This document shows positions 1 through 64,000 of a stretch of DNA of 64,000 nucleotides, in pieces (the stretch's first letter is position 1; each line of letters opens with the position of its first letter). The position numbers and the translations under genes were made by a program. The notes below the pieces were generated by a model. The model had not been told where the DNA came from. It saw nothing but the letters and a program-made list of their open reading frames with translations, and ran no database searches. The DNA lies in contig NZ_CP077771.1 in the NCBI RefSeq assembly GCF_019134595.1, forward strand, positions 248,001-312,000, in the 5' to 3' direction. This stretch comes from Pseudoalteromonas shioyasakiensis. Lineage in GTDB: Bacteria; Pseudomonadota; Gammaproteobacteria; Enterobacterales; Alteromonadaceae.

Positions 1-1
1 T

Positions 2-299
2 GCGACTCTCTATACTCAAAAGCAGAAAGATTTATTAATAAACAAAGTTAATCCTTATGGTTTAAAACCTCCTACCAAAATCAAAAACCTATTATATAAA
101 AAACAATTTAAAACATTCATAAAGTTCATTAATGCATCAAAAAAATTATGGCTCTGTTATTGAAGCCATCCCCCCTATTCAATCAATTTCAGCAAACAAA
201 CTCTGTGTAGTTTTCAGAGATAGAAGAAACCTAAAACGTGTCAATTTCAAAAATTCAATAGAAAAACACGCTTTTATTTCTTGGTTAATAAAAATATAA
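2..299 (+). pseudogene. possible decayed or frameshifted 3' end of an unknown gene
   Basis: A reading frame is open from the left edge (codons starting at base 2) to a TGA at 161-163. A second frame is open from 123 to a TAA at 297-299, with an ATG at 132. The two overlap around a run of seven A at 139-145, so a one-base slip there would give a single product of roughly 97 residues rich in Lys, Asn and Ile. I do not recognise the product. The stretch is clearly AT-richer than the genes downstream. It may be chance open frame in AT-rich DNA. Confidence 0.25.
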
Positions 300-448
300 C
301 CAAGCAGATATGTAAAAACCGAGCATATCCATATTCCCAATACAAACAATCATAGACTTACCGATACTGAGCTCTATCGAGGCTAAGTTAAGTTAGTCAA
401 ATACTCGATAATGATCACCTTTTATTAGAGCAAACACTCAAATTACAC

Positions 449-476
449 TTGCAATTATCACTTTTCAGCTTACACT
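449..476 (+). promoter_or_regulatory. candidate promoter of the desaturase operon
   Basis: A -35-like TTGCAA (449-454) and a -10-like TACACT (471-476) are separated by 16 bases, with the first coding start at 519. The -10 element lies inside the first operator described next, as expected for a repressed promoter. Assigned by eye. Confidence 0.35.
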
Positions 477-507
477 TGTGCGCTAATTGAGCGCACACTT
501 GTAAGCT
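467..507. promoter_or_regulatory. tandem FabR/DesT-type operators
   Basis: Two 18-base palindromic sites occur head to head: AGCTTACACTTGTGCGCT (467-484) and AGCGCACACTTGTAAGCT (490-507). Each has the ACA-NN-TGT core. The second closely resembles the operator bound by the TetR-family repressor FabR upstream of E. coli fabA, as I remember it. Together they also form a long inverted repeat ending 11 bases before the start codon at 519. A third, weaker ACACTTG copy sits at 445-451. The downstream genes make unsaturated fatty acids, which fits FabR or DesT control. The regulator gene is not in the window. Confidence 0.6.
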
Positions 508-518
508 AAAGACGAAAA

Positions 519-1562
519 ATGAGAGCGTTATTAAATTCATTATCAAAACATTTATTGCATCATCAGTCATGGTCAGGGTACTGGGAGCCTGTGGTTCAGT
601 GCTTTAAACCAGGCTGGCGCGAAGGCTACTTTCGTGCACAAGTAAAACATGTACAGGTGTTTTCTGAACAAAGCGTTGAGCTGGTTATTGAGCCAGAAAA
701 AGCATGGCCAGTTCATCAAGCAGGCCAGCACATTGCGTTAACAATCCAAACGAATGGGCGACTACTAACGCGGGTGTTTACCATCGCAAGCGAACCACAA
801 TTGGCAAGGCAGCAGCGACAAATTCGTTTATTGATCCGCAGCCAAGAGTTCGGCGCATTTACATCAAAGTTAACAAACTTGAGGTCTGGGCAATGGCTTA
901 ATATTTCTGAGCCTAAAGGCCAGTTTGTTATGCCAAATACCGCGCGCTCTTTAATCATGCTTGCCGGTGGCTCAGGCATTACGCCATTTATAGCCATGCT
1001 TAAATCCTTGCCGGCAGATAGTAAACACACTATAACCCTGCTTTACTATGCAAAGCCGAACAGCCACTGGCTTAAAGATGAGCTTGAGCAACTAAAGCAA
1101 TCGCTGAGCAATTTTGATTACCACTTACTTGAGCGCAACAAAGATGGCGATGCGACGACATGGCTGACAACAAATGCGCATAAACACTGGTTAGTCTGCG
1201 GCCCAGCTGCTTTGTATAAGCAAGCAGCCGCTTTAGCTAAGCAATTAAATACGCCTATAGACAGTGAGCATTTCAGTGCAGTCCCTGCTGTTTTAGCAAC
1301 CTCTGATAAGCACGAATTAACACTCACTCATCAGGGCAAAACATTCACTATTGATAACCAACAGACCTTACTGACCCACTTACAAGCGAATAAGCAACCG
1401 GTGACAGTTGGCTGTGGTATGGGAATTTGCCATCAATGCCAATGCGTTAAAAAGCAAGGCATCGTGCGTGATATTCGTACCGGTGAGCTCTCTGATAGCT
1501 CAGAGCAGTTAATTCAACTTTGTATTTCGCAACCAGTCAGTGACGTGGAGTTATCAGCATGA
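519..1562 (+). CDS. ferredoxin-NAD(P)H oxidoreductase, desaturase electron donor
   Basis: This is a 347-residue flavin/iron-sulfur reductase expected to pass electrons from NAD(P)H to the desaturase encoded next. An FAD-binding barrel (about 40-135) carries the RVFTIASEP motif. A nucleotide-binding domain (about 140-240) has MLAGGSGITPF. A plant-type 2Fe-2S domain near the C-terminus has the CGMGICHQC ligand cluster followed by a further Cys about 30 residues later. The stop overlaps the desaturase start by four bases (ATGA), indicating translational coupling. The domain order and neighbour match the DesC oxidoreductase of the Pseudomonas DesBC pair. Confidence 0.88.
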   Translation: MRALLNSLSKHLLHHQSWSGYWEPVVQCFKPGWREGYFRAQVKHVQVFSEQSVELVIEPEKAWPVHQAGQHIALTIQTNGRLLTRVFTIASEPQLARQQRQIRLLIRSQEFGAFTSKLTNLRSGQWLNISEPKGQFVMPNTARSLIMLAGGSGITPFIAMLKSLPADSKHTITLLYYAKPNSHWLKDELEQLKQSLSNFDYHLLERNKDGDATTWLTTNAHKHWLVCGPAALYKQAAALAKQLNTPIDSEHFSAVPAVLATSDKHELTLTHQGKTFTIDNQQTLLTHLQANKQPVTVGCGMGICHQCQCVKKQGIVRDIRTGELSDSSEQLIQLCISQPVSDVELSA

Positions 1563-2620
1563 AGACAACAAAAACAGTCAATTTTGAAAAATTAGCAGCT
1601 CAACTCGATAGCGTTAAAGCAGATATAAAATCAAAACTCGGTGAGCAAGATGCGAAATATATTCGTCGCATTATTGTTTGCCAGCGAGTGTTTGAATGGA
1701 GTGGCCGAATTCTATTAATGCTAGGCTTTATTCAGCCTGTTTTATGGCTAGTGGGTGTGCTTAGTTTAGCCACAGCAAAAATCCTCGATAACATGGAAAT
1801 TGGCCATAATGTGATGCATGGCCAATACGACTGGATGAATGATAAATACATAAATTCAAAGTCTTATGAGTGGGATATAGCGTGTGATGGTGCTAGCTGG
1901 AACCGCGTTCACAACTATGAGCACCACACCTATACCAATATTATTGGTAAAGATCGCGACTTCGGCTATGGATTACTGCGCTTATCGAATGACTTTCGTT
2001 GGCGGGTAAAAAACCTGTGGCAATTTGTCACTTACCTATTACTCAGTGTGCTGTTCCAATGGGGGGTGTCGTACCATGAAATGGCAGCCGAGCGGGTATT
2101 TTTTGGCAAGAAAAAAGGCGACCGCGATTATACGGTATCGCACAGCGAACTGAAAAAGCGCTTTTTTAGTAAAGGTGCACGCCAGCTAGTGAAAGACTAC
2201 CTGCTCTTTCCATTGCTTGCTGGGCCTTTATTCTTGTGGGTTTTAACGGGCAACCTTGCCGCTAATTTATTACGTAACCTGTGGACCTCAACCATTATCT
2301 TTTGCGGGCACTTTACCGGTGAAGTTGAAACATTTAACCAGCAAGACTGCGAAAATGAATCACAAGGTCAGTGGTATTACCGCCAAGCGTTGGGCTCATC
2401 AAATATCAAAGGGGGTAACCTGTTTCATGTAATGACTGGGCACTTGAGCTATCAAATAGAGCATCACTTATTCCCAGATTTACCTGCAAAACGCTACCGC
2501 GAAATTGCCCCTAAGGTGCAAGCTATCTTTAAAGAACACGGCATCCACTACAATACCGGCGGCTTCTTTCGCCAGTACTTTTCTGTTGTAAAACGGATTG
2601 TGCGCTACTCTTTTCCGTAA
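1559..2620 (+). CDS. membrane acyl-lipid/acyl-CoA fatty acid desaturase
   Basis: This 353-residue integral membrane di-iron desaturase should insert a double bond into membrane acyl chains. The histidine boxes are visible: HNVMHG near residue 86, HNYEHHTYTN near 117, and a C-terminal HLSYQIEHHLFPD box near 300. Hydrophobic segments lie around 50-75 and 155-180 and around residue 220. It overlaps the reductase gene by four bases and so shares its FabR-like control. A hairpin terminator follows. The regiospecificity cannot be read from the sequence. Confidence 0.92.
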   Translation: MKTTKTVNFEKLAAQLDSVKADIKSKLGEQDAKYIRRIIVCQRVFEWSGRILLMLGFIQPVLWLVGVLSLATAKILDNMEIGHNVMHGQYDWMNDKYINSKSYEWDIACDGASWNRVHNYEHHTYTNIIGKDRDFGYGLLRLSNDFRWRVKNLWQFVTYLLLSVLFQWGVSYHEMAAERVFFGKKKGDRDYTVSHSELKKRFFSKGARQLVKDYLLFPLLAGPLFLWVLTGNLAANLLRNLWTSTIIFCGHFTGEVETFNQQDCENESQGQWYYRQALGSSNIKGGNLFHVMTGHLSYQIEHHLFPDLPAKRYREIAPKVQAIFKEHGIHYNTGGFFRQYFSVVKRIVRYSFP

Positions 2621-2629
2621 TTGATGAAC

Positions 2630-2654
2630 GCCAGTGCACAGCGCTGGCTTTTTT
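2630..2654 (+). terminator. rho-independent terminator of the desaturase operon
   Basis: GCCAGTGC (2630-2637) pairs with GCGCTGGC (2641-2648), with one G-T wobble, and a run of T follows. It lies 10 bases after the desaturase stop. Confidence 0.75.
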
Positions 2655-2664
2655 AAAAATAATT

Positions 2665-3117
2665 TTATGGCAAGGAGTTAGCTTCGAGAATCAGTTCGTT
2701 AATTTCTAACTGCAATTCATCATCTGCTGCTTGTTCCGCGAAAGTTAAAGCTGTATTGGCAAAGTTTAGGGCTTGGGCCTTATCAGCTTTCTCTAGGTAA
2801 TTCTCTGCAATCGCAAAATTAATCGACGCTAAATAATCTTCTAGTTCGAGTAATATTGCTAACTCTAGCGCTTTGAAATAATAGCTAAGTGCAATTTCTG
2901 GCTTATGATAGGTAAAGTCAGCGAGCGTTTCCCATTGAAACGGATGATCAAGCGATGTGCCTGCAAACTTGTCGCAAATTTCTTTTATTTGATTGTACGC
3001 CGCCCACTCTTGTTGTTTATTGTTAGCATTAACAATATCAAGCGCAAGTTGATGAATCGCCTCATAATGAGGTGGCTTTTTAATTGATTCAACCTCGCCA
3101 AATTGTGCTTTATGCAT
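2665..3117 (-). CDS. hypothetical TPR-like helical protein
   Basis: This 150-residue soluble protein has no signal peptide or membrane segment. Its helical pattern of Ala/Leu/Tyr repeats (for example FHYFKALELAILLE-like and ALNFANTALTFAEQA stretches) resembles tetratricopeptide repeats. I do not recognise a specific family and cannot give a function. A strong purine-rich ribosome site (GAGGGCAGGGA) precedes the ATG. It lies 21 bases downstream of the HxlR gene on the same strand, so the two are probably cotranscribed. Confidence 0.6.
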   Translation of the reverse strand: MHKAQFGEVESIKKPPHYEAIHQLALDIVNANNKQQEWAAYNQIKEICDKFAGTSLDHPFQWETLADFTYHKPEIALSYYFKALELAILLELEDYLASINFAIAENYLEKADKAQALNFANTALTFAEQAADDELQLEINELILEANSLP

Positions 3118-3138
3118 TCCCTGCCCTCTCTAAGCTAA

Positions 3139-3495
3139 TTAAATCTCATTCGATTCAGACCAAACCCGTAACTCATCGAGAATATGCAGTGCTGAACGGC
3201 CAAAGTCAGTTAGCTCATAGGTCACCGCTATCGGGCGCGTGCTAATAACATGACGGGTGATCATCGCTCTACTTTCAAGCTCTTTTAGACGTTGGTCGAT
3301 CATCTTTTTGCTTGCACCACCCAGCATGCGCGTTAAATCATTAAAGCGCACAGGGCCATCTTTTAAATGATAGATAATAGAGCCCGTCCATTTACCGCCA
3401 ATCAAACGCATGCCTTTTTCAATAGCACACGGCTCCATGCAAGCATTTAAAACTTTTTTTCTTCCCTTACTGTCTGTTTCTACTGAACTTTCCAA
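3139..3495 (-). CDS. HxlR-family winged-helix transcriptional regulator
   Basis: The 118-residue protein has the HxlR core: CAIEKGMRLIGGKWT, then RFNDLTRMLGGASKKMIDQRLKEL, then the wing YELTDFGRSALHIL. Family members such as YodB and QorR sense electrophiles or quinones through the conserved N-terminal Cys, present here at about residue 23, with another Cys four residues earlier. It is divergent from the mdaB operon, which contains a quinone reductase and a peroxiredoxin, so it is the likely repressor of that operon. This regulatory link is inferred. Confidence 0.88.
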   Translation of the reverse strand: MESSVETDSKGRKKVLNACMEPCAIEKGMRLIGGKWTGSIIYHLKDGPVRFNDLTRMLGGASKKMIDQRLKELESRAMITRHVISTRPIAVTYELTDFGRSALHILDELRVWSESNEI

Positions 3496-3516
3496 AACAA
3501 CCTCGCATTTTTCAGC

Positions 3517-3570
3517 CTAGTTACAAAAAGGTGACTGGTTGATTAAATAATCTAGGTTACTATTATATAC
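3517..3570. promoter_or_regulatory. divergent promoter/operator region between HxlR gene and mdaB operon
   Basis: The 127-base divergent spacer holds two similar motifs, CTAGTTAC (3517-3524) and CTAGGTTAC (3552-3560). The second runs directly into a TATTATATAC stretch that could be a -10 region toward mdaB. Spacing and repetition suggest regulator half-sites, but no HxlR consensus is known to me for this group. Confidence 0.35.
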
Positions 3571-3622
3571 CACAGAATATATTTTGAACACGATAAAGTA
3601 ATTAGCAAACGGATACTCAACT

Positions 3623-4204
3623 ATGAAAAACGTATTAATTCTTAACGCGCATCACTATTACCCTTTTTCTGAAGGTAAGTTAAATGCTGCTTTAATCGAA
3701 AAAGCCGACGCTTTTTTTCAAGCAAAAGGCTATCAAACTCGTGTGGTTAATACACAAGACGAATTTGATGTAGAAACTGAACTTGAGAACCATCAATGGG
3801 CAGATATCGTCTTTTTGCAATCACCAATTAATTGGATGGGCATGACTTGGTCATTCAAAAAATACATGGATGAAGTGTACACAGCGGGCATGGGTGGAGC
3901 GCTTTGCCATGGTGATGGTCGCCATCAAGACAATCCAAAAGCCAATTACGGTAAAGGCGGCACCTTGACTAACACTCAATACATGATGTCGCTGACATTG
4001 AATGCGCCCGCAGAATCATTTGCAGATGCCGCTGACTTTTTTGAAGGTAAAAGTGTTGATGACCTTGTTTTCCCAATGCATATGAACTTTAAGTTTTTCG
4101 GTATGCAAGGGTTACCTACTTTCGCCTGTTATGACGTGATGAAAAATGCAGACATCGACAGCGACTTTGCGCGCTTTGAAAAACACTTAAACGAGAACTT
4201 TTAA
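3623..4204 (+). CDS. mdaB: MdaB-type NAD(P)H:quinone reductase
   Basis: This is a 193-residue flavodoxin-fold oxidoreductase expected to reduce quinones by two electrons using FAD and NADPH. The length equals that of E. coli MdaB, and the family signatures align throughout: the start [10 protein letters not shown], then [20 protein letters not shown], the [13 protein letters not shown] stretch and [11 protein letters not shown]. It is the first gene of a four-gene operon with peroxiredoxin, cupin and LtrA genes. The start is an ATG in good context after GGATACTCAACT. Confidence 0.9.
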
Positions 4205-4213
4205 GGAACACTC

Positions 4214-4762
4214 ATGAGTAACGAATCTGTTTATAGCAATAAACTCCATCCGGGCAGTGCATTTCCTAGTATTAGTGCTGCACTTTTGAATGGTGAAGAG
4301 GCTGTTCTTGGTCAACCTCAACACGGTGCAAGCTGGCAGCTTGTTGTTGTTTATCGTGGTAAGCATTGCCCTTTATGTACTCGCTATTTAAACAGCCTCG
4401 AGCAGTACAAAGCTGCGCTATTAGAAACGGGTGTTGATATAATTGCTGTTTCAGGTGATAGCAAGGAGCAGTTAGAAGCGCATTTAGAGCAGTTATCTGT
4501 GTCATTTCCACTTGCTTACGGTTTGACTTCAGAGCAAATGCAAGCATTAGGTACTTACATATCTGATCCCCGTTCACCGCAAGAAACAGATCACCCTTTC
4601 GCAGAGCCTGCTCTGTTTGTGGTTAACGAGCAAGGTAATGTACATGTGGTTGATTATTCTAATAACCCATTTGTAAGACCTGATTTAGCAACCTTGGTAA
4701 GTGGGCTTAGCTGGATACGCGACCCAAAAAATAACTACCCAATTCGCGGTATGCATAAGTAG
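4214..4762 (+). CDS. AhpC/TSA-family peroxiredoxin
   Basis: The 182-residue thioredoxin-fold protein has a CPLC active site in the stretch VVVYRGKHCPLCTRYL (Cys at about residues 52 and 55), so it is a CxxC-type peroxiredoxin-like protein. It should reduce peroxides or related disulfides in the cytoplasm, since no signal peptide is present. It begins nine bases after mdaB with GGAACACTC ahead of the ATG, and the cupin gene follows at similar spacing. Confidence 0.85.
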   Translation: MSNESVYSNKLHPGSAFPSISAALLNGEEAVLGQPQHGASWQLVVVYRGKHCPLCTRYLNSLEQYKAALLETGVDIIAVSGDSKEQLEAHLEQLSVSFPLAYGLTSEQMQALGTYISDPRSPQETDHPFAEPALFVVNEQGNVHVVDYSNNPFVRPDLATLVSGLSWIRDPKNNYPIRGMHK

Positions 4763-4771
4763 AGAGTAGCC

Positions 4772-5137
4772 ATGAGCAAATTTACAACTTTGCTGATTGG
4801 CTTGGTGAGCATAATGATGTGCTCACCACATGCCTTTTCAGCACAACTCCCCCATGCACATATTGCTTCACCTAATCACTATGAAGTATTGCTAGATAAC
4901 AGTGAAGTACTTGTTTTGCGTATGACTTTAGCACCAGGTGAGCAAGATAACTGGCACACGCATAATGCCGAAACTGTCTACTTTGAAACAGGTGGTAAGG
5001 CAACCATCAGTACAAAAGAGTCACAAACAACACTCGAGATCCCCAATGGCTATGTGATGTGGCATGACGCATGGACTCATCAAGTCAAGAATGAAGGTGA
5101 AACCACTATCACTGCAATTATTGTTGAGAGCAAATAG
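4772..5137 (+). CDS. secreted small cupin-domain protein
   Basis: The 121-residue protein has a signal peptide (about residues 1-23, ending ALA-like at HAFSA) and a single cupin barrel. The metal-binding pattern is visible: HTHNAETVYFETGGKATI and, later, WHDAWTHQVKNEGETTI. It probably sits in the periplasm. Substrate is unknown. It is the third gene of the MdaB/peroxiredoxin operon, nine bases behind the peroxiredoxin stop. Confidence 0.8.
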   Translation: MSKFTTLLIGLVSIMMCSPHAFSAQLPHAHIASPNHYEVLLDNSEVLVLRMTLAPGEQDNWHTHNAETVYFETGGKATISTKESQTTLEIPNGYVMWHDAWTHQVKNEGETTITAIIVESK

Positions 5138-5149
5138 GTAGGAGCAATT

Positions 5150-6340
5150 ATGGCATTAGAAAACCACCCAATGTGGCGCTTACCTAAGCATCACCTAGAT
5201 TTAAAAAGTTCACACGACCATGTTCATTGGGTTGAATTATTTTATGACCTTATCCATGTGGTAATCATTTTTCTGCTAGGTAATTTTTTAAGCGACCACT
5301 TACATTTAAGTGGTTTTCTTACTTTTGCAGGTTTATTCATCACCGTATGGTTCGCCTGGGCAGACTCCAGCGTTTTTAACTCACTCTATGTCAGTACAGA
5401 TGTAAAACATCGGCTGATCATGGCCTGCCAAATTGTCACCGCCATGGTTATGGCAGCCTCTATTCCCCATGTACTTGACAAAGGCTGGACATATTTTGCA
5501 TTGGCCTATGCAGCTAACCGCCTTATTACAGCTTATTTATTTCATCGCACCAATCAATTAGGGGTCGAATCAACAAAATTAGCACGCAGTGTGAGCCGCA
5601 ACTACTTTGCTCTTGCCATCATCTTTGCGACCACAGCTTTTATGCCTGCACCCTATCGTTATTGGGTATTTGGCACTGCGATTGCCGCTATCCAAGTTTT
5701 GTATATGGCTCCAAAAATTGGTGTACTTGAAAATAAACGTTTTTTACCACGCCTTGGGCATATGTCTGAGCGCTTTGCCCTTTTACTGCTCATTGTCGTA
5801 GGCGAAGGTTTCTTTAAATTGGTGATTACTTTATCAGAAAAAGGAATTTATAAAGTCGACCCCTCTGTAATGGCTAACTTTATGTTTGGTGGTATTGCTG
5901 TATTTGTGCAATGCTGGATTTACTTTGACTTTGTTGGCAATGGTAAACCCAAAAATCAACACAAATGGACACTCGTAAGTTGGTGGTTAGCTCACCTATT
6001 TTTAATGTTATGTGCAGTTATGGTTGGCGTTGCGCTCGCCGGCGAAGTGAAAGCTGGGTTCTGGCAACCCTACCCACTTAAATATGGTGTCATTGGCTGC
6101 GTAGGGTTAGCAGGCTACTTATTGAGTTTACTGTGGATCCAGCTAATGATCGAGCATCGTGTAGCGCATCGTTTTGCAACAGCTAAAGTAAGAATGTTTG
6201 GCGTTATACTCGCTTTGGTTACTATTCCTATTTTACCCCATGTACCTTCGCTCATTGGCAACTTACTTTGGGGCACAGCACTGATTTCACAAATTGCCTA
6301 CCCAGTCACTCGCGCATACTTTACCCTTTCAAAAGAATAA
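5150..6340 (+). CDS. LtrA (low temperature requirement A) family membrane protein
   Basis: The 396-residue polytopic protein has about ten hydrophobic segments. The N-terminal signature HVHWVELFYDLIHVVIIFLLG is typical of the LtrA family, followed later by ERFALLLLIVVGEGF, also characteristic. Molecular activity of LtrA proteins is not established. It is the last gene of the mdaB operon, 12 bases after the cupin gene, with GTAGGAGC as ribosome site, and a terminator follows. Confidence 0.85.
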   Translation: MALENHPMWRLPKHHLDLKSSHDHVHWVELFYDLIHVVIIFLLGNFLSDHLHLSGFLTFAGLFITVWFAWADSSVFNSLYVSTDVKHRLIMACQIVTAMVMAASIPHVLDKGWTYFALAYAANRLITAYLFHRTNQLGVESTKLARSVSRNYFALAIIFATTAFMPAPYRYWVFGTAIAAIQVLYMAPKIGVLENKRFLPRLGHMSERFALLLLIVVGEGFFKLVITLSEKGIYKVDPSVMANFMFGGIAVFVQCWIYFDFVGNGKPKNQHKWTLVSWWLAHLFLMLCAVMVGVALAGEVKAGFWQPYPLKYGVIGCVGLAGYLLSLLWIQLMIEHRVAHRFATAKVRMFGVILALVTIPILPHVPSLIGNLLWGTALISQIAYPVTRAYFTLSKE

Positions 6341-6360
6341 GCTAATTCATAACGATTAAA

Positions 6361-6390
6361 ACACCTTTGCAAAAACAACAAAGGTGTTTT
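6361..6390 (+). terminator. rho-independent terminator of the mdaB operon
   Basis: ACACCTTTG (6361-6369) pairs perfectly with CAAAGGTGT (6379-6387), followed by TTTTG. Confidence 0.75.
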
Positions 6391-6431
6391 GTTATCCCTA
6401 CTATTTTTCGAAAAAGCATTCCTCGCCATAA

Positions 6432-6616
6432 TATCGTTATTCAATCATCCCCTTTCTGGGGGTTGAAACAAACGTTAACGGACTCATCTCAGAACTAAAG
6501 GCAATGAAAAATGCCGATGTGAATAACATTGGCCTGCACGTTTGACGTAACGAATTACCATAGAATGGGCATTAAAGCACATCGGCGAACATGTTTTGCC
6601 CAAGTTCCATAATTAA
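6432..6616 (+). pseudogene. remnant of a luciferase-like flavin monooxygenase, C-terminal end
   Basis: Translating codons from 6432 gives a protein-like stretch containing GVETNVNGLISELKAM and ADVNNIGLHV. It then meets an in-frame TGA at 6543-6545 and continues with RNELP. After a one-base loss near 6561 the next frame reads EWALKHIGEHVLPKF and ends at TAA 6614-6616. The pattern (substrate loop, nucleotide-handling helix, then EHVLPKF close to the C-terminus) resembles the end of luciferase-like monooxygenases. No N-terminal part is visible. It ends only nine bases before the next start. Confidence 0.5.
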
Positions 6617-6622
6617 GGAGTT

Positions 6623-8377
6623 ATGATGTCACAATCAATTATGCCAAAACTGGGTTTTGGTACATTTAGATTACAAGACGAAGTTGCATATCAAAGTGTG
6701 CTAACAGCTATTGAAGAGGGCTTTAGACACATCGACACCGCGCAAATTTACGGTAACGAAGAAGCAGTTGGCCGAGCGATTAAAGACAGTGGTGTTGCAC
6801 GTGGTGAGTTATTTATCACCACCAAAGTATGGAACGATAAGTTAAATAAAACAGACTTTATCAGCAGCGTAAAAGAAAGCCTGACTAAACTCCAACTAGA
6901 TTACGTCGACTTACTGCTTATTCATTGGCCAAGCCCTGCCAATGGCGAAAGCATGGATGAGTACTTAACCGAGTTACAATCAGCAAAAGAGCTCGGTTTG
7001 ACTAAAGAAATTGGTGTTTCAAACTTTACCATTGCACAAATGGAAGAAGCCTTAAGTATTTTGCCAAAAGGCGCGTTATTTACCAATCAAGTTGAAGTTC
7101 ACCCCTACCTAACCAACCAAAAAGTACGTGATTTTTGTGCGCAAAACGACATTCTCGTTACCGGCTATATGCCATTTGCGGTAGGCAAAGTACTTAAAGA
7201 TCCAACCATTAAAGCGATTGCAGACAAACACCAAGTGAGCACCGCTGAAGTGGTCATTGCTTGGGAATTAGCTCATGACATGGTGACAATACCGTCATCG
7301 ACCAAACGCAAAAATATGGCTACCAACTTAAAAGCCCTTTCGCTTAGCTTAAGCCAAGACGAGATTAATCAAATTGATGCCCTTAGGTGCGGCGACAGGC
7401 AAGCCAACCCAGATTTTGCTCCTGACTGGGATCATGATGAAGTAAAAACAACTCACACTTGGCAATTTCAAGGTGCTGATAAAGCACTCGCTTTGGGATT
7501 AAAAGCTGTACCAGTACTTAAAGCAGGGCAAATTTTAGTCCGTAACCTTGCGGTTGGTATTAATCCAGTTGATTGGAAGTTTATTCAAGCAGACCCTATT
7601 AATTGGACAGATACACACACTCCAGGTGTAGATGGTGCTGGGGTTATTGAGCAAGTAGGCGATGGCGTCGATACCAAACTAATTGGTAAAACAGTCGCTT
7701 ATCATCATAGCTTGAGCGAAAACGGCAGTTTTGCTAAACACACGGTGCTTTATGCTGAACGTGTTATGCAGTTACCAAAAGAGTTAGCTGCTAATGTTGC
7801 TGCTGCATTGCCTTGCCCACTGCTTACTGCGTGGCAAGCCTTTAGCAAAATACCATTACGCAAAGGCGAAAAAGTATTAGTTACCGGCATGGGGGCTGTT
7901 AATAAACTACTGACGCAAATGCTGAACCACAGTGGCTTTGAAGTTCATGCAATATCAAAGAGCCTAACGACAGAGCAAGCCAAAAAGCTTGGCGTTAAGT
8001 TAGTATTACGCGACGCACCATCTGAAGGTGGCTACTTTGCACTCTTTGATGCTAATGGCCCTGAAGAAGCTAAAAAATTAGTGCCACTTCTACAGGCAAA
8101 TGGTCATGTGATCAGTATTTTAGGACGCATTGAAACACCAGTCGATGAGCCATTTACGCGCACTATTTCTTATCACGAAATTGCCCTTGGTGCATTACAC
8201 GATTATGGTGATACACAGCAATGGCAACGTCTTGTAAATGATGGCGAAAAGCTCCTTAATGACATTGCTTCGGGTACTTTAAATGTTGAAGAACCTACAG
8301 ACTTTGAATTTAACAATCTCAATGAAGCCCTTGAGTTTTCTAAAGTTCAAAAGCAAAAAGCCGTTGTAGTTGTTTAG
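6623..8377 (+). CDS. aldo-keto reductase fused to an MDR-type oxidoreductase
   Basis: The 584-residue protein joins two oxidoreductases. Residues 1 to about 275 are an aldo-keto reductase close to DkgB, with the complete tetrad Asp38 and Tyr43 (HIDTAQIYGNE), Lys68 (TTKVWN) and His101 (LLIHWP). Residues about 280-584 are a medium-chain dehydrogenase/quinone-oxidoreductase-like domain, with NPVDWK, PGVDGAGVI and a Rossmann stretch VTGMGAVNKL that departs from the usual GxGxxG. No zinc ligands are evident. There is no stop or internal start between the halves. AAGGAG at 6615-6620 favours the second ATG (6626) as the true start. Confidence 0.85.
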   Translation: MMSQSIMPKLGFGTFRLQDEVAYQSVLTAIEEGFRHIDTAQIYGNEEAVGRAIKDSGVARGELFITTKVWNDKLNKTDFISSVKESLTKLQLDYVDLLLIHWPSPANGESMDEYLTELQSAKELGLTKEIGVSNFTIAQMEEALSILPKGALFTNQVEVHPYLTNQKVRDFCAQNDILVTGYMPFAVGKVLKDPTIKAIADKHQVSTAEVVIAWELAHDMVTIPSSTKRKNMATNLKALSLSLSQDEINQIDALRCGDRQANPDFAPDWDHDEVKTTHTWQFQGADKALALGLKAVPVLKAGQILVRNLAVGINPVDWKFIQADPINWTDTHTPGVDGAGVIEQVGDGVDTKLIGKTVAYHHSLSENGSFAKHTVLYAERVMQLPKELAANVAAALPCPLLTAWQAFSKIPLRKGEKVLVTGMGAVNKLLTQMLNHSGFEVHAISKSLTTEQAKKLGVKLVLRDAPSEGGYFALFDANGPEEAKKLVPLLQANGHVISILGRIETPVDEPFTRTISYHEIALGALHDYGDTQQWQRLVNDGEKLLNDIASGTLNVEEPTDFEFNNLNEALEFSKVQKQKAVVVV

Positions 8378-8386
8378 TTATCATTT

Positions 8387-8410
8387 AAAAGGCCTCTTTT
8401 GAGGCCTTTT
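8387..8410. terminator. bidirectional terminator between convergent genes
   Basis: AAAAGGCCTC (8387-8396) pairs perfectly with GAGGCCTTTT (8401-8410). It has A and T runs on the two sides, so it can serve both the fusion gene and the opposing RclC-like gene. Confidence 0.85.
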
Positions 8411-8414
8411 TATT

Positions 8415-9269
8415 TTATTCTGCTGTTTCTTTAGGTGTATTGTTGAATACAGCTAGATGATAAATAATCACTAAATTCGCTATAAACCACAGATCTTTAA
8501 TTACAAATTGACCTAATCGCTCAAACACTGTAACGCTGCTAAGCGCATTCGGTGCGGTAATTAAAAAAGTTTGTGTCATGATAAATACCGAGCAACAGGC
8601 TAGCCCTGCAAGTAAAATAAGTTTCGCATTTCTGATATACAAGCCAACACCTAACAGCGCTACACTCAAAATATCAAATACGCCAATCGCATTTGATGCT
8701 CCTTGCACGCTAAAAACAATATACAACCAAGACATAAACGGTGAAGATTCAACAAGGCTAACAATCGCATTTGCTTCAAACGCAAAAAACTTCATGGCGC
8801 CAATCCAAACCAGCACTAATGCCACCGATGCATAATTTAAAGCAATATGCGCTTTATCACTCAAAGTATCTTTGTAAAACACAAATAAAAACAGTGGAAT
8901 AACAGCAAAATACTTAATGATCCCCTGCCCCGACCCAATTACAGGAAAGCCTCCTTCACTTGCAAGCCAACGATTAGCGCCAAACAGCGTAATCAAACAA
9001 AGCATTGATATAGCGAATGCAGTGATGGTCGGAAGCGCCCTATTAATAAACCCCAAATGTGAATGAAGGCTGGTAATGCCAACAAAGCAAAATGCAAAGC
9101 CTGCGATCATACTCATGATATGAGCTGGCACCTGAGCGTCTAATTTATAGAACGAAAAAATACTGCCAATGGCATTAGGGTTTGCTCCCAAGATAAAAGA
9201 CAAACCCAATAACGAAAAACTGATGGTGATAAGTGCAATCACTAAATTATTTGATGTACGTAAATTCAT
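8415..9269 (-). CDS. DUF417/RclC-like inner membrane protein
   Basis: The 284-residue protein has about eight hydrophobic helices. Its middle carries the DUF417 signature seen in E. coli YkgB/RclC: IGAMKFFAFEANAIVSLVESSPFMSW. RclC belongs to a reactive-chlorine-protection operon. An extra N-terminal half of about 140 residues makes it longer than RclC. It is divergent from an AraC-family gene, and RclC is likewise controlled by the AraC-type RclR, but no RclA or RclB gene is present. Function is therefore inferred only loosely. Confidence 0.7.
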   Translation of the reverse strand: MNLRTSNNLVIALITISFSLLGLSFILGANPNAIGSIFSFYKLDAQVPAHIMSMIAGFAFCFVGITSLHSHLGFINRALPTITAFAISMLCLITLFGANRWLASEGGFPVIGSGQGIIKYFAVIPLFLFVFYKDTLSDKAHIALNYASVALVLVWIGAMKFFAFEANAIVSLVESSPFMSWLYIVFSVQGASNAIGVFDILSVALLGVGLYIRNAKLILLAGLACCSVFIMTQTFLITAPNALSSVTVFERLGQFVIKDLWFIANLVIIYHLAVFNNTPKETAE

Positions 9270-9534
9270 TTAAAACCCTCTCTACTACTTGTTTAAAAGA
9301 CCTCAGTTAGGGATAAAAACATTCACACTGAATTAAAGTATAAGAAAATTCTGATAGTCATTTTTTATAAACCATTTAAAAATTATGAAAAGAATCGACA
9401 CTGCTTGATTTTATTTAGGCAAAAAATAAACCTCTTTTTTTCAATATCAGCAATTTTGTTCAAGTTTTTAGGTTGCCTGCTTCGCTATATTGGCGTAGGA
9501 ATAATAACGAAGCGCACAACCTTCAGGAGCATCT

Positions 9535-10365
9535 GTGAGCAAAGACAATCACTTTAAGTACATCAACAACGAACAGCATCAGAGCATCTCGATGTTGACT
9601 GCGACTATGAGTGATTTTACCTATGCAAAACATGCTCACGAAGAGTATTCAATTGGCATTACTCTACAGGGGCGGCAAGATTTCTTTTGTCGTAATGCGT
9701 TTTATAAAAGCGTACCTGGCAATGTCATTTTGTTTAACCCTGAAGATATTCACGATGGTCACTCTGGCACTGAGCAAAACCTAGAGTATCTAATGCTGTA
9801 CATTCATCCCGATGAATTTCAGCCTTTGTTCAAAGCACTAGGGTATAAGCAAGACTGCACATTACGTATGGCAAACACCTTGTATGCTGATCCATTACTG
9901 CGTAATCAAGTGATTAACTTATCAATGCTTTTACAAACCAATAGCACCAGCAAAATAGAGCGAGAAGCTGCAGTATTGCAAATGGCACAGTCTTTAGTCA
10001 GGCTCAACGGCAGCCTTGATTTACCGACTTTAAGCACCCGAGTTGATAGCTTACTTCTGCGCGCAAAAGACTATATTTTGGCAAATATCGACAATGACAT
10101 CTCTATTGATGACATTGCCCATGCCGCCACTATGTCGAAGTTTCATTTTATCCGCCGCTTTCGCGAGCACTTCGGTATTACTCCACATCAATATGTTTTG
10201 AACTGTCGTATTAATTATGCCCGTAGAGCGTTACAGGTTGGCCGCGATGCCACCAGCGTAGCGGTTGAATCTGGCTTTGCAGATGCCAGTCACCTCAATC
10301 GTAACTTCAAACGAGTATTCGGTATGACACCAAAACAATTTCAACTGCAATGGGCTCGTAGATAG
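9535..10365 (+). CDS. AraC-family regulator with N-terminal cupin-like sensor
   Basis: The 276-residue protein has an AraC-type ligand-binding domain at the N-terminus (HAHEEYSIGITLQGRQDFFCR, then PGNVILFNPEDIHDG) and a double helix-turn-helix at the C-terminus (ISIDDIAHAATMSKFHFIRRF and GFADASHLNRNFKRVFGMTP). The start is GTG, supported by CAGGAGC eight bases upstream. The LysE-type exporter gene begins 26 bases after the stop, so it probably controls that exporter and perhaps the divergent membrane protein. Confidence 0.9.
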   Translation: MSKDNHFKYINNEQHQSISMLTATMSDFTYAKHAHEEYSIGITLQGRQDFFCRNAFYKSVPGNVILFNPEDIHDGHSGTEQNLEYLMLYIHPDEFQPLFKALGYKQDCTLRMANTLYADPLLRNQVINLSMLLQTNSTSKIEREAAVLQMAQSLVRLNGSLDLPTLSTRVDSLLLRAKDYILANIDNDISIDDIAHAATMSKFHFIRRFREHFGITPHQYVLNCRINYARRALQVGRDATSVAVESGFADASHLNRNFKRVFGMTPKQFQLQWARR

Positions 10366-10391
10366 AGCTAAATGACTGATTTGGAGCTGTT

Positions 10392-10994
10392 ATGGCAGAT
10401 ATTTTTGCATATGCTATTGGCATTATGTACACCCCTGGGCCAATCAATTTACTCGGTTTAAGCAGTGGCTTAAATAAACAAACACGTTCACACCTTGGTT
10501 TTTTTATCGGCGTGGGTAGCGCGATGTTTATCTTATTTGTGCTGCTTGGCTACCTTGGCTTACAAGTGATCAACCCGCAGTTTTTGCCTTATGTGAGCTT
10601 AATTGGTTGCGGCTATATTTTGTATATTGCTTGGAAGGTCGCAAAAGCAAAAGTACAGGTGAGTGATACCTCAGCGGATGCCTCACTTAGCTTTTTCGAT
10701 GGCCTGTTTATGCAGCTATTAAATCCAAAAGCCTTGGTGGCCACTTTGCCAATTGCTACGATTCAGTTCCCAAGCGCAGATATTACCGGCGCTGCAATCG
10801 TATTTTGGTCTCTTATTTTAGCCATACTTGCTTTTGGTGCTCCTACAAGTTACTCGTTAGCGGGCTTAATGCTTGGCAAACAAGTATCACGACCGGGTAT
10901 TTTTAATGTGTTTAATAAACTGATGGCTGTTTTGTTGATTTATGTCGCGCTAATGATTGCCTACGAGCATGTGCTAACCCCGTTAATGGCCTAA
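10392..10994 (+). CDS. LysE/RhtB-family amino acid exporter
   Basis: The 200-residue inner membrane protein has the family hallmarks: MYTPGPINLLGLSSGL at the N-terminus, FIGVGSAMF, and the LLNPKALVATLPIA segment in mid-protein, with about five or six membrane helices. Members export amino acids or related metabolites. It directly follows an AraC regulator. The ribosome site GGAGCTGTT precedes the ATG. The substrate is not predictable. Confidence 0.87.
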   Translation: MADIFAYAIGIMYTPGPINLLGLSSGLNKQTRSHLGFFIGVGSAMFILFVLLGYLGLQVINPQFLPYVSLIGCGYILYIAWKVAKAKVQVSDTSADASLSFFDGLFMQLLNPKALVATLPIATIQFPSADITGAAIVFWSLILAILAFGAPTSYSLAGLMLGKQVSRPGIFNVFNKLMAVLLIYVALMIAYEHVLTPLMA

Positions 10995-11053
10995 AATTGA
11001 TCATCCCTCGCAAACAGGCATAATAGCGTTATTCAGCAAACGGTTATCACAAA

Positions 11054-11764
11054 ATGATGCAAGGCAATCTATCTATTCGTTCTTACAGTACTAAGCCTGT
11101 TAGTCATAGCCATGACTATCATCAACTTGTACTGCCCTTAAAAGGTGTGATAGCCATTAGTGTCGGTGATTTTCAAGGTAAAGTCGCCCCCGGTGAATGC
11201 GTGGTTGTCAAAGCCTCGCAAACACACCAGTTTACCGCAATGCCAGAGGCACGATTTGTGGTGGCCGATATGCCAAAGCTACCTGATAACCTGACTAATG
11301 CTGAGCGCTGCGTGTTTGCAATTAATCAATCACTTTGGGCATTTTTGCAGTTTGTGGCAAAGCAGCTTGAGCAAGCGGTTAATAATGAGTTAGAACTTGC
11401 CATGTTTAACACTTTCAATTTGCTGCTAGCTGAGCAAATTATGCAGCCCAAGGTCGACAGCCGAATTAGCGAGGCACTGCTTTATATTGACAGCCACTTA
11501 AGCACTCCTCTTCAAATCAAACACCTTGCCAGCATTGCCTGTTTAAGCCCAACGCAATTTAAACTGCTGTTTAAGCAACAAACCGGATTGACTGTCATGA
11601 ACTATGTAACTAAACAGCGAATGGAAAAAGCCCAAGCTTTGCTGAGTCATACCGACTACCCGTTACAGCGTATTAGTGAGTTAGTTGGTTACAATGAGCT
11701 CTCATCTTTTAGCCGCAGTTTTTCAAAGTACTTTGGCCTATCACCGAGTAAATTCAACAAATAA
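11054..11764 (+). CDS. AraC-family transcriptional regulator
   Basis: The 236-residue protein has a small N-terminal cupin sensor (HSHDYHQLVLPLKG, PGECVVVKASQTHQF) and a C-terminal AraC DNA-binding domain (LQIKHLASIACLSPTQFKLLFKQ and VGYNELSSFSRSFSKYFGLSP). It follows the LysE gene by 59 bases and precedes an EamA exporter on the same strand. The ATG at 11054 is used, and another ATG follows immediately. Effector unknown. Confidence 0.88.
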   Translation: MMQGNLSIRSYSTKPVSHSHDYHQLVLPLKGVIAISVGDFQGKVAPGECVVVKASQTHQFTAMPEARFVVADMPKLPDNLTNAERCVFAINQSLWAFLQFVAKQLEQAVNNELELAMFNTFNLLLAEQIMQPKVDSRISEALLYIDSHLSTPLQIKHLASIACLSPTQFKLLFKQQTGLTVMNYVTKQRMEKAQALLSHTDYPLQRISELVGYNELSSFSRSFSKYFGLSPSKFNK

Positions 11765-11862
11765 CTTTAGTTTTTAACGCCAACAAAACCGTCCTTTTTG
11801 TCAAAAACTGTGCATCGATTTTGATTATGCTTTTGATATCTTATATTTAAAGCGAATCATCA

Positions 11863-12789
11863 ATGAACCATACTATCGCGACCATTGCCGTTTTAGTTGC
11901 CAGTGTGTTTTGGGGCACAACAGGCACAGCCGCAAGCTTTGCACCAGACATTAGCCCTTTTGCAATAGGTGCGTTTGCGATGGGGTTTGGCGGCGTATTA
12001 CTTTGCCTAACCTCACTAACTCAGCTAATAAACAATGCAAGTACACTGCGTAAGCACTACAGTCTAACCCTACTTGGTTCAGCTTGTGTGGCTATTTATC
12101 CGCTGGCATTTTATACCTCTATGAATAGCGCTGGTGTGGCAATTGGCACCGTTGTTTCGATTGCCAGCGCCCCTTTATTTACCGTCTTATTAGAATACTT
12201 AATTGAGAAAAAGCCCATTGCAACCCGCTGGCTAGTCAGCTTTTGCTTTGGTGCGATTGGCATTGGCTTAATCGCGTTAGGTAAAGAGTATAACCCTGCT
12301 ACTAAAGGGCTGTTTAGCCAAAACATCGGCATTTTACTTGGCTTAATTGCAGGGCTTACCTATGCGGGTTATTCATGGGTTGCCAAACGTTTAATTAGCA
12401 AGGGCGTTCATTCAAGAGCGACTATGGCAAGCTTATTTGGCGGCGCTGCGTGTGTGCTTTTGCCTTCGTTATTGATCACTGGAGATACACTTTTTGCCAC
12501 AGTTACCAATACCAGCGTGGCGCTTTACATGGCCATAGTACCGATGTTTTTAGGTTATTGGCTATTTAGTATTGGCTTAAAAACCATAGCGGCTAGCCAA
12601 GCCGTGCTCATTACTTTACTTGAGCCTATCATCGCCACCATACTGGCTATAGTGGTTTTAAATGAGCAATTTCAGCAAATTGGCTGGCTTGGAATTGGCT
12701 TAGTGAGCGTTAGTTTGGTCATTCAAACGGTCAATATTAAGCAGTTCGTGAATACACTGCAAAAAACGCATATTGACGATTTAAGATGA
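11863..12789 (+). CDS. EamA/DMT-family permease
   Basis: The 308-residue protein has ten predicted membrane helices and two EamA halves. The first begins VLVASVFWGTTGTAASFAP. The second is around GLIAGLTYAGYSWVAKRLI and ends with LITLLEPIIATILAIVVLNE, the usual EamA end motif. It is likely a metabolite exporter. Its final bases overlap the start of the broken Rrf2 gene (ATGA at 12786-12789), so the two were once a coupled transporter/regulator pair. Confidence 0.88.
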   Translation: MNHTIATIAVLVASVFWGTTGTAASFAPDISPFAIGAFAMGFGGVLLCLTSLTQLINNASTLRKHYSLTLLGSACVAIYPLAFYTSMNSAGVAIGTVVSIASAPLFTVLLEYLIEKKPIATRWLVSFCFGAIGIGLIALGKEYNPATKGLFSQNIGILLGLIAGLTYAGYSWVAKRLISKGVHSRATMASLFGGAACVLLPSLLITGDTLFATVTNTSVALYMAIVPMFLGYWLFSIGLKTIAASQAVLITLLEPIIATILAIVVLNEQFQQIGWLGIGLVSVSLVIQTVNIKQFVNTLQKTHIDDLR

Positions 12790-13199
12790 GAAAAGACAGC
12801 CGACTATCACGGGTTTTACATGTACTGATCCATTTAAACAGTTAAAGTCACCCTGTCACATCAGAGACATTAGCAAACATGTTTATGACCAACCCTGTGG
12901 TCGTGCGCCGTACAATGGCGTTACTGCGTCAAGCGGGTTATGTATCGGCAATAAAAGGTCACAATGGCGGCTTGCTACTGGCTACTCCCTTAACAGACAT
13001 CACCTTATTTGATATTCACCAATCGCTTGGCGAAAAGAGCCTTTTTGTAATTGGTCTAACCGATGAGCACAGCAACTGCCCTATCGAACATACAGTTAAC
13101 AGCGCCCTGCAAAACGCAATGGATGATGCAGAAGCACTGTTATTAAAACGTTTTGCTGAAGTGTCGCTTGCAGAGCTTGCCAGTCAATTTAGAAAGTAG
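12786..13199 (+). pseudogene. Rrf2-family regulator interrupted by a nonsense codon
   Basis: An intact-looking Rrf2 start lies at ATG 12786: MRKDSRLSRVLHVLIHLNS. It is followed by TAA at 12843-12845 (codon 20) and then, in the same frame, SHPVTSETLANMFMTNPVVVRRTMALL and the rest of the domain to 13199. One substitution in codon 20 would restore 137 residues, the normal family length. A shortened product could start at ATG 12879 (106 residues), but it would lack helix 1 and part of the winged helix. The three clustered Cys of iron-sulfur Rrf2 sensors are absent; one Cys remains. Confidence 0.85.
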
Positions 13200-13201
13200 G
13201 C

Positions 13202-16200
13202 TTACCTTGAAAAACTTGGTGACTTCACAAACTCATACAACACTGTAATTGGCAGGGGTTTACTGAAGTAATAGCCTTGTACTTGAGAACACTCAAGCTC
13301 TTTAAGTATGTTCAGCTGCTGCTCGCTTTCAACGCCTTCAGCAATTGACTCCATATTTAACGCACTGGCTAAATCAATCATAGCTTTAACAATTGCTTTG
13401 TCAGCCTCACTAGGGTTTTCTAAATCATCAATAAATGATTTGTCGATTTTTAGCTTATCGAGAGCAAAGTCTTTTAAGTAATTCATTGATGAGTAGCCTG
13501 TGCCAAAGTCATCAATCGACATTTTAAAACCGGCTTCACGCAGTTTTGTAATCGTACTTAAAGCAAACTGAGGGTTACCAATGGCAATAGTTTCCGTTAA
13601 TTCAAGTTCAATACATTCAGGCTCAATAGAGTAAGTTTGTAATACAGAGATTAAATCGCCAAGCAGCTGCTTTTTAACAAACTTCGTTGCAGATAAATTT
13701 ATTGCAAAGGTCATTGCTGGCATGTTGTCGTCTTGCCACTGGCGAATTGTTTTAACGGTATTTTCAAATACCCAGTCATCAATTTCGCTAATGCGGCCAC
13801 TGCTTTCAGCAATGGGAATAAACTCAGCAGGTGATACATTGCCTAATGTTTCGCTGTGCCAACGTAATAATACTTCAACAGCCACCACAGCGCCTGATGC
13901 AATATCTATTTGTGGTTGAAAGACTAAATAAAGCTCATTATTTTCAAGGGCATAATTAAGGGCATTGATGATTTGTAATTGCCTAAGCCCAGATTTATTC
14001 ATTTCTTCGGCGTAGAATAACGCATTGTTTCTACCCTGCCGTTTAACCTCAAACATCGCTGACTCGGCCATCTGCAATAGCAGCTCAAACTCTTTACCAT
14101 CAATTGGAAACAGGGAAACCCCGACCGATGCTGTAACAACAATGAGTTCATCATTAATTGTCAGCGGCTCACTGATCACTTTTAATAAATCGTGAGTACT
14201 TTTATTTATAGCGCCAGTGGAAGTATAAGGCGTGATAAATGCAAAGCGGTCGCCTTGTAGTCGTGCAACCATAATCTGCTCACCCATAAAGTTACAAATT
14301 CGCGCACTCAAGCTTTGTAATACAAGGTTGCAACTTGCCATACCCAATGCTTTATTGAGAATTTTAAAGTTGTCTAAACCAATTAAAATAAAGGCTACTT
14401 TTGCATCAGCTTGAAGCTTAATGGTTTGCTCAAACTCCATCTGCAACTTGTCTTGGTTTGCAAGCCCCGTTAGCTGATCAAAATAAGAAAGTTGATGTAT
14501 AAGGGTTTCACTTTCGACTTCTTTGGTCACATCATGCTGAAACGAAATGTAGTTACTCACCTTCCCGTGCTGATCCTTTAATGGGTAAATGGTAGTTTGC
14601 TCAACAATCACTTTACCGTGCTTGGTCATGTTAACCAAAGCACCCACCCAGGCTTGTCGATTTTTTAAGTGCTCCCACATTGCTTGATAAACAGCTAGCT
14701 CAGTTTGACCGGCACTGATTTTATGCGGGCTCTGACCTATTAGCTCATCATACTCGTACTGACACATATCGAGGTAAGCGCGATTCATATACTCAATTTT
14801 TGCATCTGTATTGGTAAACATAATGGGGTGTGGATTTTGCTCAACCGCTTGAGACAATATGTGCATGCGTTTGTTTAGATTAATTTTATGAAACCATTGC
14901 CACACTGACTCAGCCCAAACCGTTAGCATGTTTTTATCTTGCACACTAAACACCTTGGTTTGATGCTGCAAAATAATGGCCATATGGCATTGACTATGGC
15001 GTATCACTGGCACCACTAACAATGAGTTAGAATCACTTGGTAACCCGTATTCTTTCGCATGTTTTCGGTTAACAATGACAGCTTGCCCACCCGCTATTTT
15101 GCCTTGTAACTTTTCAGTGCACACATCAAAAACATTACCTTTCTGGGCTCGATAATCATGTTGCTTTTGTTCGTTACAAATAAACAAGGCTGCGCCATCG
15201 CAATTGGTAATTTCGAGGGCTTGGTTTACAGCATAATTCAACAACACATCTTGATCGTCTTGAAACGAAATTTCGGTTAGCTGTAATAAACCCCGATTAA
15301 ATTTACTTTGCTGAGCAAGTGCCGCCATACGCCCAACTTTATCTGACACATCGCGGGCGTTCACTAAATACGTTGGGCCATCATTATCGTGTTCGAACAA
15401 GGTAATCGAAAATTCAAAATGAATAACCCAACCATTTACCTTTATAGGTAGAGTATTAACCAAACAAACAGCTGATTTTTTTGCCTCCATAAGTGTGCGT
15501 ATAAAATCTTGCGCATCTGATTTCGCAAACATGCTACTAATATTTTGCCCAACCATCGCTTTAGTAAACACATGGCTATCAGAGTTATCACTGAATACTT
15601 CACGAAAGGTACCGTCTTTTTCAAGCTCAAAAACAGAGTCTGGCAGTGCGGTAAGTGTTGCTTTTAGCTGATTAGAGGAATTATCTAGTGCTGCATACGG
15701 TTTGGTGACGGTTTCAACAAAAAGGATTTTATACAGTAAAAAGTAGGTGAGCCCTTTATAAACATGCCCAAAAAAATTAAAGGTGTTGGTGGTGTGTGAT
15801 GCATCATTAAACACCACAAAACAGGCCTCACTTAAAATAGCTAATAGGCAAACTAATGTTTTACCTGCAATATTTATATTTTTTCTGGGCTTACGAAGTT
15901 GTGTCGCAAACATCAAAACAGCAGCACCGTAAAGCGCTAAAACGAGTAACTCAATTAAAAACTTAATATAGCTACCGCCTACTCCTTCGATGTATATGTT
16001 CGGCAGTAAATCAGGAAAGTAAAAGAGTGTGCTTGCTATGAGCAAACTACAAAGCAACAAAGAGGTAAGTAAGGCGCGCGCATTTAACGGTTTATATTTA
16101 AGCCAAATCCCTGCTGCAATAATTAAAAAAGCAGCTCCATTAAACAACCGAGCAATGAGCCAAAAACTTAATACCAAGTTCATGTCTGCATTGCCTTCAT

Positions 16201-16510
16201 GCATGCTGTCATAAGCTAAAAAGTGTAATGAATCAAAAATAGCAACGCACAACATGGTGCAAGACAGTAGTAATAGTTTGAAGTTATTGGTGAAGTGCCA
16301 TGTATTCCAACCAATCGCAAATATTAAAAACGAGATCACAACTGAAAATAATTCGACGCTCGTATGCATTGCTACATAAAAAGGAATAGCAGCAATAAGG
16401 CCTAATCGCTCGAGTAGCAAAACAACAGCCAGCAACAATACCCCTACCGCAACATAAGGTACTGTGTGTAAAAGCTCTTTTTTATGTGATGGATGAACAA
16501 CGTATTTCAC
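13202..16510 (-). CDS. MASE3-PAS-GAF-PAS-GGDEF-EAL cyclic di-GMP protein
   Basis: This 1102-residue inner membrane signalling protein has an N-terminal MASE3 sensor with about eight helices (HTSVELFSVVISFLIFAIGWNT) and a PAS around 280-400. A GAF-like domain lies around 410-545 and a second PAS around 555-665. The GGDEF domain (about 675-830) has its motif reduced to QGDRF, so cyclase activity is unlikely. The EAL domain (about 845-1095) keeps the catalytic set: EVLLRW, INLSATKF, ELTETIA, IDDFGTGYSS, LKIDKSFI, AEGVES and QGYYFSKPL. It is most likely a phosphodiesterase. It converges on the Rrf2 remnant with two bases between. Confidence 0.9.
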   Translation of the reverse strand: MKYVVHPSHKKELLHTVPYVAVGVLLLAVVLLLERLGLIAAIPFYVAMHTSVELFSVVISFLIFAIGWNTWHFTNNFKLLLLSCTMLCVAIFDSLHFLAYDSMHEGNADMNLVLSFWLIARLFNGAAFLIIAAGIWLKYKPLNARALLTSLLLCSLLIASTLFYFPDLLPNIYIEGVGGSYIKFLIELLVLALYGAAVLMFATQLRKPRKNINIAGKTLVCLLAILSEACFVVFNDASHTTNTFNFFGHVYKGLTYFLLYKILFVETVTKPYAALDNSSNQLKATLTALPDSVFELEKDGTFREVFSDNSDSHVFTKAMVGQNISSMFAKSDAQDFIRTLMEAKKSAVCLVNTLPIKVNGWVIHFEFSITLFEHDNDGPTYLVNARDVSDKVGRMAALAQQSKFNRGLLQLTEISFQDDQDVLLNYAVNQALEITNCDGAALFICNEQKQHDYRAQKGNVFDVCTEKLQGKIAGGQAVIVNRKHAKEYGLPSDSNSLLVVPVIRHSQCHMAIILQHQTKVFSVQDKNMLTVWAESVWQWFHKINLNKRMHILSQAVEQNPHPIMFTNTDAKIEYMNRAYLDMCQYEYDELIGQSPHKISAGQTELAVYQAMWEHLKNRQAWVGALVNMTKHGKVIVEQTTIYPLKDQHGKVSNYISFQHDVTKEVESETLIHQLSYFDQLTGLANQDKLQMEFEQTIKLQADAKVAFILIGLDNFKILNKALGMASCNLVLQSLSARICNFMGEQIMVARLQGDRFAFITPYTSTGAINKSTHDLLKVISEPLTINDELIVVTASVGVSLFPIDGKEFELLLQMAESAMFEVKRQGRNNALFYAEEMNKSGLRQLQIINALNYALENNELYLVFQPQIDIASGAVVAVEVLLRWHSETLGNVSPAEFIPIAESSGRISEIDDWVFENTVKTIRQWQDDNMPAMTFAINLSATKFVKKQLLGDLISVLQTYSIEPECIELELTETIAIGNPQFALSTITKLREAGFKMSIDDFGTGYSSMNYLKDFALDKLKIDKSFIDDLENPSEADKAIVKAMIDLASALNMESIAEGVESEQQLNILKELECSQVQGYYFSKPLPITVLYEFVKSPSFSR

Positions 16511-16594
16511 TATAGTTTTTGACTATGTTTAATTAATACCCTTAGAAAAAAGGATAGTAAAAATAACTAGTAACGACAGTGAAATACCAAAAAA

Positions 16595-16630
16595 AGATGA
16601 GAGCAATGCGCTAAGTATGACTTAGCGCAT
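16595..16630 (-). terminator. terminator downstream of trhP
   Basis: ATGCGCTAAG (16606-16615) pairs perfectly with CTTAGCGCAT (16621-16630). On the minus strand a T-rich run follows after about eight bases. It lies a few bases past the trhP stop. Confidence 0.55.
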
Positions 16631-16636
16631 CTTCTA

Positions 16637-18022
16637 TTAAGCTTTATTGAATGGATTACGGGTATCTTGGTCGGCATCGAGATTACGCATCAAAATTGCG
16701 TGATCTAAATCGATATCTTCTGGCAGAGGAATTTTAACAATATGGCCTGAACCTTTTGCATCGCTAATGGCTTCGCCTTTTTTGTTTTCCATAAAATCTA
16801 GCTTGAAGTTGATATTTCCTTTTGGCGTCATAAGCTCAAGTGAATGACCAGTACAGAACTTATTTTTAACATCAATTTCAACTAAGCCATTATCGTTGCG
16901 GCCTAATACTTCACCCACAAACTGCTGTTTGTCTGACACCGAATGACCGTACTCATAGTTTTGATAGTCTTGATGTGCATGGCGCTTTAAGAACCCTTCG
17001 GTATAGCCGCGGTGCGCTAAGTTTTCGAGGGTTTTAAATAAGTTTGCGTCAAATGGACGTCCAGCAACGGCATCATCAATGGCTTTACGATACACTTGTG
17101 CAGTACGAGCAACATAGTAGAAAGACTTAGTACGGCCTTCAATTTTTAAACTATGCACGCCCATTTTCGTTAGTTGATCAACATATTGAACAGCACGTAA
17201 ATCTTTTGAGTTCATTATGTAAGTGCCATGCTCGTCTTCAAAAGCAGGCATGTATTCACCAGGGCGACCCTGCTCTTCAAGCATAAACACTTCATTACTT
17301 GGTGCACCATCACCTAGGGTTGGGATCACCGCTTTAGGGTCGATTTTATGCACCATTTCGCCGGTTTCATTTTCAGTGCCTGGTTTCACATCATAGTTCC
17401 AACGACATGCATTAGTGCACGTTCCTTGGTTTGGATCGCGTTTATTAATATAACCCGATAACAAACAACGGCCAGAATATGCCATGCAAAGTGCACCGTG
17501 AACAAATACTTCAAGCTCTGTATTTGGGCATAGTTCACGAATTTCAGCGATTTCTTCAAGCGACAATTCGCGCGATAAAATGACTCGTTCAATCCCCTGC
17601 TGAGCCCAAAAGTTCACTGTGGCATAGTTCACCGCATTGGCCTGCACAGATAAGTGAATCGGCATGTCTGGCCATTTTTCACGCACTAACATGATAAGCC
17701 CAGGATCAGACATGATCAGCGCATCTGGCTGCATCTCTATGACAGGCTCAATATCGCGTAAGTACGATTTTACCTTGGCATTATGAGGAGCGATGTTTGA
17801 CACCACATATAATTTTTTATTTTGCTCATGGGCTTCGTTGATACCGATTTGCAGGTTATCGAGGTCAAACTCATTGTTACGAACACGAAGGCTATAACGA
17901 GGCTGGCCAGCGTAAACGGCATCTGCACCATAGGCAAAGGCATAACGCATATTCTTTAAACTACCCGCAGGTGATAACAACTCAGGCGTAAAAGGACGAG
18001 GGGTCAAAATAGGTGACGACAT
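16637..18022 (-). CDS. trhP: TrhP, tRNA 5-hydroxyuridine synthesis protein (peptidase U32 family)
   Basis: The protein is a 461-residue U32-family member, matching E. coli YegQ/TrhP nearly end to end: the start PELLSPAGSLKNMRYAFAYG, then HLSVQANAVN and VFHGALCMAYSGRCLLSGY-like elements. The cysteine cluster includes the pair in GTCTNACRW, which in the family holds an iron-sulfur cluster. TrhP helps form ho5U at the tRNA wobble position from prephenate. I chose ATG 18022 over the upstream in-frame ATG at 18037, because GTGTGGAGC sits at the right distance before it. An FNR-like box precedes it. Confidence 0.9.
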   Translation of the reverse strand: MSSPILTPRPFTPELLSPAGSLKNMRYAFAYGADAVYAGQPRYSLRVRNNEFDLDNLQIGINEAHEQNKKLYVVSNIAPHNAKVKSYLRDIEPVIEMQPDALIMSDPGLIMLVREKWPDMPIHLSVQANAVNYATVNFWAQQGIERVILSRELSLEEIAEIRELCPNTELEVFVHGALCMAYSGRCLLSGYINKRDPNQGTCTNACRWNYDVKPGTENETGEMVHKIDPKAVIPTLGDGAPSNEVFMLEEQGRPGEYMPAFEDEHGTYIMNSKDLRAVQYVDQLTKMGVHSLKIEGRTKSFYYVARTAQVYRKAIDDAVAGRPFDANLFKTLENLAHRGYTEGFLKRHAHQDYQNYEYGHSVSDKQQFVGEVLGRNDNGLVEIDVKNKFCTGHSLELMTPKGNINFKLDFMENKKGEAISDAKGSGHIVKIPLPEDIDLDHAILMRNLDADQDTRNPFNKA

Positions 18023-18115
18023 GAAAGCTCCACACATCGAACCGAGTACAAGTCGGTTGCATGAATTAATACGATAATGAAGCGCGGCAGTATAATAACC
18101 TGCTCAGTAATTTTA

Positions 18116-18129
18116 TTGATCTAGATCAT
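18116..18129 (-). promoter_or_regulatory. FNR/ANR-type box upstream of trhP
   Basis: TTGATCTAGATCAT matches the FNR consensus TTGAT-N4-ATCAA at nine of ten defined positions. On the minus strand a -10-like TATTAT/TATACT region lies at 18089-18097, which places the box centre about 40 bases upstream of the expected transcription start, the class II activator position. The trhP start is 94 bases beyond the box. Confidence 0.6.
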
Positions 18130-18173
18130 GATTGGTGAAAACTCAGCAAACAAGCTGTGAGCCTATAAAAAGA

Positions 18174-18205
18174 AAAAAGGTGACCAATCCTATGGCCACC
18201 TTTTT
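18174..18205 (-). terminator. hairpin terminator downstream of the 18286-18774 gene
   Basis: AAAAAGGTGACC (18174-18185) pairs with GGCCACCTTTTT, with one mismatch and a loop AATCCTAT. Runs of A and T flank it on both sides. It lies about 80 bases beyond the stop of the minus-strand gene. Confidence 0.55.
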
Positions 18206-18285
18206 AGATCAAACTCAATTAACTATCCAGGGTAATTGGTTTGGATTTGCTAATGTTAACAGCAAAGCCCTTAACATTGATATTT

Positions 18286-18774
18286 TTATACGCCAGTTAA
18301 GCGTTCTCGGCGTTTTTTCCACAATAAGAACTGATAACCAAGTAGGCCATCGGCCTGAATATTGATCCGCCCACCTGCGGCTTTTATCACTTGCAATTGC
18401 TTTGGCTTATCGTCGAATTCAAATTTGAATTTATATGACGTCAGTGTTTGCTTAATCAAACTAATGGCAAGCTCGTGCTCTTTTGCAGCCTGAATGGTGA
18501 CCATTTCATCCTGATTAAAGCGGTACTTAATTTGTTTATTTGTTGCGATTAGTTTCGGCATCAAATTAGCGATATGTTCATTCCAGTGCGCAGACTTTTT
18601 TGCGTATTCCATTGAAGCTGCCTCATCTAGCTCCCATGTAGTCAAAAGTTCTTCAGGAACACTCAACCCATTATTGATTGAGCTTGCAGCCTGATGGGTT
18701 TGGGCACTAGCTTGATAAAAGGTGAGGTTGAAAACCAACAAAACAATTGCATTAAATGTTATTTTTTTAAACAT
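18286..18774 (-). CDS. hypothetical secreted protein
   Basis: The 162-residue protein has a clear signal peptide (MFKKITFNAIVLLVFNLTFY, cleavage near ASAQ at residue 25). The mature part has a helical stretch with WELDEAASMEYAKKSAHWNEH, then an alternating region rich in Lys and Phe that ends in LLGYQFLLWKKRRER. I recognise no family. It is separated from its neighbours by terminators on both sides, so it is probably a single-gene unit. Confidence 0.65.
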   Translation of the reverse strand: MFKKITFNAIVLLVFNLTFYQASAQTHQAASSINNGLSVPEELLTTWELDEAASMEYAKKSAHWNEHIANLMPKLIATNKQIKYRFNQDEMVTIQAAKEHELAISLIKQTLTSYKFKFEFDDKPKQLQVIKAAGGRINIQADGLLGYQFLLWKKRRERLTGV

Positions 18775-18806
18775 GAAGACTCTCTAATACGGTTTAATTA
18801 AAAAAT

Positions 18807-18833
18807 AAAGACCCACTTTCTAAGTGGGTCTTT
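18807..18833 (-). terminator. terminator downstream of the metalloprotease gene
   Basis: AAAGACCCACTT (18807-18818) pairs with AAGTGGGTCTTT (18822-18833) around a three-base loop, followed on the minus strand by ATTTTTTAATT. Confidence 0.8.
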
Positions 18834-18854
18834 AATGATTAATACAGCAAAATA

Positions 18855-21476
18855 TTAGTCGTCTAAGTGCGCGCAGCGACCAAATTCAGCACCTAGTTTA
18901 ACTGCCTCAACCACTTGCTTAGGGAAGCTAAGCTCACGATCGCGGCCGTTATCACATACAAATGCTTTATTGGCATCAATTTCGATTGACAGTGTTAGTC
19001 CAGCCACACCAGCCATAATCTCAGAGCCATTCGCACTTAAACCAAACATGTTATCGGTAAGCAAACCTTTTGCTTCGGTTACGCCTTGTTTACCAAAGAA
19101 CTCTTCTGTTGACATCCAACCAATACCTTTAAGGTAAATAGCACCAACAAAACCGCCTGCTAATGGGCTACCAGCACGACCCGTAATTACTGACAAGTCG
19201 TCGTTTGCATCAAGTACCATAACTGAAGGTAAGCCAAAACCTAATTCAACTAACTCTTCATGGCTGTAGCCTAGGTCACAGTAGTTAGTCCAAAAGCTTA
19301 CCGCTGGAATGTTGTCACACCAACGCAGGCTACCAATTTGCTCTGTGGTATTTGATACTGTGTCCCAAACTTTAACGCCAACAGCGCGACGATTTTCAAT
19401 TGCACCAAACGCGACATAGCGACCATCAACAGAAATAACTGAGTTATCAATCGCACCAAACTCGGTATGAGTATCAACAAGTTCACCATTTACCCAAGCA
19501 ATTTGGGTAAAGCCATTTGTAGAACCTGTAATAGTCTTACCATTGCCTGATATACGGTCAGCTCGAGCCCATGCAGTACGACGGATCTCGGTATCACCAT
19601 CCACTAGAGCGATTTCTTTACCTGAACCATACGAACGGTCAACCATCTTAGTACCTGGCAATAAGTTAGCTTTGCCAGTTTTAACATCCCATACGGTTGG
19701 AATACCGAGTGAACGCGCAGCTTCGCCTTCAGCACAGCGATTTGAACCATCATAGGGGAAGCGTGTTGTACCAACAATCAGCTTACCATCATCATCCATA
19801 TCCCAGATGCTATGTGAGCTTTGCCCCTGCTGACTTGAAAGCGAGCAACTATTCCCCGTTAAATCTTCAAGCATTGATACTTTGCCAGAGTTTATATCCC
19901 AGACACCGCCTTGCATCACGCCATTATCATTAAAGTGTGCGGTAATGGCAGCTTTAGTGGCTGTTTTGTTCATTGCTGTGCTTGTAGAACTCAATAAAGC
20001 GTAGCCATCAGGGCTTACTAAAGTATCAAACGAATTAGTCGCACTGTCGTATAAGAAAGGAATACCCGAAGAGGTTGTTCCAAGTGCTTTTTTACCGTTT
20101 TTAGCGTGATCCATTACAAACGCTGAAATCAGTGGCGTATATTGAATACCATCTTGATAACCGTTGAAGAACATTTCAACCTGTTTAGTTTCACCAGCTG
20201 AAACAACTATCTCGGTCATTGCACAGGCATTATCAACACCAGGGTTCGCACTTTCGTTGTCATTCCAATACTCTGCTTCTGACAGAATATTTGTTTGCTG
20301 AGTTGGGTAGCCGCCGGCATTAATCTCTTGTGTATAAAGAGCATAACGTGCCCCTGGAGTTAAACCATTAATAGTAAATGATCCATCTGGGCCGATACGG
20401 CCTTGTGTCATATTACCTGACTGTTGGCTGATCACATCTTCGTAAGGGTTATCAAGGTTACGCGCTATTAAATTCACCCCTGAGTACTCTACTCCCTCTT
20501 TTGTTAAGAGCTTACCTTGGATAGAGCCAAACTGTGATTTGTACTGCGCCGTAGGATAAAGGTCAGATATGTTAACAATATCGTCTTTTACATTAATCGT
20601 ATGCTGGTTAGAGCCTGCTGTTGAGCGAACATTAATAAATGGGAACATTGTTTCAATAGCAGAAAAATCAAGCATACTAGAGCTGGTAAATTTAGTTACA
20701 CCTTCACAACCTGGTACACCATCATATTGCGGGCTATAGCTTGCCGACATATACACTAAATGGCCATTTGCTTGCGAGTGAGACATATTGATCGCATGGC
20801 CAAACTCATGGGTGAATACCCCACCAACTTGCGTGCCATCGGTATCATTAATATCAACATACCAGCCGTTCATTAAAGCTGTCGCTTCAATAATCTCACC
20901 AGTTTCTTCATCAGCCCATTCAGGGAAAGCAATACCCAATACCGAGTTGCGCGGCACACCAAAATAGTTTTCTAAAATGCCACCATCAGTGTCGTAATTG
21001 ACCCAAAAGCCATAACCATTCTCAACACCATAAATTTGATCAACATTTTCTGCAGTCACATCCGCAATGCCTGTTTTCTCAAAAATCGTGCCCTGTACTG
21101 ACATCTCGAAAGTTGACGTTTCTACATCAGACCACTCTTTCACAGCATTCGCCGTTACTTTGTTGGCTTGCTCAATCGTTAAAAACGTATAATCTCGGTC
21201 AAGTTCAGTGTATGCAGGGATCACTGTGCCATCAGGTAAGGTAACATCAACGTTAAATACAGTGCCTTTTTCAAGTACAGTGAAGGTTTCGACATCGTTA
21301 CCGTCTTTATCTTTGATAAGTTGGCCGCCATCTGTCCACACTGGAATACTGCCTTTTGAGGTGTCCCATTTGTATGGTTGCATTGTCGGTTCATGAATAT
21401 AAAGTGGGCCACCGGCTAACGCACCTGTTGAAATAGTTGCAAGGGTTAATGCTGCTGCGATTTTAGAAAATTTCAT
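18855..21476 (-). CDS. predicted secreted metzincin-like zinc metalloprotease
   Basis: This 873-residue protein has a signal peptide (cleavage near GALA, residue 21). The motif HEFGHAINMSH starting at residue 223 fits HExxHxxxxxH, the zinc site of matrixin-like metalloproteases. A Met-turn-like SSSMLDF follows about 40 residues later. After it comes a carboxypeptidase-regulatory-like beta sandwich (GSIQGKLLTKEGVEYSGV, about residues 315-400). The C-terminal half (about 450-850) has repeated strands with the AWVNGELV and VWDVKTGKA type seen in beta-propellers. It starts inside the stop of the companion gene (TAATG), so the two are translated together. Substrate unknown. Confidence 0.75.
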   Translation of the reverse strand: MKFSKIAAALTLATISTGALAGGPLYIHEPTMQPYKWDTSKGSIPVWTDGGQLIKDKDGNDVETFTVLEKGTVFNVDVTLPDGTVIPAYTELDRDYTFLTIEQANKVTANAVKEWSDVETSTFEMSVQGTIFEKTGIADVTAENVDQIYGVENGYGFWVNYDTDGGILENYFGVPRNSVLGIAFPEWADEETGEIIEATALMNGWYVDINDTDGTQVGGVFTHEFGHAINMSHSQANGHLVYMSASYSPQYDGVPGCEGVTKFTSSSMLDFSAIETMFPFINVRSTAGSNQHTINVKDDIVNISDLYPTAQYKSQFGSIQGKLLTKEGVEYSGVNLIARNLDNPYEDVISQQSGNMTQGRIGPDGSFTINGLTPGARYALYTQEINAGGYPTQQTNILSEAEYWNDNESANPGVDNACAMTEIVVSAGETKQVEMFFNGYQDGIQYTPLISAFVMDHAKNGKKALGTTSSGIPFLYDSATNSFDTLVSPDGYALLSSTSTAMNKTATKAAITAHFNDNGVMQGGVWDINSGKVSMLEDLTGNSCSLSSQQGQSSHSIWDMDDDGKLIVGTTRFPYDGSNRCAEGEAARSLGIPTVWDVKTGKANLLPGTKMVDRSYGSGKEIALVDGDTEIRRTAWARADRISGNGKTITGSTNGFTQIAWVNGELVDTHTEFGAIDNSVISVDGRYVAFGAIENRRAVGVKVWDTVSNTTEQIGSLRWCDNIPAVSFWTNYCDLGYSHEELVELGFGLPSVMVLDANDDLSVITGRAGSPLAGGFVGAIYLKGIGWMSTEEFFGKQGVTEAKGLLTDNMFGLSANGSEIMAGVAGLTLSIEIDANKAFVCDNGRDRELSFPKQVVEAVKLGAEFGRCAHLDD

Positions 21477-22087
21477 TATTGTTGTACTCCAGACAGTTCA
21501 CCTACTAAACCCATAAAAACTCCCACATCGACTGCACCTGGTGTGGTTAAGAGATTTTGTTGCTCTGCTGATAAGCTGCTGGTATCTAACCCTTCAAAAA
21601 CACCTTTGTTAGCAAAAATGTTTTCTACTTTGCCATTGCGCACTACAAATTTACCTTGAGCGAGGCCAACGGTCGTTTGAAACCCTGTGATTGATGCCGG
21701 CTTATACATAAAGGCAATCACTTGTTCGCCTTCACGCCATTTAGAAAAACCTTCAGGCGTTGCGCCTAAATACACTTTGCCATTACCCATAGAGCGGGGT
21801 TTTATCAGGCCAAACTGACGAAAAGTGTAATTTGAATCGTCTTTTAACTTGCCTTTTGCATCTGACGAAACCTGAATAGTCACTTCGGTATAGGGACGAT
21901 TGTTATCAAAACCATCTGTTACGCTTACCACCTGGCCAGCAATAATGCTCTGTGACTCAACAGCCATCTCTTGTAAGTTTTGTTGTTTTAGTTTCATTGC
22001 ATTGGCTGCGGGGCTCAAAGTCAGCATGGTGCCAAGTGCAAAAGCTGACGCGCATGACAACTTAGAAAGTGCACTGCGTAGTTTCAT
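21476..22087 (-). CDS. secreted companion protein of the metalloprotease
   Basis: The 203-residue protein has a long signal peptide (cleavage near ANA, residue 30). The mature domain has the pattern SIIAGQVVSV, YTEVTIQVSSDAKGKL, FSKWREGEQVIAFMY and VGLAQGKFVVRNGKV. In my memory this barrel-like arrangement is common in secreted proteins encoded next to matrixin-type proteases, but no named function is known to me. It overlaps the protease start by one base, and the good ribosome site AAGGAGAG precedes it. A role as inhibitor, chaperone or partner is inference. Confidence 0.65.
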   Translation of the reverse strand: MKLRSALSKLSCASAFALGTMLTLSPAANAMKLKQQNLQEMAVESQSIIAGQVVSVTDGFDNNRPYTEVTIQVSSDAKGKLKDDSNYTFRQFGLIKPRSMGNGKVYLGATPEGFSKWREGEQVIAFMYKPASITGFQTTVGLAQGKFVVRNGKVENIFANKGVFEGLDTSSLSAEQQNLLTTPGAVDVGVFMGLVGELSGVQQ

Positions 22088-22532
22088 TGTTCTCTCCTTT
22101 GATTATTCAAATTAAAATGAAAGTGAGATTTTTTGTTTAGAAAAAATCAATTCACTAATATTTTATGATTGAATAAGTTCAGGAATTCACGAAAAACCAT
22201 GTAGCGTTTTGTACACTTAAATTTAACATTTCGATTACAATTTTATTGTTGCTATTTTTCTCTGAAAAGATAGATTAAATTCACAGGAAAAAGCAAAAAT
22301 AAAATCTTTTTCAATAATTTAAAATAATACCACTTTATCAATAACAATTAGCTTACCCGCGCAAAAGTGAACGAAAGGTTAACGGTACAGGTTGGTTTTT
22401 TACAATTTTTAGATGCATTATGGGAATGGTAAATTAATAGCAATTAGCTTAGCTAAGTGAGCACGTTCTAAGCGAGTAGAGATTAGGTATGTCAGCAGAG
22501 AAACCCGCTGACATTAAGTGAAAAATAATAAA
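22088..22532. other. AT-rich intergenic region with a hairpin
   Basis: This 445-base stretch contains no convincing gene. It must hold the promoter for the minus-strand protease operon. A hairpin ATGTCAGC (22489-22496) with GCTGACAT (22507-22514) lies just beyond the stop of the next minus-strand gene and may end its transcription, though no strong T run is evident. Short GCTTAGCTAAG-type palindromes occur near 22447. Confidence 0.4.
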
Positions 22533-23123
22533 CTAAAACAGCTGCACTTCTTCAGTTTCAAGCGCAAAGGTTTTGCCGTTTGCAAAACTAATATCGATAT
22601 AAAAAATATGACTACTCTCAACTTCTGGAGCTTGGTTAGGTTTTAATTCAATTAATATAGGTGCAGTCGTGGGGAATACGCTTGCGAAGTCTTCAACACT
22701 GGCATAGTTGCCATCACTGTAATAATCAAAATCACTATCAAACATCTCAGTGATATCAAACAGGCTATTTAAACTCGTACCCGCGGTGAAATCACTGTTG
22801 TAATCAGAGCTTGAGTAAATATTAATAGCTGTAATGGTATTCGCGCTACCTAATACCACTGCTGGGATAGGACAGTCTGCATACTCTTTATTAGGGTCAG
22901 GCTCATCTCCTTCACTATAAACACCTTCACCTACACCGCCTAATTTTATGGTATAGGCATCATAAGCGAGAGCTGTGTTAGCCTCGTTTTGCCCTGGGGT
23001 GACAACATAATTATTAATATCGATTGCCAGGGGAAAAGGATGGCACGTTAGCTCATCGTCTGAGTCTGAATTACAACCAGCTAAACAGCTTGCAAGTAAA
23101 CTAGCCAGTAAAAGATTTTTCAT
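22533..23123 (-). CDS. hypothetical outer-membrane or periplasmic lipoprotein
   Basis: The 196-residue protein begins with a lipoprotein signal (LLASCLAGC lipobox, Cys16), followed by an acidic Ser/Asp stretch, SDSDDE, that would favour outer membrane sorting. The mature part is acidic and strand-rich, with two further Cys (TCHPFP and DCPIP) that could pair. No family is recognised. It appears to be transcribed alone, between the protease region and ndk. Confidence 0.65.
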   Translation of the reverse strand: MKNLLLASLLASCLAGCNSDSDDELTCHPFPLAIDINNYVVTPGQNEANTALAYDAYTIKLGGVGEGVYSEGDEPDPNKEYADCPIPAVVLGSANTITAINIYSSSDYNSDFTAGTSLNSLFDITEMFDSDFDYYSDGNYASVEDFASVFPTTAPILIELKPNQAPEVESSHIFYIDISFANGKTFALETEEVQLF

Positions 23124-23306
23124 TATTGTCCTTATTAGTTTTGTAATTTCCTGAGTTAATAATTGCCTATAAAATAGCCCACAACAAGTACTTAACTGCT
23201 AAAATTCGCTCACACTTTATACCCGTGTTGCTATACATGGTTAGGGTTCATGAAAATGCCATCAAATGACTATTTAATTAAATTAGGAATTTTCACGTAA
23301 AGCGCG

Positions 23307-23312
23307 TATAAT
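23307..23312 (+). promoter_or_regulatory. candidate -10 element of ndk promoter
   Basis: A perfect TATAAT (23307-23312) lies 52 bases before the ndk ATG. The -35 region is weak. A strong ribosome site, ATTGGAGC, precedes the start. Confidence 0.5.
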
Positions 23313-23364
23313 TCGCGCCCGTTAATATTTAACCTTTTAAATTTAAAATTATTGGAGCATAAAG

Positions 23365-23796
23365 ATGGCTTTAGAGCGTACTTTTTCAATCGTAAAACCT
23401 GATGCAGTTGCTAAAAACCACATCGGTGCTATCTACAACCGTTTCGAAACTGCGGGTCTTAAAATCGTTGCAGCTAAAATGGTTCACCTTTCAAAAGAAA
23501 AAGCTGAAGGTTTCTACGCTGAGCACAGCGAGCGTCCTTTCTTCGGTGCTTTAGTAGAGTTCATGACATCTGGTCCAGTAATGGTTACTGTTCTTGAAGG
23601 TGAGAACGCAGTACTTAAAAACCGTGAAATCATGGGTGCTACTAACCCTGCTGAAGCACTAGCTGGTACTTTACGTGCTGATTACGCAGACAGCATCGAC
23701 GAAAATGCTGTTCACGGTTCTGACGCTGTTGAATCAGCTGCACGTGAAATCGCATACTTCTTCGCTGACGAAGAAATCTGCCCACGTACTCGTTAA
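23365..23796 (+). CDS. ndk: nucleoside diphosphate kinase
   Basis: The 143-residue enzyme transfers the terminal phosphate between nucleoside triphosphates and diphosphates. It has the N-terminal [15 protein letters not shown] motif and the active-site [12 protein letters not shown] with the phosphorylated His at residue 117. Length is standard. It has its own promoter and a strong terminator, and rlmN follows as in other gammaproteobacteria. Codon use looks that of a highly expressed gene. Confidence 0.98.
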
Positions 23797-23830
23797 TTTC
23801 GAGTTCACAGCTAAGTCTGTGATGCAGAAG

Positions 23831-23855
23831 AAAAAGGGCTTTCGGGCCCTTTTTT
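23831..23855 (+). terminator. ndk terminator
   Basis: AAAAAGGGC (23831-23839) pairs with GCCCTTTTT (23846-23854), with a T run. Confidence 0.85.
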
Positions 23856-23892
23856 AGTCATTAGCTAAGCTTATTGTAAATATGTTTAGCTA

Positions 23893-23921
23893 ATGACTAA
23901 GTCGATTAAATAATGTACAAT
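23893..23921 (+). promoter_or_regulatory. candidate rlmN promoter
   Basis: TACAAT (23916-23921) could be a -10 element, with TGACTA about 17 bases upstream as a weak -35. It lies between the ndk terminator and rlmN. Confidence 0.4.
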
Positions 23922-23966
23922 CGCGCCCCCAAACTACTTACCACCGTCACTGATTGAGGTTGTTTC

Positions 23967-25097
23967 ATGACCACTGAAAAAAAGATTAACTTATTAGATT
24001 TAAACCGAGATGCAATGCGTGAGCTTTTTGTATCATTCGGTGAAAAGCCATTCCGTGGCGATCAGGTGATGAAATGGATTTATCATTTTGGTGTAGACAA
24101 TTTTGACGACATGACGAACGTCAACAAAAAGCTAAAAGAGAAACTAAAAGCTGAATGTGAAATTGTTGCTCCTGAAATCTCAGTTAGACAACAGGCAAGT
24201 GATGGCACCATCAAATACGCCCTAATGCTACAAGGTGGCCAAGAAGTAGAAGCTGTTTGGATCCCAGAAAAAGACCGTGCAACTTTATGTGTTTCATCAC
24301 AAGTAGGTTGTGCCCTTGAATGTACTTTCTGCTCAACAGCACAACAAGGCTTCAACCGTAACTTATCTGTATCTGAGATCATCGGTCAGGTATGGCGTGT
24401 TGCAAAAGACATTGGTTTAGATGGCGATAGCACTAAGCGCCCAGTTACTAACGTGGTAATGATGGGTATGGGTGAGCCATTACTAAACCTTAAAAATGTA
24501 GTACCAGCAATGGAACTTATGATGGACGACTGGGGTTTTGGTTTATCAAAACGTCGCGTTACGTTAAGTACCTCTGGTGTTGTACCTGCTCTTGATTTAT
24601 TAAAAGAGAAAATTGACGTAGCGCTGGCTATTTCACTTCACGCGCCAAACAATGAACTACGTGATGTACTGGTACCAATTAATAAAAAGTACCCTATCGA
24701 AGAGTTTTTAGCGGCGTGTCGTCGTTATATTGATGGTTCTAAAGCAAACAAAGACGTGACTATCGAATACGTTATGCTACAAGGTGTAAACGACAGCACA
24801 GATCAAGCTCACGAATTGGTTAAAACTCTTAAAGGTACACCTTCTAAAGTGAACCTAATTCCGTTTAACCCATTCCCAGGCAACGAATATGGCCGTTCGA
24901 GCAACAGCCGCATCGACCGCTTCTCTAAAGTATTACAAGCAGCAGGAATTACCTGTATTGTTCGCCGTACCCGCGGTGATGATATTGACGCAGCTTGTGG
25001 TCAATTAGTCGGTGATGTCGTTGACCGTACTAAACGTTTAGCGAAAAAGAAAATGCGCGAAGATAACGCAATTGCGGTAAATGTTCACCAAGCATAA
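23967..25097 (+). CDS. rlmN: RlmN, 23S rRNA A2503/tRNA A37 C2-methyltransferase
   Basis: This 376-residue radical-SAM enzyme methylates C2 of A2503 in 23S rRNA and A37 in some tRNAs. The cluster motif [18 protein letters not shown] is intact. [10 protein letters not shown] and the LSTSGVVP loop are typical, and the C-terminal [12 protein letters not shown] holds the second catalytic Cys. It is first in the rlmN-pilW-rodZ-ispG-hisS order conserved in gammaproteobacteria. Confidence 0.97.
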
Positions 25098-25211
25098 GCG
25101 TAATTTCTAAAGATAAGCCTTTGTGACAAACTCGTTATTTTTAAAATAATAGATGCAACACAAAGGCTTTTCGGTAAGATAGGCATACGGAATCAAAGAA
25201 GAGATTAGGTA

Positions 25212-27014
25212 ATGCGTTCTATACTTGCCATTACTGTTGGTGCATTCGCATTAACAGGGTGTGTTACAGAAAACAGCTACGAAGGTAGCGACAGACCCGT
25301 TGTTGAAAAGCAGGTTAATAATACCGGTGCAGCCCGTACTCGTATTGCCCTTGCGTTACAGTACTTAAAGACAGGCAACAACTCACAAGCAAAATATAAC
25401 CTAGAACGCGCTGCAGATTTTGCCCCTGACCTCCCAGAAGTTCACTACTCATTAGCTTATTATTATCAACAAGTTGATGAACCAGAGCTAGCCGATAAAG
25501 CCTATCAACGCGCTCTAAAAATCGCTCCTAATGATCCTAACACCTTAAATAACTATGGTGTCTTTTTGTGTGGCATTGGCGAATATGACCGCGCTGCGGA
25601 AGAGCTTCTTAAAGCGATTGCTGTTCCTAGTTATATCCGGGTAGCTGAAAGTTACGAAAACTTAGCCTTATGTGCAATTGAATTTGATGACTTTGAAAAC
25701 GCAGAAAAATACCTAAAATCAGCGCTAAACCACAGCTCACAGCGCCCTTCTTCAATGATAAGCCTTGCCGGTTTGTATTACGCAAAAAGCGACCTTCATA
25801 AAGCGGAAGATATCATTGAAAGATACGAATCGTTAGGCCGCGTAACCCCTCGAGCACTCATGCTCAGCTACTTAATCCAGCAACGCATGGGCCACATTGA
25901 AAAAGCCGAAACAACGGCAGGTATCATTTTACAAACCTATCCAGGTTCGAGCGAAGCAAAAGCAATTACAGCAGGACAAACTAAACGCTCAGAATTTGAA
26001 ATTCTGCGTGAAAAATACCGTCAAGCCCAGCTTGAAGAGTTGAAAATATCAGTTGATAACAGCTCCGTGAGCAAAGATCAGCCAAAGATTCGCATCGTGA
26101 AAAGAAAAGCGCCTGCTAAACAAACCGTTGCTTCACAGTCGTATGTGCCTGTTACCGGGCAAAGCCTTGTACAAACAACGAATGCTCAACCCTCACAAAA
26201 AAAGCCTGCTGTTATTCAAGCTCAACCTGAGCCAGAAACTGTAGCGCAAAGCAATGAGCAAGTGCCTACTGAGGTAAACTCAGGCAGCGAAGAAAAGCCA
26301 GCAACAGAGACTCTCGCCTCTGCACAACCACTCAATACAACACCAGAGGCATCCATTGAGCAAACAACTGACGAAGGTTTCCAAACAGTCACCTCTCGTA
26401 CAGTTGAACAAGCCCCTGTTATTGCAAAGCAACAAACACAAACAACAGCGCAAGGCAGTGATGAAGTGACCATAGTGTCATTTGGTGCACCACAAACACC
26501 TAATGTTCAGCCACAAACGCCTGCAACCACACCAAGCCCTAATAAAAATACTGGTACAGTGGTGTTTTATGAAGCAGAAAAAGACGAAAACGTATTTAGT
26601 GGCAGCCAAAATAGCACTACTTCAACAAGTAGTAACGACTTTAGCGTGACAAACGAGCCGCTTAATTTACCCATGCTGAACGCAAATGTACCGGCGCTGA
26701 ATATTCCGTATCATATTATTGAAAATGGTGAAAACCTCTTTAGCATTTCGGTGCGATACAATGTTAAACTACAAAAGATTTTGCTGTGGAATGGCTTAAA
26801 AGAATCGGATCGTGTACAAAACGGTACTCGCATTTATTTAAATGATCCGAACATTTATCACAACATCAGCGATGGCGACACGCTTTATAGCATAGCCACA
26901 CAGCATAGCGTATTGATCGATCAGTTAATGCGCTGGAACAAATTGAGCCCAGATGTCGCCCTAGAACCTGGGCATAGACTCTTATTGGTAGACCCAGACT
27001 CATACTCATTATGA
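25212..27014 (+). CDS. pilW: PilW/PilF-like TPR lipoprotein with two C-terminal LysM domains
   Basis: The 600-residue protein starts with a lipoprotein signal (ALTGC, Cys16). TPR repeats fill about residues 40-260 (YLKTGNNSQAKYNLERAADFAPDLPEVHYSLAYYY onwards), as in the pilotin PilW/PilF that assembles the type IV pilus secretin. Unlike ordinary members of about 250 residues, a Gln/Pro/Thr-rich linker (about 290-490) leads to two LysM repeats, each starting Y-H-I or Y-H-N and having NGENLFSISVRYNV and DGDTLYSIATQHSV. LysM would bind peptidoglycan. Its last four bases overlap rodZ. The start ATG follows AAGAAGAGATTAGGT. Confidence 0.85.
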   Translation: MRSILAITVGAFALTGCVTENSYEGSDRPVVEKQVNNTGAARTRIALALQYLKTGNNSQAKYNLERAADFAPDLPEVHYSLAYYYQQVDEPELADKAYQRALKIAPNDPNTLNNYGVFLCGIGEYDRAAEELLKAIAVPSYIRVAESYENLALCAIEFDDFENAEKYLKSALNHSSQRPSSMISLAGLYYAKSDLHKAEDIIERYESLGRVTPRALMLSYLIQQRMGHIEKAETTAGIILQTYPGSSEAKAITAGQTKRSEFEILREKYRQAQLEELKISVDNSSVSKDQPKIRIVKRKAPAKQTVASQSYVPVTGQSLVQTTNAQPSQKKPAVIQAQPEPETVAQSNEQVPTEVNSGSEEKPATETLASAQPLNTTPEASIEQTTDEGFQTVTSRTVEQAPVIAKQQTQTTAQGSDEVTIVSFGAPQTPNVQPQTPATTPSPNKNTGTVVFYEAEKDENVFSGSQNSTTSTSSNDFSVTNEPLNLPMLNANVPALNIPYHIIENGENLFSISVRYNVKLQKILLWNGLKESDRVQNGTRIYLNDPNIYHNISDGDTLYSIATQHSVLIDQLMRWNKLSPDVALEPGHRLLLVDPDSYSL

Positions 27015-27898
27015 ATGAAGAAAACAATTTAGAACAACCGCAAGAAACGCTCGGCCAAGCGCTAAAAAAGCGCCGCGAAGACGCAGGAATGAGCCTTGAG
27101 CAGCTTGCCGGTGCATTAAAGCTAACTGTTTTACAGGTGCAACGGTTAGAAAACGATGAGCACGAATTACTTGGCCCTGCGACCTTCGTAAAGGGCTATG
27201 TTAGAAGCTATTGCCGTGAGCTTAAAATCGATAGCCAAGCCATGCTTGAATTACTGCCAGAGCACGTTGAACCTGCAAAAAAATCTAAAATGCAGAGCTT
27301 TTCTCGCCGCACAGAAAAAGAAGCTCATGACAGCCGCTTAATGCTGTTTAGCTACTTTATCTTAGCGGTGATCATTGGTTCGTCAGTGTTTTGGTGGTGG
27401 CAAAATAGCAACCAGAATATCGAAGAGCCGGTCACGACTGCGATGCCAAATCAGCTTGAAAGCAGTGATATTTCACCTGACTTAGCTTTAGAAGCACCTG
27501 CTGAAGAAACCATTCAACCACTCGCTGAAGACGAGCAAGAAATCGTTCAGCCTGAAGCAAATGCGCCAACGACCAGCAACGAAGCACAAAATCAAGCTGC
27601 ATTACAAAACCTACCTGCCGCTCAGCCACAAACTGAGAAGGTTGATCCTGAGCACAGCGAAGTGGTGATGCACTTCAATGAAGATAGCTGGGTAGAAATT
27701 CACGATGGCAACGGCGATCGTATTGCTTTTGGTGTTAAAAAAGCAGGTTACGTTATGACAGTAACCGGTCCACAACCGTTTAGTGTGGTACTCGGCAAAC
27801 ACCAAGTAGTCGATATTACTTTTCAAGGTCAAGCTGTCGATACCTCACATTTTGCCAAAAATCGCTTAGCTAAATTTACTTTACCGTTATCAGAGTAA
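27011..27898 (+). CDS. rodZ: RodZ, cytoskeletal cell-shape protein
   Basis: The 295-residue protein has an N-terminal Xre-like helix-turn-helix that binds MreB ([21 protein letters not shown], about residues 11-90), one membrane helix (about 112-130, [19 protein letters not shown]), an acidic Gln/Pro/Ala-rich periplasmic linker and a C-terminal DUF4115 beta domain ([19 protein letters not shown]). It links MreB to the elongation machinery. It is coupled to the TPR-LysM gene by a four-base overlap, and ispG follows five bases later. Confidence 0.93.
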
Positions 27899-27903
27899 CC
27901 GCA

Positions 27904-29022
27904 ATGTTTTCAGAATCTCCTATTAAACGCAGAAAATCGACCCGTATTAACGTAGGTAACGTGCCAATTGGTGATGGTGCGCCAATTGCCGTTCAGTCGA
28001 TGACTAACACCAACACCCTAGATATCGATGCAACGGTTGCACAAATTCAAGCTATTCAAGATGCCGGCGCCGATATTGTGCGTGTGTCTGTACCAACCAT
28101 GGAAGCAGCTGAAGCATTTAAAAGCATTAAAGAACAAGTCACTATCCCGCTGGTAACAGATATTCACTTTGATTACCGTATTGCATTAAAAGTGGCTCAG
28201 TATGGTGCTGATTGTTTACGTATTAACCCGGGTAACATTGGTAGCGAAGAGCGTATTCGTGCCGTTGTAGACTCTGCACGTGAGCATAACATCCCTATTC
28301 GTATTGGTGTTAATGGCGGTTCATTAGAGCGCGACTTACAAGAAAAATACGGTGAGCCAACGCCTGAGGCACTCCTTGAATCAGCTATGCGCCACGTTGA
28401 GATCTTACAGCGTTTAGACTTTGATCAATTTAAAGTATCTGTTAAAGCGTCAGATGTATTTTTAGCAGTCGGTGCATATCGTTTACTTGCGAAAGAAATT
28501 GACCAACCACTGCATTTAGGTATTACCGAAGCAGGTGGTATGCGCTCAGGCTCTGTTAAATCGGCTGTTGGCTTAGGTATGTTACTTGCCGAAGGCATTG
28601 GTGACACACTTCGCGTGTCACTTGCTGCCGATCCGGTACAAGAGATCAAAGTGGGTTTTGATATTTTAAAATCATTACGCATTCGCTCGCGCGGCATTAA
28701 CTTTATTGCTTGCCCGAGCTGCTCACGCCAAGAGTTTGATGTGGTAAGCACCATGAACCAGCTTGAAGAGCGCCTTGAAGACGTGGTTGAGCCTATGTCA
28801 GTGTCGGTAATTGGTTGTGTGGTAAATGGTCCTGGCGAAGCGCTGGTTAGTGATATTGGCCTTGCTGGTGCCAACCGTCGCTCTGGCTTATACATCAATG
28901 GTGAGCGCCAAAAAGCGCGTATCGATAACGATAATATTGTCGACCAACTTGAAGGCTATGTGCGTGACTTTATCGCTAAGAAAGAGAAAGAAACGCCAAT
29001 CGACATCAAAATCGTTGAATAA
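27904..29022 (+). CDS. ispG: IspG, 4-hydroxy-3-methylbut-2-enyl diphosphate synthase
   Basis: This 372-residue iron-sulfur enzyme of the MEP isoprenoid pathway converts MEcPP to HMBPP. The N-terminal barrel carries [11 protein letters not shown] and INPGNIG. The cluster-binding Cys are in [11 protein letters not shown] and [10 protein letters not shown]. Length is that of the proteobacterial family. It follows rodZ by five bases. Confidence 0.98.
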
Positions 29023-29034
29023 TTCGCATATACT

Positions 29035-29060
29035 CGGCAAACCCTTGGGTTTGCCGTTTA
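29035..29060 (+). terminator. hairpin after ispG
   Basis: CGGCAAACCC (29035-29044) pairs perfectly with GGGTTTGCCG (29047-29056), followed by TTTACCTTT, a modest T tract. It may attenuate read-through into hisS. Confidence 0.5.
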
Positions 29061-29078
29061 CCTTTAGAGCCCAAACGG

Positions 29079-29084
29079 TATAAT
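29079..29084 (+). promoter_or_regulatory. candidate -10 element of hisS promoter
   Basis: A perfect TATAAT (29079-29084) lies 72 bases before the hisS start, with GTTTAC 17 bases upstream as a poor -35, overlapping the hairpin after ispG. Confidence 0.45.
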
Positions 29085-29155
29085 AGCGGGTCAATTTTTA
29101 GTTTTTCTTGAGGCGCGATTTTTTTCAGCGCAATTACAGTATTTAGGATTTATCA

Positions 29156-30430
29156 GTGGCAAAACAAATTCAGGCAGTTCGTGGTATGAACGATTGTCTG
29201 CCAGGCGATACGCAAATTTGGCAGAAAGTAGAAGACATTTTACGTGAAACAGTTTCATCGTTTGGTTATCAAGAAATTCGTTTTCCAATTGTTGAATCAA
29301 CCGACCTATTCAAGCGCTCTATCGGTGAAGTAACCGATATCGTCGAAAAAGAAATGTACACCTTTGCTGACCGTAATGGCGATAACTTGACTCTTCGCCC
29401 TGAAGGTACCGCAGTGTGTGTGCGTGCAGGTAATCAAAACGGTTTACTGTATAACCAAGAACAACGTTTATGGTACATGGGCCCGATGTTCCGTCACGAG
29501 CGTCCACAAAAAGGGCGTTACCGTCAATTCCACCAATTTGGTTTAGAAACATTCGGCATTGCCACTGCTGATATTGATGCAGAAGTTATTTTGCTGACAG
29601 CCCAATTATGGAAAGAGTTTGGTATCAGTGATCACGTTCGTCTTGAGCTTAACTCATTAGGTTCAAATGAAGCGCGTGCAGACTACCGTGATGCACTTGT
29701 TGCTTACTTAGAGCAACACGTCGATGTACTTGATGAAGACTCTAAGCGTCGGATGCACACTAATCCTTTACGTGTGTTAGACAGCAAAAACCCTGATGTA
29801 CAAGCCATTTTAACTGATGCGCCTAAACTATCTGAGCACTTAGACTCTGAATCAAAAGAACATTTTGAAAATTTATGTGAACGTTTAGACGCTGCAGGCG
29901 TCGAATACACGGTAAATGAAAAGCTTGTACGTGGCCTTGACTATTATAACCGCACCGTTTTTGAGTGGGTAACCGATAGCCTAGGCGCACAAGGGACCGT
30001 TTGTGCCGGTGGTCGTTACGATGGTCTAGTTGAACAACTTGGCGGTAAAGCAACACCAGCGGTTGGTTTTGCAATGGGTCTTGAGCGTTTAGTGTTATTA
30101 CTTCAAGCGCTAGAAAGTGTAGGTGACATCCGCCGTAGTGCTGATGTATATTTGGCAGCCATGGGCGATAAAGCCAGCATTCAAGCGCCTATCATTGCCG
30201 CTCAATTACGTAAAGATGTTGCAGGTCTACGTGTTATGGTGCACGCAGGCGGCGGCAACTTTAAAAAGCAATTAAAACGCGCAGATAAAAGCGATGCTCT
30301 AGTCGCGGTTATTATCGGCGAAGATGAATTAGAACAAGGCGTTGTGACTATTAAGTACTTACGTGAGCGTAAAGAACAAGTCACCTTAAAACTAGAAGAA
30401 GCGAAAACGCTACTAGCTGAGCTTATTTAA
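29156..30430 (+). CDS. hisS: histidyl-tRNA synthetase
   Basis: The 424-residue class II synthetase charges tRNA-His. Motif 2 ([19 protein letters not shown]), the histidine motifs [12 protein letters not shown] and [15 protein letters not shown], and motif 3 ([11 protein letters not shown]) are present, then the C-terminal anticodon-binding domain. The start is GTG (29156), in the same place as the family's [13 protein letters not shown] start, with TTAGGATT as ribosome site. Confidence 0.98.
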
Positions 30431-30454
30431 GCCCAGCTAGCAACAGAGGTAAGC

Positions 30455-31075
30455 ATGGAAATTTATTCAACAGAAGAACAACAAGAAGAAGCGATCAAAC
30501 GCTTTTTCCGTGAAAATGGTTTAGCACTTGCAATTGGTATTGTTGCAGGTTTAGGTGGTTTATATGGTTGGAAAGCTTATAACCAAAACCAAATCACCAC
30601 AGCTGAGAAAGCATCTGACTCTTTCACACAACTTGTTGAAAGCGGTGCCGTGCTAGAAAAAGCGGATACGTTTATTAAAGACAATGGCGAGTCAAGCTAC
30701 AGCACGCTAACAGCATTTGTAGCAGCGAAAGAAGCCGTTGAAAAGAATGACCTTGATGCAGCAAGCGAAAAGCTTAACTGGATCATCACCAACGAGCAAA
30801 ACCCTGAGCTTAAAGCAACGGCAACAACACGCCTTGCTCGTGTTCACCTTGCACAAAAGCAATATGAGCAAGCGCTAACAACGCTAAATGCCGAGCTTCC
30901 AGCATCATTTGCTGCTGCAGTTGCTGAATTAAGAGGCGATGTTTATGCTGCACAAGGCGACAAAGCAGAAGCACGCAGCCAATACCAAGCTGCTGCTGAT
31001 AATGGCGGCCTTGAAAACAATCCGTTATTACAAATTAAACTTGATGACTTAGCACAAACTAGCCCAGCGGCGTAA
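30455..31075 (+). CDS. yfgM: YfgM, ancillary SecYEG translocon subunit
   Basis: The 206-residue protein has the family start MEIYSTEEQQEEAIKRFFRENG, one membrane helix (about 24-42) and a periplasmic TPR region. YfgM associates with PpiD and SecYEG in periplasmic chaperone traffic. Its place between hisS and bamB is conserved, and it is nine bases before bamB. Confidence 0.93.
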   Translation: MEIYSTEEQQEEAIKRFFRENGLALAIGIVAGLGGLYGWKAYNQNQITTAEKASDSFTQLVESGAVLEKADTFIKDNGESSYSTLTAFVAAKEAVEKNDLDAASEKLNWIITNEQNPELKATATTRLARVHLAQKQYEQALTTLNAELPASFAAAVAELRGDVYAAQGDKAEARSQYQAAADNGGLENNPLLQIKLDDLAQTSPAA

Positions 31076-31084
31076 GGGGTTAAG

Positions 31085-32263
31085 ATGAAAAAGTTAACAG
31101 CGGCAACACTTGCTCTGTGTATCGCAACCCTGACTGGGTGTTCGTCAAGTGATGACGAAGATGAATTGGTACTGCCTGAAATTGTTAATCAGTTTGAGAC
31201 AGAAGTGGTTTGGCAAGAATCAGTTGGTGATGGTGTTCAGCATTATTTCTCTCGCTTAACACCGGCTATTTATAACGATGTTGTGTATGTAGCGAACCGC
31301 GAAGGTGAAGTTGAAGCCCTATCGCTTGAAAATGGCGATACGCTATGGCAAACAGATGTACGTGAAAACCCAGCCTTCTGGCCTTGGGAAACCACAGAAA
31401 GTGCCAAATTATCGGGCGGTATTTTACAAGCTTACGGCAAAATTTTCGTTGGTTCTGAGCATGGTTACTTAACCGCTCTTGACCGTGAAACTGGTGAAAT
31501 TGTTTGGCGCAAAACTATGCCAGGCGAAGTACTTGCTAAACCTGCTGCAGGCGACGGCCTAATTTTTGTAAACCTAGGCTCAGGTAAACTATTAGCTGTG
31601 CACCCAGATACAGGTGAAGAGCGCTGGAGTTTTGAACAAGAAGTTCCACCACTGACATTACGTGGTCAAAGTTCACCAACTGTAGCCAACGGCGGTGTAT
31701 TGCTAGGCCTTGAAACAGGTAAATTAAGCGTATTAATTTCTGAAAATGGTTACTCTGCGTGGAGTGCTGAAATTGCTTCTCCAAAAGGTGCGTCTGAATT
31801 TGAACGTTTGGTTGATGTAGATACACAAGCATTAATTAGCGGTCCATATGCTTATGCAATCGCCTATAATGGTAACTTAGCAGCCGTTGATATTCGTTCT
31901 GGTAATGTTGTTTGGAAACGTGAGTACAGCAGCTACCGTGATTTATCAATGGATAGCCAGTCTATCTATGTAGTTGACAGCGATGGGGTTGTTTACGGTC
32001 TAGATAAGGCATCAGGTATTGAGCGTTGGAGCCAACCGGCACTACGCGGCTGGTACTTAACAGGCCCTACCGTGGCTGGTAAGTATTTAGCACTAGGTGA
32101 CCAAGAAGGTAACCTACACTGGTTAGACAAAGAAACGGGCGAGCTTGTATCGCGCGAAGACTTTGACAGCTCAGGTTTCTTCATTGAGCCAGTTGTTGCC
32201 GGTGACAAATTGATATTATACACCCGAGATGGTGAAGTTAGCGCGGTTAAAATCCCAAACTAA
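31085..32263 (+). CDS. bamB: BamB, outer membrane assembly lipoprotein
   Basis: The 392-residue protein has a lipoprotein signal (LTGC, Cys19) and an eight-bladed propeller made of PQQ-like repeats, such as ALSLENGDTLWQTD, ALDRETGEIVWRK and AVDIRSGNVVWKRE. It is an accessory subunit of the BAM complex that inserts beta-barrel proteins. A terminator follows before der. Confidence 0.97.
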   Translation: MKKLTAATLALCIATLTGCSSSDDEDELVLPEIVNQFETEVVWQESVGDGVQHYFSRLTPAIYNDVVYVANREGEVEALSLENGDTLWQTDVRENPAFWPWETTESAKLSGGILQAYGKIFVGSEHGYLTALDRETGEIVWRKTMPGEVLAKPAAGDGLIFVNLGSGKLLAVHPDTGEERWSFEQEVPPLTLRGQSSPTVANGGVLLGLETGKLSVLISENGYSAWSAEIASPKGASEFERLVDVDTQALISGPYAYAIAYNGNLAAVDIRSGNVVWKREYSSYRDLSMDSQSIYVVDSDGVVYGLDKASGIERWSQPALRGWYLTGPTVAGKYLALGDQEGNLHWLDKETGELVSREDFDSSGFFIEPVVAGDKLILYTRDGEVSAVKIPN

Positions 32264-32290
32264 CTTACTAATAGTAAACGTTATTTTTCT

Positions 32291-32315
32291 AAGGCTTCGC
32301 TTGGCGAAGCCTTTT
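32291..32315 (+). terminator. bamB terminator
   Basis: AAGGCTTCGC (32291-32300) pairs perfectly with GCGAAGCCTT (32304-32313), followed by TTGTTGTTTTTTT. Confidence 0.8.
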
Positions 32316-32338
32316 GTTGTTTTTTTAAGAGGTAGTTT

Positions 32339-33808
32339 ATGCTTCCCGTGATCGCTCTTGTTGGGCGACCCAATGTGGGCAAATCCACATTATTTAACCG
32401 TTTAACACGTACTCGTGACGCCCTCGTAGCCGACTTTCCTGGCTTAACACGAGATAGAAAATATGGCCAAGCTGATTACGATGGCTATGAATTTATCGTG
32501 GTAGACACGGGTGGTATTGACGGTTCTGAGCAAGGTATCGAAACTGAAATGGCTGAGCAATCGCTACTAGCGATTGAAGAAGCCGATATCGTGCTATTTT
32601 TAGTTGATGCCCGCGCAGGTATGACTGCGGCTGACCAAGCTATTGCTAACCACCTTCGTAAACAACAAAAGAAATGTTTTGTTGTGGCAAACAAAGTCGA
32701 TGGTATTGATGCAGACTCATACTGTGCTGAGTTCTACCAGTTAAGCTTAGGCGAGGTGCATCACATTGCTGCAGCTCACGGCCGTGGTATCACTCAGCTA
32801 CTTGAAACAACCTTACAGCCCGTTATTGCAGAACTTGCAGGCGAAGCTGAAGAGCTTGAAGAAAGTGATGACGAACTAATTGATCTTTACAGCGAAGGTG
32901 AAGAAGGCGAAGACAACCAGCAAGCCTTTGCTGACAAGCCAGTAAAGCTTGCTATTATCGGTCGCCCTAACGTTGGTAAGTCAACACTTACAAACCGTAT
33001 CTTAGGTGAAGAACGTGTAATCGTTTACGATATGCCGGGTACCACCCGTGACTCTATCTATATTCCGATGACACGTAACGACAAAGAGTACATTCTTATT
33101 GATACAGCGGGTGTTCGCAAGCGTAAGAAAGTAAGCGATGTTGTAGAAAAATTCTCTGTGATCAAAACCCTTAAAGCGATTGAAGACGCTAACGTCGTAT
33201 TACTAGTGGTTGATGCTCGCGAAGGTATTTCTGATCAAGACTTAAGCTTATTAGGTTTTGCCTTAAACGCAGGTCGTTCATTGGTTGTTGCTGTTAACAA
33301 ATGGGACGGCCTTGACGATTACGTTAAAGAACGAATTAAGTCAGAGCTTGACCGTCGTTTAGGTTTCATCGATTTCGCACGTTTACACTTTATCTCTGCT
33401 TTACACGGCACAGGTGTGGGTCATTTATTTGAGTCAGTAGACGAAGCATACGAATCAGCAACTAAGCGTATTAGCACAGCGATGCTGCGTCGTATCATGG
33501 ATATGGCACAAGCTGATCACCAACCGCCACTTGTTCGCGGTCGTCGTGTAAAACTTAAATATGCTCACGCAGGTGGCTATAATCCACCACGTATCGTGAT
33601 CCACGGTAACCAAGTTCATGACCTACCAGATAGCTACAAGCGCTACCTAATGAACTACTACCGTAAAGCATTAGGTATTATGGGTACGCCAATCAAAATT
33701 GAATTTAGAGAAGGCGATAACCCATATGCAGGTCGCACTAACAAAGTGACCTTATCGCAAAAGCGTAAAATCCGTGCGTTTGCGAAAGAAAACCGCAACA
33801 AGTCGTAG
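32339..33808 (+). CDS. der: Der (EngA), tandem GTPase for 50S assembly
   Basis: The 489-residue protein has two G domains in a row ([14 protein letters not shown] then [15 protein letters not shown]), each with DTGG/DTAG and NKVD/NKWD motifs, an acidic linker around residues 165-200 and a C-terminal KH-like domain. Der acts in late assembly of the large ribosomal subunit. The bamB-der order is conserved. AAGAGGTAGTTT precedes the ATG. Confidence 0.98.
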
Positions 33809-33831
33809 TTTCTTCGTAAGCATTAAGTATT

Positions 33832-33868
33832 AAAAAAACCTTGTGAGTATGACTTACAAGGTTTTTTT
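33832..33868 (+). terminator. der terminator
   Basis: AACCTTGTGAGT pairs with ACTTACAAGGTT around an ATG loop (one G-T wobble), with a T run from 33862. Confidence 0.85.
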
Positions 33869-33921
33869 ATTGCTAAAACTATGCTTTATTTAATAAACGA
33901 ACAATAAATAGAGCAGCATAA

Positions 33922-34302
33922 ATGGACTTTTTAAGTCAGGTTATTTACGTCGATAACGTAGAAGAAGTACTCGACTTTTACTATCAAGCATTTGGTTTAA
34001 ATACCAACCATATCAGTGACGATGCTGAGTACGGTGAACTTGTTACAGGATCAATTAAACTTGCTTTTGCAACCCACCCGCATGCGCAATCATACTTCAA
34101 GCAAGGGTATATTCGCGCCCATCCTAAGCAGCCTGCGCTTGGCTTTGAGCTAAGATTCAGCTGCCATAATTTAGTCGAAAGTTACGATAAAGCTGTGCTG
34201 GCTGGCGCTGAGCCATTATGCCCGCCCACTAAAAAAGACGCCCAGCATTATGCGTATGTTCGCGCTATTGAAGGGACTTTAGTGTGTTTATTAGAAGATT
34301 AG
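33922..34302 (+). CDS. VOC (glyoxalase/bleomycin-resistance) superfamily protein
   Basis: The 126-residue protein has a single VOC fold: LSQVIYVDNVEEVLDFYYQAFGL at the start, SIKLAFATH, and GAEPLCPPTKKDA leading to the final strand. Metal ligands and substrate are not clear. Its last four bases overlap the stop of the convergent OhrR-like gene. Confidence 0.8.
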   Translation: MDFLSQVIYVDNVEEVLDFYYQAFGLNTNHISDDAEYGELVTGSIKLAFATHPHAQSYFKQGYIRAHPKQPALGFELRFSCHNLVESYDKAVLAGAEPLCPPTKKDAQHYAYVRAIEGTLVCLLED

Positions 34303-34724
34303 CTTTTTGTCAGGTCAGTATGCAGCTCAAGGGTTAACTCGCGTAATAACTCGATTCGCTCCAAACTCATATTTGAGCGTGCCATTAACTTAGCCGTTAA
34401 TTCTTCAGCATCAACTTTAAGTTGCATGCCCTGCTCTGTTAACGAAATTACTTTTTTACGCTCATCTTCACTTGAAACCTGACGCGTTAATAAACCTTTT
34501 GTCTCTAGGCGCTTAACTATCGGTGTTAAGGTGCCAGAATCGAGGTGAGTATCATGAGAAAGTGCTTTTAAACTCACTTGATTATTATACCAAAGCGAAT
34601 GCATCACAATATATTGTGGATAGGTTAAGTCATAAGCTTCTAGGATTGGTCGAAACGCTCTGATCAACGCATTTGTTGCACTGTATAAAGTGAAACATAC
34701 ATTGTCTGATAAGTTGTTGCTCAT
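34299..34724 (-). CDS. MarR-family regulator, OhrR-like peroxide sensor
   Basis: The 141-residue winged-helix protein matches OhrR at its start: LSDNVCFTLYSATNALIRAF and LTYPQYIVMHSLW, with the reactive Cys at residue 10. The DNA-binding part is SLKALSHDTHLDSGTLTPIVKRLETKGL, with the wing SSEDERKKVISLTEQG. OhrR-type proteins release DNA when organic peroxides oxidise this Cys. No Ohr peroxidase is adjacent; the divergent neighbour is an MDR reductase, the probable target. Confidence 0.87.
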   Translation of the reverse strand: MSNNLSDNVCFTLYSATNALIRAFRPILEAYDLTYPQYIVMHSLWYNNQVSLKALSHDTHLDSGTLTPIVKRLETKGLLTRQVSSEDERKKVISLTEQGMQLKVDAEELTAKLMARSNMSLERIELLRELTLELHTDLTKS

Positions 34725-34771
34725 GCTGCTACCCTAAACTGAAATACAGCCGTATTATTGCCTTAATTTAG

Positions 34772-34866
34772 TTTGCGCGCAAATTATTTTACGACGTTCT
34801 ATTGCCTTTTATAGTAAAGACCATTAAATTGCTCACAAATAGTTTGCGCACAAATATTTTGCGCGG
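34772..34866. promoter_or_regulatory. two palindromic MarR/OhrR-type operators in divergent spacer
   Basis: TTTGCGCGCAAA (34772-34783, perfect palindrome) and TTTGCGCACAAA (34843-34854, one break) lie between the OhrR-like gene and the MDR gene, with a further half-site TTTTGCGCGG at 34857-34866. Their centres are 71 bases apart. Such near-identical palindromes in a divergent spacer are the usual targets of the adjacent MarR-type regulator. Confidence 0.6.
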
Positions 34867-34901
34867 TTAATTAATTCTAATCTAGCAGATTCGAGGTTTA
34901 T

Positions 34902-35900
34902 ATGGCTACAAGTCAACAAATTCATTTAGTTTCACGCCCAACAGGTGTACCAACACAGGCTAATTTTGCGCAGGTAGACGTATCACTTCCTGATTTGAAC
35001 GACGGCGAAGTGTTAATTAAAAATACCTGGATGTCAGTTGACCCCTATATGCGTCCACGCATGATTGATCGTAAATCATATATCGCGCCATTTAACTTAA
35101 ACGAAGTAATGGATGCCGGTGCCATCGGCGAAGTGATTGAATCGCGCAATAAGGACTTTCCAGTAGGAAGCAAAGTGAGTCATATTAGCGGCTGGCGTAC
35201 CATGCACATTAGCGATGGCAGCGATTTAACCCTACTACCTAGTGTACCACTACCAGACCAACTGTTTTTAAGTACTATGGGTATGACCGGGTTAACAGCA
35301 TGGGCAGGTTTAACAAAGGTAATTAGCCTAAAAGAAACTGATACCGTGTTTGTTTCAGCTGCATCAGGCGCTGTAGGTAGCGTTGTTTGCCAAGTTGCTA
35401 AGCTAAAAGGCTGTAAAGTGATTGCTTCGGTTGGCTCTGACGAAAAAGCACAAATGGTTAAAGCGTTTGGTGTTGATGCTGTAATTAACTATAAAACGGT
35501 AGCAAACCTAACAGAAGCTCTTGAACAAGCGGCACCACAAGGCATTGATGTGTACTTTGAAAACGTAGGTGGCGATCATCTTGAAGCGGCACTCAATGTA
35601 ATGAACGATTACGGCCGTATTCCTGTATGTGGCATGATCTCAGGTTACAATAACGACACTGCACAGCAAGGGCCAAGCAACCTGTTTTATATCAACTCGA
35701 AAAAGCTCACCATGCAAGGCTTTATCGTGATTGATTACTTTGATCAGTTCCCTGAGTTTATTGAACAAATGGGCGTATGGATCAGCGAAGGTAAAATTAA
35801 ATCTGAAGAAACGGTTTACCATGGCATTGAAAATGCCGTTGATGCATTTCTTGGCCTGTTCGAAGGTAAAAATAAAGGAAAAATGCTGGTTAAACTTTAA
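34902..35900 (+). CDS. NADP-dependent MDR oxidoreductase (CurA/leukotriene B4 dehydrogenase type)
   Basis: The 332-residue zinc-independent MDR enzyme probably reduces the C=C bond of enones and enals using NADPH. Signatures are WMSVDPYMRPRM at the start, MTGLTAWAGL, the nucleotide motif AASGAVGSVVCQVAKLKG and YFENVGGDHLEAAL. E. coli CurA is a relative. It is divergent from the OhrR-like gene and ends in a terminator. Induction by electrophiles or peroxides is inferred from that neighbour. Confidence 0.9.
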   Translation: MATSQQIHLVSRPTGVPTQANFAQVDVSLPDLNDGEVLIKNTWMSVDPYMRPRMIDRKSYIAPFNLNEVMDAGAIGEVIESRNKDFPVGSKVSHISGWRTMHISDGSDLTLLPSVPLPDQLFLSTMGMTGLTAWAGLTKVISLKETDTVFVSAASGAVGSVVCQVAKLKGCKVIASVGSDEKAQMVKAFGVDAVINYKTVANLTEALEQAAPQGIDVYFENVGGDHLEAALNVMNDYGRIPVCGMISGYNNDTAQQGPSNLFYINSKKLTMQGFIVIDYFDQFPEFIEQMGVWISEGKIKSEETVYHGIENAVDAFLGLFEGKNKGKMLVKL

Positions 35901-35916
35901 CACTTAATAACTAATA

Positions 35917-35953
35917 AAGCCTGTATCTTAGTTGGTACAGGCTTCTTATTTTC
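35917..35953. terminator. terminator between convergent MDR and zinc-ribbon genes
   Basis: AAGCCTGTA (35917-35925) pairs perfectly with TACAGGCTT (35936-35944), then CTTATTTT on the plus strand. Confidence 0.75.
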
Positions 35954-36467
35954 AGTCATTCAAAATCGATAAATAGGCAAGTTCTGCTAGTTTTTCTAAT
36001 GATGACGTTGCATTAGACTCAGGCTTTTCAGCATGAACTGAGTAGCGCCTTTTTGGGGTTTTAACTTGAATAAAACCATGATTATTGGCCATATCAATAC
36101 GCAGCATTTCACGTTCTTTTGGCGTTAAATGATTTTCATGGATCTTTTCAAGCTCACCATGATCAAGCCAAATAGCAGCACAGTTTGGACATTCGTCTAT
36201 TTCAACCACTTTTAGTGGCGTAAAAAAGCGTCGCATCATCACCACGTCAGGGCAATTCGGGCAATTAATTCGCTTTGCTAAATCAACACATTCTGTTGGC
36301 AGGGTTTGTAAATGAGCCACCAGCACTTGCGCTGGTTTTAAGCTCGGATCGCTAAAGTGAAATATTTGTCGGTTATCAAAAAATACGCCACCGCTTTTTG
36401 ATAAATACACGTTAACGTCGCCAATGCTCACTGCTTCAAGGGCTGTTTTAGTACGCGGACAAAACAT
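35952..36467 (-). CDS. zinc-ribbon (zf-TFIIB type) protein
   Basis: The 171-residue protein has one complete zf-TFIIB ribbon: CPNCPDVVMM followed by VVEIDECPNCAAIWLDHGELEKI (about residues 69-112). A first, degenerate ribbon begins MFCPRTK. The C-terminal half is basic and helical. Role unknown; such proteins are often DNA- or protein-binding accessories. The DUF4202 gene ends 22 bases upstream on the same strand, so the two are probably cotranscribed. Confidence 0.8.
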   Translation of the reverse strand: MFCPRTKTALEAVSIGDVNVYLSKSGGVFFDNRQIFHFSDPSLKPAQVLVAHLQTLPTECVDLAKRINCPNCPDVVMMRRFFTPLKVVEIDECPNCAAIWLDHGELEKIHENHLTPKEREMLRIDMANNHGFIQVKTPKRRYSVHAEKPESNATSSLEKLAELAYLSILND

Positions 36468-36489
36468 AGTACATCCTTGTTTTTTTTAA

Positions 36490-37077
36490 TTAACTTAGCG
36501 CTTTTGTAATTAACGGTTTAAGCGGCTCAGGTAAGCTGATGTTACCAGCTAATACAAAGTCATGTGCTTCATCTGACATTTTTTGCCATGTTTTACGAAT
36601 AATACCCAACCATTTTTGCTCATCGTAGTCAGGCTTACTACTTGCAAAATCAAGCATGTAATGCTCAATAAACACAAGGCTTGCGATGTCTTCAATCAAT
36701 TGGCTATCGGGGTTTCGTTTTATGTTCTTTTTAGCAACGGCTGCGTATACGCGCTCACATTCTTCCGGTGCGTAACCCGCCGTTTTCATAAGGGCTGTTA
36801 CACGCTCGGCATGAAAATCATATAAAGCCGTACGCCATTGATAATAACCTTGCTTACCCATAGGAAAATCACTGCGAGGAGAGCGCCAACGCTCAATATG
36901 TTGTCCTCGCGCAGCAATGCGCATCAACTCATCGGCTTGGGGATTAAAGCGGTTTAGCATGTCGGTCATACGCATTGCGTATAGTGACTCTTTTGCTAGC
37001 TCTTGATCATCTTGTTTTACACGATTTGGATCGACAGCATTCGCTGCATCTATCGCTTTTATAACGGCTTGGTACAT
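36490..37077 (-). CDS. DUF4202 family protein
   Basis: The 195-residue soluble protein fits DUF4202: AIDAANAVDPN near the start, MLNRFNPQADELMRIAARGQHIERW and RSDFPMGKQGYYQWR in the middle, and EDIASLVFIEHYM later. The conserved His and Arg in ARGQHIERW may form an active site, but no activity is known to me. The frame extends to a TTG at 37104, but the ATG at 37077 matches where the family begins. Confidence 0.82.
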   Translation of the reverse strand: MYQAVIKAIDAANAVDPNRVKQDDQELAKESLYAMRMTDMLNRFNPQADELMRIAARGQHIERWRSPRSDFPMGKQGYYQWRTALYDFHAERVTALMKTAGYAPEECERVYAAVAKKNIKRNPDSQLIEDIASLVFIEHYMLDFASSKPDYDEQKWLGIIRKTWQKMSDEAHDFVLAGNISLPEPLKPLITKALS

Positions 37078-37251
37078 AGTGTTTAATCTTACTTGTGCTT
37101 GCAATTCATTGTATTTAGGTACAATTATTTTTTTAACTTGCTAAAAATTCAACTAAAATTCTAGCTCTTCGCTAGACAATCAGTTAACCCTAAACTAGTA
37201 TTTTTAAAAACGAGCTTAGTACTTAAATACCCACTCAATTCAGGGACGCCA

Positions 37252-39762
37252 TTGCGTAATATTACATATTTTTCGTTGTTATTTACTTCTTTTTTTCTCA
37301 GTTTCTGCTTGTTTTCGGCGATCGCACTAAAAGTGTTTTACGATAGACAAGAAATGCATGAGATTGAGCTAAGTGCAGCACTTAACAGTTACAGCAATAA
37401 ACTTGAAAAAGCCCTCGATAACGCACTCCTTGGTCCCTACCTTGTTCGCGCCGCAATGCGTGACTTTGCATATACGCAAACTGAATTCGAAACCCTTGCC
37501 ACAGAGATATTAACTCATAGTGATGGTAGCCAAACTATTCAACTCGCACCAAAAGGGGTAATTCAATACAGCTACCCGCTAACCAGTCACGAGAGTGTGA
37601 TTGGTGTTGATTTATTCAAGATGCAAAGTATTGAAAGGTCATTACAAACAGCCATTGATACTCAAAAAATGCGAATCGATGGACCTAAAGAGTTGGCTCA
37701 AGGTGGTCAAGGATTAGTCGCTCGATTACCAATTTTTGATCAAAATGAGTTTTGGGGGTTTGCAATCGCGGTGCTGCGCTTTCCAGAATTTATTGCAAAT
37801 TTGAGCCCTGAGAGCTCCTCCCCCTCTCACCTCTATGAGGTTTGGCAAAAAACAACGAATAACTACTTGCCGCTTTTAAATAACCACGGTTTTGAAGAAA
37901 ACCACTGGTCAACTTACAACCTCGATGTTGAAAATCAGCATTGGGTTGTGGGTATTAAAGACGAGTTTGCTTATCGGGCGCATGTTGAATTTTTAGTATT
38001 ATTACTCATTGCTCTGTTACTTTCATCGGTTAGCTGCTATTTGATTACGATTACTTTTCGGTTACGTGAGCATGAGCAAAACCTCGAAAAACTTGTGCAA
38101 AAGCAAACCTTAGAGCTGTCTGAACAGGCACTTGAATTAAAACAAGCTCAGTCACTCAGTGGCGTAGGTAGTTGGCATCTGTCGCCTGATAAAAGCATTA
38201 GGCAACTATCATCACAAGCTAAATCGCTATTCAAAGAACAAAGCAAAGCGCAATCAATTACTGATGTCTGTAAAAAAATCGATAGCTTTTATAAAAATTC
38301 GTTTTTAAATTTTATTCATACTAAGCCTAGTAACCCAACTGAAATTGAGTACACGATTAAACTCAATGGAGAAAAACGCTGGTTTCATGAACACGCTGAA
38401 TGGAACCCTAAAACCAACACCTTGGTTGGTACGATTAAAGACATAAGTGCTGAAAAACAACGCCAACATGAGCTTTACCAGCAAGCACATTTTGACTCGG
38501 TCACCGGCCTTGCCAATCGCCATTACAGCGAAAAATATATCGCTAGTTTATGCCCTGAAGACCAATACAGTAGCGGCCTTACTTTATTGTGTGCCGAGAT
38601 CAAAGGCTATCGTCAATTAGAAGATATTTACGGTCAAGATTACTTAAATGAACTACAGACAACGATAGCTAACCGGCTAATTGAATTTTCTGACTTACAT
38701 CAAGCGTTTTGCGCTCATATAAAACCTGGCTGTTTTTTAATATTACTAAAAGAAGCCATTTTTGATGAAAAACTCGCCGCCCTATTAGATAAATTACAGC
38801 ATCAGGTCGGCGGTATTATTGAAACCGCTGGTAGCGCTCATTTTTACCACTTATACATTGGCGTGGGCTATCCGCATTTACAAAACATCGATGCGGCTGA
38901 GCAAATCAACACAGCCCTCATTGCGATGAATGAATGCCCTCGCACACAAAAACCGTTCACAGTTTATAGCCAATCTCTAAAAGATAAGCTTATTGCACAA
39001 AGTAACCTCGAAAGTGATCTACGCCATGCGCTTGCGGCCAACGAACAGCTAAGTATGGTGTATCAGCCTATTGTAAACACTCTAGATGGCACACTGATTG
39101 GCTGTGAAGCGCTTGTACGTTGGCAGCACCCTGTTAGAGGCTTTGTGTCACCTGTTGAGTTTATTGCCATCGCTGAGCAATCAGAGCTTATTAATTTATT
39201 ATCTCGTTGGATTGTTGCTAAGGTTGCTGAAGATTGCCACCGCATGGTTGATAACAACATTCGCATTAAAGTATCGATCAACCTGTCGCGTAAGCAGTTC
39301 TCTGATGTGCATTTAGTTAAACGACTCAGTAAAGAAAAAGCTAAGCTGTTTCCGGCTAATCAAAAAATTAATCTTGAGATCACCGAATCAGCCCTATTTC
39401 AAAATACCCAATACGCCATAAACCTAATGCATGAACTTAAATTAGCAGGTTTTAATTTATCACTTGATGACTTTGGAACGGGTTATTCATCGCTGTCGTC
39501 GATTCAGCAGTTTCCGTTAGATAACGTTAAGATTGACCGTGCCTTTATTTGTAACTGCGTTGATAACCCACGAGATGGTTTATTTTTACAAACGATGAGT
39601 GATTTAGCCCATCAACTAGACTTAACGATTACTGCTGAAGGGGTCGAAAGCTCAGAGCAATGGCAGTTGGTGAGTGATAAAGGCATTGATTATATTCAAG
39701 GTTACTTAATATCAATGCCCTTATCTATTGATGATTTTATAGCGTTTGACCCGGTTGCGTAA
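37252..39762 (+). CDS. CHASE-like sensor GGDEF-EAL protein, probable c-di-GMP phosphodiesterase
   Basis: The 836-residue membrane protein has a helix at 5-27 and a periplasmic CHASE-like domain at about 40-240 (GVDLFKMQSIERSL, IDGPKELAQGGQGLVARLP). A second helix lies at about 246-268, then a coiled coil, a PAS-like segment, a GGDEF-like domain (about 410-570) and an EAL domain (about 580-830). The GGDEF motif is lost (replaced by IKPGCFL). The EAL set is intact: CEALVRW, INLSRKQF, EITESA, LDDFGTGYSS, VKIDRAFI, AEGVES, QGYLISMPL. The start is a TTG after CAGGGACGCCA, with no better ATG nearby. Confidence 0.88.
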   Translation: MRNITYFSLLFTSFFLSFCLFSAIALKVFYDRQEMHEIELSAALNSYSNKLEKALDNALLGPYLVRAAMRDFAYTQTEFETLATEILTHSDGSQTIQLAPKGVIQYSYPLTSHESVIGVDLFKMQSIERSLQTAIDTQKMRIDGPKELAQGGQGLVARLPIFDQNEFWGFAIAVLRFPEFIANLSPESSSPSHLYEVWQKTTNNYLPLLNNHGFEENHWSTYNLDVENQHWVVGIKDEFAYRAHVEFLVLLLIALLLSSVSCYLITITFRLREHEQNLEKLVQKQTLELSEQALELKQAQSLSGVGSWHLSPDKSIRQLSSQAKSLFKEQSKAQSITDVCKKIDSFYKNSFLNFIHTKPSNPTEIEYTIKLNGEKRWFHEHAEWNPKTNTLVGTIKDISAEKQRQHELYQQAHFDSVTGLANRHYSEKYIASLCPEDQYSSGLTLLCAEIKGYRQLEDIYGQDYLNELQTTIANRLIEFSDLHQAFCAHIKPGCFLILLKEAIFDEKLAALLDKLQHQVGGIIETAGSAHFYHLYIGVGYPHLQNIDAAEQINTALIAMNECPRTQKPFTVYSQSLKDKLIAQSNLESDLRHALAANEQLSMVYQPIVNTLDGTLIGCEALVRWQHPVRGFVSPVEFIAIAEQSELINLLSRWIVAKVAEDCHRMVDNNIRIKVSINLSRKQFSDVHLVKRLSKEKAKLFPANQKINLEITESALFQNTQYAINLMHELKLAGFNLSLDDFGTGYSSLSSIQQFPLDNVKIDRAFICNCVDNPRDGLFLQTMSDLAHQLDLTITAEGVESSEQWQLVSDKGIDYIQGYLISMPLSIDDFIAFDPVA

Positions 39763-40201
39763 GATCCAAAGCCAAGCTTTGTTTTGGCTTTTCGATCATA
39801 CGGGTAAGCTCTTTTTCGCCATCAAGGACAATAATGGTTGGTGTATACATTAAGTCGTGCTGTTTTGCTAACCCTGCAGGGTCTAGCTTATCGTAGCCTA
39901 CAGCCACTAGTTTAAGTGAGCCTAACTGCACCTTGGCAGTATCGAGAAGCTTTAAAAATCGAGGCACTTCACGTTTTGAGTCATGACACCAAGTGCCCAA
40001 GAACACCAAAACCTGCTTACCTTGCAGTGCTTTTATAGTGCTTAACTCTTCTTCGCTCGGTGAGTATTCATCATACTCTTCACTAAACGCAGAGTAGTCT
40101 TTAAGTAAGTCATCACGACTTATCTCTCCACTGTATGGAGCGGTACCTGAAAATGTCAGGGCAGAGAATAACAAAGCGGCGATATAAATTAGTTTTTTCA
40201 T
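39737..40201 (-). CDS. secreted thioredoxin-fold protein with a CxxS site
   Basis: The 154-residue protein has a signal peptide (about residues 1-19) and a thioredoxin fold: GKQVLVFLGTWCHDSKREVPRFLKLL, then YTPTIIVLDG with the cis-Pro. The active site is Cys-His-Asp-Ser: the second Cys is replaced by Ser, so it cannot be a normal dithiol oxidoreductase. It could be a monothiol isomerase or have another role in the periplasm. Its 3' end overlaps that of the convergent EAL gene by 26 bases. Confidence 0.8.
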   Translation of the reverse strand: MKKLIYIAALLFSALTFSGTAPYSGEISRDDLLKDYSAFSEEYDEYSPSEEELSTIKALQGKQVLVFLGTWCHDSKREVPRFLKLLDTAKVQLGSLKLVAVGYDKLDPAGLAKQHDLMYTPTIIVLDGEKELTRMIEKPKQSLALDLTQPGQTL

Positions 40202-40340
40202 TTTTTTGTTCTCAAGATATTTTCTTCACCTTAACCAATTTAGTAACAACACTCCAGCAGGCTTTGTGCAAAGAATCTAAATTGGCATGTAAAGTAAAAA
40301 CAAACTACTATATTAGATATATCTAATGTAAGGTTTTACT

Positions 40341-40907
40341 ATGTTTTCCTTCAGAACAATTTTGATTTGTACTGCGTTACTTTCACCTAGTATTTATGCT
40401 GAAACAAAATCAGCGACTCTAGAAACTCAAGCAGCGGAGCGAGCAACTGAATTTGCAAAAACGCTCAAATCAGCATTGGGAGCCGCAATAAAACAAGGCG
40501 GTTTAGTCGAAGGAATTAACGTGTGTAAAATGCAGGCTCCGGCCATTGCCGAGAGTTTATCAACTGATGGTTGGACGGTAGCGCGTAAAAGTACTAAAAA
40601 CCGTAATTCAAATAATAAACCTGATAACTGGGAAGCTGAAAAAATCGCTCAGCTACTCGATATGATCAGAAATACAGAAAGCATCGACAATGTGACTTTT
40701 TCAACCAATAAAGATGGTCAATTTCGCTTTGCTAAAGCGATAAAAGTCGCGCCAGTTTGCCTCAATTGTCATGGCCAAACAATTGCGCCAGAAGTAAAGC
40801 AAGCACTCAGCGAGCATTACCCAAATGATTTAGCCACAGGCTATCGGCTTGGTGATCTAAGAGGAATATTCTCAATTACCAAAACGCTCGAAACGTCTGA
40901 GCCATAA
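40341..40907 (+). CDS. DUF3365 (Tll0287-like) periplasmic heme-motif protein
   Basis: The 188-residue protein has a signal peptide (cleavage near IYA, residue 20) and a DUF3365 domain: ALGAAIKQGGLVEGINVCK, then RKSTKNRNSNNKPDNWE. A c-type heme-binding CLNCH motif follows near residue 142. The family includes heme-binding sensor-like domains. A periplasmic redox or sensing role is inferred. No cytochrome maturation or partner gene is adjacent. Confidence 0.83.
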   Translation: MFSFRTILICTALLSPSIYAETKSATLETQAAERATEFAKTLKSALGAAIKQGGLVEGINVCKMQAPAIAESLSTDGWTVARKSTKNRNSNNKPDNWEAEKIAQLLDMIRNTESIDNVTFSTNKDGQFRFAKAIKVAPVCLNCHGQTIAPEVKQALSEHYPNDLATGYRLGDLRGIFSITKTLETSEP

Positions 40908-40982
40908 AATATATGCCTTGTACTCGCATAGTTTGCTCTTAGCCATTAAAATACCTCTTTAAAATCAACCATGGTGCCATTT

Positions 40983-41318
40983 ATGTCTTTTCCTCCTTGC
41001 CCACAATGTAACTCTGAATACGTGTATGAAGATCAAAACAATTTAGTATGCCCAGAATGCGCTCATGAGTGGGATCCTAACGCGGTTGATACCGATGATA
41101 TGATCAATGTGAAAGATGCTAACGGCACTTTATTAGCTGATGGCGACAAAGTGACTGTTGCGAAAGATTTAAAAATTAAAGGTAGCTCACAAGTAATTAA
41201 AATAGGCACCAAAGCCGTGATCCGCCGCGTGTTAGATAAAAAAGACCACGAGTTAGACTGTAAAGTTGATGGCGTTGGTGAAATGATGGTAACCGCTAAG
41301 TTTGTTAAAAAAGCTTAA
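40983..41318 (+). CDS. yjdM: YjdM (PhnA) zinc-ribbon protein
   Basis: The 111-residue protein is collinear with E. coli YjdM: an N-terminal zinc ribbon (CPQCNSEY and CPECAHEW) and a C-terminal barrel beginning VKDANGTLLADGDKVTVAKDLKIKG and ending AKFVKKA. Despite the old name PhnA it does not act in phosphonate breakdown by itself. I use the ATG at 40983 (MSFPPCPQC) rather than the earlier in-frame ATG at 40971, from alignment with the family. Confidence 0.9.
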   Translation: MSFPPCPQCNSEYVYEDQNNLVCPECAHEWDPNAVDTDDMINVKDANGTLLADGDKVTVAKDLKIKGSSQVIKIGTKAVIRRVLDKKDHELDCKVDGVGEMMVTAKFVKKA

Positions 41319-41720
41319 TAAACATATTGAGCAGTGCCTAATATAAAAACACTGCTCAACTAGTATACTTTAAAGAAACAAAAAAGTTTCAATTAAAATA
41401 CCATTTTAATTCAATGCCATATAACTTAACTGAAAACATATTCTATTTAGAATCAAAATCATAAAAAATACCCAAAAAACACACGCTGATCCCAAAACAG
41501 ATCCAGAATAACTGCTTTAAGGTACAAGAATAATAAATTTATACTAATTATTTTGCATTAAATAATTATTCACCTACACTTCTTTTCAATCATTATTTCT
41601 AGAATACGAAATATGATTTAAACCACGTTTAAAAAGCAGGTATTTTGAACACTATTTAGGAACTATTAATAGATGTTCATGCAGTCATACAAATATGTTT
41701 TTAACAAAACTAATGTATTA
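41319..41720. other. AT-rich leader region upstream of the riboswitch
   Basis: About 400 bases without a convincing gene, strongly AT-rich. It must contain the promoter for the riboswitch transcript. I see no clear operator. Confidence 0.5.
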
Positions 41721-41812
41721 ATACTGCCAAACCTACTGTGAGGTAGGGACGGAAAGCCACGGGTCTTCTCTGAAAGAAGTAAGGAAATGGGAAGATAGCC
41801 GGGTTGTGGAAT
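41721..41812 (+). ncRNA. c-di-GMP-I (GEMM) riboswitch
   Basis: The conserved elements of the GEMM-I aptamer appear in order: GCCAAACC (41725-41732), the P2 arm CCTACTGTGAGGTAGG, the core GGGACGGAAAGCC (with G where most members have C in GACGCAAAG), the second arm from ACGGGTCTTC to GAAGAT, and the closing AGCCGGGTTG (41797-41806). Only about 20 bases separate the aptamer from the ATG at 41828, with no terminator between. Control is therefore more likely at translation than transcription. Confidence 0.88.
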
Positions 41813-41827
41813 TTGGAATCCAGAACA

Positions 41828-42577
41828 ATGAAACATCACATCTTTAGCACAGCATTACTTGCTGTCGCTTTCACATCAACAGCTTACGCAGTAGACGATC
41901 CGAATTTTGGTGCACAGTCATTGCGAGGCGAAATCGGCACTAAAGGAGTTTTCTTGACCATTCCTTACGATGAAGTTCGTTATGGTAATGGCGATAACAA
42001 AGCGTATATAAAACCTGAAGAATATAAAATGATGTACTCTGATAGCATTGGCGGCAAAGTAACCTGCCCAGCTATTAAAGGGCCAGGTTTAAAAGGATTG
42101 AATTACCACCAATTCAAAAACGGCATTGAATGCTCATGGAAGTCTCGCCCCGGCAGTAATGCCGAAATTATTACTTTTACTTTATCGCCAGGTGGAGACA
42201 CAGGTAAGTCACCGAAACATTATCGGGGTAAAAATAAAGTCGTAACATGGAAAGGAACTATTTACGATGCAAATGGCCAAGGTGTTGTAAAGCAAGGCTA
42301 TAAAGCAACGCTAAAGTTAGATATGTACGATTATCGTAACGGCAATTCTCACAAAGCTTTTGTTTTTAAAAAGAACCATAAAGTGAAGCTTGGAGATTTT
42401 ACGTCGACTAAAGGTTCAATCCGTGACTTTATTTGTAACTTTAATGGTCAAAAAATAAATGTACTAAAAGATCATGCACCTGTTGGTCAATTTGGTAAAA
42501 AAGGCGTCAAGTGCACTTACATGCTTAAACAAAATGGTAAAGACCCACATTACTATGGTGAAGTCGTATTTAAATAA
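41828..42577 (+). CDS. riboswitch-controlled secreted protein of unknown function
   Basis: The 249-residue protein has a clear signal peptide (cleavage near TAYA, residue 21). The mature protein is basic and strand-rich and seems to be two related halves. The first contains YGNGDNKAYI, then a Cys-to-Cys segment (VTCPAIKG to GIECSW). The second contains YRNGNSHKAFVF, then another Cys-to-Cys segment (FICNFNG to VKCTYM). I do not recognise the family. Known genes behind such riboswitches include adhesins and chitin-binding proteins, so a surface or matrix role is possible. I use ATG 41828 because the frame upstream of it is inside the riboswitch. Confidence 0.82.
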   Translation: MKHHIFSTALLAVAFTSTAYAVDDPNFGAQSLRGEIGTKGVFLTIPYDEVRYGNGDNKAYIKPEEYKMMYSDSIGGKVTCPAIKGPGLKGLNYHQFKNGIECSWKSRPGSNAEIITFTLSPGGDTGKSPKHYRGKNKVVTWKGTIYDANGQGVVKQGYKATLKLDMYDYRNGNSHKAFVFKKNHKVKLGDFTSTKGSIRDFICNFNGQKINVLKDHAPVGQFGKKGVKCTYMLKQNGKDPHYYGEVVFK

Positions 42578-42625
42578 TAGATTTAAAAACAATTAATAAA
42601 CGACTGTTAATTTTCCTTTTCATTC

Positions 42626-42652
42626 AAAGCCTAGCCTGCGCTAGGCTTTTTT
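42626..42652. terminator. terminator after the riboswitch-controlled gene
   Basis: AAAGCCTAGC (42626-42635) pairs perfectly with GCTAGGCTTT (42640-42649), followed by TTT. It can also serve the convergent gene. Confidence 0.8.
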
Positions 42653-42655
42653 AAC

Positions 42656-43066
42656 TCACTTTAAGTAGCACATATTTTCAACAACAATCCCTGTTACTTC
42701 ACAATGTTCGCAGCTCAACTGCCAACCAGCAGCCCATGTGGTTGCGCTAAGATTTCCTTTGCAAAGTGGGCAAACTTCGCCAACAAACGTACTTGGGGTA
42801 ATATCTTTAGCTCGCTTTGAAAATGGCCTTAAAAACCAAAGAATATTATCGTCGATACTGATGGTTAGATCGTGGCGTAACGTCTCACAATACGCATTAA
42901 ACACTGCTTGTTTGTACTGTTTTGCGTGCTCAGCAGATTGACTGGCATAAACACTGAGTGCATTTTCGATGTTTCTTAGACGATCGGGCCATGCTTGTGC
43001 GTCTATATTCGCTTTGCAATCTAACAGCTCTTCAAGAGTGTAACTTGCATAGTTTGGTTCAAACAT
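42656..43066 (-). CDS. hypothetical protein with C-terminal zinc ribbon
   Basis: The 136-residue soluble protein has an N-terminal helical part with several Tyr and His. A C-terminal pair CPLC and CEHC (about residues 100-125) could bind one zinc ion. I do not recognise a family. It lies 24 bases downstream of the Sel1-like gene on the same strand. Confidence 0.6.
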   Translation of the reverse strand: MFEPNYASYTLEELLDCKANIDAQAWPDRLRNIENALSVYASQSAEHAKQYKQAVFNAYCETLRHDLTISIDDNILWFLRPFSKRAKDITPSTFVGEVCPLCKGNLSATTWAAGWQLSCEHCEVTGIVVENMCYLK

Positions 43067-43090
43067 AATTGCCTTCCTTGCTTTGGGTAA

Positions 43091-44074
43091 TTAATACTTT
43101 AAGCATTCTTGCTTTGGATATAATGTATTATTTTGCTTTATTTGCAACAGCCATTGATCATATAAGTTGTTTGCAATACTCAGCTCTTCATCTGAAAGTG
43201 TCGGGTATTGTCTTTGCTCAAACCACGCATAACGATTATACACATCGTTATTTTGCGTGATTTCCATAATGAGTCGATTTATAGCGTAGGCTTTTGCTGC
43301 ACTATGCTCACCAACTTGTTCGCTGTAATACATGCTCGCTAAACTCATCAGCGCTTGTTCACTGCCCTGCTTCGCTGCTTGCTCTAAAAATACGGTTTTA
43401 CGCTCATTAAAACTATCGCGATTTTTGATGAACTCGGCACGTGACAACTTATCAGGAAATTGTGACTTCATATAAAATTCGGGAGTTAGCCCAGCAAGCG
43501 TTTGCTGCGCATAAGCCGAACCATTTGCTGCAGCCTCTGCCAAATAACTGTAAAAAGAACGCCGCGTTGCTAAATCTAATCCTTGGCAATACTCATATTT
43601 ATCTAAAACACGGCTTTGTATATCGCCAGCATCACTAAACTCATAGATTTCAGCTAATGTTGCTTCAAGCGTCTCAGCATCTAAAGGAGCATTAAAACAG
43701 TACTTAAGATTTTGTGCGATGAGATAGTTAGCCTCCACATCCCCCCCCTCAGCGCGTTGCTTTAGCTCAGTAAAGTGGTCAATTAACACACCATCAAAAC
43801 GCCACTTCGGTGCATTTTTGATAATAAGTTCATGGCTGTCATTTACTTCACTCCCTTGCTCATCTGATTCATTAGCTAACAAACTCGTGTCAGGTTTTGT
43901 GGCAGGTATGCTTACTTTTGCCTCAACGTGCTGCGTAGTTTTTGTATCATTTGATGACTCTGAATTGGTTACAAAGATTGCTGCTTCTCGTGAAAAAAAT
44001 ATATAAATAACGAACAACAATACTACAATTAAAAATGGCTTTATTCCTTGCCTAATAAAAGCATACCCAGACAT
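43091..44074 (-). CDS. membrane-anchored Sel1-repeat-like protein
   Basis: The 327-residue protein has one N-terminal membrane helix (about 13-30), so most of it is periplasmic. A Ser/Thr/Glu-rich linker leads to helices of Sel1-like type: AAANGSAYAQQTLAGL, then AAKQGSEQALMSLASMYYSE. Five or so Cys are scattered in the domain. Sel1 repeats usually mediate protein contacts. No specific partner is evident. Confidence 0.65.
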   Translation of the reverse strand: MSGYAFIRQGIKPFLIVVLLFVIYIFFSREAAIFVTNSESSNDTKTTQHVEAKVSIPATKPDTSLLANESDEQGSEVNDSHELIIKNAPKWRFDGVLIDHFTELKQRAEGGDVEANYLIAQNLKYCFNAPLDAETLEATLAEIYEFSDAGDIQSRVLDKYEYCQGLDLATRRSFYSYLAEAAANGSAYAQQTLAGLTPEFYMKSQFPDKLSRAEFIKNRDSFNERKTVFLEQAAKQGSEQALMSLASMYYSEQVGEHSAAKAYAINRLIMEITQNNDVYNRYAWFEQRQYPTLSDEELSIANNLYDQWLLQIKQNNTLYPKQECLKY

Positions 44075-44185
44075 AACAACCTACTTATCATTCTTGTTGC
44101 TAAATAAGTTACAAGAAAACAGTGATGAAAGCGAAACTTAACTGCGGTTTCGCTTTGTTTGCATTAAACAAGAGCAAACTAACGA

Positions 44186-45226
44186 TCACTCTTGAGTCTT
44201 TTTAATTGACCTATTTTGCTTTTGGACAGTATTAACCATTTTTGAAAACGCGCGCTGTTTGGCTCGCTTTTCAGCCATGGTGGCATTGTTGTGCTCATTT
44301 TCAGCTAACAACTTACGGTAATTTTCTAAGCGTCTTGTTGATAATGAGCCCATTTCAATTGCTTTAATAACAGCGCAGCCCGGCTCTGTTTGGTGTTGGC
44401 AATCTTTAAATCGACAGGTACTTGCGAGTAGCTCAACATCTTCAAATGCACGTTCAATACCTTGCTTTGAATCGCTTAATTGCAATTCTCGCATACCCGG
44501 TGTGTCCATCAATAACGCACCATTAGATAACCTTTTAATCGATCTAAAGGTTGTTGTATGACGGCCTTTGCTATCTTGTTCACGAATACCTGCTGTTTTT
44601 AATTCATCGGAACCAAGTAGTGCATTAACAATGGTCGATTTACCTACTCCAGATGAGCCCATAAATGCGAGCGTTTGCCCCTTTCGACAATAAGGTGTAA
44701 GTAAGTCACAGCCCTCTTCTTTTAACGCATTAATAGCAATAACACTCAAAAGAGAGTCGAGGTTTTGCACTTGCTGGCAGTGCTTTTCAACGTCTGGGCA
44801 AGTATCAGCTTTGGTTAACACCACCACAGGCTCTATTTGGGCATTTTTAACCAAGGCTAAATATCGCTCTATCCTATTTAAGCTAAAGTCATCATTAAGC
44901 GATGTAACAATAAACACGGTATCAATATTCGCCGCGATTAATTGAAACTCGTGTTTAGAGCCTGCAGCCTTGCGCTTAATGATTGAAGCTCTTTCTAGTA
45001 CCCGTAAAATACGCGAATCATCAAATACCACCCAATCACCTACGCAAATTTGTTCAAGACTCGGTGTTAAAGCAAACCGCACCGTGCCCTGCTCGCCAAG
45101 CAATACGACCTCTGTTTTGTGATGCTCAACAACACGCCCTAAGTAGCCGTTTTCTAGCTCATCTAAACTCAACTGTTGTTGAAAGAAAGGTCGCATGCCT
45201 AATTCGATCAGTGAAGGTGTTTGCAT
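44186..45226 (-). CDS. rsgA: RsgA-type circularly permuted GTPase
   Basis: The 346-residue protein has an OB-like N-terminal domain and a circularly permuted G domain: LTKAD (G4) precedes GSSGVGKST (G1) and DTPGM (G3). A C-terminal zinc knuckle follows (CRFKDCQHQTEPGCAV). RsgA matures the 30S subunit. Its setting is not the usual one next to orn or psd, and N- and C-terminal parts look somewhat divergent, so it may be a second RsgA copy. I use ATG 45226 rather than the in-frame TTG at 45238; it then begins five bases after the GNAT stop. Confidence 0.87.
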   Translation of the reverse strand: MQTPSLIELGMRPFFQQQLSLDELENGYLGRVVEHHKTEVVLLGEQGTVRFALTPSLEQICVGDWVVFDDSRILRVLERASIIKRKAAGSKHEFQLIAANIDTVFIVTSLNDDFSLNRIERYLALVKNAQIEPVVVLTKADTCPDVEKHCQQVQNLDSLLSVIAINALKEEGCDLLTPYCRKGQTLAFMGSSGVGKSTIVNALLGSDELKTAGIREQDSKGRHTTTFRSIKRLSNGALLMDTPGMRELQLSDSKQGIERAFEDVELLASTCRFKDCQHQTEPGCAVIKAIEMGSLSTRRLENYRKLLAENEHNNATMAEKRAKQRAFSKMVNTVQKQNRSIKKTQE

Positions 45227-45231
45227 AATGT

Positions 45232-45771
45232 TTACCAAAGCTGTGGATTATCGAGAGGTTTTAGGCAACTTGGCTTACCAGTAATTGGCAAAATTTCGTC
45301 ATCTAAAACTGGTTTAGCAAGCCAACCTTTTGGGTAAGATAAGTTATGAGGAGCTTGAATAATTTCTTCACTCACAACGGAAAACCCGACTTTTCCATAA
45401 AAGTTGATATCACCATAGGTCATCACTAGGCTGACATTTTGTTCAGCTAGCTTATCGCAGCCGAATTGGATCAGCTTTTGTCCTATGCCTTGTCCCTGAC
45501 AATCCGTTGCCACTGCAACAGGCGAGAGTAAAAACACCTCTTTAGCGTGCGCAAACTGTAAACGCGACAGCACAATAGCGCCCACGATACGTTGCTTATC
45601 TGTCGCGACAAACACATATAAATCAGTTGATGGGTATGGCTCAGCTAAAAAGTCAGTGACTAAACGGGCAACTTGCTCGCCTTCTTGTTTTGACTCTGAT
45701 GCACTAAATGTTGCCAAGTAAAGCGCAATAATCTCGTTTTTTTGGCTCTGTTCGTAAATTGAAAAATTCAC
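45232..45771 (-). CDS. GNAT-family N-acetyltransferase
   Basis: The 179-residue protein has the GNAT acetyl-CoA motif: VATDCQGQGIGQKLIQFG, preceded by IVGAIVLSRL and followed by VMTYGDINFYGKVGFSVVS. It resembles the YhbS-type acetyltransferases. Substrate unknown. It overlaps the MerR-methyltransferase stop region by four bases, indicating one operon with that gene and rsgA. Confidence 0.85.
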   Translation of the reverse strand: MNFSIYEQSQKNEIIALYLATFSASESKQEGEQVARLVTDFLAEPYPSTDLYVFVATDKQRIVGAIVLSRLQFAHAKEVFLLSPVAVATDCQGQGIGQKLIQFGCDKLAEQNVSLVMTYGDINFYGKVGFSVVSEEIIQAPHNLSYPKGWLAKPVLDDEILPITGKPSCLKPLDNPQLW

Positions 45772-46949
45772 TTAGACTCCTTAAGTTTTAAAATAAAATA
45801 GTGATAAGTAAAGTTTTGCCCAGTTTCATTTTCGTAAAGGGCAATTTCTGCTTGTATGTCTTTTACAGCTTGAGACTCACTTATCGATGGCGCTAACTCC
45901 GCAAGGCGCGCCTTGAGTGGTTGCCAATAGTTTTGCCAAGCTTGCTGATCCAGCGAAAACTGCTCTATAAGCTCATAACCAAGCTCATCAAATAAGGCTA
46001 TGCGGCTTTCGATTAGTTGCATATCTGGGTAATTCGCTTGCCAGTACTCTTTAACCGCCATTTCAGGCTGGCTGTTAAGCCAAACTAAATCACTGACCAC
46101 AATTACCCCATCACGGCGAAGAAACGGTTTCCAGCTTGATAGTGCGCTTTGCATCCCCATGACATACACACACCCTTCAGCCCAAATAACATCGAATGAA
46201 TTTGCTTTAAAAGGCAGTGCAGTCATCGATGCGCAAGTCAAAGAGACACGTTCAGCCAATTGCTCTTTGTGCAGTCGCTCCTGTAAATAAGCAAGTGCCG
46301 ATGACTCATTATCTAAAACCGTGATATTGGCATCAGTTTGTTTGGCTATTAATAATGTTGATGAGCCTTTACCACAGCCAATTTCTAAAATTTGTTTGGC
46401 ATTGTTAGGAACAGCAGCAATGGCTTTTAATGTGGCTTCTTCGCTACCAGGCCCCCACCGCTCTAATGGCTCAAACACAGTCATGAAATCGTGCATGTAG
46501 CTTTCATGGTCACTCATATCTTTTGATAACCAACGAAGCCGCAATGCCTCTTTTTCTGTGTATCCTTGCTTTAACAACCAATTTAAATGTGCACTTGGCG
46601 CACGCTTATTCAGCTCATCATGTAAGTGTTTTTGAGAGCGTTCGCCAAGCAAACTTAGTAACAAATCTTTGGCTTGTAACTTAGCGGTAATTTCATCTTC
46701 AAGTTGTGCTAAGCGCTGTTGCAAAATAGCTTTATCTAGCTCTACATCTAAACAGCTCTGACACTCTTTTAAGGTTAACCCCGCGCTTTGTAACTGCTGG
46801 ATCAAAACCAAGCGTTGTAAATCAGCCTCGCTGTAATAGCGATAACCATTTGCAAGCCTGCGCCCTTGAATGATTTTAAGCTTCTCGTAATACAACACTG
46901 TCGTGCGCGACAAACCAAGCTTTGCTGCTAACTCTGAAATTAAATACAT
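45768..46949 (-). CDS. MerR-family regulator fused to a SAM methyltransferase
   Basis: The 393-residue protein begins with a MerR helix-turn-helix (YLISELAAKLGLSRTTVLYYEKLKII and NGYRYYSEADLQRL, about 1-70) and a coiled dimerisation helix to about 110. A class I methyltransferase domain (about 165-330) follows, with motif I ILEIGCGKGSST, the acidic end of strand 2 in ITVLDNES, and motif IV FDVIWAEGCVYVMG. A chimera of transcription factor and methyltransferase is unusual. No stop or start lies between the parts. Substrate and target promoter unknown. Confidence 0.85.
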   Translation of the reverse strand: MYLISELAAKLGLSRTTVLYYEKLKIIQGRRLANGYRYYSEADLQRLVLIQQLQSAGLTLKECQSCLDVELDKAILQQRLAQLEDEITAKLQAKDLLLSLLGERSQKHLHDELNKRAPSAHLNWLLKQGYTEKEALRLRWLSKDMSDHESYMHDFMTVFEPLERWGPGSEEATLKAIAAVPNNAKQILEIGCGKGSSTLLIAKQTDANITVLDNESSALAYLQERLHKEQLAERVSLTCASMTALPFKANSFDVIWAEGCVYVMGMQSALSSWKPFLRRDGVIVVSDLVWLNSQPEMAVKEYWQANYPDMQLIESRIALFDELGYELIEQFSLDQQAWQNYWQPLKARLAELAPSISESQAVKDIQAEIALYENETGQNFTYHYFILKLKESK

Positions 46950-47043
46950 GATGAAATAGGCCTATAAGGCTTTTGAATACAATAAGTATGAAGTGTATAG
47001 TTGTAGACAGGTCAAATATTTTTGCAAAATAATTTAAGAAAAT

Positions 47044-47071
47044 AAGGTAAGCAAGAAAGCATGCTTACCTT
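47044..47071 (-). terminator. terminator of the arsenic operon
   Basis: AAGGTAAGCA (47044-47053) pairs perfectly with TGCTTACCTT (47062-47071). On the minus strand a T-rich stretch follows. It lies 23 bases past the arsJ stop. Confidence 0.7.
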
Positions 47072-47093
47072 TATAGGCCGTGTTTAGATTTAA

Positions 47094-48302
47094 CTAAATT
47101 TGTTTTGGTAATTTAGTCGAAATAAAAGCAGTAATAACAATAAATAACAGTGATATAGCCAAACAGGCTGCTAAGCCATAAAGCTGAAAAACTAAGCCCG
47201 ACAACACAGTACCAATTAAGCGACCCATGGCATTAGCCATATAGTAAAACCCGACATCGAGTGACACGCCATCGGCATCAGCCATACTAACAATTAAGTA
47301 GCTGTGCAAAGATGAGTTAATCGCGAATAGCACACCAAATAACATCAACCCGCCTATCAGCATTGGTTTTACAGCCCAGTCAAAGCCAATAGCAAGGGCA
47401 ATGGCTAAGGTGACTAAAGCAAGCAATGATGCCCACTTAACGGTTTCTGCGCTTGGTGATGTTTGCTTATTGAGCTTAATGATTTTAGGAGCAAAAGATT
47501 GCACAGCCCCATAGCCAATGACCCAACTCGCTAAGAAGGCACCCACAGTCCAGTGATCCCAATCAAAGGCTTGTGATAAAAACACCGGTAGTGCAACTAC
47601 AAACCAAACATCACGCGCACCAAACAAGAACAACCTTGCTGCCGACAAGATATTGATTGAACTGCTTTTTGAAAATATCTCGTTAAACTTAGGTTTGTTT
47701 TTGGCTTTGCCTAAATCATTTTTAAGTGCATAAATACTAAAACACCACACCACCAGTAAAGCGGCAGCCATAGTTAGCATTGCGCCTTTAAACGACATTA
47801 ATGTCAGTAGTAAGCCACCTAAAAAGAAGCCCACACCTTTTAAGGCGTTTTTAGAGCCTGTTAGTATCGCTACCCATTTAAACAAGGTGCCTTCTTGGCC
47901 ACTGGCAACCAGCATTTTAATTGAGCTTTTAGCACTCATTTTATTGAGATCTTTGGCAATGCCCGACAGCGCTTGCGCCAGCATCACATAGGCAACACTC
48001 AGCCATTCAGGAGGGACTGCCAACATGAACAAGGCTACAACCTGTATGGCAAGGCCAATGTTCATGGTTTTATTTAAACCAAGCCTTGCTCCTAAATAGC
48101 CGCCCACTAAGTTAGTGACAACACCAAAAATCTCATAAAACAAAAACAGCATGGCAATACTCAAAGGTGAGTAGCCAAGCGCATGAAAATGCAGTACCAC
48201 CAACATTCTCAATGCGCCATCTGTTAGCGTAAATGCCCAGTAATTCCCAGTGACAATTAAGTACTGCTTTATATCAGTGGGAAGATTAGCTAAACGCGTC
48301 AT
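47094..48302 (-). CDS. arsJ: ArsJ, MFS exporter of 1-arseno-3-phosphoglycerate
   Basis: The 402-residue MFS protein has about twelve helices and the ArsJ start, DIKQYLIVTGNYWAFTLTDGALRMLVVLHFH. ArsJ expels the unstable product made when GAPDH uses arsenate instead of phosphate, so arsenate is removed without reduction. The dedicated GAPDH gene lies directly upstream with five bases between, the known ArsJ pairing. It is the last gene of the operon. Confidence 0.93.
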   Translation of the reverse strand: MTRLANLPTDIKQYLIVTGNYWAFTLTDGALRMLVVLHFHALGYSPLSIAMLFLFYEIFGVVTNLVGGYLGARLGLNKTMNIGLAIQVVALFMLAVPPEWLSVAYVMLAQALSGIAKDLNKMSAKSSIKMLVASGQEGTLFKWVAILTGSKNALKGVGFFLGGLLLTLMSFKGAMLTMAAALLVVWCFSIYALKNDLGKAKNKPKFNEIFSKSSSINILSAARLFLFGARDVWFVVALPVFLSQAFDWDHWTVGAFLASWVIGYGAVQSFAPKIIKLNKQTSPSAETVKWASLLALVTLAIALAIGFDWAVKPMLIGGLMLFGVLFAINSSLHSYLIVSMADADGVSLDVGFYYMANAMGRLIGTVLSGLVFQLYGLAACLAISLLFIVITAFISTKLPKQI

Positions 48303-48307
48303 TGCTT

Positions 48308-49318
48308 TTAACCTTGAAGTGATCGCGCAACTTTACGGGCAAGTTCAGCGGTGCGGTTTGCGTAACCCCATTCGTTATCGTACCAAACATACAGCTTAAC
48401 TTGAGTCTCGTTGACAACCATGGTTGATAACGCATCAACAATGCTTGATCGTGGGTCGGTTTTGTAATCAATAGAAACAAGTGGCTTTTCTTCATAACCT
48501 AAAATACCTTTTAGCTCGCCTTCTGCGGCTTCTTGCATCCATTGGTTAATTTGCTCAGCGGTAGTTGGCTTTTCAACTTCAAACACACAATCAGTGATTG
48601 ATGCATTTGCTAAAGGCACACGAACCGCGTGACCGTTTAATTTGCCTTTAAGTTCAGGGAAAATATGTGTAATCGCTGTTGCAGAGCCGGTTGTTGTTGG
48701 AATTAAGCTCATGCCGCATGCGCGAGCACGGCGTAAATCTTTATGCGGCGCATCTAAAATAGTTTGCGTATTAGTGATATCGTGAATAGTGGTCATTGAA
48801 CCATGTTTGATACCAATTTTTTCTTGCAGAACTTTAACTACAGGCGCTAAACAGTTGGTAGTGCACGATGCTGCTGTAACAATATCGTGCTGAGCTACAT
48901 CGTATAAATCATCGTTTACACCCATTACAACGTTCAACACACCGTCTTCTTTTACAGGGGCAGTGACAACAACTTTTTTCACACCTTGATCAAGATAGGC
49001 TTGCAGTAATTCGGTTTTTTTCATCACGCCAGACGCTTCAATAACGATATCGCAACCAGACCAATCGGTGTCTGCAATCGCTTTATTTTGTGTGACCTTA
49101 ATTTCGTGGCCATCGATGATCACAGCGGTGTCGTTACTTTCAACCTCATGAGGCCAAATACCGTGTACCGAATCATACTTTAGTAAGTGAGCCAATGTAG
49201 CTGCATCACCCGCTGGGTCATTAATTTGCACAAACTCAACGTCGTCCCATGCAAATGCTGCTCTTAGCGATAAACGACCCATACGGCCAAAACCATTAAT
49301 GCCTACTTTAATTGCCAT
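48308..49318 (-). CDS. ArsJ-associated glyceraldehyde-3-phosphate dehydrogenase
   Basis: The 336-residue enzyme has the Rossmann start [12 protein letters not shown], the catalytic motif [11 protein letters not shown], and the C-terminal [10 protein letters not shown]. In ars operons this GAPDH couples arsenate to glyceraldehyde-3-phosphate to give 1-arseno-3-phosphoglycerate for ArsJ. That role follows from the arsJ neighbour; by sequence it is an ordinary type I GAPDH. Ribosome site GGAGCTTAACA lies before the ATG. Confidence 0.93.
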
Positions 49319-49320
49319 TG

Positions 49321-49821
49321 TTAAGCTCCTACTTTTTGAAAATTGTCGAAAAATGAACGTTGTACTGGGTTATGCAACGATTTAGGGCGAATAGCCTGCA
49401 CTTGATTAACTATGTCATTTTTAGCATAGCCAAGCTCATGCATTAATAAACCAATAACTAAGCCTGTACGGCCTGAGCCGCCTTTACAGTGCACAGCCAC
49501 GCTACCACCGCTTTTTATGATGGCAAGAATCTCGTTAAGGTGTTTGTTGAAAGCTAAACTAAACGCTTCGCTTGGCGCGTCATCATCAACAATAGGTAAT
49601 TGAAACCAGCTAAGACCGGCTTGCTCACATTCGATTGCAAGCTGCTGCGCGCCATTTTTAACAAGCTCTTCATCGTACATTAGAGTAATAATGGCTTTTG
49701 CACCTGCCGCTTTTAAATCAGTAACAGACTGTGATAAGCCAACGCCTTTTGTGCCAGGGCAAGGGGTAAAAATAAATGCCCCAGTTTCTAGCTGTAAAAT
49801 ATCAAATGGATGTGATTGCAT
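49321..49821 (-). CDS. dual-specificity/tyrosine phosphatase-like protein in the arsenic operon
   Basis: The 166-residue cytoplasmic protein has the phosphatase loop [15 protein letters not shown] (Cys-x5-Arg) and a possible general acid region VDDDAP, as in CDKN3-type dual-specificity phosphatases. It sits between acr3 and the GAPDH gene, so it should be co-expressed with arsenic resistance. Its task there is not established. I use ATG 49821 (after GGGGAATCATA) rather than the in-frame start at 49875, which would run into acr3. Confidence 0.82.
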
Positions 49822-49834
49822 TATGATTCCCCAA

Positions 49835-50857
49835 TTACTCTTTAAACCAATGTGTTGTTTTATTAACGATTGCAACCAACGACAGCATTACAGGTACTTC
49901 GACCAAAACCCCAACAACGGTTGCTAATGCTGCACCCGAGTGCAAACCAAATAATGAAATAGCCACTGCGACCGCTAACTCAAAAAAGTTAGAAGTACCA
50001 ATTAAACATGCTGGCCCTGCAATGTTGTGCTTAAGCCTGAGCTTTAACGCAATGAAATAAGTGATTGCAAAAATACCGTAGGTTTGCAAAACAAGCGGGA
50101 TGGCAATCAGTACAATGTTAAGCGGTTGGGCTAAAATCGTGTTCGCCTGAAACCCAAACAGCAAGACCACAGTGGCCAATAAGCCAATAACTGAGTAAGG
50201 TTTAATTTTCTCTAAAAATGACTGCACTGCAGCTTCATTTTGTGCTGAATTATTAAGAGCTTTTCGTGTTAATACCCCAGCAATAAGTGGCAGCAATACA
50301 TACAGCACAACTGAAATCATCAGTGTAAGCCATGGCACATGAATATCAGATACACCCAGCAATAACCCCGCAATAGGTGCAAAAGCAAAAATCATAATGA
50401 TGTCGTTCACAGACACTTGCACTAAGGTATAATTTGCATCGCCTTTAGTCAGTTGTGACCACACAAACACCATTGCCGTACAAGGTGCGACACCGAGTAA
50501 AATCATCCCTGCAATATATTCTTGCGCTGTTTCAGGGCTAACTAAATCAGCAAATAACCCTTCAAAAAATAACCATCCTAATGCGGCCATTGAAAACGGT
50601 TTGATAAGCCAGTTAATGATTAAAGTGAGCATCAGTCCTTTAGGATTCTTACCGACTTCTTTAATCGTTGAAAAATCAACTTGCACCATCATCGGGTAGA
50701 TCATTACCCAAATAAACAGTGCAACAACAATGTTTACATGCGCCACTTCGGCTTTCGCTATTAACTCAAATAAAGGCGGAAACATCACCCCAAGTGCCAC
50801 ACCTATGGCGATAGCAGCAGCAACCCATACAGATAAATATCGTTCAAAAACACCCAT
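49835..50857 (-). CDS. acr3: Acr3 arsenite efflux permease
   Basis: The 340-residue membrane protein has ten predicted helices. It carries the Acr3 signatures [22 protein letters not shown] and [15 protein letters not shown] with the essential Cys, then [20 protein letters not shown]. It expels the arsenite made by the ArsC domain encoded upstream. It lies nine bases after the ArsC-ArsR gene. Confidence 0.96.
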
Positions 50858-50866
50858 TTTTAGTCC

Positions 50867-51631
50867 TTAATTGCAGCAACGAGCAACACGGGTTGGGCGA
50901 TCATCGCCCATCGCATTTAGCCTTGCTAGCTCGTTTTCTATGAAATTCGGTTCGTTTACCACGGTCGAGGTAATTGTTTGTTTCATCCACATTGGTAAGG
51001 TCGGGTTTAAAGAGTAAAACACCCACTGCTGGTGTTTTCTACCCGACAAAATGCCCTGTTTTTTAAGTTGCGCTAAATGCCTTGAAACCTTTGGCTGGCT
51101 CTGCTCGTTAAGTGCCGTCATTAGTTCGCATACGCAAACCTCTTGCTCAACGGCGATAAGCAATAAGCTTTTTAAACGAATATCATCTGCAAGCGCTTTA
51201 TAAAATGTGGTTGGCGAAATCGATGCTGGTTTTTCTTTGTTATGGGATTGCACAAACTGTTTGATTCGCTCATTGATCTCTTGCAACGTTTTTTCAAAAG
51301 CGTGAGGTTCAGGACTAGTTTTAGGATCGACAAAGTCCCAGCCTAAACAATGTGTGCCATCAACACGATTTGCACATTCTTTAGCTGCCTTGTCGCACAA
51401 TGTGATGACATAATCAAAATGCAAGTTAGTTACATCATTTAAGTGCTTTGAGTGTAAGTCATCGGTTTTTAGGCCAAAATGCTCAATCGCCGCAAGTGTA
51501 CGAGGGTCTATCGCATAAGGTTCTGTGCCCGCACTAAATACCTCAAACTCACCTTTACCATGATGTTTAAGCAATGCTTCAGCCATAATTGATCGGGCTG
51601 AATTTTCTGTACATAAAAAGAGAACTTTCAC
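50867..51631 (-). CDS. arsenate reductase fused to ArsR repressor
   Basis: The 254-residue protein has an N-terminal low-molecular-weight-phosphatase-type arsenate reductase (about 1-135), with the P-loop LFLCTENSARSIMAE and a Cys pair in TLCDKAAKEC. An ArsR winged helix follows (about 143-225), with the arsenite-binding VCVCEL and recognition helix SQPKVSRHLAQLKKQGI. The C-terminus RVARCCN has two more Cys. One polypeptide would both reduce arsenate and sense arsenite. The start is GTG with GGAGTAAGCC upstream. It leads the operon with acr3, the phosphatase, GAPDH and arsJ. Confidence 0.92.
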   Translation of the reverse strand: MKVLFLCTENSARSIMAEALLKHHGKGEFEVFSAGTEPYAIDPRTLAAIEHFGLKTDDLHSKHLNDVTNLHFDYVITLCDKAAKECANRVDGTHCLGWDFVDPKTSPEPHAFEKTLQEINERIKQFVQSHNKEKPASISPTTFYKALADDIRLKSLLLIAVEQEVCVCELMTALNEQSQPKVSRHLAQLKKQGILSGRKHQQWVFYSLNPTLPMWMKQTITSTVVNEPNFIENELARLNAMGDDRPTRVARCCN

Positions 51632-51653
51632 GGCTTACTCCATAACAATTTTG

Positions 51654-51686
51654 TTATATAATATTTTCGCTATATAAAGTGCGCAA
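51654..51686 (-). promoter_or_regulatory. arsenic operon promoter with overlapping inverted repeat
   Basis: On the minus strand a -35-like TTGCGC (51686-51681) and a -10-like TATTAT (51663-51658) are separated by exactly 17 bases. An inverted repeat, TTATATA (51654-51660) and TATATAA (51671-51677), covers the spacer and -10, where an ArsR repressor would block polymerase. A second palindrome TAACAATTTTGTTA lies at 51643-51656. Confidence 0.6.
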
Positions 51687-51787
51687 GCTTTTTATTAGTT
51701 AATTGCTGACTCTTAGCGAGAGTTATAAGTAAGGTAATGACGGTTTAATCTGGTTATTTAGTTGGCTAGGCTTGGGTGATTTTTTAA

Positions 51788-51813
51788 AAGGCTGCTTTAA
51801 TAATTGCAGCCTT
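51788..51813 (-). terminator. terminator downstream of the small lipoprotein gene
   Basis: AAGGCTGC (51788-51795) pairs with GCAGCCTT (51806-51813); on the minus strand TTAAAAAATC follows. Confidence 0.6.
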
Positions 51814-51843
51814 AGCAAACTTATTTTGAGGAGTTTTAAGAAG

Positions 51844-52089
51844 TTACTGATGCTCCCTTAAGTCTCTTTCAAATTCAGTTTCTGTTTTAACTGGAGTGCA
51901 ACGCGTAGTGACTTCAGTTTTGCCAATTTTTTCTGGTTCGTCTGAGCTATAAATCGTGGTGTTATAGCTTCGATCTATTTCCCCTGGGCAATGATGATCT
52001 GCGATTGCTACATCCTCAAACTCACCCATTTGCTGCTGTGAGGCACAGCCAGATAAAAGTAATGCAATAAAGGTTACTGTGTATTTCAT
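51844..52089 (-). CDS. small hypothetical lipoprotein
   Basis: The 81-residue protein has a short lipoprotein signal (ALLLSGC, Cys15). The mature part is acidic and has two Cys (HHCPGE and TRCTPV) that could pair. I recognise no family. Its ATG overlaps the stop of the polysaccharide deacetylase gene (ATGA), so it is translated with it. Confidence 0.6.
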   Translation of the reverse strand: MKYTVTFIALLLSGCASQQQMGEFEDVAIADHHCPGEIDRSYNTTIYSSDEPEKIGKTEVTTRCTPVKTETEFERDLREHQ

Positions 52090-53033
52090 AACAAATCCTC
52101 TTCAAAAGTTCGGGGTGAGTTTTTTGGCACATTATCTTGGCGTAAAATCCATTTTGCTATGTCATCTTTACGCATAAACTTAACCCCCTTGTGCTGCTTT
52201 GCATAGGTTATAAAGTCATCCAACGCTTTCACTCTGGCGGGAGTGCCCGCTAATCTATCGTGAGCACTGATAGACATCATTCTTCTGCGCTTTTTGCCTT
52301 CTTTGTAGAGCACTTCAAATTCATCTTTTAGCTCTTGTAAATATGCTTTACCAGTCATGGCTGTGCTGCCAGTGTAGCGAACTATATCGTTGTTTCTAAA
52401 AGTATATGGAACAACAACAATGTCGTCACTTCCAACAGGTGTTAGCGATGGCTCATCACGAGATAAATCGTCTATATGATAAATAAAACCTAATTCTTTA
52501 AGGGTTTTGAGTGTATTTTTTGAATGCCTCATCCAAAAAGCGTTAAACCCCACGGGCCGTTGTCCTGTTACTTTTTCAATAATATTTGCACTTATTATGT
52601 ATGACTGTCGCTCTTGCTCTTCACTCATAGAGTATTGAGGGGTCCATGTTTGTCCGTGCCCTGATGCTTCATGCCCGCGCTGCACGACCTCTTTTGCTAG
52701 CTCAGGGTTTAACTCAACAGCACGGCCAACCATGTGAGAGGTTACTTTAATATCATGCTTATCCCATAAATCTAGCAGTCTAGGTATGCCCTCATTCATG
52801 CCGTATTGGTACCAAGAAGGCGAAATAGTGTCAGGATACCCAACCTCTTGCGGTGGAAACGGGCCTGGATCTGATTGGTCTTGCGCTGTTGCCTCAAACT
52901 GCATCGAAATAGAGATCACAAGTTGAGCATCATCAGGCCAAAATTCAGGAGTTGATACCTTCGCTTGAGCGACACCTAAGCAATTAAAAACAAACACCGA
53001 CGCAATTAAAATTGGCTTTAAAAATTTCATCAT
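52086..53033 (-). CDS. secreted polysaccharide deacetylase-like protein
   Basis: The 315-residue protein has a signal peptide (cleavage near AQA, residue 24) and a NodB-type barrel. GIPRLLDLWDKHDIKVTSHMVG and RGHEASGHGQTWTPQYSM supply the His pair, and SISAHDRLAG the later His. The usual first Asp pair is altered: SISMQFEA appears where members have a DDG-like motif. It resembles the PuuE-like branch that acts on small amides. Its start and stop overlap the neighbouring genes by four bases each. Confidence 0.83.
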   Translation of the reverse strand: MMKFLKPILIASVFVFNCLGVAQAKVSTPEFWPDDAQLVISISMQFEATAQDQSDPGPFPPQEVGYPDTISPSWYQYGMNEGIPRLLDLWDKHDIKVTSHMVGRAVELNPELAKEVVQRGHEASGHGQTWTPQYSMSEEQERQSYIISANIIEKVTGQRPVGFNAFWMRHSKNTLKTLKELGFIYHIDDLSRDEPSLTPVGSDDIVVVPYTFRNNDIVRYTGSTAMTGKAYLQELKDEFEVLYKEGKKRRRMMSISAHDRLAGTPARVKALDDFITYAKQHKGVKFMRKDDIAKWILRQDNVPKNSPRTFEEDLL

Positions 53034-54133
53034 TTATTCCCCTGATATACTGGGTAGTCTGTGTAACCTCGCTCATCACCACCAAATAAAGTAGTAGGAT
53101 CTGATATTTCATTCAAAGGTAAATTGTGCTCTAAACGATAAGGTAAATCAGGGTTTGCAATAAACTTTCTGCCGAATGCAACATAGTCAACTAAGCCTTC
53201 ACCAATGAGTTTATCGGCCTTTGCTAATGTGTAATTACCTGCCACCACTATTTTGCCACCAAAGCTTTCACGTAATTTAACTCTAAACTCATCTGTTACG
53301 AGGGGAGCATCATCCCAATCAGCTTCCGCTAAATGCAGATAAGCAATGCCAAGTTCATCAAACTTTTTAGCTAAATATAAAATTGCATCGATTGCTTGCG
53401 GATCATCCATGCCTCTTTGTGTAATAAAAGGAGCTAATCGAATAGCCGTTTTTTCTGGGCCGATAGCTTGGCTAATTGAGGTAATGATTTGCAGCGCGAA
53501 CTTTGCTCTATTTTCAATATTACCGCCGTATTCATCGGTACGTTTGTTTGATGTTTGCCTTAGAAATTGATCGATTAAATAGCCATTGCCTGCATGTACC
53601 TCAACGCCATCAAACCCTGCTGCAATCGCATTCAAAGCAGCTTGTTTATAGTCTTCAACAATGCCCTTAATTTCATTGTTCGATAATTCACGTGGTGTAG
53701 GACAATCAAGCATTTGGCCTTCGCCACTTTCATCAACCACCCACACTTGCGCATTTGGAGCAATAGCACTTGGCGCAACCGGCAAGCCGTCTGGATGAAA
53801 GACACTATGCGACATTCTGCCAACATGCCATAACTGAGAAAAAATGAGTCCATTTTGCTCATGAACAGCCTGCGTTACTTTGCGCCATCCATTGATTTGC
53901 TCTTCAGTATAAATCCCGGGGGTAAATGAGTAGCCCTTTCCTTGTGCAGAAATTTGCGTCGCCTCTGATACTATAAAACCTGCACTGGCTCGTTGCGCAT
54001 AATATTCTGCCATTAGACTTGTCGGAATATCGCCTGGTTGAGCCGTACGTGAACGGGTCATAGGAGCCATCACTATTTTATTTGCGGTTTTGTGATGACC
54101 AATTTGGTCTGTATTAAATACTCTATTTTTCAT
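53030..54133 (-). CDS. old yellow enzyme, NemA-like alkene reductase
   Basis: The 367-residue FMN enzyme reduces activated C=C bonds and other electrophiles with NAD(P)H. It carries NKIVMAPMTRSR near the N-terminus, the FSQLWHVGRMSH stretch, and the FDGVEVHAGNGYLIDQFLR with the His/Asn substrate pair. The C-terminal stretch VVAGNYTLAKADKLIGEGLVDYVAFGRKFIANPDLP binds FMN phosphate. It overlaps the deacetylase start by four bases, and follows the VOC gene by eleven. Confidence 0.93.
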   Translation of the reverse strand: MKNRVFNTDQIGHHKTANKIVMAPMTRSRTAQPGDIPTSLMAEYYAQRASAGFIVSEATQISAQGKGYSFTPGIYTEEQINGWRKVTQAVHEQNGLIFSQLWHVGRMSHSVFHPDGLPVAPSAIAPNAQVWVVDESGEGQMLDCPTPRELSNNEIKGIVEDYKQAALNAIAAGFDGVEVHAGNGYLIDQFLRQTSNKRTDEYGGNIENRAKFALQIITSISQAIGPEKTAIRLAPFITQRGMDDPQAIDAILYLAKKFDELGIAYLHLAEADWDDAPLVTDEFRVKLRESFGGKIVVAGNYTLAKADKLIGEGLVDYVAFGRKFIANPDLPYRLEHNLPLNEISDPTTLFGGDERGYTDYPVYQGNK

Positions 54134-54144
54134 ATGTGTACCCT

Positions 54145-54576
54145 TTAAATAAGCTCGCTGCGTGTGAATAAAATTTCTATTTTTAAGCCATCAGGCCCTT
54201 GAATAAACACTTGATGCTCATTCGCTGCCGGCACTTCCCGCTCAACGAATGGTATTGAAGTTGCTTCTAGCCGTGCTTTAACTTCTTGATAATCAGTTGC
54301 AAAGAAAGCAAGGTGGTCAACCGTTGATACGCCAACTGCTTCTGTTGATACCGAAGCTTGGGTTAAGTAATTAGATTGCGATTCGTTAATGCCAAACTTA
54401 GCTGCTATATGAATACATGGCGTATCCAAGTCGTCATATAACCAAACACCATCAAAACCAAATGCTGGCCTTGGCCCCTTTTTAAGGCCTAACGACGACT
54501 CTAAAAACTGAGCCATGTGCTGGATATTCGTAGCTAAAAGCAGAGCGTGATTAAGCTGCATTTCTATCTCCTTCAA
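54145..54576 (-). CDS. VOC-family glyoxalase-like protein
   Basis: The 143-residue protein has one VOC fold: LNHALLLATNIQHMAQFLESSLGLK, then CIHIAAKFGI, VDHLAFFATDYQEVKARLEA and FIQGPDGLKIEILF with a typical final Glu ligand. It may detoxify or isomerise a small metabolite. It is the first gene of the operon with the old yellow enzyme, and divergent from a LysR gene 82 bases away. GAAGGAGATAGAA is the ribosome site. Confidence 0.85.
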   Translation of the reverse strand: MKEIEMQLNHALLLATNIQHMAQFLESSLGLKKGPRPAFGFDGVWLYDDLDTPCIHIAAKFGINESQSNYLTQASVSTEAVGVSTVDHLAFFATDYQEVKARLEATSIPFVEREVPAANEHQVFIQGPDGLKIEILFTRSELI

Positions 54577-54658
54577 GTGATGAAATGAGTTTAACTATTT
54601 TGACTAAATTGATAATTAGCCTTAGAGTTAAATCAGCATTCACTAAAACTGAAGAATA

Positions 54659-55573
54659 ATGTCGAAAATTGATGATATGGCGCTTTTTGTTCACGTTGTA
54701 AAAGCGGGAGGTTTAGCCGCTGCGGGAAGAAAATTGGGGCTTTCGCCTGCAAGCATGACAGCACGAATTAATAAAATTGAGCAAAATTACGATACGCGAT
54801 TGTTAACGCGTAATACGCGCAGTATTGCCTTAACAGATGCAGGCGAACGTTTTTATAGTGGCTGTTTAAGAGTATTAGCAGAGGTAGAAAACACTGAAAA
54901 CATACTTCAAGAGTCGCAACAAAGCCTAAGAGGCCAGCTAAAACTATCTGCAACATCAGACTTTGGTCGCCAGTTTGTTGCACCCGCATTAGCAGAATTC
55001 ATCAATAGCCACCCAAATGTTAAACCGCATTTGGTACTGACAGATGGGGTTACCAATATTGTTGAGGAAGGCATTGATCTGGCATTTAGATTCGGCAATT
55101 TGCCTGATAGTAACTTGGTTAGCCGCCCTCTATGTAATAACCGCCGTGTGCTATGCGCCTCACCTAACTATATAGAATCGTTTGGCTTGCCAAGGCATCC
55201 CGAAGATTTAAAAAATCATCGTTGCCTTGTACTTGAGCGGCTTGGGCAACCGCTAAATGACTGGCATTTTGAGGTAGATAACACACACTTTTCTATCAAA
55301 GTAGCTCCCCACCTTTCATGCTCAGACGGTGAGGTGGTAAGACGCTGGGCAAATCAAGGCCATGGCATAGCCTTAAAATCATATATTGATATCAAAAATG
55401 ATCTCAAAACAGGCGATCTTATTTTGATACTAGATGAGTATGTTCGAGGCTTTAGCCACAGCGATAAAAAAAGTGTCGGCCTACAGGTGATATATCCGAG
55501 CAGGCAATTTCAACCTCGGCAAGTGAAAGCGTTTATAGAGTTTTTTGAGTGTTGGTTTAAAAAGCACTGCTAA
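54659..55573 (+). CDS. LysR-family transcriptional regulator
   Basis: The 304-residue protein has the LysR helix-turn-helix at the N-terminus (FVHVVKAGGLAAAGRKLGLSPASMTARI, about 10-38), and the two-lobe effector domain beginning LRGQLKLSATSDFGRQFVAP. It is most similar in style to the CrgA/DmlR group. It is divergent from the VOC/old yellow enzyme operon, its likely target. Effector unknown, possibly an electrophile handled by that operon. Confidence 0.9.
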   Translation: MSKIDDMALFVHVVKAGGLAAAGRKLGLSPASMTARINKIEQNYDTRLLTRNTRSIALTDAGERFYSGCLRVLAEVENTENILQESQQSLRGQLKLSATSDFGRQFVAPALAEFINSHPNVKPHLVLTDGVTNIVEEGIDLAFRFGNLPDSNLVSRPLCNNRRVLCASPNYIESFGLPRHPEDLKNHRCLVLERLGQPLNDWHFEVDNTHFSIKVAPHLSCSDGEVVRRWANQGHGIALKSYIDIKNDLKTGDLILILDEYVRGFSHSDKKSVGLQVIYPSRQFQPRQVKAFIEFFECWFKKHC

Positions 55574-55610
55574 CTTTAAATAAATCGCGAAGTAGATTTA
55601 ATAGTTAAAA

Positions 55611-56420
55611 CTACTTAGCAAGCATATTCACAGCCATAATTACCAAAAGCCCTGCAAAGATTTTTTTGATGGTAGACACAGGTAAATGATGCGTTGCTTT
55701 TGCACCTAATGGTGCGGTAAACCACGAAGTACAAACAATACCAAACAAGGCCGGTAAATAAACAAAACCGGCAAAGCCCTCTTTTAATGTAAAGTACTGA
55801 CTACCCGAACTGATGTAACCCACAGATCCAAATAGCGCAATGACAATACCGCACGCCGAAGCACAACCAATGGCTTTTTTCATATCAACCGAGAAAAACG
55901 TTAGTAACGGCACAAGTACCGCACCACCGCCAATGCCTATCATGGCAGATAGACCACCCGTGATGGTTGTATAAAGCGTTAAAAGCCCTTTATTAGGTAG
56001 CGTTCGTGATATTTTGCTGTCGTTTTTACTGCTAAAAATCATTTTTAATGCAATAAGCACTACACTCACAGCAAACACAATTCGCACCACATTTGCAGGT
56101 AATAGCGAAGCCAAAAAGCCACTGATAAGAGCGCCTAGTGCAACCCCAGTCATAACCCACGGAGCCAATTGCCAAGGCACATTGCCATTTTTATGATGAG
56201 CGATAGCGGATGACGTTGAAGTAAAAAGAATTGAGGCAAGCGATGTAGCAATCGCCACCAGCACAACTTGCTCAGCAGGTAACACCTGAAAGTGCAGCAA
56301 GATCATGCTTAATATGGGCACAATCACTAGGCCTCCACCAATCCCTAATAGCCCAGCTAAAAAGCCCACCCCGCTACCAAGTATGGCGCAGGCAATAATA
56401 AGCACGATTAATTCATTCAT
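55611..56420 (-). CDS. TauE/SafE-family anion exporter-like membrane protein
   Basis: The 269-residue membrane protein has about eight helices in two repeated halves, each with a Gly-rich family motif: GFLAGLLGIGGGLVIVPIL and GGLSAMIGIGGGAVLVPLLTF. Members move sulfite, sulfoacetate or other organosulfonates. No sulfonate genes are nearby, so the substrate stays open. It stands alone, convergent with the LysR gene. Confidence 0.88.
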   Translation of the reverse strand: MNELIVLIIACAILGSGVGFLAGLLGIGGGLVIVPILSMILLHFQVLPAEQVVLVAIATSLASILFTSTSSAIAHHKNGNVPWQLAPWVMTGVALGALISGFLASLLPANVVRIVFAVSVVLIALKMIFSSKNDSKISRTLPNKGLLTLYTTITGGLSAMIGIGGGAVLVPLLTFFSVDMKKAIGCASACGIVIALFGSVGYISSGSQYFTLKEGFAGFVYLPALFGIVCTSWFTAPLGAKATHHLPVSTIKKIFAGLLVIMAVNMLAK

Positions 56421-56800
56421 TGTATTTGTCTGTGTTGTTGGTTTAGGGAGACGAGTATAACAACAATAAAGTACGGGGTTGCTTTCAAAAGTCCTGTTAA
56501 GTAGTGAATATTACTCACGTTTTATATGAAATTACTGCAACTCCAACAAGCTACTTTAGAAATCCAGACGTCCAAATAAACTTTGAAGTATTTTTTCACT
56601 AGTCGTTCCTAAATGTTTTACTAAAACAGCAAATATTTATGAATCTGCCTCATGTTTTACCTGAAATAAAAACGTTTTTCTTCATGATAGTAAGAACGTA
56701 TAAATTTATTAGCGCTGCAGAGCAACCTAAGGTTAATGACCTAGCGATTTAAGGAAGGTGAGCAGCAATCATTTATCTCAGGACTTTTGGGTACATTACC
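56421..56800. other. intergenic region upstream of mesX with a possible MetJ site
   Basis: No gene seen in 380 bases. It carries divergent promoters for the TauE gene and mesX. AGAAATCC-AGACGTCC at 56558-56573 resembles two tandem met boxes (consensus AGACGTCT; the second copy matches seven of eight). The site is about 230 bases before the mesX start. AAGGAAGGTGAGCAGC near 56752 looks like a second ribosome site without a following start. Confidence 0.35.
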
Positions 56801-57778
56801 ATGAACAACGATTTCAGATTTACAATTAAAAGTATTTGCCTCGACGAAAATTATCATCCGTCAAATAGCACACGACTTACCACAAACTTTGCGAACCTAG
56901 CTCGCGGTGAAAGTCGCCAGCAGAATTTGCGTAATGCATTAAAAATGATTGATAGCCGCTTTAATGCGCTAGCAAACTGGGATAACCCGCAAGGCGACCG
57001 CTACTCTGTAAAGCTTGAGATCATCTCTGTTGATTTAGAAATTGCACAAAACCCAGAGGCATTCCCGTCAATTGAAGTACTAAAAACTAATATCATTGAT
57101 CACCAAACTAATGAACGTATCGAAGGTATTGTTGGTAATAACTTTTCATCTTACGTGCGTGATTATGATTTTAGCGTACTGCTGCTTGATCATAATAAAG
57201 CGAAAAACGAGTTTAGCATTCCCGAAAACTTTGGTGACTTACACGGTAAACTCTTTAAATACTTTATTGACTCAGAGACTTACAAACAGCACTTTAAAAA
57301 ACCACCGGTTATTTGTTTAAGCGTGTCTGATAACAAAACGTACCATCGTACAGAAAACCGACATCCAATTTTAGGTGCTGAGTACAAACCAAATGAGTCG
57401 TCATTAACCGAGCAATACTTTAAAAAAATGGGCTTGCAGGTGCGCTATTTTATGCCACCAAACACAGTTGCTCCGCTGGCGTTTTATTTCTTTGGTGACT
57501 TGCTGAACGATTACACCAACTTAGAGTTGATCAGTACGATTAGCACTATGGAAACATTCCAGAAAATCTACCGTCCAGAAATTTATAACGCCAATGCCGT
57601 GGCGGGTAGTTGCTATCAACCAAATTTAAGAAACGCCGATCACTCTATCACGCAAATTGTTTACGACCGTGAAGAGCGCAGTCAACTAGCGATTGCACAA
57701 GGTAAATTTACTGAGCAGCACTTTATTAAGCCTTATCAATCAGTACTTGAAAAGTGGTCTGCCAACTACGCGAATTAA
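56801..57778 (+). CDS. mesX: MesX (DUF1852), partner of methionine synthase MesD
   Basis: The 325-residue soluble protein begins NNDFRFTIKSICLDENYHPSNSTRLTTNFANLARG and matches DUF1852 in style and length. The family is encoded next to short MetE proteins and is known to be required by the oxygen-dependent, folate-independent methionine synthase MesD. Its precise chemistry is not settled. mesD follows 11 bases after the stop, in the same direction. Confidence 0.85.
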   Translation: MNNDFRFTIKSICLDENYHPSNSTRLTTNFANLARGESRQQNLRNALKMIDSRFNALANWDNPQGDRYSVKLEIISVDLEIAQNPEAFPSIEVLKTNIIDHQTNERIEGIVGNNFSSYVRDYDFSVLLLDHNKAKNEFSIPENFGDLHGKLFKYFIDSETYKQHFKKPPVICLSVSDNKTYHRTENRHPILGAEYKPNESSLTEQYFKKMGLQVRYFMPPNTVAPLAFYFFGDLLNDYTNLELISTISTMETFQKIYRPEIYNANAVAGSCYQPNLRNADHSITQIVYDREERSQLAIAQGKFTEQHFIKPYQSVLEKWSANYAN

Positions 57779-57789
57779 AGAGAGTAAAA

Positions 57790-58827
57790 ATGAAAAAGCT
57801 ATTACCTACATCGACAGCAGGCAGTTTACCAAAACCAGCTTGGCTTGCTGAGCCTGAAACCTTATGGTCACCTTGGAAATTGCAAGGTGCAGAACTTATC
57901 GACGGCCAACAAGACGCGCTGCGTGTTGCCTTACAAGAGCAACAACAAGCTGGCGTTGATATCGTGAGCGACGGCGAGCAAACCCGCCAGCACTTTGTAA
58001 CGACCTTTATCGAACACTTAAATGGCGTTGATTTTGAGAACCGTAAAACAGTGACCATTCGTAATCGCTACGAAGCCAGTGTACCAAGTGTGATTGGCCC
58101 GGTGTCACGCAGCAAACCCGTGTTTGTTGAAGACGCTAAGTTTTTACGTTCGCAAACCAAGCAACCAATAAAATGGGCGCTGCCAGGGCCTATGACCATG
58201 ATCGACACCTTGTATGACGCCCACTATCAAAGCCGTGAACAACTGGCGTGGGAATTTGCCAAAATTCTCAATCAAGAAGCAAAAGAGCTCGAAGCTGCGG
58301 GTGTTGATATTATTCAATTTGATGAGCCTGCGTTTAATGTGTTCTTCGATGACGTTAATGACTGGGGCATTAAGTGCCTAGAAAGAGCAATCGAAGGCTT
58401 AAAGTGCGAAACCGCCGTGCACATTTGCTACGGCTATGGCATCAAAGCCAACACTGATTGGAAACAAACACTGGGCAATGAATGGCGTCAATATGAAGAA
58501 GTATTCCCAAAACTTCAAAAGTCGAATATCGATATTATTTCGCTTGAGTGCCACAACTCTCGCGTACCTATTGAGCTATTAGCACTCATACGCGGAAAAA
58601 AAGTGATGGTTGGTGCCATTGATGTAGCGAGCAATGAAATTGAAACCCCTGATGAGGTGGCACACACATTACGCGAAGCTCTGAAATATGTTGATGCCGA
58701 CAAGCTTTACCCATGCACAAACTGTGGTATGGCCCCCCTCCCTCGCCAGATAGCAAGCGCCAAACTCAGTGCACTAAATAAAGGCGCAGAGATTGTGAGG
58801 GGCGAGATTTTAGGGGCGAGGAACTAG
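57790..58827 (+). CDS. mesD: MesD, short MetE-like methionine synthase
   Basis: The 345-residue protein corresponds to only the C-terminal catalytic half of MetE. The zinc ligands are present: His and Cys in AVHICYGYG, Glu in SLECHNSR and Cys in YPCTNCGMAP. The MetE N-terminal half, which helps bind methyl-tetrahydrofolate, is absent, as in the MesD group that works with MesX and takes the methyl group from another source. I use ATG 57790 after AAAGAGAGTAAAA; the frame is open further upstream to 57754, inside mesX. Confidence 0.88.
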   Translation: MKKLLPTSTAGSLPKPAWLAEPETLWSPWKLQGAELIDGQQDALRVALQEQQQAGVDIVSDGEQTRQHFVTTFIEHLNGVDFENRKTVTIRNRYEASVPSVIGPVSRSKPVFVEDAKFLRSQTKQPIKWALPGPMTMIDTLYDAHYQSREQLAWEFAKILNQEAKELEAAGVDIIQFDEPAFNVFFDDVNDWGIKCLERAIEGLKCETAVHICYGYGIKANTDWKQTLGNEWRQYEEVFPKLQKSNIDIISLECHNSRVPIELLALIRGKKVMVGAIDVASNEIETPDEVAHTLREALKYVDADKLYPCTNCGMAPLPRQIASAKLSALNKGAEIVRGEILGARN

Positions 58828-58921
58828 GCTCTGGGCTCTAGGAGTAGTTAGCGAGTTTCTAGGGGAAAGGGAAAAGTTACGAGGACTGAGGTGCAAAGTG
58901 TGAGAAGCGCATCTACCTTAA

Positions 58922-59114
58922 CCCTTGTCGCCATAAATGACGACCTTCATTGTAGGCCGGGCTTTAGCCCGTCAGATATGAGGCTAATATCGGTAGCAGC
59001 GATTTCACATCTCGTTTATGGTTGTTTAATTGCGATGAGCGAGTGGCGCTGCTACCTCATCCCTTGTCGCCATAAATAGCGACCTACATGGTAGGTCGGG
59101 CTTTAGCCCGTCAG
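58922..59114. repeat. REP/BIME-like repeat pair
   Basis: Two near-identical 54-base copies (58922-58975 and 59061-59114) each begin CCCTTGTCGCCATAAAT and end with GGGCTTTAGCCC-type palindromes (CGGGCTTTAGCCCGTCAG). Between them an inverted repeat, GGTAGCAGCG (58992-59001) with CGCTGCTACC (59047-59056), brackets a loop. This is the look of interspersed palindromic elements spread by RAYT transposases in marine gammaproteobacteria. A short frame across it (58891-59079) is not a gene. Confidence 0.7.
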
Positions 59115-59345
59115 GTTTTAAATTTGAAATAGAGCCGGATTATACGTAGGCGTAAAACTTGTTTCGCGCGACCTATCCTCTAACGACTATTCTCTATCAA
59201 CTAACTTCTACGCCCCCTAGCACTTTTAAACCAACCCATTCAGAAAGAGTTAATCCAAAAGATGCAAAATTGAGTTGGCTAGATTAATTATTTTTTGCTA
59301 GATTTTAGTTGTACCCAATGGATGGGCGAAAATTGAGGGATTAAT
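59115..59345. other. intergenic tail of repeat region
   Basis: Together with 58828-58921, this forms the rest of a 518-base gene-free stretch. I see no gene and no clear promoter besides AT-rich sequence before the next start. Confidence 0.4.
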
Positions 59346-59681
59346 ATGAACGAATTTGATATTTTCATCAAAAATATTGTTTTAGATTGTATTCGTGAGC
59401 AAGGCACCTGTAGCGACATTTGCGAAGAATACGAGCAATTAACTTTTTATGTTGATATTGAAAACCACGACAATGTGATATCGCATAAACAGTTTAAAGT
59501 AACCTACCCAATTAGGTATTCGATTCAGTCTGCACTGAAACATGAAATTGATTTACTTAGATATTTAGACTCTGGTGAGATCAGAACTCCATTTACAAAC
59601 GACATCGTCGAAGTACTTAAATCTGAGTTACAAGCCTTTATGTTTAGCAACAAACCACGTGGTGAATATCATATTTGCTGA
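59346..59681 (+). CDS. small hypothetical protein
   Basis: The 111-residue soluble acidic protein has no signal or membrane segment. It has four Cys, including a CSDIC pair near residue 24 and the C-terminal Cys. I recognise no family. It begins with ATG after TTGAGGGATTAAT, a fair ribosome site. It is alone between repeat-rich stretches. Confidence 0.55.
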   Translation: MNEFDIFIKNIVLDCIREQGTCSDICEEYEQLTFYVDIENHDNVISHKQFKVTYPIRYSIQSALKHEIDLLRYLDSGEIRTPFTNDIVEVLKSELQAFMFSNKPRGEYHIC

Positions 59682-59732
59682 TTCTAGATTTATAATAATC
59701 AGGCAATAACTTAACTAAATCACTATTATAAA

Positions 59733-59819
59733 TACGGTAGCGTAAAGTGGTTTTCTTGCTGGGGCAGCAACGAGGATCACTTTCATCATAAAAAAGCTGA
59801 CGGTTCAGCCGCTACGGTA
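59733..59819. repeat. palindromic element with three-way-junction fold
   Basis: An outer stem TACGGTAGCG (59733-59742) pairs with CGCTACGGTA (59810-59819), with one G-G mismatch. Inside, AAAGTG (59744-59749) pairs with CACTTT (59778-59783), enclosing hairpin TTGCT/AGCAA (59756-59770). A further hairpin GCTGA-CGGT-TCAGC stands at 59796-59809. It could be a mobile palindromic element or a structured RNA. The flanks (59682-59732 and 59820-60105) hold no gene that I can see. Confidence 0.5.
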
Positions 59820-60105
59820 ACAGAAAATAGAAAAGCACCACTAACAATCATCTTGTTTAGTAAAAAAACACATCCTTTTAATTAAAACTATTTTGAAAAC
59901 CATACCATTTGGGTGAAATTTACATAATTTTCAGTTGAGGCACCTTCAAATCTGAAAGACAATCAAACCAAATTAAAGCATTAAATTATTTATATTTTTT
60001 CAACGTAAAATCTTATAAGCAACAATTTCATTATGCTAAGCTAGCTGCAATTATAAGAAAATATCATTGATTGGTATCAGAGTAGATGTATGGAGTAGTG
60101 CTTAA

Positions 60106-61938
60106 ATGATAAGGATATTGTGCTTGTTGCTATTGGCAACCAATGTGACAGCAAAGGATGTTCAGAGTGAAATCAGCCGTGCTCTTCACGGTTATACAAC
60201 ATATTCTGAATCTGTCGAAATTTTAGCTAGATTAGAAAAGCAAATGCCTTATGAAAATGCGCTAGATGATGCGCATGTGATGGCGTTTAAATGTTGGTTT
60301 TCTAATACATCTACTCCTAGCGGGCTTAGTGAATATAAACATTTTCTAGAAACAGCCAAACCAATCATTCAACAAGTAAACAATTTAAACTTAATACAGG
60401 AACTTGCTGTCTGTGAAGCAAACCAAGAGTATACGCAAGGTAACTACCAGAAAGCTCTCGAACACTTAAAACCAATAATTAACACGCCGTCAGTAGACGA
60501 AATAACCTCTTCAAAAAAATTGTCAATCATTGCTCTTGCCCACATAGTACTTAACCGTATTCAGTTAGCTGAAGGCAACTATCAAGAGGCATTCGACTCT
60601 GCTAAAACTGCTTATCAGTTATTTGAAAAAGCAGGTAATGACTACGAAAAAGCACTCGCATTAAAAGAAATTGCCGATATTCACATAGCGTTGTACAACT
60701 ATGAACTTGCAATTGAACAACTGCAGCGAGCCAAATTAGCGTTAACGAAATTCAATGAGCAAGAGCAGTACAAAGTAGCGGATCAACTCGCGTATGCCTA
60801 TGAAGAAAAAGGCGACTTAATAAAGGCAATTGAGCTATACGAGTCGATAAAAAAAGATGTTCGTCGTTTCGAAAGCGACAACGGCTATGCTTACATATTA
60901 ATTAAACTTACAGAACTCCATATAAAACTTAATAGTTTATCTCAGGCTGAGTCATATCTAACTGAGTTGAACACGCTCTCTGTTACTGACAGCTGGATTT
61001 TGACTCTTTACAACTTCACTAAGTCAGAATGGTACTTGGCTACAGCTCAGTTGCAAGCCGCCCTTTCATCTCATGAGAAGATAGCCGGGCAACAACAATT
61101 TTGGCCCGAAAGCTTAAAGGAGCGTTATTTAAATTTAACCTCGCAGCTTGCAGCTGCAAAAGGAGATACTTCCTTACAAATAGCATCTCAACAACAATTA
61201 ATCGCTTTAATTAAAGCTAAACAACAAGCTATCGCAAATAACACGCTTATTTCTGCCAGATTAAACTTTAATTATGAACAGCAGACTCTTGAAATTTCTC
61301 GTTTAGAACATGAGTCAAAGCTACAACAAAAGCTATTATCAGTAGCCGAAGATAAGTCTTTTTGGCAAGGCTTAACTGTAATGTTAACTTGCTTGTGTTT
61401 ACTCTTATTCGCCGTTTATACATTCAAACAAGTTCGCCAGAAAAAGTACTTTGAAATACTCGCTTTAAAAGATGAACTAACAGGCATAGCGAATCGAAGA
61501 GCTATATTAAATTTAAAACGAAGCGTCATGCTGCAAAACAAACTCAATCAGCAAGTCAGCTCATTAATTTCTATCGATATCGATCATTTTAAAGCGGTCA
61601 ATGATCAATACGGTCACGATATTGGTGATGAATTAATCATATCTATTACCAACACGATTGTGCAAACAGTCCGTTGTTCCGATCGAGTAGGTCGTGTCGG
61701 CGGCGAAGAGTTTTTAATTGTGCTTGAGAATCAACCTTTAGAGCATGCAAAAGATATTGCCGAGCGTATTAGGCTTTCTGTTGCCGAAAAGAAACATACA
61801 TCATTGTCTATAAGCGCAACGATAAGTTTAGGTGTTATAGAAATTGCACCAAATGAAACGTCTGAACAGGCAGCCAAAAGGGTAGATTTGAACTTGTATA
61901 CAGCAAAGAGATCTGGCCGTAATAGTGTGGTGGTTTAA
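60106..61938 (+). CDS. TPR-sensor diguanylate cyclase
   Basis: The 610-residue protein has a signal peptide (about 1-17). A periplasmic TPR array runs to about 400 (for example YQEAFDSAKTAYQLFEKAGNDYEKALALKEIADIHIALYNYELAIEQL), followed by a coiled segment, one membrane helix (about 420-440) and a cytoplasmic GGDEF domain (about 450-608). The active motif is GGEEF and an RxxD inhibitory site (RCSD) stands five residues before it, so it should make c-di-GMP with product inhibition. The substrate-binding stretch IDIDHFKAVNDQYGHDIGD is intact. TPR input suggests protein or peptide sensing, as inferred. Confidence 0.9.
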   Translation: MIRILCLLLLATNVTAKDVQSEISRALHGYTTYSESVEILARLEKQMPYENALDDAHVMAFKCWFSNTSTPSGLSEYKHFLETAKPIIQQVNNLNLIQELAVCEANQEYTQGNYQKALEHLKPIINTPSVDEITSSKKLSIIALAHIVLNRIQLAEGNYQEAFDSAKTAYQLFEKAGNDYEKALALKEIADIHIALYNYELAIEQLQRAKLALTKFNEQEQYKVADQLAYAYEEKGDLIKAIELYESIKKDVRRFESDNGYAYILIKLTELHIKLNSLSQAESYLTELNTLSVTDSWILTLYNFTKSEWYLATAQLQAALSSHEKIAGQQQFWPESLKERYLNLTSQLAAAKGDTSLQIASQQQLIALIKAKQQAIANNTLISARLNFNYEQQTLEISRLEHESKLQQKLLSVAEDKSFWQGLTVMLTCLCLLLFAVYTFKQVRQKKYFEILALKDELTGIANRRAILNLKRSVMLQNKLNQQVSSLISIDIDHFKAVNDQYGHDIGDELIISITNTIVQTVRCSDRVGRVGGEEFLIVLENQPLEHAKDIAERIRLSVAEKKHTSLSISATISLGVIEIAPNETSEQAAKRVDLNLYTAKRSGRNSVVV

Positions 61939-61962
61939 ATATAAGCTAACGTAAATAATGAC

Positions 61963-62670
61963 CTAAACTGAGGCACTTTCTAAGTGCCCCATGATAAATT
62001 GATTTTTACCTGAACTTTTAGCTTTGTATAGGAGTGTGTCTGCTTTTTCGTATAACAACTCAAAATGATTAGCCTCAACACTACCTTTATCGAGGCCTAC
62101 ACTTATAGTGACTTGCTTTAGATTTTCGTTTAAATCTGAAAAATCGAGTGCGCTTACAGAACAAATTAATCTTTGGGAGATCATCTTTAGTTGGTTACTA
62201 TCTTGTGAAGGAAAAAATATCACAAACTCCTCCCCCCCATAACGAGCTACAATATCACTATCACGAACTTGCTGTTTTAATGTTTTCGCTACGCGATGTA
62301 AAACCTTATCACCAATATTATGCCCAAAACGATCATTGATAGATTTAAAGTTATCTATATCTGCGATTAATAAAAAACCTGATTTATTATCAAGTCTATC
62401 AACGCTTTGGTGGAAACCATGACGATTGAATAATTGTGTTAAGGGGTCTAACACACTTTGTTCATAATGATGTTGATTGACTCGTTTAGTTTTTACTAAT
62501 TGCCACAGTGTTAATACCAGTACAACAGCAAAAATAGCAATATTAATAAACAAAATAATATTGAGCCTTGTTTGCTCTATTGCTTGTTTTTGCCAACTTA
62601 CATCACTTGCAATGCAAAAATGACTAAGCAAGCTTAATATTATTAATAGAGTATATTTTGTAGTACGCAT
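61963..62670 (-). CDS. membrane diguanylate cyclase
   Basis: The 235-residue protein has an N-terminal signal-like helix (1-20) and a membrane helix (about 36-58), with only a short periplasmic loop between. The GGDEF domain (about 75-230) has DIDNFKSINDRFGHNIGD, the active GGEEF and an RxxD site (RDSD) five residues before it, so it should be active. It overlaps the upstream membrane protein by 47 bases, so they are likely cotranscribed and the 180-residue protein may provide its sensory input. Confidence 0.88.
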   Translation of the reverse strand: MRTTKYTLLIILSLLSHFCIASDVSWQKQAIEQTRLNIILFINIAIFAVVLVLTLWQLVKTKRVNQHHYEQSVLDPLTQLFNRHGFHQSVDRLDNKSGFLLIADIDNFKSINDRFGHNIGDKVLHRVAKTLKQQVRDSDIVARYGGEEFVIFFPSQDSNQLKMISQRLICSVSALDFSDLNENLKQVTISVGLDKGSVEANHFELLYEKADTLLYKAKSSGKNQFIMGHLESASV

Positions 62671-63166
62671 TTTTTATTATCATATAAAGCAAAGTTCCAA
62701 AACAAAGTATCGAATGAACCAACAAGCCTTGTACACCGATACTTAAAAATGAGCCAACCTGTTGCGGCTCTGTTACATCAACCAAAATACCCCAGCTAAC
62801 TAACATATAGCCGATCCCAAGTAAAAGCATGATAGCTGAAATTGTGTAACCTGTTAACGGTTGAACAATACGTGAAAATAGCAATAACAAAACAAATGTG
62901 AGGATACCTGCAATACTTGTTGCAGGCTCAAACCAAAATGCTGGTGCTTCCAAAAATGAATGGTTGGAATTCGCATACCAGTATTCTGGTAAAGCTAGAA
63001 TCGTAAACAAATTAAGCTCTGTCATTGCATAGAGTAGCTGTGAAAAAGTCATACTTGCGACCTCATCGGTAAATGCAATGAATGTAATGAAACCATCTGC
63101 AAGCCAAATACTTAAGCTAGAAATAGCTAATAGGAACAACATTGCGAGGGTTTGGAATGAAAACAC
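62624..63166 (-). CDS. hypothetical polytopic membrane protein
   Basis: The 180-residue protein has about five hydrophobic helices (about 3-25, 35-55, 85-105, 110-135 and 145-170). I recognise no family. The last 15 codons overlap the start of the diguanylate cyclase gene, indicating tight coupling. It may be a sensory partner of that enzyme, which itself has almost no periplasmic domain. This role is inferred from position only. Confidence 0.6.
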   Translation of the reverse strand: MFSFQTLAMLFLLAISSLSIWLADGFITFIAFTDEVASMTFSQLLYAMTELNLFTILALPEYWYANSNHSFLEAPAFWFEPATSIAGILTFVLLLLFSRIVQPLTGYTISAIMLLLGIGYMLVSWGILVDVTEPQQVGSFLSIGVQGLLVHSILCFGTLLYMIIKNAYYKIYSINNIKLA

Positions 63167-63717
63167 GAGGACAAACTCCTTCCTTGAAAAGCGTAGCTAG
63201 AGTAGCACTAGTTTTTACATTTACACAATATCTCTATCAATTTCTTGAACTTATTGCATAAAAATAATCCTAATAACAACCACACAATAATGGATTTATT
63301 TTTATACTATGAAAGCAAAGGCTCGAGTATATTCCGTGTTTTTATTCGTAACTCCTGATACTTTGAGTTAACCTTGTTCAAGGAGCTAAATATCTAGATC
63401 ATACAAACGTTCCGTAAACTACGAAATCTATATGTATCTACATTACGCATTTCCCCCACGCAATCTCATAGTAGAAAAGTTTATGTCTGATTAACACTAT
63501 TCAGCCCCAAATAGTTATAACAAGTACACCTCTGAAACTAACCAAATAAGGTATCACATTACAGCTTTGTCAGAAGTCATTTCAGTTTTGGAATCAAACA
63601 TTCAACTTTTCTCTGTTTCTGAAATAAATAATCCGCAATATGACAACAGTCATAATTCTGTCATCTAACTGATCAATAATTGACGCTAATTTAATCACCT
63701 AACGTAATGAAGAAGTA
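63167..63717. other. AT-rich divergent intergenic region
   Basis: About 550 bases with no convincing gene. It must hold promoters for the membrane protein/cyclase pair and for the gene starting at 63718. I see no clear riboswitch or repeat. Confidence 0.45.
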
Positions 63718-64000
63718 ATGGACAGTGCCTTGGTGCAACTTTCGTTTGCACTCCCCTCTAGTGAAGATCCTTTATGTGCGGCGCTTGCGCACACTATGGA
63801 ATACGAACAATTGCATTTTGCGGCTAATGAGCAAAAGCGTGTTGTATTTTGTTGTGTGCTGCCAGATGATGCCCACGAAGGTGATGTGATCTCTATCAGT
63901 GCAACGCGCCCTGATGCTCGTGAATCGGCCTATTTTACTGCGCACACATTAACGCAGCACGATCTAGATCAGCACGTTATTATGCTTACGTTAGAGGATG
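63718..64000 (+). CDS. unidentified gene, 5' part only (cut by the window edge)
   Basis: An open frame from ATG 63718 runs to the window end (94 codons) without a stop. The product starts MDSALVQLSFALPSSEDPLC and continues with a soluble, acidic, His-rich sequence (TAHTLTQHDLDQHVIM). No signal peptide or membrane segment is visible in this part. AAGAAG lies just before the ATG as a weak ribosome site. Family not recognised. Confidence 0.65.
   Translation, partial: MDSALVQLSFALPSSEDPLCAALAHTMEYEQLHFAANEQKRVVFCCVLPDDAHEGDVISISATRPDARESAYFTAHTLTQHDLDQHVIMLTLED

What the first reader, a model, noticed from the sequence alone, without database searches (positions are those of the whole stretch)
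41721..42577. c-di-GMP riboswitch controlling an unknown duplicated secreted protein
The GEMM-I aptamer is complete and ends about 20 bases before the start codon. The product has a signal peptide and two related halves, each with an NG..KA(Y/F) strand and a two-Cys segment, and matches no family I know. It could be a new c-di-GMP-controlled matrix, adhesin or surface-binding protein.
Basis: partly seen in the sequence, partly recalled or inferred. Interest (0 to 1): 0.8.

Follow-up and report, generated by a model that had tools for sequence, protein, structure and literature searches.

The report
Riboswitch-controlled secreted two-domain orphan protein
In a marine Pseudoalteromonas, an RNA segment that matches the c-di-GMP riboswitch family sits 16 bases ahead of a gene for an internally duplicated, likely secreted protein that matches no family in the libraries searched, so the cell's "settle or swim" signal would likely set how much of this predicted surface-binding protein is made.

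Summary
A complete c-di-GMP-I (GEMM-I) aptamer lies at 41716-41811 (59.8 bits, cut-off 35), 16 nt before a 249-aa ORF (41828-42577) with a signal-peptide-like start. The halves are homologous (hhalign over 13 family members, E 5.9e-37). RNA and gene occur together in 3 of 108 genus genomes; in three relatives the whole 1.33-kb cassette is missing between the same neighbours. Aptamer plus spacer differ at 1 and 0 of 112 sites, against 25 and 30 of 335 upstream, though the 65 nt just upstream are nearly as constant. The protein family is tiny: 14 cluster ids from three searches of 5.8 billion sequences, no Pfam, NCBIfam or PHROGs match for P0001, no significant fold match. My mechanism, a weak translational OFF switch on a secreted surface- or glycan-binding protein, is inferred; ligand, direction and target are untested.

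The parts
41716..41811 (+). c-di-GMP-I (GEMM-I, RF01051) aptamer, full length
   Evidence: cmscan 59.8 bits, GA 35, E 3.5e-9; the two other species' copies score 59.8 and 60.0 (L004/L007 and L005/L006 are the same two places)
41727..41752 (+). flipped pair C41727-G41752 (Vc2 G21-C46 position), beside G41726 (G20) and A41753 (A47), which are kept
   Evidence: for positions; 4 of 114 genus hits carry CC at positions 12-13; Vc2 numbering partly from recall, checked against PMC3764141 passages
41807..41807 (+). U at the position of Vc2 C92, the base that pairs with one guanine of c-di-GMP (pairing role recalled)
41807..41822 (+). predicted switching hairpin: UGGA 41807-41810 (edge of the aptamer) with UCCA 41819-41822; UCCA's CCA can instead pair with UGG 41814-41816 of the ribosome site
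   Evidence: ViennaRNA; inference
41815..41817 (+). putative Shine-Dalgarno GGA, 10 nt before the ATG
   Evidence: sequence; inference from a recalled rule
41828..42577 (+). ORF, 249 aa (P0001), tandem-domain orphan, likely secreted
   Evidence: homologues; codon changes mostly synonymous
41828..41890 (+). signal-peptide-like N terminus, residues 1-21 (ends A-Y-A)
   Evidence: by eye; pLDDT below 50 for residues 1-4 and 6-22
41897..42202 (+). N-terminal domain copy, about residues 24-125; Cys80/Cys102
42224..42574 (+). C-terminal domain copy, about residues 133-249; Cys203/Cys229
42633..42647 (+). terminator-like hairpin with T run, after the ORF
   Evidence: 2 sites found in the scanned region, 0.8 expected in shuffles
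41326..42659 (+). cassette (upstream region, riboswitch, gene, terminator) absent from the same site in G066, G073 and G023

Best explanation
A c-di-GMP-I riboswitch aptamer lies directly upstream of a gene for a duplicated, likely secreted protein, and ligand binding would likely control translation of that protein at its start site. Predicted working: P2 and P3 form with or without ligand. Without ligand, the four bases UGGA at the aptamer's 3' edge (41807-41810, including ligand-contact position 92) pair with UCCA (41819-41822) and leave the ribosome-site GGA (41815-41817) in an open loop. When ligand holds the aptamer edge, UCCA is freed to pair with the ribosome-site copy, which closes its two G: an OFF switch. 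I put the direction at about 55 to 45 only. The product would leave the cytoplasm by the Sec route and fold into two related beta domains, each likely held by one disulfide, and would likely bind a surface or polysaccharide. Shown: aptamer match, linkage with the gene, constraint on the protein and on the leader, duplication. Inferred: export, disulfides, switch direction, binding role. Not shown: ligand.
For: RF01051 59.8 bits. Riboswitch and gene are together in 3 of 3 genus genomes that hold the gene. Aptamer plus spacer: 1/112 and 0/112 differences against 25/335 and 30/335 in 41319-41650 (Fisher p 0.0086 and 0.00025). Codon changes synonymous/non-synonymous 27/4 and 36/13. Duplication: hhalign E 5.9e-37 over 13 proteins. 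Folding: unpaired probability of GGA's two G is 0.86-0.87 free, 0.68-0.70 with P2 and P3 imposed, 0.43-0.45 with base 92 also held, 0.06-0.13 with P1 also formed. Each of the 13 members has either a Cys pair in both domains or no Cys there at all (P0013-P0015 none; and the sequences). Genus-wide, 104 of 114 tabulated GEMM-I hits fell into a named target group, 71 of them GbpA-like, CBM2, hyaluronate-lyase-like or polysaccharide lyase. In Vc1, mutating the residue equivalent to C92 did not change reporter activity (PMC4744006 passage), so U92 need not abolish sensing.
Against: U at 92 and G at 93 depart from consensus and may weaken binding; P1 as drawn has three pairs, one of them G-U. The 65 nt just upstream of the aptamer (41651-41715) and the first 66 coding bases are about as constant as the aptamer (1/65, 2/65; 0/66, 0/66), so against those alone the aptamer does not stand out (p 1.0 and 0.13); with the 65 nt added to the upstream stretch p is 0.015 and 0.0005. 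The competing hairpins are weak (-2.1 and -0.9 kcal/mol), the A of GGA stays open in every state, and the AUG becomes slightly more open, not less, when P1 forms. The scheme was noticed after the fact: 4.5% of shuffled spacers contain UCCA, 0.25% both UCCA and UGGA, 24% some 4-pair partner. The three copies do not vary there, so no covariation test is possible. Vc1 ahead of gbpA acts in the opposite sense (ON; PMC4744006 passages). No sequence or fold match ties the protein to a binding function.
Confidence: 0.45

Rival explanations
1. Same riboswitch, opposite direction: c-di-GMP raises expression (ON), as reported for Vc1 ahead of gbpA, and the protein is a biofilm or attachment factor made when the cell settles.
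For: Vc1 positively regulates downstream expression (PMC4744006 passages); the own genome carries a second GEMM-I ahead of a GbpA-derived gene; the protein is basic (pI 9.6), which would suit acidic polysaccharides; the AUG is slightly more open with P1 formed.
Against: Folding predicts less access to the two G of the ribosome site when the aptamer edge is occupied.
Confidence: 0.38
2. The aptamer reads a different or relaxed ligand: G20 kept, C92 replaced by U, and the neighbouring pair flipped would suit a G on one side and an A on the other (3',3'-cGAMP, in the opposite orientation to the known A20 variants), or c-di-GMP at lower affinity.
For: U92 in all three copies; a G20A/C92U laboratory mutant is reported to bind c-di-AMP (passages of PMC9049102 and PMC7288161), so position 92 takes part in choosing the base.
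Against: U92 with G20 also occurs ahead of 7 of 35 GbpA-like genes in the genus, so it may be a tolerated change with a G-U pair; a DncV-like search of the own genome was empty, but nothing rang in its control genomes either, so it tells little.
Confidence: 0.1
3. Relic: the aptamer has lost ligand binding and is only a 5' leader.
For: Changes at 92 and 93, weak P1; score in the lower part of the genus list (about nine listed hits score lower); the DNA on both sides is nearly as constant.
Against: 0-1 of 112 changes in aptamer plus spacer while 41319-41650 differs by 7-9%; the flipped pair is compensated.
Confidence: 0.12
4. The protein is a secreted enzyme or inhibitor, not a binding protein.
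For: Several GEMM-I target groups in the genus look like lyases and peptidases; conserved polar residues D, N, H, K, E recur in both domains of the family.
Against: Duplication with the motif kept in both halves is typical of binding modules (general knowledge); no enzyme family matches.
Confidence: 0.25

Closest known systems
c-di-GMP-I riboswitch (RF01051); Vc1 ahead of gbpA in Vibrio cholerae
   Same: Aptamer family, G20 and A47 positions, GNRA-type P2 loop (GUGA), 5' UTR position; no terminator between aptamer and start.
   Different: U at 92, G at 93, flipped 21-46 pair; aptamer ends 16 nt before the ATG, whereas in gbpA the motif lies within the first 111 nt and the start codon 225-244 nt after the transcription start (PMC4744006 passages); unrelated target.
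GbpA (N-acetylglucosamine-binding protein A, NF009690 / GbpA_2 PF18416)
   Same: A GEMM-I target; a GbpA-derived gene is the other GEMM-I target in this genome.
   Different: No match of P0001 to NF009690 or PF18416.
NEAT domains (haem-binding, IsdX2/Shp/IsdC), best VIA-align rows for the single domain
   Same: About 115-residue beta domain, aligned over model residues 5-107.
P0009-P0015: uncharacterised tandem-domain proteins, most from unnamed sources, P0010 from an Actinomycetota MAG
   Same: Same two-copy D-x3-Y(R)NG..H(K/R)...PE domain family.
   Different: 22-29% identical to P0001 in the search listings; riboswitch link unknown, as their DNA could not be fetched; P0011 has a lipobox-like N terminus by eye, P0010 thrombospondin-3 repeats.

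Membership tests
c-di-GMP-I riboswitch (RF01051) | Covariance-model score above the curated cut-off | tested here: met
   59.8 bits against 35, full length
c-di-GMP-I riboswitch (RF01051) | P2 and P3 helices with a GNRA-type P2 loop | tested here: met
   Pairs listed; loop GUGA at 41738-41741
c-di-GMP-I riboswitch (RF01051) | Pocket residues G20 and A47 | tested here: met
   G41726, A41753
c-di-GMP-I riboswitch (RF01051) | Pocket residue C92 (consensus; described as less conserved than A47 in PMC9049102, so not by itself defining) | tested here: not met
   U41807; of 114 genus hits 102 show C, 11 U, 1 A by counting from the hit's end without realignment
c-di-GMP-I riboswitch (RF01051) | Binds c-di-GMP | not testable with these tools
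   needs in-line probing or ITC
GbpA | Match to NF009690 or GbpA_2 | tested here: not met
   0 families at E<=1
NEAT domain | Sequence match to a NEAT family | tested here: not met
   0 Pfam families at E<=1
NEAT domain | NEAT fold | tested here: inconclusive
Tandem YRNGNSHK-domain family (defined here) | Two homologous domains, each with a D-x3-Y-x-N-G..K motif | tested here: met
   the following P-E is kept in P0001's first copy and lost in its second
Tandem YRNGNSHK-domain family (defined here) | One Cys pair per domain (not universal: P0013-P0015 have none) | tested here: met
   Cys 80/102 and 203/229; P0014

The most novel reading that the evidence does not exclude
A GEMM-I sub-type with G20/U92 and a flipped 21-46 pair that has shifted or relaxed ligand choice (for example 3',3'-cGAMP), and that switches translation by a decoy: the aptamer's ligand-binding edge is a copy of the ribosome site. 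It comes and goes as a 1.3-kb cassette with a member of a new secreted tandem beta-domain family.
Probability: 0.1. Interest if true: 0.8.

Novelty: new variant of a known kind. Interest (0 to 1): 0.5.

Why it matters
A riboswitch names the signal for a protein about which nothing else is known, so it makes an orphan family testable: change c-di-GMP, watch the protein, find what it binds. It also adds a natural GEMM-I pocket variant whose pocket letters are the same in three species, useful for asking how far ligand choice in this riboswitch class can drift. And it shows a riboswitch and its target present or absent as one unit.

Tried and rejected

Wider homologue hunt: genus 3 of 108 genomes; order sample 1 of 394, the own genome; phylum sample 1 of 398, the own genome; class sample 4 of 369 at E<=0.1, the three besides the own genome being partial matches at 0.045-0.087, rejected as chance; GTDB contigs 2 loci; plasmids none; viral contigs none. 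The Photobacterium sp. BZF1 homologue (55% identical) lies in a record I did not find in the collections, so whether it has the riboswitch is unknown. PADLOC was not searched.

Transcription termination as the switch: the scan shows no terminator between aptamer and ORF; only 16 nt separate them. Promoter: 3 promoter-like sites against 5.1 expected, so none is assigned.

An earlier constrained folding used a P3 register that I had mis-counted by three columns; one search replaces it, and only the Fisher tests are used. One search was an unconstrained fold.

Literature: searches for Pseudoalteromonas with c-di-GMP and riboswitch (7 papers, seen as a listing; none has this subject in its title or the start of its abstract), GEMM/riboswitch/Pseudoalteromonas, cAMP-GMP terms, Vc1/GbpA (listing), C92/G20 (listings). 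Of PMC9049102, PMC4744006, PMC3764141 and PMC7288161 I saw passages only. Smith 2010 on the G20/C92 mutants is not held, so affinities are not quoted.

Full report
What is there. The window holds one Rfam match at gathering threshold: RF01051, c-di-GMP-I, at 41716-41811 on the + strand, whole model, 59.8 bits against a cut-off of 35, E 3.5e-9. Sixteen bases later an ATG opens a 249-aa ORF ending at 42577. The N terminus (MKHHIFSTALLAVAFTSTAYA) reads as a Sec signal peptide by eye. A terminator-like hairpin follows at 42633-42647. The genome has one other GEMM-I, at G000:C1:3685831-3685914, 72.2 bits.

Which organism. The window lies on the 0.90-Mb second contig of a 4.72-Mb genome.

The protein family. 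A first search of 5.77 billion proteins gave 3 clusters: the own cluster with 30 members, one from Photobacterium sp. BZF1 (55% identical) and one from an environmental source (37%). Profile searches added P0005-P0015, 14 ids in all. P0005 is a 135-aa piece, 93% identical, so a shortened version exists. None of P0001, P0003 or P0004 matches NCBIfam at E<=1; in the 12 members of A3 Pfam finds, at E<=0.1, thrombospondin-3 repeats in P0010 and two weak hits below their cut-offs; PHROGs finds nothing for the 3 scanned. No plasmid or viral relative was found. In the genus 3 of 108 genomes hold the gene; in the order and phylum samples only the own genome does (1 of 394; 1 of 398).

The duplication. 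P0001's halves alone align with BLASTP E 0.006 and 28 of 2000 shuffles reach their score. In the other members it is plain: of the 12 others, 11 were tested by shuffling (P0003 and P0004 with 2000 shuffles, nine with 500 each) and in none did a shuffle reach the score; P0014 was not tested there because only one motif was found. hhalign of N against C halves over all 13 gives 99.9%, E 5.9e-37. The domain consensus is about L-x-G-x-F...G-x-x-Y...D-x-x-x-Y-R-N-G-N-S-H-K-x-x-x-x-P-E-x-x-K...V-T-C-P...G-P-G...C-x-W-K-x-G-N-G-S. The two cysteines of a domain are 22 and 26 residues apart in P0001; P0013, P0014 and P0015 have no cysteine at all, which fits a disulfide within each domain. AlphaFold2 gives mainly strands with short helices (pLDDT 78.6 for the whole, 85.3 for domain 1). 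Fold searches gave nothing significant.

The RNA is kept. The three genus loci with the gene have the aptamer at 59.8-60 bits. Between the window and the 0303 locus aptamer plus spacer differ at 1 of 112 columns (in the P3 end region), and at 0 of 112 against P. gelatinilytica, while the intergenic stretch 41319-41650 differs at 25 and 30 of 335 (Fisher p 0.0086 and 0.00025). A caution: the 65 nt next to the aptamer (41651-41715) differ at only 1 and 2 sites and the first 66 coding bases at none. Against the 65 nt alone the aptamer does not stand out (p 1.0 and 0.13); with them added to the upstream stretch p is 0.015 and 0.0005; against the rest of the coding part p is 0.07 and 0.0006. So the whole leader from about 41650 to the signal peptide is constrained, the aptamer within it. 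The coding part after the signal differs by 33 and 51 of 681 bases, with 27 synonymous to 4 non-synonymous and 36 to 13 changed codons: purifying selection on the protein.

A cassette. In G066, G073 and G023, which lack the gene, the left neighbour (yjdM, PhnA family) and the right neighbour (a 136-aa gene with a weak zinc-ribbon resemblance) sit next to each other, 59-63 bases apart between the alignment ends, in place of the window's 41326-42659. G056 and G022 have the right neighbour but showed no match to yjdM within the fetched stretch. So riboswitch, gene and terminator are present or absent as one unit; whether gained or lost is not settled. In P. gelatinilytica a further 2.2 kb with two long ORFs lies to its right.

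The pocket is unusual. Using Vc2 numbering (partly recalled, checked against PMC3764141 and PMC9049102 passages), G20 (G41726) and A47 (A41753) are kept, but position 92 is U (41807) and 93 is G. The first base of pair 21-46 is G in 110 of 114 genus hits by simple counting and C in 4: the three copies here and one in G084, ahead of an RTX-repeat gene. By the same counting (fifth base from the hit's end, not realigned) 102 of 114 hits have C92, 11 U and 1 A. One further hit listed, at 36.2 bits, was not fetched and is not counted. Two papers state that a G20A/C92U mutant binds c-di-AMP (passages), so base 92 helps choose the ligand; in Vc1, mutating the equivalent base did not change reporter activity (passage). 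U92 may pair with G as a wobble and lower affinity, or favour A; only binding tests can tell.

How it may switch. No terminator lies between aptamer and ORF, so translation is the likely level. The aptamer's edge U92-G-G-A (41807-41810) repeats the letters of the putative ribosome site UGGA (41814-41817). One UCCA (41819-41822) can pair with either. In the free fold it takes the aptamer edge and leaves the two G of the ribosome site 86-87% unpaired; with P2 and P3 imposed 68-70%, with base 92 also held free 43-45%, with P1 also imposed 6-13%. That predicts an OFF switch. The energies are small (-2.1 and -0.9 kcal/mol), the A of GGA stays open throughout, the AUG opens slightly with P1, and the pattern was found by looking; shuffled spacers hold both UCCA and UGGA in 0.25% of cases but some 4-pair partner in 24%. 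Vc1 works as an ON switch in V. cholerae, by a mechanism its authors could not assign (PMC4744006 passages). I lean to OFF at about 55%.

What the protein does. The only pointer is the company GEMM-I keeps. 81 of 108 genus genomes have at least one. Of 114 hits, downstream tblastn grouping gave 35 GbpA-like, 22 CBM2-PKD-YceI, 13 hyaluronate-lyase-like (DUF4955), 10 MotY/OmpA-like, 7 M12 and 5 M11 peptidase-like, 4 of a 145-aa unknown, 3 this protein, 2 a 386-aa orphan, 1 each PKD, RTX and polysaccharide lyase, and 10 unassigned (names, which scanned one representative per group). So 71 of 114 carry carbohydrate-related names. Against a simple reading, the largest group (GbpA-like) shows no signal peptide by eye in the two members looked at (L001, L067). 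With the basic charge (pI 9.6; not shared by the distant members) and two repeated domains, a secreted surface- or glycan-binding protein is the best guess, and no more than that.

Verdict. The riboswitch belongs to a known family; its pocket and possible platform are variant; the target family is absent from the libraries searched. Ligand, direction and function remain untested.

Noticed in passing
L016, L019, L021 and 19 further loci: The 22 GEMM-I hits ahead of CBM2-PKD-YceI genes all have A at position 20 by simple counting (a G20A mutant of a c-di-GMP-I riboswitch is said to bind cGAMP, PMC7288161 passage), while the other 92 of 114 hits keep G20. Possible cGAMP-type riboswitches in Pseudoalteromonas.
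   Followed up: partly
L001:824-1399 (-): The other GEMM-I target in this genome is a 191-aa GbpA-derived ORF matching domain 2 and the C-terminal region only; no LPMO domain match and no signal peptide by eye. 35 of 114 genus hits have a target of this group.
   Followed up: partly
L070, L084, L094 and 7 further loci: Ten GEMM-I hits lie ahead of a MotY/OmpA-like gene (one representative, L084, was scanned), which hints at riboswitch control of motility in those species.
   Followed up: no
window 37252-39762 (+): CHASE-GGDEF-EAL protein 2 kb upstream of the riboswitch; in P. gelatinilytica a different EAL-like protein lies at a similar distance (L006:4730-6316, by eye).
   Followed up: no
window 41715-41724: Perfect 10-base palindrome GTATTAATAC overlaps the 5' end of the aptamer, unchanged in the three species.
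   Followed up: no
L132:301-1854 (+), G084: A GEMM-I aptamer with the same flipped 21-46 pair and similar P3 letters sits ahead of a 518-aa RTX-repeat gene.
   Followed up: no
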